Source: Nitrospira sp. (GTDB lineage Bacteria; Nitrospirota; Nitrospiria; Nitrospirales; Nitrospiraceae). Taken from it: a stretch of DNA of 35,300 nucleotides. A model generated the notes under the pieces. It made no database searches. It worked only from the letters and a program-made list of their open reading frames with translations, and had not been told where the DNA came from. The stretch spans positions 1 to 35,300 of the forward strand of contig JANDJJ010000014.1 in assembly GCA_024330945.1 (NCBI GenBank), in the 5' to 3' direction. Positions 1 through 35,300 of this stretch are shown piece after piece. Within the stretch, counting starts at the first letter, position 1, and each line of letters starts with the position of its first letter. The position numbers were made by a program, and so were the translations under genes.

Positions 1-64
1 AGCGTCCGGCGCCCCCGTCGTCTTCTCCCTTTTCATCCCGGCGTCTGAATGGGTATGATGCGGC

Positions 65-547
65 ATGCGAGAGAAAGTCTTGACTGTCGTCCAATTGGCC
101 CCGATTCTTGAACGGGCGCGCGCTGACCGGAAACGGATCGTCTTCACCAACGGCTGTTTCGATCTCATGCACATCGGCCATGTCAGATATCTTCAACAGG
201 CCAAAACGCTCGGCGACCTCCTGGTGGTAGGCGTCAACAGCGACGATTCGGTGCGGAGCCTGAACAAAGGACCGGACCGCCCCGTTGTCCCCGACGTTCA
301 ACGGGCGGAGGTTCTGGCGGCCCTGGAATGCGTGGATTACGTCGTGATCTTTTCCGAGCCCGATCCTCGACGGGTGATCGCCGACGTTCTGCCGGACGTG
401 CTTGTGAAAGGAGGCGACTGGTCGATCGACAAGATCGTCGGCCGCGAGATCGTCGAGGCCAGAGGAGGGGTCGTGCAGACCATTCCCCTGGTTCCCGGCG
501 TGTCCACGACCGCGCTGCTCCGTCGCATCCGGTCGACCGCCGCGTGA
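65..547 (+). CDS. rfaE2: D-glycero-beta-D-manno-heptose 1-phosphate adenylyltransferase
   Basis: A 160-residue nucleotidyltransferase matching the C-terminal (adenylyltransferase) half of E. coli HldE; the sugar-kinase half is not in this ORF. It transfers AMP from ATP to heptose 1-phosphate in the cytoplasm, making ADP-heptose for the LPS inner core. Seen: the start of the Rossmann-like fold (VFTNGCFDLMHIGH, residues 26-39) with the HxGH nucleotide-binding motif at 36-39, the conserved VNSDDSVR stretch, VKGGDW near 118-123, and a Ser/Thr motif (VSTT) near the C-terminus. The ATG at 65 is the only reasonable start, because an in-frame stop lies at 56-58 just upstream. No clear Shine-Dalgarno is visible. 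The stop is 3 nt before the mfd start, so the two are probably co-transcribed. The separate kinase would be encoded elsewhere. Confidence 0.93.
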   Translation: MREKVLTVVQLAPILERARADRKRIVFTNGCFDLMHIGHVRYLQQAKTLGDLLVVGVNSDDSVRSLNKGPDRPVVPDVQRAEVLAALECVDYVVIFSEPDPRRVIADVLPDVLVKGGDWSIDKIVGREIVEARGGVVQTIPLVPGVSTTALLRRIRSTAA

Positions 548-550
548 GTC

Positions 551-3500
551 GTGTCCACCACCGGCGCTCACTTTTCACCGATGCAGGTCCCCCCGCCATG
601 GCTGGCCCCCCTCCGTTCGGCCTTGCAGCGAGACCGCGTCCGCGCCTGCATGACCGGCGTGCACGGGTCCACGCCGGCTTTCGCCCTCAGCCTGTTGATT
701 CAGGCTCACGCCCGCCCTCCCGACACGCCCCGCCCATTGGTGATCTTGACCGCTGATGAGGGATCGGCGGAACGGCGGTTCAACGACCTCTTGTTTTTTC
801 ACGCCCTTCTGGGCCTGCCGTCGGATAGTCTGGCCTGGTTCCCCGAGTGGGAAACCTTGCCGTATGAGGGCACGGCGCCCCACGTCGGACTGATCGCCCG
901 CCGCATGACGACGCTCCACAACCTGTGCGCGGGCGGCCCCGCCGTGTTGGTCGCCTCCGTGACCGCCGCCATGCACCGGGTGGTGCCTCGCCCCACGTTC
1001 GAGGCGGCCGTCATTCGTATTCAGTCGGGGAAGACGTATGAGCGAGAGCCGATGCTGGCCTCCCTCCTGCGTCTGGGGTACCGGCGCGTGTCGGTCGTGG
1101 ACATTCCGGGCGAGTTCAGCGTCCGCGGCGGCATCATCGATATTTTTTCGACCGCCCACGCCGATCCGATCCGGATCGAATTGCTCGGCGATCAAGTCGA
1201 ATCGATCCGCCTGTTCGACGCCTCGACACAGACCTCGATCGAAACGATCAAAGAAGGGCTGGTGTTGCCGGCTCGGGAGTTCCTCCGCGCCGGCGATGAT
1301 CCGGAGGCCTTGTCTCCCATCCCGCCGGACGCGGAGTGGCACAGCCCGGAGATCTACGGCCGGATGGATTCCCTGTTCCAATACCTGGCTGGATCTCCCT
1401 GCCTGGTTCTCGATCAGCCCGAATCGTTACGGCGGGCTTGCCAGACGGCCTGGGAGAAGATCGAGGACGGCTATCTCCGGCACGCGGATCGCGACGCCTC
1501 GCGCCCCTACCCCTCGCCGGAGACGCTCTTTTTGACGTGGGACGAGATCCAGCGCGCCACAGCAACGTGGCCGACCCTGGCGCTCGAGCCGCTGGCGACT
1601 CCTGACGGACCATGGGATTTCACCTGTTCTTTCGCGGGACAGACACCGGCCGCCGCCGGATTGGGCGTCAGAGGCACCCCTTTCAGTCAGACCCTCGCCC
1701 TCCTGGATCGTCTCCGCGCAGACCACCGGGTCATTCTGGTGGCCAGAAGCCGGGGGCAAGTGGATCGGCTGCTGGCGCTCTTCCGAGAGCATGACTTGCC
1801 GGCCGACGAATGGCGGCCGGAGATCTGGTTCCGCCGGAGCGAGGAGAGGCTGCCGTTTCAGGTCATGCACGGCGCGTTGTCGTCCGGCTTCCTCTCCGGC
1901 GATCTGCGTCTGGCCGTTTTGACGGAAGAGGAGCTGTTTGCGAAAGGCGCCCGTCACAAACCCCAACCGAAAAGCAAAACGGCCACCTTCCTGTCGTCGT
2001 TGGACGATCTGAACATCGGCGATTACGTAGTGCACATCCAACATGGCATCGCCAAGTATCGGGGACTCAAGCGCCTCGCCGTCCAAGACTTCGAAAGCGA
2101 CTATCTGACGCTGGAGTTCGCCGGCGGCGACACCTTGTACGTTCCCCTCGACCGACTCAACCAAGTCCAACGGTACAGCGGAGCCGAGAGCCACGTTCCC
2201 CGTCTCAACCGCCTCGGCGGAACCACGTGGGCGAAGACGACGGCGCGGGTCAAAAAAGACATCGAGGACATGGCCCACGAACTGGTGGAGCTGTACGCCA
2301 GCCGGGAATTGGTGAAGCGTCCCTCGTACGAAACGGGCGGCATGCTCTATCATGAATTCGAGGCCGCGTTCGAGTACGAAGAGACGCCGGATCAACGGAA
2401 AGTCGTCGAAGACATCTTCCGTGACATGGAATCGACGAAGCCGATGGACCGACTCGTCTGCGGCGACGTCGGGTACGGCAAAACGGAGGTGGCCATGCGC
2501 GCCGCCTTCAAGGCCGCGGAACACGGCCGCCAAGTGGCGGTGTTGGTGCCGACCACGCTGCTCGCCCACCAACATTACGAAACCTTCGCGGAACGCTTCG
2601 CGCCGTTTCCCGTCCGCGTCGCCCTGCTCTCTCGATTTCAATCGCCCCAGGAGAGCAAGACCGTCGTCGCGGACATCGCGTCCGGCGCCGTCGACATCGT
2701 CATCGGTACCCATCGCCTTCTTCAGAAGAACATCGCATTCCGCAACCTCGGTCTCGTCATCATCGATGAAGAACAATGGTTCGGCGTGAAACACAAGGAG
2801 CGCTTGAAACAACTCCGCACACAGGTGGACGTGTTGACGCTCACCGCCACGCCCATTCCCCGCACGCTTCAAATGGCCATGTCAGGCGTCCGAGACCTGT
2901 CCGTCATCGAAACGCCGCCGGCCGGCCGGCTGGCGATCAAGACGGAAGTCGTCCGCGCAAGCGACAAAATCGTACGGGACGCGATTCTGCGCGAGCTGGG
3001 GCGAGGCGGACAGGTGTACTTCGTCCACAACCGAGTCGAGACCATGGAACAAACCGGGGCCTGGTTGCGTCGACTGGTGCCGGAAGCGCGCATGGTCATG
3101 GCGCACGGTCAAATGAGCGCGAAGCCGCTGGAAGCGGTCATGCTCAAGTTCGTCAAGCGTGACGCGGACGTCCTGATCGCCTCGGCCATCATCCAATCGG
3201 GTCTCGATGTCCCCAACGCCAACACGATCATCGTCAACCGGGCCGACACGTTCGGTCTCGCGCAGTTGTATCAACTTCGCGGACGAGTGGGCAGAGGCGG
3301 AGAACAAGCGTTCGCCTATTTCCTGATCCCCGATGAAGGCACCCTCACCGGCGACGCGCAAAAACGGCTGATCGCCATTCAACAATTCACCGAACTGGGG
3401 TCCGGGTTCCGCATCGCCGCCGCCGACCTCGAAATCCGCGGAGCCGGCAACCTGCTGGGCAAACAACAATCCGGCCACATCGCGGCAGTCGGCCTGGATC

Positions 3501-4039
3501 TTTACATGCAAATGGTCGAACAGGCGGTGCAGCGGCTCAAAGGTCTCGTCGTCGAAGAGGAACCGGACTCAACGCTCCGGTTGCCCGTGTCGGCCTTCAT
3601 TCCCGAAGATTTCGTGACCGACCCGCATCAGCGGTTGTCGCTCTACAAGCGCCTGAGCGCCTGCAACCGGATCGGCGAGCTGGCGTTGCTTCACGGGGAA
3701 ATCCAAGACCGCTACGGCCATCCGCCGGAGCCGGTGGAGCGGCTGCTGGAAGTCATGCAGCTCCGCATCCACGCCAAGCGTCTCCGACTGGCCTCGATCG
3801 ACGTGCACGGCACGTCGGCCGTTCTGACGTTCGGGCCGACCGCTCCCGTCGCCGAGGGCGCGATTCATCACCTGATGAAACGGTTCCAGAAGCGGCTGCG
3901 GTTCGTGAGTCCGCGGTCGTTCGAGATCCGGATGCAGGGGGAGGACTGGCCGTCCGTCTATGCGGAACTGACCGCAGCCTTGCAAAGCCTCAGTCTCTGT
4001 GATACCTACAGCGGGGACCAAGCCGTGCCCGGCCCATGA
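551..4039 (+). CDS. mfd: Transcription-repair coupling factor Mfd
   Basis: A 1162-residue SF2 translocase, normal length for Mfd. It pushes stalled RNA polymerase off damaged template and recruits UvrA. Domains in order: UvrB-like N-terminal region (about 30-350), RNA-polymerase-interacting domain ([15 protein letters not shown], about 490-560), helicase core with Walker A (GDVGYGKTE, about 638-646), DEEQ box (about 739-742), TATPIPRTL, and the RecG-type motif ending [13 protein letters not shown], then a C-terminal TRCF domain. Two motif positions differ from the E. coli pattern: Trp follows the DEEQ box where Arg is usual, and IIQSGLD stands where IIESGLD is usual. The GTG at 551 gives the full ORF; an in-frame ATG at 581 is a possible alternative, and neither has a clear Shine-Dalgarno. 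The stop overlaps the next start (ATGA). Confidence 0.97.
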
Positions 4040-4971
4040 ATCGAATTCATCCGCAGTCGCCGACGATGCCAAGCATCCTCCATCTCGACCATCGCTTCCG
4101 CGTCCCCGTCGCTCCGTTCCTTGTCGCCCTCCTCATGGCCGTGGGTCCGTTGGTTCACGGGTGCGCCGTCCAGCCGCAGGAGGAAGAACCGGTCGTGGCG
4201 CTGGTGAACGGGCGTCCCATCACCCAAAGGGCATTTGAACGCCGGTGGAAGGAGCTCTCGGACGCGACCCGCGCCCGATACCAAAAAGAGGGAGGCAGGC
4301 GGCGGTTTCTGGACGATCTTGTCACAAGGGAACTGCTCCTTCAGGAGGCGCGACAGCGGGGTCTCGACCAAACCGACGCCGTTCGGGATAAGGTTCAGCG
4401 ATACAAGGAACAACTGCTCATCGACGAGCTGTTGAAGGACCGTCTCTCGTCGGATGTCGAACTCTCGAAAGCCGAGCTGGATTCCTATTATCAGCAGCAC
4501 GCGCACGAGCTGCTGGACCCCTTGAAAGTCCAAGTGTCCGTGATGCTTCTGCCGAACGTGTACGCCGCCAAAGATCTTGAGAACCAGATCAACCGGGGAG
4601 GCAATTTTGCAAAGTTCGCCCAACGGTATTCCATCGACGAAAAAACAAAAGCCAAGGGCGGCGACCTCGGCCCCTATCGAAAGGGCCTGGTCCCTCCCGA
4701 AGTTGACGCCGCCATTCACACTCTCAAACCGGGATTGATCAGCGCGCCGATCAAAACGGAGGAGGGTTACTACTTAGTCATGACCACGCCGCTTGAACGG
4801 GAAGTGATTGAAGCCGACATGGCCACGCAAGAACGGCTCCGCCAGGAGCTGCTGGCCGACAAGCGCCGCAAGCGGTTTGAGGAAGTGATCGCCGACATTC
4901 GGGCCAAGGCGACCGTTCGTCTTGGGGACGTCGCTCGTCCCGTTTCCGAAGAAACAGACCCGACACCGTAA
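4036..4971 (+). CDS. Peptidyl-prolyl isomerase lipoprotein, SurA/PpiC type
   Basis: A 311-residue protein with a hydrophobic signal segment (about 25-40) and a lipobox-like end (LVHGC, Cys43), so it is probably a lipoprotein. After Cys43 come a SurA-type N-terminal helical region (VALVNGRPITQRAFERRW) and one parvulin-like domain (about 150-255), with the family's KGGDLGPYRKGLVPPEVDAA and EEGYYLV elements. Expected role: a periplasmic chaperone or prolyl isomerase helping outer-membrane proteins fold. Its ATG overlaps the mfd stop by four bases, suggesting translational coupling. A second, soluble SurA-like gene follows 91 nt later. The His at position -2 of the lipobox is unusual, so lipidation is likely but not certain. 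Confidence 0.87.
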   Translation: MNRIHPQSPTMPSILHLDHRFRVPVAPFLVALLMAVGPLVHGCAVQPQEEEPVVALVNGRPITQRAFERRWKELSDATRARYQKEGGRRRFLDDLVTRELLLQEARQRGLDQTDAVRDKVQRYKEQLLIDELLKDRLSSDVELSKAELDSYYQQHAHELLDPLKVQVSVMLLPNVYAAKDLENQINRGGNFAKFAQRYSIDEKTKAKGGDLGPYRKGLVPPEVDAAIHTLKPGLISAPIKTEEGYYLVMTTPLEREVIEADMATQERLRQELLADKRRKRFEEVIADIRAKATVRLGDVARPVSEETDPTP

Positions 4972-5062
4972 ATTTCCTTTCCGGCTTTCCGCCGAGCGGC
5001 TCGCTTCGTGTACAATGAAAAACGGGCTGTTCTTGATCCCCGTCGCACAGAGGATTGCAATC

Positions 5063-6019
5063 ATGTCTGCCATTTCCAAGAAACAAGGCGGAACAGTCTT
5101 TGTCACGATGACCTGGCTGGCGCTCGGCCTCTCCTGGCTCGCCCCGCCTGTCACCTCGGCGTATCTTGAGGACCGTATCGTCGCGATCGTGAATTCCGAT
5201 CTGATCATGTTGTCCGACGTGAAGCGCGAATGTGAGCCGAAACTGCAACAGATCAAGCGACACTACCAGGGCGAAGATCTCGCGCAGCGGGTCAAGACGG
5301 CGGAATCCATGGCGCTCACGAAGCTGATCGAGCAAAGGTTGCAATTGCAGGAAGCCAAGGCCAGGGGCATCGACGTATCGGACATGGAACTTGCGCAGGC
5401 CGCCGAGCAGCTCAAGCTCCAGGGTTCGGCGGTGGACCTTGCCGACCCCCGACAGCGGCGTTCTCTCCGCGAACAAATGCTGCTGATGCGAGTGGTGGAC
5501 CGCGAAGTCCGGGGCGCCGTCATGGTCGGCGAATCGGAAATGAAGCGCTACTATCAGGAACACCGAGAGCGATTCGCCGTTCCCGAGGAGTACCTGCTGA
5601 GTCAGATCCTTGTTCGGCCCCGTCCGGCCGATGAGGCCTCCGACGCCCTGGCGAAAATCCGCAAGGCCATGGATGAATTGAAGCGCGGGGAGCGGTTTGA
5701 GGACGTGGCCTTACGCTATTCGGAAGGGCCCAACGCCTTGGAGGGAGGACGATTGGGGCTCGTCCGACAGGGCGAGCTTCTCCCGGCCATCGAGCAAGCG
5801 ATCGCGCCGCTTGTGCCGGGAGCCGTCTCGGAGATCATCGAGACCGTTCAGGGGCTTCACATTCTCCGCGTCGACGAGAAAAAGCCGCGGCAGTATCGCC
5901 CCTTTGAGGAGGTCAAGCACGAAATTCAACGCTTGGTTTTCGAGCAGAAGGCCGAGGAGAGATTCCAATCATGGCTCGCGGGCTTGAAAAACAAGGCCTA
6001 TATCGAAATCAAATTTTGA
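5063..6019 (+). CDS. surA: Periplasmic peptidyl-prolyl isomerase, SurA-like
   Basis: A 318-residue secreted chaperone. The ATG at 5063 is preferred: AGAGG lies 9 nt upstream and the product starts with a good Sec signal (hydrophobic about 12-30, cleavage probably after VTSA, residue 33 or 34). Longer in-frame starts (4922, 5015) would overlap the previous gene or lack a ribosome site. The mature protein begins with the SurA signature EDRIVAIVNSDLIMLSDVK, then a helical N-domain and one parvulin PPIase domain (about 175-272; ILVRPRP, FEDVALRYSEG, GGRLGLVRQGEL, GLHILRVDEKKP). E. coli SurA has two parvulin domains and 428 residues, so this is the shorter one-domain form. Its 3' end overlaps the convergent engB by 11 bp. 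Confidence 0.87.
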   Translation: MSAISKKQGGTVFVTMTWLALGLSWLAPPVTSAYLEDRIVAIVNSDLIMLSDVKRECEPKLQQIKRHYQGEDLAQRVKTAESMALTKLIEQRLQLQEAKARGIDVSDMELAQAAEQLKLQGSAVDLADPRQRRSLREQMLLMRVVDREVRGAVMVGESEMKRYYQEHRERFAVPEEYLLSQILVRPRPADEASDALAKIRKAMDELKRGERFEDVALRYSEGPNALEGGRLGLVRQGELLPAIEQAIAPLVPGAVSEIIETVQGLHILRVDEKKPRQYRPFEEVKHEIQRLVFEQKAEERFQSWLAGLKNKAYIEIKF

Positions 6020-6611
6020 CCATGTCGCGCAGTTTCCCCCAGACCCGATTTCTCCCGTCCCCCGTCATCGAGGAGTAGGGGATGACCGCCTCTCCGCCGA
6101 TCAATCCCAACTCCATCTGAATTTCGCGAAGCGCGCGCACCCGCTCGGCCGGTTTGAGTTTATCGGCCTTGGTTGCGACGACGAGCGAGGGGCGCCCGAT
6201 CGAACGGAGCCAAAGAAGGGTCTGGCGATCCTGGTCGGTGACGACGCGGCTCTCCACCAGCAAGACGACGCCTCTCAGCGAGGCCCGCTCGGTCAGATAG
6301 GTTTCGATCAGCGGCCCCCACTGGGCCCGAACCGACCGTGAGACGTTGGCGAATCCATATCCAGGCAGATCCACCAAATAAAACCGCGCGAGATCAGGAT
6401 CGGACGTCGAGACCCCGAATACGTTCACGGATCTCGTTTTGCCTGGCGTGCGGCTGACCTTCGCCAGCTCCCGGCGATTCAGTAGCGAATTGATCAAGGA
6501 CGACTTGCCCACGTTCGATCGTCCCACGATGGCGATCTCGGGCCGATCCTCGGCCGGAAACTGTTCGGGATCGACGCAACTTTTGATAAACTCAGCCGCG
6601 AGAATTTTCAT
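6009..6611 (-). CDS. engB: Ribosome biogenesis GTP-binding protein YsxC/EngB
   Basis: A 200-residue TRAFAC-class GTPase needed for large ribosomal subunit assembly. Visible G motifs: G1 GRSNVGKSSL (30-39), G2 TPGKTRSVN (from 55), G3 DLPGYGFA (81-88), G4 TKADK (147-151) and G5 YSSMTGDGR near the C-terminus. Length is normal for the family. It is transcribed against both neighbours: its 3' end overlaps the surA-like gene by 11 bp. The first codon sits in the sequence CATG, where an ATG on the other strand could in principle open a longer mtgA frame. Confidence 0.96.
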   Translation of the reverse strand: MKILAAEFIKSCVDPEQFPAEDRPEIAIVGRSNVGKSSLINSLLNRRELAKVSRTPGKTRSVNVFGVSTSDPDLARFYLVDLPGYGFANVSRSVRAQWGPLIETYLTERASLRGVVLLVESRVVTDQDRQTLLWLRSIGRPSLVVATKADKLKPAERVRALREIQMELGLIGGEAVIPYSSMTGDGRNRVWGKLRDMVKI

Positions 6612-6693
6612 GCGTTACCGGAGCGCCGAACGGAGTCGAGGCGGAGCGCCCGCCGTTTTGCCGGCCGTCGCGGTTACACATACGCAGCCCTTC

Positions 6694-7446
6694 ATGCCTA
6701 AGTCAACTCGCCGCCGGTTTGTCGCCCGCCTTCTCGCCTGGAGCCTGCTGATCGTCGGCGTTCCCGGCGGATGCCTGGCGCTTATTTGGTTGATCACATT
6801 GCCGGACGTGTCGGAACTGGCCCGCGCCAATCCGTCATCGACCGCGCTGATGGAACGGCGCCTGGCCGAACTCCCCCCACAAAAACGTCCGCTCTCGAGA
6901 CAATGGGTTTGGGTCCCTCTTGAGCGCATCTCCCCGCACCTTCAACGCGCAGTGATCGCCGCCGAGGATGCGTCGTTCTTTGCGCACGAGGGGTTCGATT
7001 GGAGAGGAATTCGAGACGCCATGTTTCATAACCTCGAAAAAGGAGCCGTGAGACGGGGTGGGAGTACGATCACTCAGCAATTGGCCAAGAATTTATATCT
7101 TTCCTCGGAACGATCCCTGTGGCGTAAAGGCAGGGAGGCACTGATCACTCGCCTCCTCGAACGCCACCTGACCAAAGAACGCATTCTGGAGCTCTATCTG
7201 AATGTCGTCGAGTGGGGACGCGGCATCTATGGCGCGGAAGCAGCGGCGCGCCACCATTTCGGCAAATCCGCCGCCGATCTCACAGAAAGCGAGGCGGCCT
7301 GGTTGGCGGCGATGCTCCCATCCCCTCGACGGTACGATCCCCTCAGAAAGACCGCCGCCCTGACGCAACGGCAACAGCGCATCCTCAGCGACATCCGGCA
7401 CGTATCCGTGCCCCCTCCGCCTCATGGAAAGTCAGATCGGCCGTGA
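6694..7446 (+). CDS. mtgA: Monofunctional biosynthetic peptidoglycan transglycosylase
   Basis: A 250-residue GT51 glycosyltransferase that polymerises lipid II into glycan strands at the periplasmic face of the inner membrane. Seen: basic N-terminus, one membrane anchor (about 11-34), catalytic motif EDASFFAHEGFDW with Glu91, the second GT51 motif GGSTITQQLAKNLY (122-135), then KxREALITRLLERHLTKERILELYLN and the GIYGAEAAARHHFGK motif. There is no transpeptidase domain. The ATG at 6694 is chosen because it gives the usual short cytoplasmic tail before the anchor; the frame is open further upstream, but there it runs antisense through engB. No strong Shine-Dalgarno is seen. A terminator hairpin lies about 75 nt downstream. 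Confidence 0.93.
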   Translation: MPKSTRRRFVARLLAWSLLIVGVPGGCLALIWLITLPDVSELARANPSSTALMERRLAELPPQKRPLSRQWVWVPLERISPHLQRAVIAAEDASFFAHEGFDWRGIRDAMFHNLEKGAVRRGGSTITQQLAKNLYLSSERSLWRKGREALITRLLERHLTKERILELYLNVVEWGRGIYGAEAAARHHFGKSAADLTESEAAWLAAMLPSPRRYDPLRKTAALTQRQQRILSDIRHVSVPPPPHGKSDRP

Positions 7447-7514
7447 ACGGCTTCCGCGCTTGATCGTTATGCACCATGCGCAGGATTTTCCCGCACGCAA
7501 CACAAGCCGGCCGC

Positions 7515-8396
7515 CTACCGAAACCGATCTCCAACGATCGGTTTCTCTTTTCCATTCCACCACCCGGCCGCCATGTGAGGCGTCACGTGCGTGATCGCAA
7601 ACCGGCCGTCCGGCGCCAACACCAAGGCCCCGGCCGCGCCCTGCATTCTTGCCACCAACATCTTGAGCACATGCCGCGCCGCTGAAACCGGTGTTTCGCC
7701 CTGTTCCAACCGGCCGCAGATCGTCTTGGCCGCAGCCAGTCGGATGATCCCTTCTCCGATGCCCGTCATCGAGACAGCTCCGGTCTGGTTGTCAGCATAG
7801 ACCCCGCAACCGATCAGCGGCGTATCGCCCACTCGTCCCGGCAACATACGAACGATCCCTCCGGTGGAAGCGCCGGCCGCCACCGTACCGAAGCGGTCCA
7901 GCGCCACGGCGCCGACGGTGCCGTGGCGATTGCGCGCAAACCGTGCCCGTTTGAGCATCATGTCGTATGCCACCTGCTTCGGCGCGGGACTCCGCCGCCG
8001 CTCCAACTTGAAATGTTTCGCAAACCTCGTCGCCGGCGGGCCCACAAGCAATACGTGATCCGTTTCTTCCATGACCAGACGGGCGGCGGTGATCGGGTGC
8101 ACAATGCCTTCGATCGAGGCGACGGCGCCGGCTCGCAACACCCGTCCCTCCATAATCGACGCATCCATCCGGCACGCGCCGTCGAGTTGGAGACGGGCCC
8201 CCAGACCCGCGTTAAAGAGGCCGCTTCGCTCAAGAACGCGAATAGTCTGTTCCACGGCGGCCACCGCCGGCGCGCCACGTTCCAAGAGATGGTAGCCAAC
8301 TTCCAGGGCGACCCGCAGGTTCTCCCCTTGCGCGCCGGTCATCGAGCGCGGGCCTGCGCCGCCATGGGCCACAATCAAAGGAGTTGCCGATTTCAA
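7515..8396 (-). CDS. Isoaspartyl peptidase / L-asparaginase, Ntn-hydrolase
   Basis: A 293-residue plant-type asparaginase that should self-cleave before a Thr. Seen: VAHGGAGPR near the N-terminus, NAGLGARLQLDG, the processing site HGTVGAVALD with the predicted catalytic Thr160, then GDTPLIGCGVYADN and TGAVSMTGIGE of the beta subunit. It hydrolyses beta-aspartyl dipeptides and asparagine, so it may act in damaged-protein turnover. The start is set at a TTG (8394-8396): it overlaps the upstream stop as TTGA and sits just before the conserved N-terminus. The frame is open further upstream, but that part runs through the preceding gene. No strong Shine-Dalgarno is seen, which fits translational coupling. 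Confidence 0.9.
   Translation of the reverse strand: MKSATPLIVAHGGAGPRSMTGAQGENLRVALEVGYHLLERGAPAVAAVEQTIRVLERSGLFNAGLGARLQLDGACRMDASIMEGRVLRAGAVASIEGIVHPITAARLVMEETDHVLLVGPPATRFAKHFKLERRRSPAPKQVAYDMMLKRARFARNRHGTVGAVALDRFGTVAAGASTGGIVRMLPGRVGDTPLIGCGVYADNQTGAVSMTGIGEGIIRLAAAKTICGRLEQGETPVSAARHVLKMLVARMQGAAGALVLAPDGRFAITHVTPHMAAGWWNGKEKPIVGDRFR
7520..7551 (+). terminator. Intrinsic terminator for mtgA, inside the 3' end of the opposing gene
   Basis: A perfect 10-bp inverted repeat (GAAACCGATC at 7520-7529, GATCGGTTTC at 7536-7545) with a 6-nt loop is followed on the plus strand by TCTTTTTCC. This is the form of a rho-independent terminator for mtgA. It lies within the last codons of the convergent isoaspartyl peptidase gene, so those bases serve two purposes. 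Confidence 0.6.
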
Positions 8397-8959
8397 TTCA
8401 GAAGCAAGTCGCGGGTTTTTTGATAGACGGGATTCTGCATCCGATCGAGATCCGACCGAACAAACCCCAGGCCGGTGACGCAGAGTTCGAAGTTTTCGGA
8501 CAGTTTTTGGAACAACGGGGGATCGCCCTCGGCGGAGGAGAGCCCGATCCGGGCCACAATGCCGTAGGATCGTTTTCCAGTCTTCACGTAATCCACGAGG
8601 AAATCCTTGTGATAGATCAGCCCGGCGGATTTGAGGCGGCGAAGGTATTCCGGAAACAGCCCGGCCATGAAGAGCGTGAAATCTCCGATATGGCGATGCA
8701 CGTCCCACTCGCGATCCAACGACTGCGCCTCCAACAACACTTCGGACTCATACAACATCTCAACGACCGTATCGACGGGTTGGTCGTGTCGGTTCCGGAT
8801 TTTATACAGTCGATCGGTATGGGTGAAATCGACCAGCATGTTCGAAAGATACGACGTCACGTTCAGATCGGGCCACCCGAGACATTCGGCGAAGCTCTTC
8901 TCCGTCAACGCCACGAAGAGCCGGCGGAGCGGATGCTGTGGAGGAACCCGAGCGCTCAT
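8393..8959 (-). CDS. Unrecognised 188-residue protein
   Basis: I do not recognise the family. The start is well supported: GGGGAAG lies about 8 nt before the ATG and a strong extended -10 box about 45 nt upstream. The product is soluble-looking, mixed charged and aromatic, with no signal peptide, membrane segment or Cys cluster. Blocks that look structured include an N-terminal LRRLFVALTEKSFAE, a central VVEMLYESEVLLEAQSLDREW and a C-terminal FELCVTGLGFVRSDLDRMQN. It overlaps the following isoaspartyl peptidase gene by TTGA, so the two are probably translated together and may share a role, but none can be named. Confidence 0.8.
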   Translation of the reverse strand: MSARVPPQHPLRRLFVALTEKSFAECLGWPDLNVTSYLSNMLVDFTHTDRLYKIRNRHDQPVDTVVEMLYESEVLLEAQSLDREWDVHRHIGDFTLFMAGLFPEYLRRLKSAGLIYHKDFLVDYVKTGKRSYGIVARIGLSSAEGDPPLFQKLSENFELCVTGLGFVRSDLDRMQNPVYQKTRDLLLN

Positions 8960-9003
8960 AACGATCTTCCCCTTCTTCCCCTGTGGATAACGTGGTTACT
9001 CTC

Positions 9004-9012
9004 ATTATAGCA
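9004..9012 (-). promoter_or_regulatory. Extended -10 promoter for the 188-residue gene
   Basis: On the minus strand the bases read TGC-TATAAT, a perfect extended -10 element, about 45 nt upstream of the start at 8959. The -35 region has no good match (CCGATG at 17 nt spacing), as is common when the extended -10 is strong. It sits between dtd and this gene, so the pair downstream is probably transcribed on its own. Confidence 0.6.
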
Positions 9013-9072
9013 AATCAGCGACGCCCCATCGGCTTTCGTCTCATGATCGCCGCCAATCAGACCGGCGGAGCC

Positions 9073-9525
9073 TCACCGACGGGCTTCTCGGCTGTCCACA
9101 ATGAACGTGACCGGGCCGTCGTTCAGCAACGCCACGCGCATATGCGCGGCAAAAACACCGGTCTCGACGACCGTTCCCTGTCTCCGCAACTCTTCGGCAA
9201 CCAGCTCGTACAATCGCCTGGCTTCATCGGGCGGCGCGGCCTCATCAAAACTTGGACGACGCCCGGTCGTCGTACTGCCCAGCAAGGTAAACTGAGACAC
9301 CAGCAACACAGCTCCGCCCACATCCGTCAGTGAACGGTTCATCTTGCCCGCTTCATCAGGGAAAATGCGCAATGTCCTGATTTTCTCGGTCATCAAGCGT
9401 CCGTCCTCCTCCGTATCGCCCTTGGCGACGCCCAACAAGACCATCAGACCTTGCCCTATTTGCCCCACGACAACCTCCTCAACCGTCACCGAGGCCTGTA
9501 CGACACGTTGAATCACAGCTTTCAT
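9073..9525 (-). CDS. dtd: D-aminoacyl-tRNA deacylase
   Basis: A 150-residue DTD that removes D-amino acids from mischarged tRNA. Both active-site signatures are present: SQFTLLG (77-83) and [11 protein letters not shown] (135-145, the NxGPVT motif); [12 protein letters not shown] lies between. The ATG at 9525 gives the canonical N-terminus [15 protein letters not shown] and has GGGGAA a few bases upstream. The frame is open for 30 more codons upstream, but those residues are not part of the family. It lies 86 nt downstream of ogt on the same strand. Confidence 0.96.
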
Positions 9526-9611
9526 TGAACATTCCCCAAGAGCTACCGATAGCTTCTTCCATTGGTGCCGGCGGACACAACCGGCCATCGTCATGATCCG
9601 CTGCGGGAGGA

Positions 9612-10142
9612 TCACGTCCGTAATAGAGGCAACGAGCCCTCCAGCGCCAACAGTTTTCGCTTCATCGACAGGCCGCCGGAAAAGCCGCCCAACGACCGAT
9701 CATGCGAAACCACCCGATGGCAGGGGATGACAATCGGCAAAGGATTGGCCCCCACCGCGTTGCCGACGGCACGGGCATAGGCACGCCCCCCGACTCGGTC
9801 GGCGACCCATTGATAGGACCGCACCGTGCCATAGGGGATCCTGCGGAGTGTCCGCCAGACCAACCGTTGAAACACCGTGCCGCTGGAACAGTCGATCGGC
9901 ACATCGAACGTCGTACGAACCCCTGTCAGATAGTCGAGCAATTGACGCCTGACCGCCGAGAGCCTCGCCGACTCTTGGCCTTGAAGACCGCTCGCGCCGA
10001 GAGCCGTCTCCACGACTCGCTTCGATCTCCCAGGCAACACGATCCTGTCAATCCCCCTGACCGTCTCAGACACTCCCATCCATCCCCATGGGGAATCGAA
10101 GACGAGACCACGCCGCTTCACACCATCGTTGATGCGATTCAT
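9612..10142 (-). CDS. ogt: Methylated-DNA--protein-cysteine methyltransferase
   Basis: A 176-residue O6-alkylguanine-DNA alkyltransferase, a suicide repair protein. Seen: a divergent N-terminal ribonuclease-like half, then the DNA-binding domain ([20 protein letters not shown], about 91-110), [22 protein letters not shown] with acceptor Cys141 in PCHRV, and GGFSGG after it. No AdaA domain is present, so it is the Ogt form. Its ATG overlaps the murJ stop as ATGA, indicating translational coupling. Confidence 0.95.
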
Positions 10143-11743
10143 CGGCCCAGTCTTTTGCGAATCATGGCACGCACCACGGCCAATTCTTCCGACCGGAGCA
10201 GAGCGTGCACAGTCACGTACCCGCCGACACTAAGAGCAATGGCTATAAACAGCAGTGCCGACTTGACCACCCAGTCGTCTGGCTGTCTCCAGACAACGGC
10301 ATCAGCCGTCCACCAACAGATGAGCACCATTGGCACGCAGGCTGTCAGCACTCGTACCGACGAGCGGCCGACCGATCTCCACTCCACGCCGCCCAGACGC
10401 CGGTTCAGCACCGCTACCAAAATGCCGCCGTTGACCATGGCGGCAAGGGCCGTCGCCAGAGCAAGCCCCGCCGCCCCGAGAACCGACATCAGCGCCAACG
10501 AAAACAGGATATTAGCCACCACCGCAATCGCCGCCGAGACAGCCGGTGTCAGGGTGTCTTGCAACGAATAAAACGCCGCGACGATGATGCGGACGCCGCC
10601 GAAGGCCCACAACCCGACGGCATAGCAGAGCACCGCCAAAGCCGTCTCGGCCGTATCATGGGCCGTGAACGTGCCGTGCTCGAAGAACAGATGGACGAGC
10701 GGCACCCGGAGGAGGATCAGCCCCGCCATCGCCGGCACCATGATGAACAGAATCATCCGCAGACCGAATCCCACTGTCGTCCGCAGTTCGTCGAGCGCTC
10801 CTCTGGCCGCCTGAGCGGACAGGGTCGGCAGAATGGCCATCCCCAGCGCCACGCCAAAGACCCCGAGCGGAAATTGAATCAACCGCATGCCATAGAACAA
10901 ATACGTCGGCCCTCCGCTGAAGAACGAGCCCAGCACGGTGCTCACGGTCAGATTGATTTGCGTCACCGAAAGACCGATCAGCGACGGCGCCATCAATCGA
11001 CCGATGCGGCGCAAACCGGGATGACCCGGATTGAACCGAAAGCCAAACAACAGGTCCCGCTGTTTGAGGCTGGGCAGTTGTATAGCAAATTGTGCCATTC
11101 CCCCAACGGTGACTCCGATCGCCGCGCCGATAATCGGCTCTTCCAATAACGGAGCCAGCCCCAGGGAGCAGCCAATAATGGAGAGATTTAAAAACAGCGG
11201 CGAAAACGCCGGCGCGGCGAAGGCCCGCACCGAATTCAAAATGCCCATCGCGAGTGCGGCCAGGCTGATAAACAGCAGGTAGGGAAACATGATGCGGGCC
11301 AGCAATGTCGTGAGCGCCAGTTTGCCGGGATGATCCTCAAAACCTGGTGCAAGCAGTTGCACAAGCCAAGGGGCAACCAGGATTCCCAGGATCGTCACCA
11401 GCGTCACCACGGTCAGGAGCGTCGTAAAGACGGCGCTGGCCAGCTCCCACACCTCCTGCTTGCCGCGGGTGGTCCGGTATTCCGTGAAGACCGGGATGAA
11501 GGCCGACGACATGGACCCTTCGGCAAACAGTTCTCGGAGCAGGCTCGGCACACGAAACGCCACGAAAAAAGCGTCCGCGGCCGGCGTGGCGCCGAACAAC
11601 CGGGCCAATACCATGTCTCGGATGAAACCCAAGATCCGGCTTGCAAAGGTGCCGACGCCGATCACGCCGGCGGCTTTCACAACCGCATGGTGCTCGTCTT
11701 GTTTCGGGGACAAGGAAGCAATCGAGGCTGGGGAATCCGACAT
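10139..11743 (-). CDS. murJ: Lipid II flippase MurJ (MviN)
   Basis: A 534-residue polytopic inner-membrane protein of the MOP superfamily; I count about 14 hydrophobic segments. It flips lipid II to the periplasm for peptidoglycan synthesis. Family features: the N-terminal GVGTFASRILGFIRDMVLARLFGA (TM1 and the first Arg loop), FFVAFRVPSLLRELFAEGSMSSAFIPVF, and the later PAMAGLILLRVPLVHLFFEHGTF. The first 20 residues are a cytoplasmic tail. The ogt start overlaps its stop. The gene does not sit with other mur genes here. Confidence 0.95.
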   Translation of the reverse strand: MSDSPASIASLSPKQDEHHAVVKAAGVIGVGTFASRILGFIRDMVLARLFGATPAADAFFVAFRVPSLLRELFAEGSMSSAFIPVFTEYRTTRGKQEVWELASAVFTTLLTVVTLVTILGILVAPWLVQLLAPGFEDHPGKLALTTLLARIMFPYLLFISLAALAMGILNSVRAFAAPAFSPLFLNLSIIGCSLGLAPLLEEPIIGAAIGVTVGGMAQFAIQLPSLKQRDLLFGFRFNPGHPGLRRIGRLMAPSLIGLSVTQINLTVSTVLGSFFSGGPTYLFYGMRLIQFPLGVFGVALGMAILPTLSAQAARGALDELRTTVGFGLRMILFIMVPAMAGLILLRVPLVHLFFEHGTFTAHDTAETALAVLCYAVGLWAFGGVRIIVAAFYSLQDTLTPAVSAAIAVVANILFSLALMSVLGAAGLALATALAAMVNGGILVAVLNRRLGGVEWRSVGRSSVRVLTACVPMVLICWWTADAVVWRQPDDWVVKSALLFIAIALSVGGYVTVHALLRSEELAVVRAMIRKRLGR

Positions 11744-11830
11744 GAGGCCGGATTCTAGCGGAACACCGAAAGCCCGTCCATCAGCCCGCGGATTTTTCGA
11801 GCGGGGTAGAATGAGCGCGCTCCTTGCTGG

Positions 11831-12493
11831 CTACGGCTCCTGGATGACGTGATCGGGCAGTTCATTGGGATTGTCACCCGGACGGCTGGGACACACCTCC
11901 GCCAGCACGGCCCCACAGGCTTGGATCGCGTCACACAGGCCCACCACGATCCGGCTTTCCCGGAGGTGCTGCATACTCGCCTGGACGACTGCACGCCATC
12001 GTTCCGGCGGCACCAGATCGGCCAGCGACCGATCCGGCAACACGTAGATAGACCGTTCCAATATCGACAGCATGATCAGCACACCGGTACTCTCGCGGGT
12101 TTGCGCCAGGACGTGTTGGGCGAAGGCCCGTTCGGCCCGCCACATCACCTTTTGGCGCATACGCTCGCGCGACGTCATCAGCCGAATCACGGGCGGCCGC
12201 TTGCCCAGCCATACTCCTCCTCCATAGCCGACAATCACGGCCACCATGAGCCAGGCGGCATTCGATGCGGACCAGCCCCACGGAAGCCACAACGGCTCCA
12301 TCGTCAGTAACAACGCCAACACCACCAGAGCCATCAGCAGACCAGTCCGGTACTGAACATCACGATAGAGCCCTGATCGAGTCACGATCAGGGGGACGAT
12401 CTCTGCGTTGGTTGTCTGTTCCGCCCGCCGGACCGCCGAGGCGATCAGTTCCTGCTCCTCGGGCGTCAGTTTCAGTCCCTTACCAGTTTCCAC
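11831..12493 (-). CDS. TPM-domain membrane protein
   Basis: A 220-residue protein of the TPM (YgcG-related) group. From the GTG at 12493 it has a soluble N-terminal helix (TPEEQELIASAVRRAEQTTNAEIVP), two membrane segments (about 50-95) and a cytoplasmic or periplasmic C-domain with the STGVLIMLSILERSIYVLPD stretch typical of TPM folds. The start is decided by GGAGGAGG 8 nt upstream, which lies inside the Gly-rich end of the preceding gene; the frame is open further upstream but there only mirrors that Gly tail. It overlaps the upstream TPM gene by 14 nt and ends the lemA operon. TPM domains have been linked to phosphatase activity and photosystem repair in plants; the bacterial role is unclear. 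Confidence 0.82.
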   Translation of the reverse strand: METGKGLKLTPEEQELIASAVRRAEQTTNAEIVPLIVTRSGLYRDVQYRTGLLMALVVLALLLTMEPLWLPWGWSASNAAWLMVAVIVGYGGGVWLGKRPPVIRLMTSRERMRQKVMWRAERAFAQHVLAQTRESTGVLIMLSILERSIYVLPDRSLADLVPPERWRAVVQASMQHLRESRIVVGLCDAIQACGAVLAEVCPSRPGDNPNELPDHVIQEP

Positions 12494-13406
12494 TGGCGCC
12501 GCCTCCTCCGAAATTGCCTCCGCCTCCCCGAAACCCGCCCATGCCTCCGAATGAACCGCCGTGCCAGCCTCCACCTCGACTGCTGTACCAGATCCAGTCA
12601 TCCACCGGCTGATACCTCCTGCCCCTTCCGCCGGCGCCGGCCGCGGAGAAGGCCAGGAGCACCACGAGCGTGATCGTCCCCGCGATCAATGCCGGCGCCA
12701 CCCACGGGGCCAGTAATGCCGAAATCCCGGCGCCGACGAACGCCCCCAGCAGTCGCTGAACCCCCATCAAGCCGACTCCCACCACAAGACCGACGAGAAT
12801 GGCCGTTCCGATCGACCCGATGCCATCGGGCTCCCGCGGTCTGGTCACCTGCTCCGGTGCTTGATAGGTTCCCTCGATGGTCCGGAGAATGGCATCCACG
12901 CCGGCAGAAACACCTCCTGCAAAATCGCCGGCTCGAAATCGGGGGACAATCTCGTTCCTGATGATTTGCGCCGAGCGCGCGTCGGTCAAGTCGCCTTCCA
13001 GTCCATAGCCGACTTCGATCCGGATCTTCCGCTCCCGCATGACGATCAGGAGCAGTACGCCGTTGTCGGTGCCTTTGACGCCCAGTCGCCACGTCGTCGC
13101 CACACGATGGGAAAATTCTTCGAGAGAGTCGCCTTCCAGGGATGGCAGAATCAACACAGCGACTTGGTTGGTCGTCTTGGCCTCATGCTCCGCCACCTTG
13201 GCTTCGATTGACTCGTGAGCCGAAGCCGGCAGGACGTGGGCTAGATCCACGACACGGCTCGTCAAGGCCGGCACGTCAAGTCCCACAGCGGAAACGGCGG
13301 GCACAGCCGTCGCCAGCAAGACCCAAAAGGCGGGCCACAGGGCACTTCGGCAGAACCGGATGGTCGGCTGATCTTTCACCGTTTCCGCTTGGACATCGGG
13401 CTTCAC
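12480..13406 (-). CDS. TPM-domain secreted/membrane protein with Gly-rich tail
   Basis: A 308-residue protein with a signal segment (about 22-40), a TPM domain (about 42-170: LTSRVVDLAHVLP, TTNQVAVLILPSLEG, DNGVLLLIVMRERKIRIEVGYGLEG), hydrophobic segments about 195-260 and a glycine-rich tail ending in repeated GG-F/W units. This is the usual layout of YgcG-type proteins encoded beside lemA. The start is a GTG at 13406, 7 nt after the lemA stop; no good Shine-Dalgarno is seen, which fits coupling to lemA. The Gly-rich tail DNA also supplies the ribosome site for the next gene. Function unknown beyond a membrane-associated role. Confidence 0.88.
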   Translation of the reverse strand: MKPDVQAETVKDQPTIRFCRSALWPAFWVLLATAVPAVSAVGLDVPALTSRVVDLAHVLPASAHESIEAKVAEHEAKTTNQVAVLILPSLEGDSLEEFSHRVATTWRLGVKGTDNGVLLLIVMRERKIRIEVGYGLEGDLTDARSAQIIRNEIVPRFRAGDFAGGVSAGVDAILRTIEGTYQAPEQVTRPREPDGIGSIGTAILVGLVVGVGLMGVQRLLGAFVGAGISALLAPWVAPALIAGTITLVVLLAFSAAGAGGRGRRYQPVDDWIWYSSRGGGWHGGSFGGMGGFRGGGGNFGGGGASGNW

Positions 13407-13413
13407 CGCATGC

Positions 13414-14028
13414 TCAGAATTTCACGTCCGGCGGTTTCGCGATGGCGTTCTCATCCGGCACGGAGAAGTTCGGCTTCTCTTCCATGTGCAGAATAAATTT
13501 GGCCGTCAAGTTGGTCGGAAAATAGCGGACCATCTTGTTGTACTCCGCAACTTTTTCGATATACCGTTTGCGGGCGACGGCGATCCGATTTTCGGTGCCC
13601 TCCAATTGGCTCTGCAAGTCGCGAAAGTTTTGGTCCGCTTTCAGGTTAGGATAGTTTTCGGCAATGGCAATGAGACGGCCCAATGCGGTGGTAAGGCCGG
13701 CCTGCGCTTTTTGAAATTCCTCGAACGCCGCCGGATCCCGCAACATCTCGGCAGTGACCTGGGTGGCAGTGGCCTTGGATCGAGCGTTCACAACTGCCTC
13801 CAACGTTTCCCGTTCATGCTCAGCGTACCCCTTCACCGTCGCCACAAGATTGGGGATCAGATCGGCCCGCCGCTGGTATTGGTTGACAACCTCGCTCCAC
13901 GCCGCCTTGGTATCTTCATCCAACCCCTGCAAATCGTTGTACCCGCATCCGGACAGCGCCATAACCCCGGCGACCGCCATTCCGCATGCCCCCTTCCACC
14001 ACCACCTCCACCGCCATCCATGAGCCAT
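13414..14028 (-). CDS. lemA: LemA family lipoprotein
   Basis: A 204-residue LemA protein. It has a basic start, a hydrophobic signal and a lipobox LSGC at residues 25-28, so it is predicted to be a lipoprotein. The mature part is all-helical with the family signature VVNQYQRRADLIPNLVATV, ERETLEAVVNARSKA, then ALGRLIAIAENYPNLKADQ and ENRIAVARKRY. The ATG at 14028 is fixed by GGGAGGAG about 6 nt upstream. It heads a three-gene unit with two TPM-domain genes, an arrangement common in bacteria; the biochemical function of LemA is not established. Confidence 0.94.
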   Translation of the reverse strand: MAHGWRWRWWWKGACGMAVAGVMALSGCGYNDLQGLDEDTKAAWSEVVNQYQRRADLIPNLVATVKGYAEHERETLEAVVNARSKATATQVTAEMLRDPAAFEEFQKAQAGLTTALGRLIAIAENYPNLKADQNFRDLQSQLEGTENRIAVARKRYIEKVAEYNKMVRYFPTNLTAKFILHMEEKPNFSVPDENAIAKPPDVKF

Positions 14029-14177
14029 AAGTCTCTCCTCCCTTGACACACCACGCTCCCTGTTGTTGCATACCCACGACGACATGCTACCATGACGGCA
14101 GCCCATGGAGCACACGGGCAGCCGGAACAAGACGAATGGGTCGCGAAAGACAACGGTTACAGGAAAGAAATTGAACC

Positions 14178-14528
14178 ATGCATCCTGTGTTACGAGAAGC
14201 TTACAAGCGAGAGTTGACCGCTGCGAGAGAGGATTGTGCGGCAGGCCGCTTGGACCAGGGATTTGCTCACCTGGAGCGGGCACATATTCTTGGCCAATTG
14301 TTCACCCTCCCCCACGCAAGAGCCCATTGGGAGATGTTGAAGGTGGGCTGGAAACGGCGTGATACGGTGGAAATCATCGGCCAGATCGTGAGAATCGCGG
14401 GGTCGTTGCTCTTCACGTGGCTCTGGGTTCCGGTAGGCAACACCGGCGGGGCACGGGTCCCTCCCTTCAAGCCCATGCCTATACCCGAAGAGCTGCAAAA
14501 ACTGTTGAGAGAGTACGGGCGGGGTTGA
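14178..14528 (+). CDS. DUF3703 family protein
   Basis: A 116-residue protein matching the DUF3703 pattern by eye: HPVLREAYKREL at the start, GRLDQGFAHLERAHILGQ (about 23-40), PHARAHWEMLKVGWKRRD, and a C-terminal VPVGNTGGARVPPFKPMPIP. A hydrophobic stretch lies at about 68-86. The conserved His, Trp and Asn-Thr-Gly-Gly blocks suggest a structured domain, but no function is known to me. An AGGA lies 13 nt upstream of the ATG, rather far. It is divergent from lemA and convergent with the bactofilin gene. Confidence 0.85.
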   Translation: MHPVLREAYKRELTAAREDCAAGRLDQGFAHLERAHILGQLFTLPHARAHWEMLKVGWKRRDTVEIIGQIVRIAGSLLFTWLWVPVGNTGGARVPPFKPMPIPEELQKLLREYGRG

Positions 14529-14549
14529 CGGCAACGATTTGGCTGGTGT

Positions 14550-14602
14550 CGGCTGCGGGTTGCCGACGAACCCGCAGCCGCTGTCGCCCACAGCCGCTGT
14601 CG
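14550..14602. terminator. 12-bp perfect hairpin between convergent genes
   Basis: CGGCTGCGGGTT (14550-14561) and AACCCGCAGCCG (14569-14580) form a perfect stem with a 7-nt loop. Overlapping its right arm is a 12-bp direct repeat, CAGCCGCTGTCG at 14575-14586 and 14591-14602. No T-run follows on either strand, so it may be a transcription barrier rather than a classic terminator. It lies between the 3' ends of the DUF3703 and bactofilin genes. Confidence 0.5.
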
Positions 14603-14606
14603 GCAC

Positions 14607-15128
14607 TTACGTGTTTTCGTCGTCGTTCGGCCTGTCTTCTTCCCGCTTGAGAGGCGTCCGCGCAGGTTGTCCGACGGAGTAGAGTCTGTGGTCTTTGTGT
14701 TCGCGAGAGGCGCTTTTCTGAACGGACTCCGCCATTTCCAACGTCCCATTCATCCGAACCCCTTCTTCGATAGACAGCAACGGCGTCTTGAGGCTCCCGT
14801 TCATCACCGCGGGGGACAGCAAGGTAACCCGCTCGGATGCCTGAACGTCACCGGTGATCGTGCCTTCGGATACCACGGATCCGGCCGTGACTTTGGCCGT
14901 AATGACCGCTTCCGGCCCGACCACAAGACCGCCGTCGGCATGGATCTCACCGTCAAAAGTCCCGTCAATCCGCACCGTTCCAGAATAAGTGATCACGCCC
15001 TTAAATTCCACACCCTTTCCCACAAACGCGATCACCGACTCAGCAGGCACCGTCCTGCCACTCGTGGGGATTCTCCTGTCCACTGTCTTTCCATCTTCCG
15101 CGTAAACTGTATTCTCTTGTTTCCACAT
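14607..15128 (-). CDS. Bactofilin (polymer-forming cytoskeletal protein)
   Basis: A 173-residue bactofilin. The core (about 33-133) is a right-handed beta-helix with repeating short strands: VGKGVEFKGVITYSGTVRIDG, GEIHADGGLVVGPEA, ITAKVTAGSVVSEGTITGD and LSIEEGVRMNGTLEM. Flanking tails are charged and disordered, as is usual. Such proteins polymerise without nucleotide into filaments at the membrane and place cell-wall or stalk machinery. The ATG at 15128 follows GGAGGGGAGGGATCC, a strong ribosome site; the frame opens 24 nt earlier without comparable support. It lies 75 nt downstream of the PilZ gene on the same strand. Confidence 0.93.
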   Translation of the reverse strand: MWKQENTVYAEDGKTVDRRIPTSGRTVPAESVIAFVGKGVEFKGVITYSGTVRIDGTFDGEIHADGGLVVGPEAVITAKVTAGSVVSEGTITGDVQASERVTLLSPAVMNGSLKTPLLSIEEGVRMNGTLEMAESVQKSASREHKDHRLYSVGQPARTPLKREEDRPNDDENT

Positions 15129-15203
15129 GGATCCCTCCCCTCCGTCTATCAATTGGTTGTTCGAACGCTCACCCGTCCACCGTTCTCTCTATCGGCTTTA
15201 CGG

Positions 15204-15815
15204 CTATTTTATTGAGTACCGCTTCTCCTGCATGACCCGCTGATCATCACAACCGGCTTGTCCGATCAAACAAGAGTCCTCCCGACCGACGCAACCGCTT
15301 CTATTATGGACCGACCGTCTGGAGAGAAGCGAAGGTATTGAGCCGGTCTGAGAACGGATGAACGAAAGAAGCCGCTTGTTTTCCCGGGCTTTTCTGAGAA
15401 ACTTGAACGCGATGCCGCGGGCACCGACCGAGCGAACGATCGCCGGCACCTCGATCGGCGCCTCCTGTTCACTCACGACAATCTCCAAATAGTAAATGTC
15501 GTCAATAACCACGGGGGTATCGCTTTTTATCTTGCACCCCCCGAGAGACATGTCAATCACCGTTCCCTCGCCGCGGACCTTTCTTCCCGAAAAAGACAGG
15601 CGCAGTCTCACCGGAATGCGAAGATGTTCCCGGCAGTCGAGCATGGATCCGAAGATTGTTCGCACTGCGGCCCATGCCAAGAAACGATGGCCGCACGATA
15701 GGCAGAAAAAAGGAACAAACCGAACCCACGACGCGGCCAGCTCCCGCAGCGATTGCGGACGCGAGCGAAACGCTTGGTCCCTCCAACATTGCGGGCCTAC
15801 CATCTCATGGTCCAT
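15204..15815 (-). CDS. PilZ-domain protein with N-terminal Cys motif
   Basis: A 203-residue protein with a C-terminal PilZ domain (about 62-155). Both c-di-GMP motifs are visible: RIPVR (66-70, RxxxR) and DMSLGG (88-93, DxSxxG), followed by CKIKSDTPVVIDDIYYLEI. The N-terminal 50 residues contain C10 and the pair C38/C41 (CLSCGHRF), resembling a zinc ribbon that has lost one Cys. The ATG at 15815 is chosen because GAGG lies 9 nt upstream; a TTG at 15854 would add 13 residues. Probably a c-di-GMP receptor. The tail past about 160 is not recognisable. Confidence 0.84.
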   Translation of the reverse strand: MDHEMVGPQCWRDQAFRSRPQSLRELAASWVRFVPFFCLSCGHRFLAWAAVRTIFGSMLDCREHLRIPVRLRLSFSGRKVRGEGTVIDMSLGGCKIKSDTPVVIDDIYYLEIVVSEQEAPIEVPAIVRSVGARGIAFKFLRKARENKRLLSFIRSQTGSIPSLLSRRSVHNRSGCVGREDSCLIGQAGCDDQRVMQEKRYSIK

Positions 15816-15972
15816 CCGTCCGCACCTCGATACAACGTCGCCAGCTTCGCTCAATCGCCGTCTCTATCGGATCGGGCGACGGAGATTACAGACTAGCGAC
15901 CTTTGCCGCACAGTCAAGAAAATTGCTCCTCTTGCGGAAGAAAAGGTTGGGGTCTGGTGAAAAACCGGCGGC

Positions 15973-16761
15973 TTAGTAGGACTCTCCGTGAGGTGGATCG
16001 GACCGGGCTGGTATTTTCGTGCCCAGGATGCCCGACCGCAGATACTCCCGATTTAGCATGGCGATGAAGCGGACGCTGACGTGTTTCGGACACACGGCTT
16101 CACACTCATATTGATTGCCGCAGGACCCGAACCCCTCCCGCTCCATGGCCTGCACCATAGCCATGACGCGCCTGGTCCGCTCCGGTTTCCCCTGCGGCAG
16201 CATGGCGAGATGCGACACCTTGGCCGCCACGAACAACATGGCCGAGGCGTTTTTGCAGGCCGCAACGCAGGCGCCGCATCCGATGCACGAAGCCGCATCC
16301 ATCGCTGTTTCCGCCTCATCTTTGCCGATCAGCAACGTGTTGCCGTCCACCGCCCCGCCGGTGTTGACAGAAATATAGCCCCCTGCCTGCATGATGCGAT
16401 CGAGCGCGCGGCGATCCACGACCAGATCTTTGATGATGGGAAAGGCCTTGGCCCTCCACGGTTCGATCGTGATGGTTTTTTCGTCGGCGAATCGGCGCAT
16501 GTACAGTTGGCAGGTGGTCACCCCGCGATCGGGACCGTGGGGCACCCCGTCGATCACGAGCGAACAGCTCCCGCAGATTCCTTCGCGGCAGTCATGCTCG
16601 AACGCCACAGGCTCCTCGCCCGCCGCGATCAACCGTTGATTGAGCGCGTCCAGCATCTCCAAGAACGACATGTCAGGGCTCACCTCATCGGCCAAGTAGG
16701 TCACAAACCCGCCTCGCTCGTTCGGTCCCCCTTGTCGCCAGATTCGCAATGTAAATTTCAT
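15973..16761 (-). CDS. sdhB: Succinate dehydrogenase/fumarate reductase iron-sulfur subunit
   Basis: A 262-residue electron-transfer subunit carrying three Fe-S clusters between the flavin and the quinone. Cluster ligands: [2Fe-2S] at C58, C63, C66 and C84 (CREGICGSC...C); [4Fe-4S] at C159, C162, C165 with C224; [3Fe-4S] at C169, C214 and C220 ([18 protein letters not shown]). The ATG at 16761 gives the family N-terminus [10 protein letters not shown], with GGAGG close upstream. It is the third gene of sdhCAB; a 71-nt gap separates it from sdhA. The cluster spacing and the single-chain cytochrome partner match the type-B complexes used for succinate oxidation or, in reductive-TCA organisms, fumarate reduction. 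Confidence 0.95.
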
Positions 16762-16832
16762 GCCCCTCCACTCGCCTCCCCTGCAACCTTTTTTTATGCA
16801 ACCTTTTTTAACCGGCCGTCGTTCGACAGCCG

Positions 16833-18749
16833 TCACTGATAGCTTCGCGTGGTCGGTTGCACAAATTCGAAGTTGAGCGGCTCCTTGTGCAAAACTGGTG
16901 TCTCTCCTTCCCGATACTCCCATGCCGCGACATAGGCAAACCGCTCGTCGTCTCGGCGAGGTTCGCCCTCTTCAGTTTGATACTCTTCTCGGAAATGAGC
17001 CCCACACGACTCCTCCCGATGGAGCGCGTCGTGACACATCAGCTCGGCAAACTCCAGGAAATCCGCCACCCGTCCGGCATACTCCAGTTCTTGGTTGAAC
17101 GCCTCTCCCGATCCTGGCACGACCACATCCCGCCAAAACTCCTCGCGTAACGACGGAATCGCTTCCAGCGCCCCCCGAAGCCCCGCCGCGCAGCGAGACA
17201 TGCCGCAATGGTCCCATAGGATCTTCCCCAGCGCCCGATGAAACGAGGAGGCGGTCCGCTGCCTGCCTTTCCCTTGCAACAGTTTCTTGAGCCTGGCTTC
17301 GACCCGCTCCAGCGCCGCCCGCGATGCACTGTGATCTTCCGTGATCGGCGGACTGTCGACCGTAGCAAGGTAATGGCCGATTGTGTATGGCAAGATGAAG
17401 TATCCGTCGGCCAACCCCTGCATCAGCGAACTGGCTCCCAGACGGTTTGCCCCATGATCGGCAAAATTCGCCTCCCCGACCACGAAGAGGCCGGGAATGG
17501 TGCTCATGAGATTATAATCGACCCAGAGCCCCCCCATCGTATAATGGGGCGCCGGATAGATGCGCATGGGAACCTCGTAGGCGTTTTCACCCGTAATCCG
17601 CTCATACATCTCAAAGAGATTTCCATACCGCTCCCGCACGACGTCGATCCCCTGCTGCCAGATCACATCGCTGAAATCCAAGTAGACCCCCTGACCGCCT
17701 GGACCAACGCCGTAACCCTCATCACAGATGGCCTTGACGGCTCGCGACGCAACGTCCCGCGGCACCAGATTGCCGAACCGAGGGTAGCGGCGTTCCAGAA
17801 AGTAATCCCGTTCAGAAGGGGGAATCTCATTGGGGGGGCGGCGGTCCGACGGCGAAACAGGTACCCACAACCGCCCATCGTTCCGCAGCGACTCTGACAT
17901 CAACGTCAGCTTGGCTTGATGGGCACCAACCGGCGGAATGGCCGTGGGATGAATCTGGGTGAACGACGGATTGGCAAACGCGGCTCCCTGCTTCCAGGCT
18001 CGGTAAGTGGCCGTCACATTGCAGCCGCTGGCATTGGTGGACAGATAATAGACATTGCTATAGCCGCCCGTCGCTAACACGACCGCATGGGCGGTATGAG
18101 CCGACAGTCGTCCCGTAACCAGATCGCGAACCACAATTCCCCGCGCGTGGCCATCGACCACAATGACATCAAGCATCTCGGTGCGCGGGCGCATCGTGAC
18201 CTGCCCTCGCTCGATTTGCCAGCACAGCGCCGAGTACGCGCCCAACAGGAGTTGCTGCCCTGTTTGACCCCGGCAATAAAAGGTGCGCGACACCTGTACG
18301 CCGCCGAACGAACGATTGGCCAGTTGTCCTCCATATTCCCTTGCAAACGGAACGCCCAGCGCCACGCACTGATCGATAATTTGCGTGCTGATTTGAGCCA
18401 ATCGATAGACATTGGCCTCGCGCGACCGAAAGTCTCCGCCTTTGATCGTGTCGTAAAACAACCGGGCGACACTGTCGCCGTCGTCCTGATAATTCTTCGC
18501 GGCGTTGATACCGCCTTGTGCAGCGATGCTGTGCGCACGTCGAGGACTGTCGTGGAAGCAGAAACACTCCACCTGATAGCCGAGCTGGCCCAAGGTCGAG
18601 GCGGCACTCGCCCCCGCGAGACCGGTGCCGACGACGATGATCTTGATTCGCCGCTTGTTAGCGGGGCTCACCAAGTGTCCGCTGAAACGGCGGCGGTCCC
18701 ATTTCATTTCCAGAGGACCGGCAGGAACATTGGGATCCAACATGATCAT
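16833..18749 (-). CDS. sdhA: Succinate dehydrogenase/fumarate reductase flavoprotein subunit
   Basis: A 638-residue flavoprotein. Seen: dinucleotide fold [15 protein letters not shown] (GxGxxG, 41-46), the covalent-FAD site [11 protein letters not shown] with His73, the [16 protein letters not shown] block, and the capping-domain active-site region [13 protein letters not shown]. The FAD-binding C-terminal part ([25 protein letters not shown]) follows. The start ATG at 18749 overlaps the sdhC stop as ATGA; a second in-frame ATG lies two codons later. It catalyses succinate/fumarate interconversion at the membrane with SdhB and SdhC. The long helical C-terminus is of the type-B form. Confidence 0.96.
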
Positions 18750-19426
18750 GTGCGAAGCAATCCCAAGAACACTGCGAAAATAATCGCCAGGTTGCCGAGG
18801 ACGACGAACAGAGCCACACCGGGGCCCGCCAACTTGAACAGATGGTCGAGCGCCGCATGCTCGATTCCCCACGTTTGAAAGACACTGGAGACCGCATGGC
18901 TCAGGTGCAATCCAAGAACCAATTGTCCGGCCACATAAATTCCGACGTAGAGGGGATTGCTGAACGCGTGGACGATTTTCCCATAGACATCAATCCGACC
19001 TTGCGCATCCAGACCGTCGAGAGCGGGAGGATCGATGACGCCGGCCGTGAGGTGCAGCAGATGAAAGATAATAAACATCAATAGGAGGCTTCCGGTCAGC
19101 GCCATCGTTCGTGAGGCTACGGAAGCGAAGCGATACCGACGTGCAGCATATGCGACCGAACGCGCCTGCCGATTCCGCAGGGCAAGCCGAAGCGTCAGCC
19201 CCACATGCACTCCCGCCACCGCCAACAGCCCAACCCGTGCCGTCCACAGAAGAATCGGCATGTCCCGCAGGATGGATGCGTATCCGTTGATGGCGTCACT
19301 CCCTTCGAACACCTGAAGATTGCCCAACATGTGGAAGATCACGAACCCCACGAGGCCCAGTCCGGCCAGGGACGCGACGATTTTGCTATTCACCGAAGAA
19401 TTGAAAAAAACTTTGACTCGGCTCAT
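18746..19426 (-). CDS. sdhC: Succinate dehydrogenase cytochrome b subunit, type B
   Basis: A 226-residue membrane anchor with five hydrophobic segments (about 17-38, 59-80, 107-130, 150-175, 200-224), as in the Bacillus and Wolinella single-chain cytochromes. Candidate haem ligands are the His residues in [23 protein letters not shown] and LGLHLSH. It anchors SdhAB and passes electrons to or from the menaquinone pool. It is first in sdhCAB. The ATG at 19426 has only a weak GAAGG next to it. The upstream region is a 412-nt divergent spacer shared with lpxC. Confidence 0.93.
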
Positions 19427-19838
19427 CGCCTTCGATACTTACTTCTTGATAAAGAACGTTCTTGGTCATGGCGCGTCTGGACAATGTTTTCTTGTGATAT
19501 GTACTCCGCTTCTCCCAAGACCTCAAGTGACATCGACACAAACCCACTTCGATTCACAGCGGAGATGCAAGCTGAGCCATCAACCATCCATTCTCGCACC
19601 GACCAGCCAAGCCATGTGTCTCCTGGAAACAGCTTCCTGCTCTTTGCAAGTTGAGAAAAACCACAGTTGTGATTTTTACAACACAATGGCTCTTCTGACG
19701 ACATGAAATATTTCATATGTAAAACAAAAACTTAGACAAATTAAAATTGGGCATGATGATTGCTTTACCTCGTACCACGATTGCTTCAACCGCTTTAAGC
19801 GGAAACTCTGTAGATCAGATTTCGAGAGGGAGGAAATT
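19427..19838. other. 412-nt AT-rich divergent spacer between sdhC and lpxC
   Basis: No credible gene is seen here. It is much richer in A+T than its neighbours, above all at 19660-19760. It holds a 12-bp perfect palindrome AAGAACGTTCTT (19452-19463) just upstream of sdhC, a 14-bp perfect palindrome ATGAAATATTTCAT (19703-19716), and CCGCTT-T-AAGCGG (19790-19802) 36 nt before lpxC. TAAAAT at 19742-19747 is the best -10-like box toward lpxC, but I find no matching -35. These are likely promoter and operator elements, not proven ones. Confidence 0.5.
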
Positions 19839-20762
19839 GTGAGAAATCAACAGACTTTGGCGTCGGATGTCACGTGTTCGGGTGTGGGACTTCATTCTGG
19901 ACAACCGGCGACGATCACCCTTCGACCTGCTCCTCCCGATACCGGCGTAGTTTTCATCAAGAGAAATGGCGAAGCTTCCATTTTAGCTTCGATCGAGCAC
20001 TATGTTCCAACCGAATTATGCACCGCCGTCTATGGTCACGGCTTCCAGGTCAAAACCATCGAGCATGTGCTTTCCGCCCTGGCAGGCCTTGAGGTGGACA
20101 ACGTCTACATTGATGTGACGGGCGATGAACTTCCCGTTATGGATGGCAGCGCGGCGGCTTTTGTCCGTTTAATTCGCTCCGTCGGCTTGATCTCTCAAGA
20201 ACGCAAGCAGCCATTCTTGAAAATCATGGCTCCGATTGAAGTGGCGGAAGGAGCCAAACGTGTTCGGATCGAGCCGTCTTCCACCGCTCGGATCACGTAT
20301 TCAATTCAGTACGACCATCCGTTGATCAATACCCAGACCTATACCTATGAATGCTCCCCGCAGGCCTATGAGAGCCAAATCGCTGAAGCAAGAACCTTCG
20401 GGTTTCTCCATGAGGTCCAAGCATTGTGGGCCCGCGGTCTCGGCAAGGGGGGGACGCTCGACAACACGGTTGTCTTGTCGAAAGACGGGGTCGTGAACCA
20501 ATCAGGACTCCGATTTCTTAACGAGTTCGTCCGGCACAAGGTGCTGGATCTTATCGGCGACTTCTCGCTTCTCGGCGCATCGTTTATCGGCCACATCATT
20601 GCGGAACGGTCTGGACACGCGCTCCACGCCAGGTTGGTTCAGCAAATTCTCGAACAGCCTGAGAAATGGATTCTTCTCAACACGGAATCGCATGAGGACG
20701 AGAAGCCGCGCTCTCGGCAGACATCGCGCCTTCAACCCTCCATCGCCCTCCAAACGTGGTAA
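19839..20762 (+). CDS. lpxC: UDP-3-O-acyl-N-acetylglucosamine deacetylase
   Basis: A 307-residue LpxC, the committed step of lipid A synthesis in the cytoplasm. Zinc ligands are visible: His76 (in TIEHVLSALAGL), His233 and Asp237 (in RHKVLDLIGD). The catalytic Glu75 precedes His76. Other motifs: GVGLHSG near the start and ARTFGF at about 184-189. The start is a GTG with GGAGG 5 nt upstream. The C-terminal 30 residues are polar and not part of the core. It stands alone rather than in an ftsZ or lpx cluster. Confidence 0.96.
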   Translation: MRNQQTLASDVTCSGVGLHSGQPATITLRPAPPDTGVVFIKRNGEASILASIEHYVPTELCTAVYGHGFQVKTIEHVLSALAGLEVDNVYIDVTGDELPVMDGSAAAFVRLIRSVGLISQERKQPFLKIMAPIEVAEGAKRVRIEPSSTARITYSIQYDHPLINTQTYTYECSPQAYESQIAEARTFGFLHEVQALWARGLGKGGTLDNTVVLSKDGVVNQSGLRFLNEFVRHKVLDLIGDFSLLGASFIGHIIAERSGHALHARLVQQILEQPEKWILLNTESHEDEKPRSRQTSRLQPSIALQTW

Positions 20763-20848
20763 CGGCCCGAGCTATTTCGTGCGGCAATAGCATCCGATAG
20801 ACTTACCTTCTTGAGAAAAACGTAGGCGGGCACTCGCAGAAGACACCG

Positions 20849-20880
20849 ACGCCGGGCGTGAGGCCACTCACCCCCGGCGT
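20849..20880. terminator. Strong hairpin between lpxC and the opposing unit
   Basis: Two 14-nt arms (20849-20862 and 20867-20880) pair with one C-C mismatch around a GCCA loop; each arm carries an ACGCCGGG or CCCGGCGT block plus GTGAG or CTCAC. It lies 86 nt after the lpxC stop and 17 nt after the Lys-rich micro-ORF on the other strand. No perfect T-run follows on either side, though the plus strand becomes T-rich by 20900. It can serve both converging transcripts. Confidence 0.65.
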
Positions 20881-20897
20881 TCAGTTTACGGCGGGAA

Positions 20898-20939
20898 CTA
20901 CTTCTTTTTCTTTTTCGTCGCTGCTTTCTTCGTTGCCAA
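20898..20939 (-). CDS. Lys-rich micro-ORF (13 residues), possible gene remnant
   Basis: From a TTG at 20939 the minus strand encodes MATKKAATKKKKK and a TAG stop. AAGGGGGG lies 8 nt upstream. The sequence resembles the start or tail of bacterial histone-H1-like (Lys/Ala-repeat) proteins. It is 53 nt downstream of the HARE-HTH gene, in a different frame, and the frame between the two is closed by a TGA, so one frameshift would not join them. It is followed directly by a strong hairpin. It could be a degraded H1-like gene, a lost C-terminal tail, or chance. Confidence 0.3.
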   Translation of the reverse strand: MATKKAATKKKKK

Positions 20940-20992
20940 GAGTCTCACCCCCCTTCGCCGGTTATGGTTGCGAACACATCGTCAACCCCTCA

Positions 20993-21511
20993 TCACACAG
21001 CTTGAGTCAGAACGTTGTCCAAGGCCTCGAATGTATTCGGCCCGACCTTTCTGAAGCGTTTATCACGTTTCAATGAGGTGGCGATCGATGTCAGAGGAGT
21101 TTTCCCTCTGATCTGCAATCCGCCTTCAACCAGCCGCTGTACAAGCTCCTTTGCATGCATCGGGCGATTGGATTCGCGAAGTATTTCGTACGCCGCCTCT
21201 GGAACGCTTTTGCCCACATATTTACTCCGCCCCAGGAGGATTTCTCGGGATTGATCGGTCACATCCATAACCGGAAGCGGTCGAACGCTTTTGGGATCAT
21301 CTGTAATCAACTGGTTGGAAAGACTCGCTAGTTTGACTTTATCCGCTTCGACTCGATAGAGGGTTTCGGCAAGCTCGAGGTATTTCTTGATCGTGGCGAT
21401 TTCGTCATCCAGACGACGCCGCTTCTTTTCTAATTCTTGCAACCTACTCTTATAGGCATTGATTCGTTGTTCAAGGCCTACAAGAATGTCAGTCAACTCT
21501 TCCACGATCAT
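20993..21511 (-). CDS. HARE-HTH domain protein with N-terminal coiled coil
   Basis: A 172-residue DNA-binding-type protein. Residues 5-60 form a charged coiled coil (LEQRINAYKSRLQELEKKRRR). Residues about 102-163 match the HARE-HTH winged helix of RNA polymerase delta and restriction-linked proteins: SVPEAAYEILRESNRPMHAKEL, then GKTPLTSIATSLKRDKRFRKVG. Two starts compete: the ATG at 21511 is immediately after GGGAG, while a GTG two codons later (21505) has that GGGAG at the ideal 6 nt. A near-consensus promoter lies upstream with a dyad across its -10 box. Likely a regulator or nucleoid-linked factor; target unknown. Confidence 0.85.
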   Translation of the reverse strand: MIVEELTDILVGLEQRINAYKSRLQELEKKRRRLDDEIATIKKYLELAETLYRVEADKVKLASLSNQLITDDPKSVRPLPVMDVTDQSREILLGRSKYVGKSVPEAAYEILRESNRPMHAKELVQRLVEGGLQIRGKTPLTSIATSLKRDKRFRKVGPNTFEALDNVLTQAV

Positions 21512-21516
21512 CTCCC

Positions 21517-21536
21517 ATAAAGCATGCTTGCTTTAT
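21517..21536. promoter_or_regulatory. Dyad overlapping the -10 box, candidate operator
   Basis: ATAAAGC (21517-21523) and GCTTTAT (21530-21536) are perfect inverted arms around ATGCTT, and within them AAGCATGCTT (21520-21529) is itself a palindrome. The dyad covers the -10 box and transcription start of the HARE-HTH gene, where a bound repressor would block initiation. Autoregulation is an inference. Confidence 0.4.
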
Positions 21537-21560
21537 AGCATTGCTTGCTGACTCTGTCAA
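21532..21560 (-). promoter_or_regulatory. Near-consensus sigma-70 promoter for the HARE-HTH gene
   Basis: On the minus strand: TTGACA (21555-21560), a 17-nt spacer, then TATAAA (21532-21537) with an upstream TGC extension. This is the best promoter in the window. Transcription would start about 15 nt upstream of the ATG at 21511, giving a very short leader that contains the GGGAG. Confidence 0.75.
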
Positions 21561-21753
21561 CAATATTGGTTACAGAAATAATGCTATTCTGAAATCATAT
21601 TGTTTCTCGCAAGTAAGATTTTGTTTGTTGAATATGCAAGCCTTGTCAATATATGCTGATCGTGAATGTTTAACCGGCTCATGACCATCTCATCTGTTTT
21701 TGCCTTAATAACGCCCGAACGAGGGATGGGTTGAAACGACGGCGTCATTTTTC

Positions 21754-22566
21754 ATGACAACTTCCGCCGATCCAATTCCGACCGAGTCGTTATTAACGGT
21801 CGCCGTCAATGCCGCAAGAAAGGCCGGGGCGCTTCTCCTGGACTACGCTCGCTCAGGATTCCACGTCGAGCATAAAAGTCCGATCAACCTCGTGACGGAT
21901 GCCGACCATGCGGCGGAACAATGCATCATCGATTATGTCCGCCGGTACTTCCCCAGCCATGGTTTCCTTGCAGAAGAGCGCGGGCGCGATCAAGCGTCCC
22001 TCTCACCTTATCTCTGGATCATTGATCCACTCGACGGCACGACGAATTTCGCCCATGGGTATCCGACCTACTGCGTATCCATCGGAGTCGAGTATTGCGG
22101 ACGTTGCCTGTTGGGAGTAGTCTTTGATCCATCGAGAGACGAACTGTTTACCGCCACAGACAAACGCGGAGCCCACTTGAACGGGCATTCTCTCCATGTC
22201 TCCGACACAAAGGACCTGGGCGGCAGCCTCCTTGTCACAGGTTTTGCTTACGACATCCGAGACACTCCACGAAACAACCTCGATCACTTCGCAAAATTTG
22301 CCCTCAAGGCACAGGGCGTCAGACGTACGGGGTCGGCGGCGTTAGATCTGTGTTACGTGGCGGCCGGGCGTTTCGACGGATTCTGGGAAGTCCGACTCAA
22401 TCCCTGGGACATGGCGGCCGGCTCCGTCATCGTTCGGGAAGCCGGAGGACGACTCACGGACTTTCGTGGAAACGAGCTGTCCATCTATGGGCAAGAGCTG
22501 GTAGCAAGCAACGGTCATATTCATGACGCCATGCTCAAGGTGCTGAGCGAAACTCTTTTCTCCTGA
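21754..22566 (+). CDS. suhB: Inositol monophosphatase family protein
   Basis: A 270-residue Mg-dependent, Li-sensitive-type phosphatase. Metal ligands visible: Glu74/Glu75 in FLAEERG, Asp91 and Asp94 in IIDPLDGTTNFAHGYP (89-104), and Asp219 in NPWDMAAG; GSAALDLCYVAAGRFDGFWE lies before it. In E. coli SuhB also joins rRNA antitermination complexes; here either role is possible, so the symbol is by family. The ATG at 21754 lacks a clear Shine-Dalgarno. The 242-nt spacer upstream is AT-rich and holds the divergent promoter of the HARE-HTH gene; no strong promoter toward suhB was found. Confidence 0.92.
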   Translation: MTTSADPIPTESLLTVAVNAARKAGALLLDYARSGFHVEHKSPINLVTDADHAAEQCIIDYVRRYFPSHGFLAEERGRDQASLSPYLWIIDPLDGTTNFAHGYPTYCVSIGVEYCGRCLLGVVFDPSRDELFTATDKRGAHLNGHSLHVSDTKDLGGSLLVTGFAYDIRDTPRNNLDHFAKFALKAQGVRRTGSAALDLCYVAAGRFDGFWEVRLNPWDMAAGSVIVREAGGRLTDFRGNELSIYGQELVASNGHIHDAMLKVLSETLFS

Positions 22567-22708
22567 ATCCCGTTTCTTGCCCCAATTCAACTTTGTCGCC
22601 TCCTCACACATTGGACAAGAGACCTCGTTCAATGCCGGGTCTGGCATGCAATCGGAATACGGATTGCAGTATGATTACAACGGTTCGGTCAACCTCGGAG
22701 ATCTTTCC

Positions 22709-22993
22709 ATGGCACGCACATCCTCGACTCCAAACCAGGCGGATGATAATTCCTCTGATGACCGCACTCCTGATCCTTCCGCGCGAGAGATCGAACTGCT
22801 TCACGTTCTCGTGAGTCGAACCGGAACCCATGTTGACGCCCAATGGGGCATCCATCCCCAACTCAAACACGACCTGTCACCGAATGAATGGAACGAGGTG
22901 ACCGACTTGATGGCCAAAGTCACCGACATCGTCGGCCGTCGATTCGCTCAAGTGCTCTCCCGGGCTGAGTCGACTTCTTCAGGACATGCCTGA
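22709..22993 (+). CDS. Unrecognised 94-residue protein
   Basis: I do not recognise the family. The ATG at 22709 has GGAG 8 nt upstream; an earlier in-frame ATG (22577) gives an N-terminus without character. The first 25 residues are polar and disordered-looking; the rest (SAREIELLHVLVSRTGTHVDA, then LSPNEWNEVTDLMAKVTDIVGRRFAQVLS) is probably two helices around a turn. No signal or membrane segment. TATGAT at 22670-22675 could be its -10 box. It lies between suhB and the AhpD-like gene on the same strand. Confidence 0.7.
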   Translation: MARTSSTPNQADDNSSDDRTPDPSAREIELLHVLVSRTGTHVDAQWGIHPQLKHDLSPNEWNEVTDLMAKVTDIVGRRFAQVLSRAESTSSGHA

Positions 22994-23058
22994 TCCCCCT
23001 GTACCATTCGAGCATTGAGACGTTCTTTTTCAAACTCACATTGACACAGGAGGACGTA

Positions 23059-23391
23059 ATGGACTCGTACTACCATGCGCACGATCTCGGCAAGTTTCCC
23101 GATATAGGCAAGGGCAACCCCACCCTCTGGAAGAAGTTTATGGAGTACTACACCGCCGTCTTCGCCGAGGGCGCACTCTCGGAGCGTGAAAAAGCCTTGA
23201 TCGCTCTGGCCGTGGCCCATACCGTCCAATGTCCTTACTGTATCGATGCCTATACGCACGCCTCACTTGAAAAGGGGTCGACCATCGAAGAAATGACGGA
23301 AGCCGTCCACGTGGCCTGCGCCATTCGCGGCGGCGCCTCGCTCATTCACGGTGTGCAAATGCGAAACGTGGCGGAGAAATTGTCGATGTAG
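23059..23391 (+). CDS. AhpD-like carboxymuconolactone decarboxylase family protein
   Basis: A 110-residue AhpD-fold protein. It has the redox motif CPYC (C58, C61) followed by IDAYTH, and the helical block LSEREKALIALAVAHTVQ before it and IRGGASLIHGVQMRN after. By eye it is closest to the 'arsenosugar biosynthesis-associated peroxidase-like' subfamily, whose genes usually sit beside the radical SAM enzyme ArsS. No ArsS gene is seen nearby; the radical SAM gene that follows is of another family and on the other strand. The ATG at 23059 is fixed by AGGAGG 5 nt upstream. Probable role: thiol-dependent peroxide or disulfide chemistry. Confidence 0.87.
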   Translation: MDSYYHAHDLGKFPDIGKGNPTLWKKFMEYYTAVFAEGALSEREKALIALAVAHTVQCPYCIDAYTHASLEKGSTIEEMTEAVHVACAIRGGASLIHGVQMRNVAEKLSM

Positions 23392-23472
23392 CGAGCGACT
23401 CGATGCCCGTTCGCGGTGCGCATGTCGCATCATGAACGGAACCGGATGATCCCTGCCTCTTGCCTTCGATCG

Positions 23473-23586
23473 TTACCGACGCCTCTTTTGGAAGGCCTGG
23501 ATTTTTTGGCATCGTAGGTACTTGTGCCGCTCGTCCTGACTCTCACCCTCAATTCCGTCAATCTTCAGGAAATATTGATCTGCCAT
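23473..23586 (-). CDS. 37-residue ORF with Hcp-like N-terminus
   Basis: The ATG at 23586 has AGGAGG 5 nt upstream, an ideal ribosome site. The product begins MADQYFLKIDGIEGESQD, then ERHK, which is the N-terminal strand signature of Hcp, the type VI secretion tube protein. After the HK the likeness stops: the remaining 15 residues (YLRCQKIQAFQKRRR) are basic with one Cys and end in TAA. No other frame downstream continues an Hcp fold, and no T6SS gene is in the window. Two readings: a truncated hcp gene, or a small peptide that borrowed an Hcp-like leader. It lies 125 nt downstream of the RiPP-type radical SAM gene on the same strand, which makes the second worth testing. Confidence 0.55.
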   Translation of the reverse strand: MADQYFLKIDGIEGESQDERHKYLRCQKIQAFQKRRR

Positions 23587-23639
23587 GATATCCTCCTAAT
23601 CCAGACATAGCGCGATCGGCTCTTCTCCTTACTTTCAAT

Positions 23640-23711
23640 TTCACTCGTCTATTTGTCCGTGCACGGCCTCCACTGAAAACCGCCTTTCGGGGAGGGGCTC
23701 CAAGAACATCA
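23640..23711 (-). other. 23-codon micro-ORF coupled to the radical SAM stop
   Basis: The radical SAM gene ends TAATGATG, so an ATG overlaps its stop. Reading on gives 23 codons (MMFLEPLPERRFSVEAV, then HGQIDE) and a TGA near 23643. There is no separate ribosome site, so translation would rely on coupling. I recognise no family. It may be chance; it is listed because of the stop-start overlap and its place between the radical SAM gene and the Hcp-like ORF. Coordinates are approximate at the 3' end. Confidence 0.2.
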
Positions 23712-25568
23712 TTACAGATACGGGTTTTCCGGAATCGCCAGGGTGAAATACTTGCCGCGCTCCTCGTAGAGCACTCGATCGGCCGTGAGACCGTTGAGAA
23801 TCACGGCAAGGTCATCCTCTCGACAATCGACTCGGCCCGCGATGGCCGCGCAAATCTGGCTCGCGCTCTTCGCCGCCTCATTGCAGGCCTCGATCACCAA
23901 GGCCGCCGGTCCCTCATACCGCCTGCGTGTCGGCACCCGGGGATTCCTTCCGTCATAGACGGTCACGGAGGTCGGCGCTTTGGAGTAGTACAGAAAGGGT
24001 TTGTCGCCGGACTTGTGCATCCGCTGCCAACCCTCGATCGCCGAAACCAACTCCCGGTACAGATGAGGATCGATCGGCCAGTGGTCGAGTTCATACTCGA
24101 AATCGTAGGCGATCTTTTTCAGGTCCACGTGCCGCGCATCGTAGACATACTCGTAGGCCGTCCCCGGACCGGTGATGCGGATGCCATATTCGTGCGGTCT
24201 GGTGAAGTAAGGGCTGAAGCGCTGCAACCAGAATTTGCCGGTGGCTTCGGGCGGCTGAAGATGGAGCAAAGACGGAATCATGTCGAGCTGCCGTTGATAG
24301 TCTTGGTCGGTCTCGCCTGGAAACCCCAGCAGGATATTCCACAGCACCGTCACGCGATAATACAGACTCCACTTCAAGCACACGATGTTCTGCATTGGAG
24401 TGACGCCCTTGTCCATCGCGCGGAGCTGGTTGAGGCTGAGACTCTCCAACCCCGGTTGCATGCATTTCACGCCGCCGGCCGCCAAGGTTTTGATGTGCTG
24501 TTTTTGCAGATTGCTTTTGGTTTCGATGAAGATGTCGAAATCGCAATGGTCCGCCGCCAGCTTGCCGAAGACCTCTTCGACGTAGCCCAAATCAATAATG
24601 TTATCGACGAAGCGAAACCGCACCGCGTCATAGCGGTGCGACAGCATGGCCAGTTCCTCCAAAACCTGCGAAGGCGTCTTGGCACGGAATTTCATACTCT
24701 GGGCATTGAGCCCGCAAAACGTGCAGTGGTGTTTTTCGCCCCACCAACAGCCCCGGGAACCTTCATAGAGAAGAATGCGATCAAGCCCCTGCATCGTGTG
24801 ACCCAATTCCGTCAGCAGGCGATAGTAGTCGTCGTAATCCGGCGGACCGGCATTCGTAAAATCAGAAAAAAGTGACGGATTAGGAATCGAGATCACGTGC
24901 CCATTCTTTCGGTAGGCCACTCCAGCCGGGACCGCACTGCTTGGCGCCTCGCCGGAGAGCACGTGACGAACCAACGGCAAAAAGGTCGTCTCTCCCTCCC
25001 CCATCACGACATAATCGATGAAAGGAAAGGCTCTCAGATGTTCCAGCCCCATTTCGCCATCGACATTGGCTCCCCCAAAGACGATCGTGATGTGCGGATA
25101 GAGGTCCTTGATCAATTTGGCCATGGTGAGGCTGGCGACATGTTGATCGAACGTGGAGGTAAACCCGACCAGGCGATAGTCGCCCCACTCGATCGCGCGC
25201 AGCGCCCACGTCAAAAATTGAGGAGCGATCCGATTCCCCAGTTCCTCGAAATAGCCGATCGGTCTCCCACTCTCCCGCGCCGCCTGCTCGAAGATCGGTT
25301 TGAAGACAGTGGGATACTCCGCCCGCTTCGGGTTGTCCCGAAACAATATCGCTGAAAACAGCCACTCCCCGAACAGCGCCCGTTTTTCACAGATCAGCTC
25401 GTGCAACTCCACACCGATCAAGTGGGCGAACCGGACGTTCAAGTGATGACAGTCAACCGGAATACCGTGGGACCTAAGAAGGGCGGAAAGGGTGCCAAGT
25501 TGGATGGACGGATACTTGGCATAGCTGAACGGCATGTTGACGAGCGCGACACGGGCCTTGCCGCTCAT
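23712..25568 (-). CDS. RiPP maturation radical SAM protein (B12-binding type)
   Basis: A 618-residue radical SAM enzyme with an N-terminal cobalamin-binding-like domain (about 5-205: VALVNMPF, GFTSTFDQHVASLTMAKLI, FGGANVDGEMGLEHLRAF, VVMGEGETTF). The radical SAM core starts at EGSRGCWWGEKHHCTFCGLN; the cluster Cys residues are C274, C282 and C285, spaced Cx7Cx2C rather than Cx3Cx2C. Then IETKSNLQKQH, QPGLESLS and WNILLGFPGE. By recall this is the 'RiPP maturation radical SAM protein 1' family, thought to modify ribosomally made peptides, possibly by C-methylation. The C-terminal 120 residues resemble a winged helix. The ATG at 25568 follows GAGGGG by 7 nt. It lies 41 nt after the pterin dehydratase gene. 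The substrate is not known. Confidence 0.9.
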   Translation of the reverse strand: MSGKARVALVNMPFSYAKYPSIQLGTLSALLRSHGIPVDCHHLNVRFAHLIGVELHELICEKRALFGEWLFSAILFRDNPKRAEYPTVFKPIFEQAARESGRPIGYFEELGNRIAPQFLTWALRAIEWGDYRLVGFTSTFDQHVASLTMAKLIKDLYPHITIVFGGANVDGEMGLEHLRAFPFIDYVVMGEGETTFLPLVRHVLSGEAPSSAVPAGVAYRKNGHVISIPNPSLFSDFTNAGPPDYDDYYRLLTELGHTMQGLDRILLYEGSRGCWWGEKHHCTFCGLNAQSMKFRAKTPSQVLEELAMLSHRYDAVRFRFVDNIIDLGYVEEVFGKLAADHCDFDIFIETKSNLQKQHIKTLAAGGVKCMQPGLESLSLNQLRAMDKGVTPMQNIVCLKWSLYYRVTVLWNILLGFPGETDQDYQRQLDMIPSLLHLQPPEATGKFWLQRFSPYFTRPHEYGIRITGPGTAYEYVYDARHVDLKKIAYDFEYELDHWPIDPHLYRELVSAIEGWQRMHKSGDKPFLYYSKAPTSVTVYDGRNPRVPTRRRYEGPAALVIEACNEAAKSASQICAAIAGRVDCREDDLAVILNGLTADRVLYEERGKYFTLAIPENPYL

Positions 25569-25609
25569 GTGCAAACCCCTCTTCGTGATAACTAGTGGGC
25601 GGTCCGACG

Positions 25610-25957
25610 TTACGCGGCGGTCCGAAAGGGTTCATAGGCCCGGTCGGCCTTCGCCGCCAGGTAGAAATCGCTTTCCGTGAGGCCGTTGATCTTATGCGTC
25701 CAAACCTCAACTTTGCACTTGCCCCAGGCAAGATAGAGATCAGGGTGATGACCTTCGGCCTCCGCGATGGCGCCGACCTTATTGACGAAATCCAACGCCT
25801 GGGCGAAATCCTTGAACGTGTAGAGATGTTCGATGTGGCCTTGGGCGTTCAACGCCCACCCCGTTCCCAACTCCTGCAAAAGCGCTTGGATGCGCTCCGG
25901 CGGAAGAGGGGGCACCCCACCTCGGCACGGAACACATCGATTGTCAGCCAAACTCAT
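25610..25957 (-). CDS. 4a-hydroxytetrahydrobiopterin dehydratase (PCD/DCoH)
   Basis: A 115-residue pterin-4a-carbinolamine dehydratase. It keeps the family signature EGHHPDLYLAWGKCKVEVWTHKINGLTESD, with the paired His residues and the later WTH. The N-terminus adds a CVPCRGGVPPLP motif often seen in bacterial members. It normally recycles the pterin cofactor of aromatic amino acid hydroxylases; no hydroxylase is in the window. The ATG at 25957 has GGAGGG 5 nt upstream. It is probably co-transcribed with the radical SAM gene, whose start is 41 nt downstream. Confidence 0.94.
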   Translation of the reverse strand: MSLADNRCVPCRGGVPPLPPERIQALLQELGTGWALNAQGHIEHLYTFKDFAQALDFVNKVGAIAEAEGHHPDLYLAWGKCKVEVWTHKINGLTESDFYLAAKADRAYEPFRTAA

Positions 25958-25994
25958 ACCGTCCCTCCTTTTTCATCACCGATTACCCGACGTC

Positions 25995-26024
25995 ATTGTA
26001 AAGAGCCGATCTTGGTTGAAACAA
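25995..26024 (-). promoter_or_regulatory. Promoter for the pterin dehydratase/radical SAM unit
   Basis: On the minus strand: TTGTTT (26019-26024), an 18-nt spacer, then TACAAT (25995-26000), about 38 nt upstream of the pterin dehydratase start. The -10 is good (5 of 6) and the -35 modest. If real, the unit is transcribed separately from the ParB-like gene. Confidence 0.45.
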
Positions 26025-26029
26025 GCCGG

Positions 26030-27037
26030 CTACTCAGCCTCTTCTGGTGGAGGGCCGCCAGCCTTGGCCAGATCATCCAGTTTGATGGCGTTCGGGTTGA
26101 ACTTCTGCGCGGCTTTCGTCATCCGTTCCATGGCTTCATCGAACGACAACGGCGCGGCGGTTTTCGGACGAAATCGGACGGGGTTGACACGGGCGACCAC
26201 AAAGTTCTTGAGATAGGGACTCGTCATTCCTCTTGCGGTGAGTGCCTCGACATGCTTGACGATCGTCTCATCCAATTCCAGCACAGTCTTGGCCCGTTGC
26301 TGCCGGATAGAGATTGCCTCGCGCAACGGTTGCGCGAGAAAGGTCTCGATCCTTTTCAGCACCGGATGATAGACGCCGCCGCTAAAGCGAGGCCTTCCTT
26401 CATAACAGAGCCCCAGCGTAATCAACGCCGGCTCCTCGAACTCCAGTGCGAACGACTCTTCCGTCGCATTGGTCCCATCGAGCCTCGCCAGTTCTTGATA
26501 CATGCGAATCACTTCGAGCGCCCGCTCCCGCAGGTTATGGGCCTTTTCCGTGTTCATCGCCAGGATCTGATACGCCGCCGATGATTCGGGCACGATGATC
26601 GCCACGATGCTCTTGGCCCCCAACGCCCGCATGGCTGAAAGGCGGTGATTGCCGTTCGGTGTCCAGTAGCGGGCCGCGCGATCGGCCTTGAGCATCCGCA
26701 CGGCGATAATCGGATCGAGAAACCGGCCGATCTTGCCGATCACCGTTTCTAACTTCTTGACGTGGGTGTCGGATACATTCCGTTGATAGGGAGTCGGCTC
26801 AACGATCTGGATGGGGAGCCCCGCCAAGACCAGCCACTGCCCTCCATAGGGCTCGCGATAGGCCGCCAAAACCTGCCCCTCCTCGTCCTCGATCACCCGC
26901 TGGAGCTCCGTCACCGACGCGGGGGGTGTCGGGGTTTGCAGGTCGCGGGCCGATAATCCGACGGAGGCTCTGATTACTTTGCTCCGCCGCTTGACGGTCG
27001 TGGAGGCGGACGTGTTTCTCCGTTTGATCTCGCCCAT
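26030..27037 (-). CDS. ParB N-terminal (ParB/Srx) domain protein, orphan
   Basis: A 335-residue protein with a central ParB/sulfiredoxin-type domain (about 70-170): PIQIVEPTPYQRNVSDTHVKKLE, the nucleotide-binding-like motif NGNHRLSAMRAL (128-139), and NTEKAHNLRERALEVIR. The first 40 residues are basic (KRRNTS, VKRRSK) and probably touch nucleic acid. The C-terminal half is helical and unrecognised; there is no clear ParB helix-turn-helix and no parA gene or parS cluster nearby, so chromosome partition is unlikely. The ATG at 27037 is preferred to an upstream TTG at 27067; neither has a strong Shine-Dalgarno. Confidence 0.82.
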   Translation of the reverse strand: MGEIKRRNTSASTTVKRRSKVIRASVGLSARDLQTPTPPASVTELQRVIEDEEGQVLAAYREPYGGQWLVLAGLPIQIVEPTPYQRNVSDTHVKKLETVIGKIGRFLDPIIAVRMLKADRAARYWTPNGNHRLSAMRALGAKSIVAIIVPESSAAYQILAMNTEKAHNLRERALEVIRMYQELARLDGTNATEESFALEFEEPALITLGLCYEGRPRFSGGVYHPVLKRIETFLAQPLREAISIRQQRAKTVLELDETIVKHVEALTARGMTSPYLKNFVVARVNPVRFRPKTAAPLSFDEAMERMTKAAQKFNPNAIKLDDLAKAGGPPPEEAE

Positions 27038-27144
27038 GTCGTGTATGGTAGGGCATCCCAGCGACAAAAGAAATACGTGGTTTGCGGCATTCCGTTGGGA
27101 TGGCGAGAGAAGAGCTTTAAGGGCGCACTCGGTGCCTACAACGC

Positions 27145-27178
27145 GAAGGCGGCCCCTCTCACCGGAGAGGCCGCCTTC
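27145..27178. terminator. Long GC-rich hairpin downstream of the broken small gene
   Basis: GAAGGCGG-CC-CCTCTC (27145-27160), loop ACCG, then GAGAGG-CCGCCTTC (27165-27178): 14 paired bases with a 2-nt bulge. It lies 30 nt past the stop at 27209 on the minus strand. No T-run follows on either strand. Confidence 0.55.
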
Positions 27179-27208
27179 GGCCGGCGCTTAGGACGCCGCA
27201 GCGGATGA

Positions 27209-27452
27209 TCAATTGTCACGGCCCGTAAGACCCGAACGATGCCACTCGTGCAAGTTATCAGCCGGGAAGATGTTGTTCCTCGGTACGTGACCCTTCATGC
27301 CGTAGCCCGGCTTTGCTTTGCCTGACGGTGTTTCCAACCGAATGACAGGGTGCCGAGAGGCACGGTCAGAGGGAAGCCGGCTCGCATGACCGACGAACAA
27401 CCGACTCCGGCATCGACGGGCCTGATGGACCAGGTGGCGTTGACTCTTCCAT
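27209..27452 (-). pseudogene. Small gene, probably frameshifted, of unknown function
   Basis: An ATG at 27452 has AGGAGG exactly 6 nt upstream and opens a frame of 28 codons (MEESTPPGPSGPSMPES, then VVRRSCEPASL) stopping at 27366. Another frame covers the same place and runs to 27209, ending with a convincing protein-like stretch (ASRHPVIRLETP, GKAKPGYGMKGHVPRNN, IFPADNLHEWHRSGLTGRDN). Joining them by one shift near 27370 gives a product of about 80 residues, Pro-rich then basic. Candidate promoter, ribosome site and hairpin are all in place, so this looks like a genuine small gene broken by an indel, or a sequencing error. I do not recognise the family. Confidence 0.45.
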
Positions 27453-27551
27453 CTCACCCCTCCTTTCTTGAGATCTCGCAAGAGACCTGGCCGGCAGCCG
27501 CGCGGTCTGCCCGATCTCTCGCCTGTCAAGAAATCATGGGCCGCGAGTCTC

Positions 27552-27580
27552 TCTGTACGCCCATTAGAGAGACGTGTCAA
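27552..27580 (-). promoter_or_regulatory. Candidate promoter for the small broken gene
   Basis: On the minus strand: TTGACA (27575-27580), 17 nt, then TACAGA (27552-27557), about 100 nt upstream of the ATG at 27452. The -35 is perfect and the -10 poor. Confidence 0.35.
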
Positions 27581-27670
27581 CGGGGGAACACTTGGAGAGA
27601 CGGGCGCACGCTTCACAAGGGACGGCTTTCATGGGCAATCCCCCTCTTGATCGGGTAAGATCCCCTCGTA

Positions 27671-27699
27671 TTGACAAAAGTCAAACGGTCGGCCGACCG
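27671..27699. repeat. Two adjacent 14-bp dyads upstream of the MscS gene
   Basis: TTGAC-AAAA-GTCAA (27671-27684) is followed one base later by the perfect palindrome CGGTCGGCCGACCG (27686-27699). They lie 34-62 nt before the MscS start. The first contains a TTGACA, but the -10 position falls in the GC palindrome, so a promoter is unlikely there; operator or terminator roles are possible. Confidence 0.4.
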
Positions 27700-27732
27700 G
27701 TGTGGGCTTTGTTCCAAGGAGGCGGACAGAGA

Positions 27733-28584
27733 ATGATGCAGCTTGGTTGGATTCAGATCGACAGCTCGGTCGTCCTCGATCTTCTGAAATCTCTGCTCAT
27801 GCTCATCACCCTGCTGATCACGAGAGCCTTAGTCGTGCGGTGGGTCACCAGAAATGCCGCCCTATCGATGGAAGCCAAGCGGCGCTGGGTCGTGACAACC
27901 AGAAATTCGCTCTTGTTCGCCTTTCTGATCGGCTTGGTCACTATCTGGGCGCATGAACTGCAGGCGTTCACCGTCTCGCTGGTCGCCTTGGCGGTGGCCT
28001 TGGTGTTGGCGACCAAGGAGCTGATCCTGTGTTGGATCGGGGCCGCGTTGCGGGTCGGCGGCAAGGTCTATACGGTGGGAGACCGTGTTCAAATCGCCGG
28101 TCAGCGCGGCGTGGTGCTTGACCACGACATTTTTACCACCAAACTGTTAGAAATTGGACCAGGAGCATCCGCTCACCTGTACACCGGCCGTGTGATTGTC
28201 TTTCCCAACAGTTTGTTGTTCTCCAATCCCTTGGTGAAAGAAAACCCTGGGTTAGATTACGGGTTATACACCCTTGTGGTTCCCTTCAAAACCGACGACG
28301 ATTGGCGGCGCACCGAGCACCTTCTCTTGGCGGCAGCAAGGGCGGAATGCGAACCCTATTTGGAAGAAGCGGCGCGCCAGATGAAAATGCTCGAGCAAAC
28401 CAATCTGCTGGAAGTCCCCTCCCCGGAACCTCGCGTGACCATCCAGTTGACCGAGCCGGGCAAGATGCAGTTCGTCTTGCGGTTTCCCGCGCCCCACCGA
28501 GGGCGATCCCGTGTCGAACAGGCGATCCTTCGCCGCTTCTTGACCGAGCTGCCACTTTCCTTGCGGCAACCACCCCCCTCTTGA
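27733..28584 (+). CDS. MscS-family mechanosensitive ion channel
   Basis: A 283-residue channel protein. It has about three membrane helices (14-34, 55-75, 77-105); the pore-lining helix (SLVALAVALVLATKELILCW) leads into the MscS beta domain (VGDRVQIAGQRGVVLDHDIFTTKLLEI) and GRVIVFPNSLLFSNPLVKE, the family's best-known motif. It should release solutes on osmotic downshock at the inner membrane. The ATG at 27733 has GGAGG about 10 nt upstream; the longer open frame upstream is not protein-like. The following hairpin serves the opposing gene. Confidence 0.88.
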   Translation: MMQLGWIQIDSSVVLDLLKSLLMLITLLITRALVVRWVTRNAALSMEAKRRWVVTTRNSLLFAFLIGLVTIWAHELQAFTVSLVALAVALVLATKELILCWIGAALRVGGKVYTVGDRVQIAGQRGVVLDHDIFTTKLLEIGPGASAHLYTGRVIVFPNSLLFSNPLVKENPGLDYGLYTLVVPFKTDDDWRRTEHLLLAAARAECEPYLEEAARQMKMLEQTNLLEVPSPEPRVTIQLTEPGKMQFVLRFPAPHRGRSRVEQAILRRFLTELPLSLRQPPPS

Positions 28585-28590
28585 GACGGT

Positions 28591-28631
28591 GAAAAGAAAA
28601 GGGGCTCCTCCTGAACTTGGAGGAACCCCCT
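28591..28631 (-). terminator. Intrinsic terminator of the di-haem peroxidase gene
   Basis: On the minus strand: a stem built from AGGGG and GGAGGA blocks (arms about 28619-28631 and 28600-28611, one mismatch), a 7-nt loop, then TTTTCTTTTC. It lies 42 nt after the stop at 28674. The T-rich tail places it on the minus strand. Confidence 0.8.
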
Positions 28632-28673
28632 TCCGCCAAGGCTTTCAGCCGCCGGTCTTCTCTGCCTGTGGTG

Positions 28674-29819
28674 TTACTTCGGGAACGACTTGGGTTCAGA
28701 GACGTGCTGCCATCCCTCGCCGTTCAACGACTTGAGCATCGCTACCAGGTCCTGCTTCTCCTGCTCCGTCAATTCCAGTGGAATGATCGTGTTGTCCAAA
28801 AACGGATTCTTAATGCCACCTTTGTTGTAGAACTCCACCACTTCCTCAAGTGTCTTAAACCGTCCGTCGTGCATGTACGGAGCGGTCCTGGCGATCTCAC
28901 GCAACGTCGGCGTCTTGAACGCCGCAACGTCTTCCGGATTCTTCGTCTCCATGTAACGGCCCAAGTCCACCGTGTTCGTGTCCCAGCCTATTCCCAGGTT
29001 ATGGAACTTCTCATCGGTAAAGTTGAACCCAGAGTGGCAACGGGTGCAGCGCGCCTTCCCACGAAACAGTTCCAGCCCTCGCTTGGCCGATTCGCTCAGC
29101 GCCTTTTCATCCCCTCCGATGTCGAACTTGTCCACCGCACTGTTTCCCGACAGGATAGTCCGCTGGAAACTGGCAATGGCACGGCCGACGTCCTGGATGT
29201 TGATCTCGCGGCCGAAGACGTCTTGGAACAGTTTCCGGTACCCCGGAATCTGCTTCATCTTGGCGATCATCTCGTCATGATTGGCGAATCCGTGCTCCAC
29301 CGGATTGATGAAGGGACCGATGGACTGATCCTCCAGCGTCGCCGCCCGCCCGTCCCAGAACTGCGCCTTGCTGAACACTCGGTTGAATGACGCCGGAGCG
29401 CTCCGCCCGCCCTTGAGCCCGTTGATGCCGGTTGAGACCGGCATGCCGTCCGTGAACCCCTTCTCCGCCATATGACAGCTTGCGCAGGCGATCGTATTGT
29501 TCTTGGACAGTCGCTTGTCGAAGAACAGAATCCGTCCCAACTCAACCTTGTCCGCCGTCAACGGATTATCGGCCGGCACATAGGAATTGGGGTCCTCCAA
29601 TCCCTGGATTTGCGGCAACTTCACCACCCCGCCCGATGTTTTGGGTGCGGCGGTCTCCTTTTCACCGCCGAAAAACGGGCGCAACAGATCCTGCAACGAG
29701 CGGGTCGGCTCCGACTCGGCGCTCGCCTGGACCACCGAGAAAAGCGGAAAAGCCACCGCCACACTCAATCCCAACATTCCGATTCGCGCCACGGCTCCAA
29801 ATTTGTTGTGTCGCCTCAT
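28674..29819 (-). CDS. Di-haem cytochrome c peroxidase (MauG/CcpA family)
   Basis: A 381-residue periplasmic protein with a signal peptide (hydrophobic about 10-30, cleavage near QASA). It carries two haem-binding motifs: CASCH (112-116) and CTRCH (258-262). The Met in APYMHDGRF is a likely axial ligand of the high-potential haem. Other family features: LGRILFFDKRLSKNNTIAC, FWDGRAATLEDQ, NPVEHG. It reduces hydrogen peroxide with electrons from a small cytochrome. The ATG at 29819 is fixed by AGGAGG 8 nt upstream; a longer start (29839) begins within that site's context. A terminator follows. Confidence 0.95.
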   Translation of the reverse strand: MRRHNKFGAVARIGMLGLSVAVAFPLFSVVQASAESEPTRSLQDLLRPFFGGEKETAAPKTSGGVVKLPQIQGLEDPNSYVPADNPLTADKVELGRILFFDKRLSKNNTIACASCHMAEKGFTDGMPVSTGINGLKGGRSAPASFNRVFSKAQFWDGRAATLEDQSIGPFINPVEHGFANHDEMIAKMKQIPGYRKLFQDVFGREINIQDVGRAIASFQRTILSGNSAVDKFDIGGDEKALSESAKRGLELFRGKARCTRCHSGFNFTDEKFHNLGIGWDTNTVDLGRYMETKNPEDVAAFKTPTLREIARTAPYMHDGRFKTLEEVVEFYNKGGIKNPFLDNTIIPLELTEQEKQDLVAMLKSLNGEGWQHVSEPKSFPK

Positions 29820-29907
29820 CGGCTTTCCTCCTTTCGCCATATCATTCATTGATTGAGGGATAACTTTCAACGTGATGGTGAGCACACGCCCCATGTCACT
29901 GGCCGCA

Positions 29908-29937
29908 AGTCTAGGCGACTCAGAATTCGTAAGTCAA
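29908..29937 (-). promoter_or_regulatory. Candidate promoter for the peroxidase gene
   Basis: On the minus strand: TTGACT (29932-29937), 18 nt, then TAGACT (29908-29913), about 90 nt upstream of the start at 29819. The -10 matches 4 of 6. Confidence 0.3.
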
Positions 29938-30035
29938 CCAATGGGATAACACAATGAGACTCAAGCACTTGTTGGTCACGAACACATTTGTTAGGATGCG
30001 CGGGCCATCCGAAAGAATGGATCAAGATTAAGGCC

Positions 30036-30809
30036 GTGAAAATCGCCACCTTCAACGTCAACTCCCTGCGCAAGCGGTTGCCGATCGTCTTGGCATGGCT
30101 CGAACGCCATCAACCGGATATTCTCTGCTTGCAAGAGACCAAGGTCCAGGACAGTGAATTCCCTCTTTTGGCGTTGGCCCACACCGGCTACGAGAGCACG
30201 TATCGTGGCATGAAGTCCTACAACGGTGTGGCCGTGCTCAGCCGCAAAAAACCCGAGGCGGTCTTTTATGGATTCGACGATGGCGGAGAGCTGGATGACG
30301 CCCGTTTGCTGAGAGTCATGATCGACGGAATCCCGATCATCAACACCTACGTGCCGCAGGGATTTGAGATCGACTCACCCAAATATGCGTACAAATTGGA
30401 ATGGTACGAGCGGCTGCGGAAGTACTTCGACAAACACCTCTCGCCGGATGCGCCGGCGATCTGGTGCGGGGACATGAACGTGGCCCCCAGACCAATGGAC
30501 GTACACAGTCCGGAAAAACATCTAAACCACGTGTGTTATCACGAAGCCGCCCGCAAGGCGTACGAGAAGACCGTTGCCTGGGGATTCGAGGACGTGTTCG
30601 TCAAACTGCACCCGACCAGACAACAGTATACGTTTTGGGATTACCGGGCGCCGAACTCGTTGGAGGCGAACAAAGGCTGGCGTATCGACCACATTCTCTC
30701 GACTAAACCTCTGGCCGGAAAATGCATCAAGGCTGACGTGGACGTCGAGCCGCGGCGAGCGAAAGACCCGTCGGATCACACGTTTCTCTGGGCTGAATTT
30801 TCGATCTAA
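30036..30809 (+). CDS. xth: Exodeoxyribonuclease III
   Basis: A 257-residue AP endonuclease and 3'-5' exonuclease of base-excision repair. Motifs: MKIATFNVNS start (Asn7), LCLQETK with metal-binding Glu34, NTYVPQG, GDMNVAP (Asp and Asn of the active site), GWRIDHILS and the C-terminal DPSDHTFLWAEF with the catalytic His. The start is a GTG at 30036 giving the canonical N-terminus; the frame is open from a TTG at 29988, but those residues are not family-like. Length is normal. It is transcribed away from the peroxidase gene. Confidence 0.95.
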   Translation: MKIATFNVNSLRKRLPIVLAWLERHQPDILCLQETKVQDSEFPLLALAHTGYESTYRGMKSYNGVAVLSRKKPEAVFYGFDDGGELDDARLLRVMIDGIPIINTYVPQGFEIDSPKYAYKLEWYERLRKYFDKHLSPDAPAIWCGDMNVAPRPMDVHSPEKHLNHVCYHEAARKAYEKTVAWGFEDVFVKLHPTRQQYTFWDYRAPNSLEANKGWRIDHILSTKPLAGKCIKADVDVEPRRAKDPSDHTFLWAEFSI

Positions 30810-30898
30810 CCGCGAGCGCGACACCCACTATGGCCGACCACTTGCGTAGCACCCCCCCTTCCGCAAGGATCAGGGCGAGCCATTTCCTCTTTTGACCG

Positions 30899-31069
30899 TT
30901 ATGCCGCCTGGGGCAATGTTCGTCTTTCCCGCAATTGCTGGAGCCGGTTTTGGACCATCAGCGGGTCCACGACCAACCCACAATTGACGCAACGAAGGAC
31001 GGTCTGACAGGGTGAGAGATCGGGCTGTCGCTCCTCGATCATGAATCCTTTGCACTTTTTACATGTCAT
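30899..31069 (-). CDS. Small zinc-ribbon protein
   Basis: A 56-residue protein with two Cys pairs, CKKC (3-6) and CVNC about 25 residues later, plus an unpaired Cys between; this is a zinc-ribbon layout. After the ribbon comes a short charged helix (VDPLMVQNRLQQLRERR). The ATG at 31069 has AGGAGGG about 5 nt upstream. Such proteins may bind nucleic acid or partner proteins; no specific role can be given. Confidence 0.78.
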   Translation of the reverse strand: MTCKKCKGFMIEERQPDLSPCQTVLRCVNCGLVVDPLMVQNRLQQLRERRTLPQAA

Positions 31070-31173
31070 GAGGCCCTCCTCTTTTTCATGCGCTTGGGCC
31101 GGCACTTCCACCGTCCCCGCGTGGCAGGATGGTAATATCACGAGATTAAACCCACGTTAATCGGCAGTTAAAA

Positions 31174-32397
31174 GTGTCTAATCAGAACGAGACCGAGACT
31201 TGCGAAATCCTCGTGACCGGCGCTGGCGCCGCCGGCCTGGCCGCCGCCATCGCCGCTGCGGAGAAGAACAGCGGTGGGTTGCCCGGTCGCATCGCTCTGT
31301 TGGAGGGAGCTCGAACGATCGGGGCCAAAATCCTCGTTTCCGGCGGAGGCCGCTGCAACGTGACGCATGAGACCGTCACACCGGCCGATTACTTCGGCAA
31401 CCGCCGGCTCATCAAGAACGTGCTGGCCTCGTTTCTCGTCGAAACTACCATCCGGTGGTTTGCCTCGTTGGGAGTGGCGCTCAAACGCGAACCGACGGGC
31501 AAGCTCTTTCCCACAACCAACAGGGCTCACACGGTCCTCACCGCGCTCCTGACCCGGTGCCAGAACCTGGGCATCCACATTCGACCGGATCACCGTGTCA
31601 CCACCATCGAGCCGACAAACCAGGCAACTTTTCTTATCACCCATCGTCACGGCAACCTGCTAGCTAAGCGGGTGATCCTCGCCACCGGCGGCCGTTCCCT
31701 CCCTCGGACCGGGAGCGATGGGTTCGGCTACGAGCTGGCGCGCCGGCTCGGCCATCACGTCACCGAGACGGTTCCGGCGCTGGTCTCGCTGGTGCTCGAT
31801 GATTCGATGTTCCATCGATCCCTTGCCGGCCTCTCGCAGCCGGTCGAACTGACGACAACAGTGAACGGGCACATCGTGGACAGACGGACCGGCAACCTGC
31901 TGTGGACCCACTTCGGCATCAGCGGCCCCGTGGTGATGGATGCGAGCCGCTTCTGGTGCCTGGCCCCGACACGAAAAGAACCGGCGGAAATCAGTGCCAA
32001 CTTTTTCCCCAGCCTGAACCAAGAACAGGTCCGAGCGTGGTTCAGTGACCAGGCGCAGGCCCATCCACGCCGCTCGTTAGCCAACACGCTATCCCATCGC
32101 TTTCCCGACCGCTTCGTCGAAGCGGTTCTCCATCACGCCGATATCGACGGAGCCATCACCAGGGCTCGGTTTCCTCGACAGCGACGCGATCTCCTCGTCA
32201 ACCTCCTCACAAAATTTCCGTTTCCCATTCGAAGCCATCGCGGCTGGAACTACGCGGAGGTGACGGCGGGTGGGGTTCCGCTCGAAGAGATCGATTATCG
32301 AACGATGGAATCCAAGATCACACCGGGCCTCTATGTCGCCGGCGAGATCCTCGATTGCGACGGCCGCCTGGGCGGCTTCAACTTTCAGTGGGCCTGA
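31174..32397 (+). CDS. NAD(P)/FAD-dependent oxidoreductase, HI0933 (YhiN) family, C-terminus cut
   Basis: A 407-residue flavoprotein. Seen: VTGAGAAGLAAAIAA (GxGxxG, 16-21), the family signature SGGGRCNVTHE (56-66), LATGGRSLPRTGSDGFGY and the C-terminal GGVPLEEIDYRTMESKITPGLYVAGEILD. The ORF ends at GGFNFQWA. Homologues go on with Trp and a short helix (pattern WxSGxxAG). Here the next codon is TGA, yet the bases after it, read in frame, give TTGRSAGKAAA, just that pattern. So a TGG-to-TGA change probably removed the last helix, which helps hold FAD. Start GTG at 31174 with no strong ribosome site. Function in this family is poorly known. Confidence 0.87.
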   Translation: MSNQNETETCEILVTGAGAAGLAAAIAAAEKNSGGLPGRIALLEGARTIGAKILVSGGGRCNVTHETVTPADYFGNRRLIKNVLASFLVETTIRWFASLGVALKREPTGKLFPTTNRAHTVLTALLTRCQNLGIHIRPDHRVTTIEPTNQATFLITHRHGNLLAKRVILATGGRSLPRTGSDGFGYELARRLGHHVTETVPALVSLVLDDSMFHRSLAGLSQPVELTTTVNGHIVDRRTGNLLWTHFGISGPVVMDASRFWCLAPTRKEPAEISANFFPSLNQEQVRAWFSDQAQAHPRRSLANTLSHRFPDRFVEAVLHHADIDGAITRARFPRQRRDLLVNLLTKFPFPIRSHRGWNYAEVTAGGVPLEEIDYRTMESKITPGLYVAGEILDCDGRLGGFNFQWA

Positions 32398-32514
32398 ACC
32401 ACCGGACGCTCAGCCGGAAAAGCGGCCGCCGCTTCGTTGTCCAAGCAACATCACCGGTCGGCCACACCGCAGCGACAGCGCCACCCGCGAAAAACCATCG
32501 CAACGGAGACGATG

Positions 32515-34533
32515 TCATCGCCTGCCAAGCCCGCCGTTCTCCGTGTGATAGAGAGCGCCTGCCACGAGGGCCATCATCAAGAGGCCGGGCCAGCCACCAA
32601 AGGGGGGATGATCGAACAGCGCGAAAGGGTCGGAGCCGAGACCGGGCCACAGGGTGCCGAGCGCGACCGGCAATGCCAAGAGAATACCCATTAACGATTC
32701 ACCCGTAATCAATCCTGCCGAAAAGAGGAGTCCTCGCCGCGCCTTCCCCTCACGGGCCTCATCGCCCCGCCTCGCCCGTTCAGCCAGAGCGGCGACGACC
32801 CCGCCGACAACGATCGCCGTGGAGAGTTTCAACGGCAGATAGATCCCGAGCGCCACGGCCAGGACCGGAAAGCGAAAGCTCCGGCCATGCCGTTCCTGTC
32901 TCTGGTCCAACACGATCACCAGGACACCGATCAAGGCCCCCAGTCCTACGAGCGACCACGGGACCGCCCCGCCGAACACACTGTTCGCCAGGCTGGCCAT
33001 GAGCGTCGCCTGCGGCGCACTCAAGGGATGTGGATGGTCGCCGGTTGGCGCCCCGATACCGTACTTGGCCTGAAGCACGGTCAAGACAGGGGCCAACACG
33101 ACCGCACCGGCCAGCACGCCGATGACCTGCATCACCTGTTGCTTCCATGGGGTCGCTCCCACCAGATGACCGGTTTTGAGGTCCTGCATGTTGTCTCCTC
33201 CCATGGCTGCAGCACAGCACACCACCGCTCCGATCATCAGAGCCGCGGCAGGACCTTCCGGATGACCCGTTCCCATCAACAAGACGAGCAACAGCGAGGC
33301 GACCATGATCGTGGCGATCGTCACGCCCGAGACGGGATTGCTGGAGCTACCGACCAGCCCCGCCATGTAGGCAGCCACCGAAGAAAACAAAAACGCAGCG
33401 ACCGTCATCACCATGGTCATGAACAGGCCGATCGCCACACTCTCCACCACCGTTACATAGATCCAGGTGACCGGGATCAGCACTAGCCCAAACGGCGCAA
33501 CCAACCACCAAAACGGCGCATCCTGTTCTGTTCTGGCTGTTAGAGCCGTTTTCTTCTCGCGATTCTCAACAGTGGTTTGGCACAGAGGCTCCCCTCTTTG
33601 CCGCTTCCTTCCAGCCTCTCGATAGCCGGCCCACAGGACTTGAAGACTCTGCCAGACCGGTGCGCGTAGTTGGGTCAGGGTCCAGAGCCCTCCCACCACC
33701 ATCGCGCCGATGCCGACATAGCGGATGTGTCTGCTCCAGATCACCATGGCCGCCTCGATCCCCTGCCGGTCAGGCGGCAATCCAATGAGCAGTCCATAGG
33801 CCGGCACCAGCAGCACCCAGCCGAGACAACCTCCCAGAAAGACGACCAGCGCCGTGCGGAGCCCTAAGATGAATCCCACCGCCAACAATGCCGGCGACAG
33901 ATTGATACCTCCGTAGAACACCGTCCGGCCAATCTGGACGGCTCCTTCCAGCGATTCCGCCCACAGACGAAGGCCGCTCTCACAAAACTTGGCCGTGCCA
34001 CCGGCCAAGGCTGACCACAGAAGCACCTTAACATCCCGACCAGCCGCCTGCCCCGCCTCGCTTGAATTGGCCGATCCCGCCTTGAGCACTTCCGCCGTGG
34101 CCACCCCTTCGGGAAATCGCAACTTCGCCATCACAATCAGCGCCCGTCGCAACGGAATCGTAAACAGCACGCCGAGCAATCCGCCGACGGTCGCGATGAC
34201 CGTCGTCTGCCAGTAGTCGAAATGAGGCCATGCACCGACCAACACCAGAGCGGGAATGGTAAAGATCACGCCGGCGGCCAGGGCCTCTCCGGCGGACGCG
34301 GCGGTTTGGACGATATTGTTCTCGAGAATGTTCGACCGACGGAAGAGGCGCAGCACCGCCATCGAGGTCACAGCCGCCGGGATCGACGCCGACACGGTCA
34401 TGCCGGCAAACAGCCCAAGATAGGCATTGGCGGCGGCCAACAGAGCGGCCAGCACCATCGAGAGCACGACGGCTTTGGCGGTGATTTCAGGCAGCGAAAC
34501 GGTGGAAGGCACAACGGGGCGGTGCTCGGTCAT
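32515..34533 (-). CDS. OPT family oligopeptide transporter
   Basis: A 672-residue inner-membrane protein with many (about 14-16) hydrophobic segments. It matches the OPT family: an N-terminal LPEITAKAVVLSMVLAALLAA, AYLGLFAGMTVSASIPAAV, the central SSNPVSGVTIATIMVASLL and GGDNMQDLKTGHLVGATPWK. OPT proteins import peptides or metal chelates with protons. The ATG at 34533 has no clear Shine-Dalgarno. It lies 44 nt downstream of the aldo/keto reductase gene, on the same strand. Confidence 0.94.
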   Translation of the reverse strand: MTEHRPVVPSTVSLPEITAKAVVLSMVLAALLAAANAYLGLFAGMTVSASIPAAVTSMAVLRLFRRSNILENNIVQTAASAGEALAAGVIFTIPALVLVGAWPHFDYWQTTVIATVGGLLGVLFTIPLRRALIVMAKLRFPEGVATAEVLKAGSANSSEAGQAAGRDVKVLLWSALAGGTAKFCESGLRLWAESLEGAVQIGRTVFYGGINLSPALLAVGFILGLRTALVVFLGGCLGWVLLVPAYGLLIGLPPDRQGIEAAMVIWSRHIRYVGIGAMVVGGLWTLTQLRAPVWQSLQVLWAGYREAGRKRQRGEPLCQTTVENREKKTALTARTEQDAPFWWLVAPFGLVLIPVTWIYVTVVESVAIGLFMTMVMTVAAFLFSSVAAYMAGLVGSSSNPVSGVTIATIMVASLLLVLLMGTGHPEGPAAALMIGAVVCCAAAMGGDNMQDLKTGHLVGATPWKQQVMQVIGVLAGAVVLAPVLTVLQAKYGIGAPTGDHPHPLSAPQATLMASLANSVFGGAVPWSLVGLGALIGVLVIVLDQRQERHGRSFRFPVLAVALGIYLPLKLSTAIVVGGVVAALAERARRGDEAREGKARRGLLFSAGLITGESLMGILLALPVALGTLWPGLGSDPFALFDHPPFGGWPGLLMMALVAGALYHTENGGLGRR

Positions 34534-34577
34534 GGCATCGCAGGAACCACATGCGGGGGAGTGATCGCGCTCACTCT

Positions 34578-35300
34578 CTACCAGGCATAGGCTTCGGGAG
34601 CAGGACCGCCTGGTCCGGGGAAGATCTCATCCAGCCGTTTCAGGTGCTCACCGCTCAACGTCAGACTGAGGGCGCGCATCGAGTCATTGAGTTGCTCGAC
34701 CGTGCGCGGCCCAATAATCGGCGCCGTCACCGCCGGCTGCTGGAGCAACCACGCCAACGCCACGGCCGCCGGCTGTTCACCCAGATCGCGGCAGAACGTG
34801 TCATAGGATTCCAGCTTCGCCCGATGCTGCTCGATCTCTCGCTTCACCTCCGCTCCGGTCCGACGCCCGCCGGTCACCGGCGCCAACGCCCCAGCCAGCA
34901 CCCCTCTCGCCAGCGGGCTCCAGGGGATCAGGCCGATTCCATAGGCTTGACAGGCCGGGATCACCTCCAGCTCCACCGTCCGTTCGAGCAAATTGTAGAG
35001 ACTCTGCTCGGAGACGAGTCCGAGAAAGTGCCGGCTCTTGGCCGTCTCTTGAGCCTGGACCAGATGCCAGCCGGCGAAATTGCTGCTGCCGACATAGATC
35101 ACTTTCCCTTCCCGCACCAACTGCTCCATCGCCTGCCAAATTTCATCCCACGGCGACTCCCGATCAACATGGTGCATCTGATAGAGATCGATATGGTCCG
35201 TGCCTAATCGACGCAGACTCTCCTCGCAGGCCCGTTTGATGTGCAACGCCGACAGGCGCGATTGGTTGGGCCAATCGCCCATGCGGCCATAGACCTTCGT
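34578..35300 (-). CDS. Aldo/keto reductase, N-terminus outside the window
   Basis: A partial gene: the last 240 codons of an aldo/keto reductase; the frame is open to the window edge. The first codons in view read TKVYGR, which includes the catalytic Lys of the AKR tetrad; the His follows in HIDLYQMHHVD. The Asp and Tyr lie beyond the edge. Other family motifs: GKVIYVGSSNFAGW, QSLYNLLER, GLIPWSPLARGVLAG and the NADP-binding PIIGPRTVEQLNDS. It reduces aldehydes or ketones in the cytoplasm; substrate unknown. Residues missing are probably about 70-90. Confidence 0.93.
   Translation of the reverse strand, partial: TKVYGRMGDWPNQSRLSALHIKRACEESLRRLGTDHIDLYQMHHVDRESPWDEIWQAMEQLVREGKVIYVGSSNFAGWHLVQAQETAKSRHFLGLVSEQSLYNLLERTVELEVIPACQAYGIGLIPWSPLARGVLAGALAPVTGGRRTGAEVKREIEQHRAKLESYDTFCRDLGEQPAAVALAWLLQQPAVTAPIIGPRTVEQLNDSMRALSLTLSGEHLKRLDEIFPGPGGPAPEAYAW

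What the first reader, a model, noticed from the sequence alone, without database searches (positions are those of the whole stretch)
23473..23586. 37-residue protein starting like the T6SS tube protein Hcp, then switching to a basic tail
The first 22 residues follow the Hcp consensus (FLKIDGIEGESQD then HK), while the last 15 are unrelated, basic and hold one Cys. The ribosome site is perfect. No Hcp continuation is found in any frame. Either a deletion left a stump that still has its start signals, or an Hcp-like leader was recruited for a short peptide, as other peptide leaders were recruited from enzymes.
Basis: partly seen in the sequence, partly recalled or inferred. Interest (0 to 1): 0.65.

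Follow-up and report, generated by a model that had tools for sequence, protein, structure and literature searches.

The report
Deletion remnant of an hcp gene
The short 'Hcp-headed peptide' is what remains of an ordinary Hcp (type VI secretion tube-like) gene in a Nitrospira genome after an internal deletion of about 390 bases, so it is a broken gene and not a new peptide.

Summary
The ORF exists as described (minus strand, 23586..23473, 37 aa). Its first 22 residues are genuine Hcp: 95% identical to a full-length 167-aa Hcp at the same locus in a sister Nitrospira genome (G008/L018), between the same two neighbour genes. The claim that the tail is unrelated, with no Hcp continuation in any frame, is wrong. 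The last ~48 bases are the 3' end of the same hcp gene: frame +1 reads TYDAKKSRPSKRG, against AYDAKKARPSK in the intact relative, and they end at the homologous stop codon. The window has lost about 389-391 bases (intact codons ~23-152), plus one base in the tail that brings the last codons back into the old frame. The ribosome site is inherited from intact hcp. The junction occurs in no other genome of the genus (1 of 79), and the 37-aa form in no other of 295 phylum genomes sampled. A second close relative (G081) has hcp at the same place broken differently. No other Hcp and no TssB/TssC sheath gene was found in this genome. This is an ordinary pseudogene. An assembly error cannot be fully excluded without reads; a recruited peptide has no specific support.

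The parts
23521..23586 (-). 5' remnant of hcp: codons 1-22 (MADQYFLKIDGIEGESQDERHK)
   Evidence: 60/66 bases and 21/22 residues identical to intact hcp of L018/G008; five of the six base differences are synonymous
23518..23521 (-). Deletion junction, CACAAG|TA|CCTACG: 391 bases of the intact relative's hcp lie between the two aligned flanks and are represented by 2 bases here (389 missing if those 2 bases are diverged native sequence)
   Evidence: blastn flanks end at L018:4066 and resume at L018:4458; script; junction sequence unique to this genome in the genus
23473..23518 (-). 3' remnant of hcp, read mostly in a shifted frame; frame +1 encodes TYDAKKSRPSK; a one-base loss relative to G008 restores the old frame for the last codons (CGT CGG TAA)
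23589..23603 (-). Shine-Dalgarno region (AGGAGG) upstream of the ATG, inherited from intact hcp
   Evidence: same AGGAGG at the same distance in G008 and G027, variant AGGAGC in G081
23712..25574 (-). Upstream neighbour: B12-binding radical SAM protein, next to hcp in G008 and G081 as well
   Evidence: Pfam PF04055 and PF02310; synteny
23041..23391 (+). Downstream, convergent neighbour: carboxymuconolactone decarboxylase-family protein, next to hcp in G008 and G027; its DNA is also recognisable beside the degenerate hcp in G081
   Evidence: Pfam PF02627

Best explanation
This is a pseudogene of a stand-alone hcp gene. An intact gene of about 167 codons, still present at this locus in the sister genome G008, lost roughly 389-391 internal bases from the end of codon 22 to about codon 152. 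What is left is the upstream region with its ribosome site, the first 22 codons and the last ~48 bases. The join is out of frame, so a ribosome would read the old C-terminal DNA as a basic, Cys-containing nonsense tail. One further base lost near the end (relative to G008) restores the old frame just before the original stop codon. Any 37-aa product would lack nearly the whole Hcp domain and could not form a ring. Shown: the deletion, synteny, frame shift, inherited stop and ribosome site. Inferred: that the product is non-functional and that the event is recent, by illegitimate recombination.
For: Two-flank alignment to L018 with nothing missing except the middle of hcp, 93% identity on one side and 90% on the other. 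Intact 167-aa Hcp over the Pfam cut-off at the same locus in G008. Same flanking genes. Tail frame +1 reads as the Hcp C-terminus and shares its stop. Own genome has no full Hcp. Five of six differences in codons 1-22 are synonymous (simulation P 0.005), as expected if the gene was under selection until recently. G081 carries the same hcp broken by different lesions, with in-frame stops in both matched stretches. TssB and TssC are not found in G000, G008 and G081. Junction unique among 79 genus genomes.
Against: The start, ribosome site and an open 37-codon frame remain, so translation is possible. The net loss against G008 is 390 bases, a multiple of three, so the old stop is used again; that has about a one-in-three chance of arising by accident. 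The reads were not available, so the deletion itself rests on one draft assembly.
Confidence: 0.9

Rival explanations
1. Assembly error: the population carries intact hcp, and the draft assembly skipped its middle.
For: The genome is a draft in 205 contigs, and only one genome shows the junction.
Against: No repeat at the two breakpoints that could mislead an assembler: the longest exact word shared there, in the relative's sequence, is 4 bases, and none lines up with the junction. The missing middle is not found elsewhere in the assembly. A close relative shows independent decay of the same gene.
Confidence: 0.07
2. Recruited peptide: the Hcp head plus new basic tail is a translated, functional 37-aa peptide or leader.
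For: Open frame with a strong ribosome site; the 22 head codons differ from the relative almost only at synonymous sites.
Against: The tail is frame-shifted hcp. The form was not found in the other 78 genus genomes by junction search, or in a sample of 295 phylum genomes by protein search, where all other hits stop at residue 22 and lie in longer frames. Codon conservation is explained by the intact gene's history.
Confidence: 0.03

Closest known systems
Hcp (PF05638, T6SS_HCP), stand-alone Nitrospira type as in L018/G008
   Same: First 22 codons, ribosome site, stop codon, locus and neighbours
   Different: About 130 internal codons missing; tail read in another frame; cannot make the Hcp fold
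Bacterial pseudogene made by internal deletion
   Same: Remnants of both gene ends at the syntenic place, intact orthologue in a relative, no second copy
   Different: Nothing notable; the short reading frame happens to stay open to the original stop

Membership tests
Hcp (PF05638) | Match to the family model over its cut-off across the domain | tested here: not met
   Only positions 1-17 of 129, 16.8 bits against a cut-off of 23.5
Hcp (PF05638) | Homology of the surviving ends to a full-length Hcp gene | tested here: met
   Both flanks align to intact hcp in L018, which scores 120.5 bits with PF05638
Type VI secretion system | Sheath genes TssB (PF05591) and TssC (PF05943) in the genome | tested here: not met
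   None in G000; the control E. coli genome and four congeners are positive. The genome is a draft, about 95% complete
Pseudogene by deletion | Intact orthologue at the same locus with the same neighbours | tested here: met
Pseudogene by deletion | Surviving parts collinear with the orthologue, with an out-of-frame join | tested here: met
Functional short peptide / leader | Tail conserved in other genomes in its present frame | tested here: not met
   No match covering head and tail in any other genome
Functional short peptide / leader | Translation and a phenotype | not testable with these tools
   Needs ribosome profiling, proteomics or a knock-out

The most novel reading that the evidence does not exclude
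After the deletion, the inherited start signals still drive production of the 37-aa basic peptide, and it has gained a use in this one species.
Probability: 0.02. Interest if true: 0.4.

Novelty: already known. Interest (0 to 1): 0.06.

Why it matters
It matters little by itself: it is a textbook remnant of gene loss. It is a useful caution that a 'new tail' on a short ORF should be compared with the other frames of the parent gene's far end. It also points to stand-alone hcp genes in Nitrospira that persist in some species and decay in others without a recognisable type VI sheath.

Tried and rejected
Chance resemblance: rejected, since the DNA aligns on both sides of the gap to a syntenic intact gene. 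A second intact or displaced hcp in the same genome: not found. A T6SS cluster around the locus: the neighbours tested are housekeeping or metabolic families and no TssB/TssC was found in the genome. Same form elsewhere: none in the genus or phylum samples; the plasmid collection had no match. Deletion by recombination between direct repeats: no shared word over 4 bases at the breakpoints of the relative, although the true parental sequence is not known. Literature: none of the titles or abstract openings listed was about a Nitrospira hcp remnant; no paper was read in full.

Full report
Observation. The minus strand of 23473-23586 encodes MADQYFLKIDGIEGESQDERHKYLRCQKIQAFQKRRR and a stop, preceded by AGGAGG at a good distance. 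Residues 6-22 match the first 17 positions of the Hcp model PF05638 at 16.8 bits, under the 23.5-bit cut-off. Residues 1-22 match solved Hcp1 proteins (best E 0.0018). In same-genus genomes the head matches long open frames, best 95% over residues 1-22 in G008 and 91% in G027. So the head is real Hcp.

The intact gene. In G008 (its hcp contig is JANDJE010000051.1, titled Nitrospira sp.) the match is the start of a 167-aa Hcp that scores 120.5 bits with PF05638. It lies between the same B12-binding radical SAM gene and the same carboxymuconolactone decarboxylase-family gene as in the window.

The deletion. A blastn of the window strand against this locus gives two collinear pieces. The first is 1191/1280 identical and ends at ...GAGCAGCACAAG in the relative (L018:4066), codon 22 of hcp. 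The second is 1009/1122 identical and begins at CCTACGATGC (L018:4458), inside codon 153 of hcp. The 391 bases between are represented in the window by two bases, TA. G081 has GACCTGCGATGCC at this place, so at least the A is probably native and the true loss is then 389-390 bases. The tail contains one base fewer than in G008. Together the ORF is 390 bases shorter than hcp (114 against 504).

The tail. Read in frame +1, the tail is TYDAKKSRPSKRG; the intact relative reads AYDAKKARPSKAG. The one-base difference brings the last codons CGT CGG TAA back into the old frame, so the stop codon is the hcp stop. The basic, Cys-containing tail is a by-product of reading the C-terminal DNA out of frame.

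State of the gene family here. The genome has no other Hcp and no TssB or TssC. The third close genome, G081 (radical SAM neighbour 87% identical), holds hcp at the same locus with different lesions: matched stretches in two frames with in-frame stops, and an extra base near the start. Thus two of three close genomes have lost the gene independently. Of 21 congeners with a strong full-length-type match (E below 1e-40), only G087 and G011 have TssC, so most copies are stand-alone.

Selection. Codons 1-22 differ from G008 at six bases, five synonymous; random placement gives so few amino acid changes in 0.5% of trials. This fits an hcp that was under selection until recently. It does not show selection on the 37-aa product, because the comparison cannot separate the time before the deletion from the time after it.

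Is the 37-aa form found elsewhere? The junction, with up to 3 mismatches, occurs only in the window's genome among 79 of the genus. A protein search of 295 phylum genomes finds no match that extends past residue 22 outside this genome.

Remaining doubt. The evidence is one draft assembly in 205 contigs. There is no repeat at the breakpoints to mislead an assembler, and the middle of hcp is absent from the assembly, but reads were not available.

Verdict. An ordinary deletion pseudogene of a stand-alone hcp gene in Nitrospira.

Noticed in passing
L040 (G081:C40) about 1360-1855: The syntenic hcp in another Nitrospira genome is broken by frameshifts and in-frame stops, independent of the window's deletion.
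   Followed up: partly
Loci L020-L039 and L010 (21 congeners): Full-length-type Hcp genes occur in Nitrospira genomes of which 19 of 21 lack TssC; the seven of these 19 that were also checked for TssB lack it too. These look like stand-alone hcp genes whose role without a T6SS sheath is unclear.
   Followed up: partly
G009:C20 and G015:C20: TssB, TssC and a divergent Hcp lie within a few kb of each other, suggesting that a few Nitrospira carry a real T6SS cluster.
   Followed up: no
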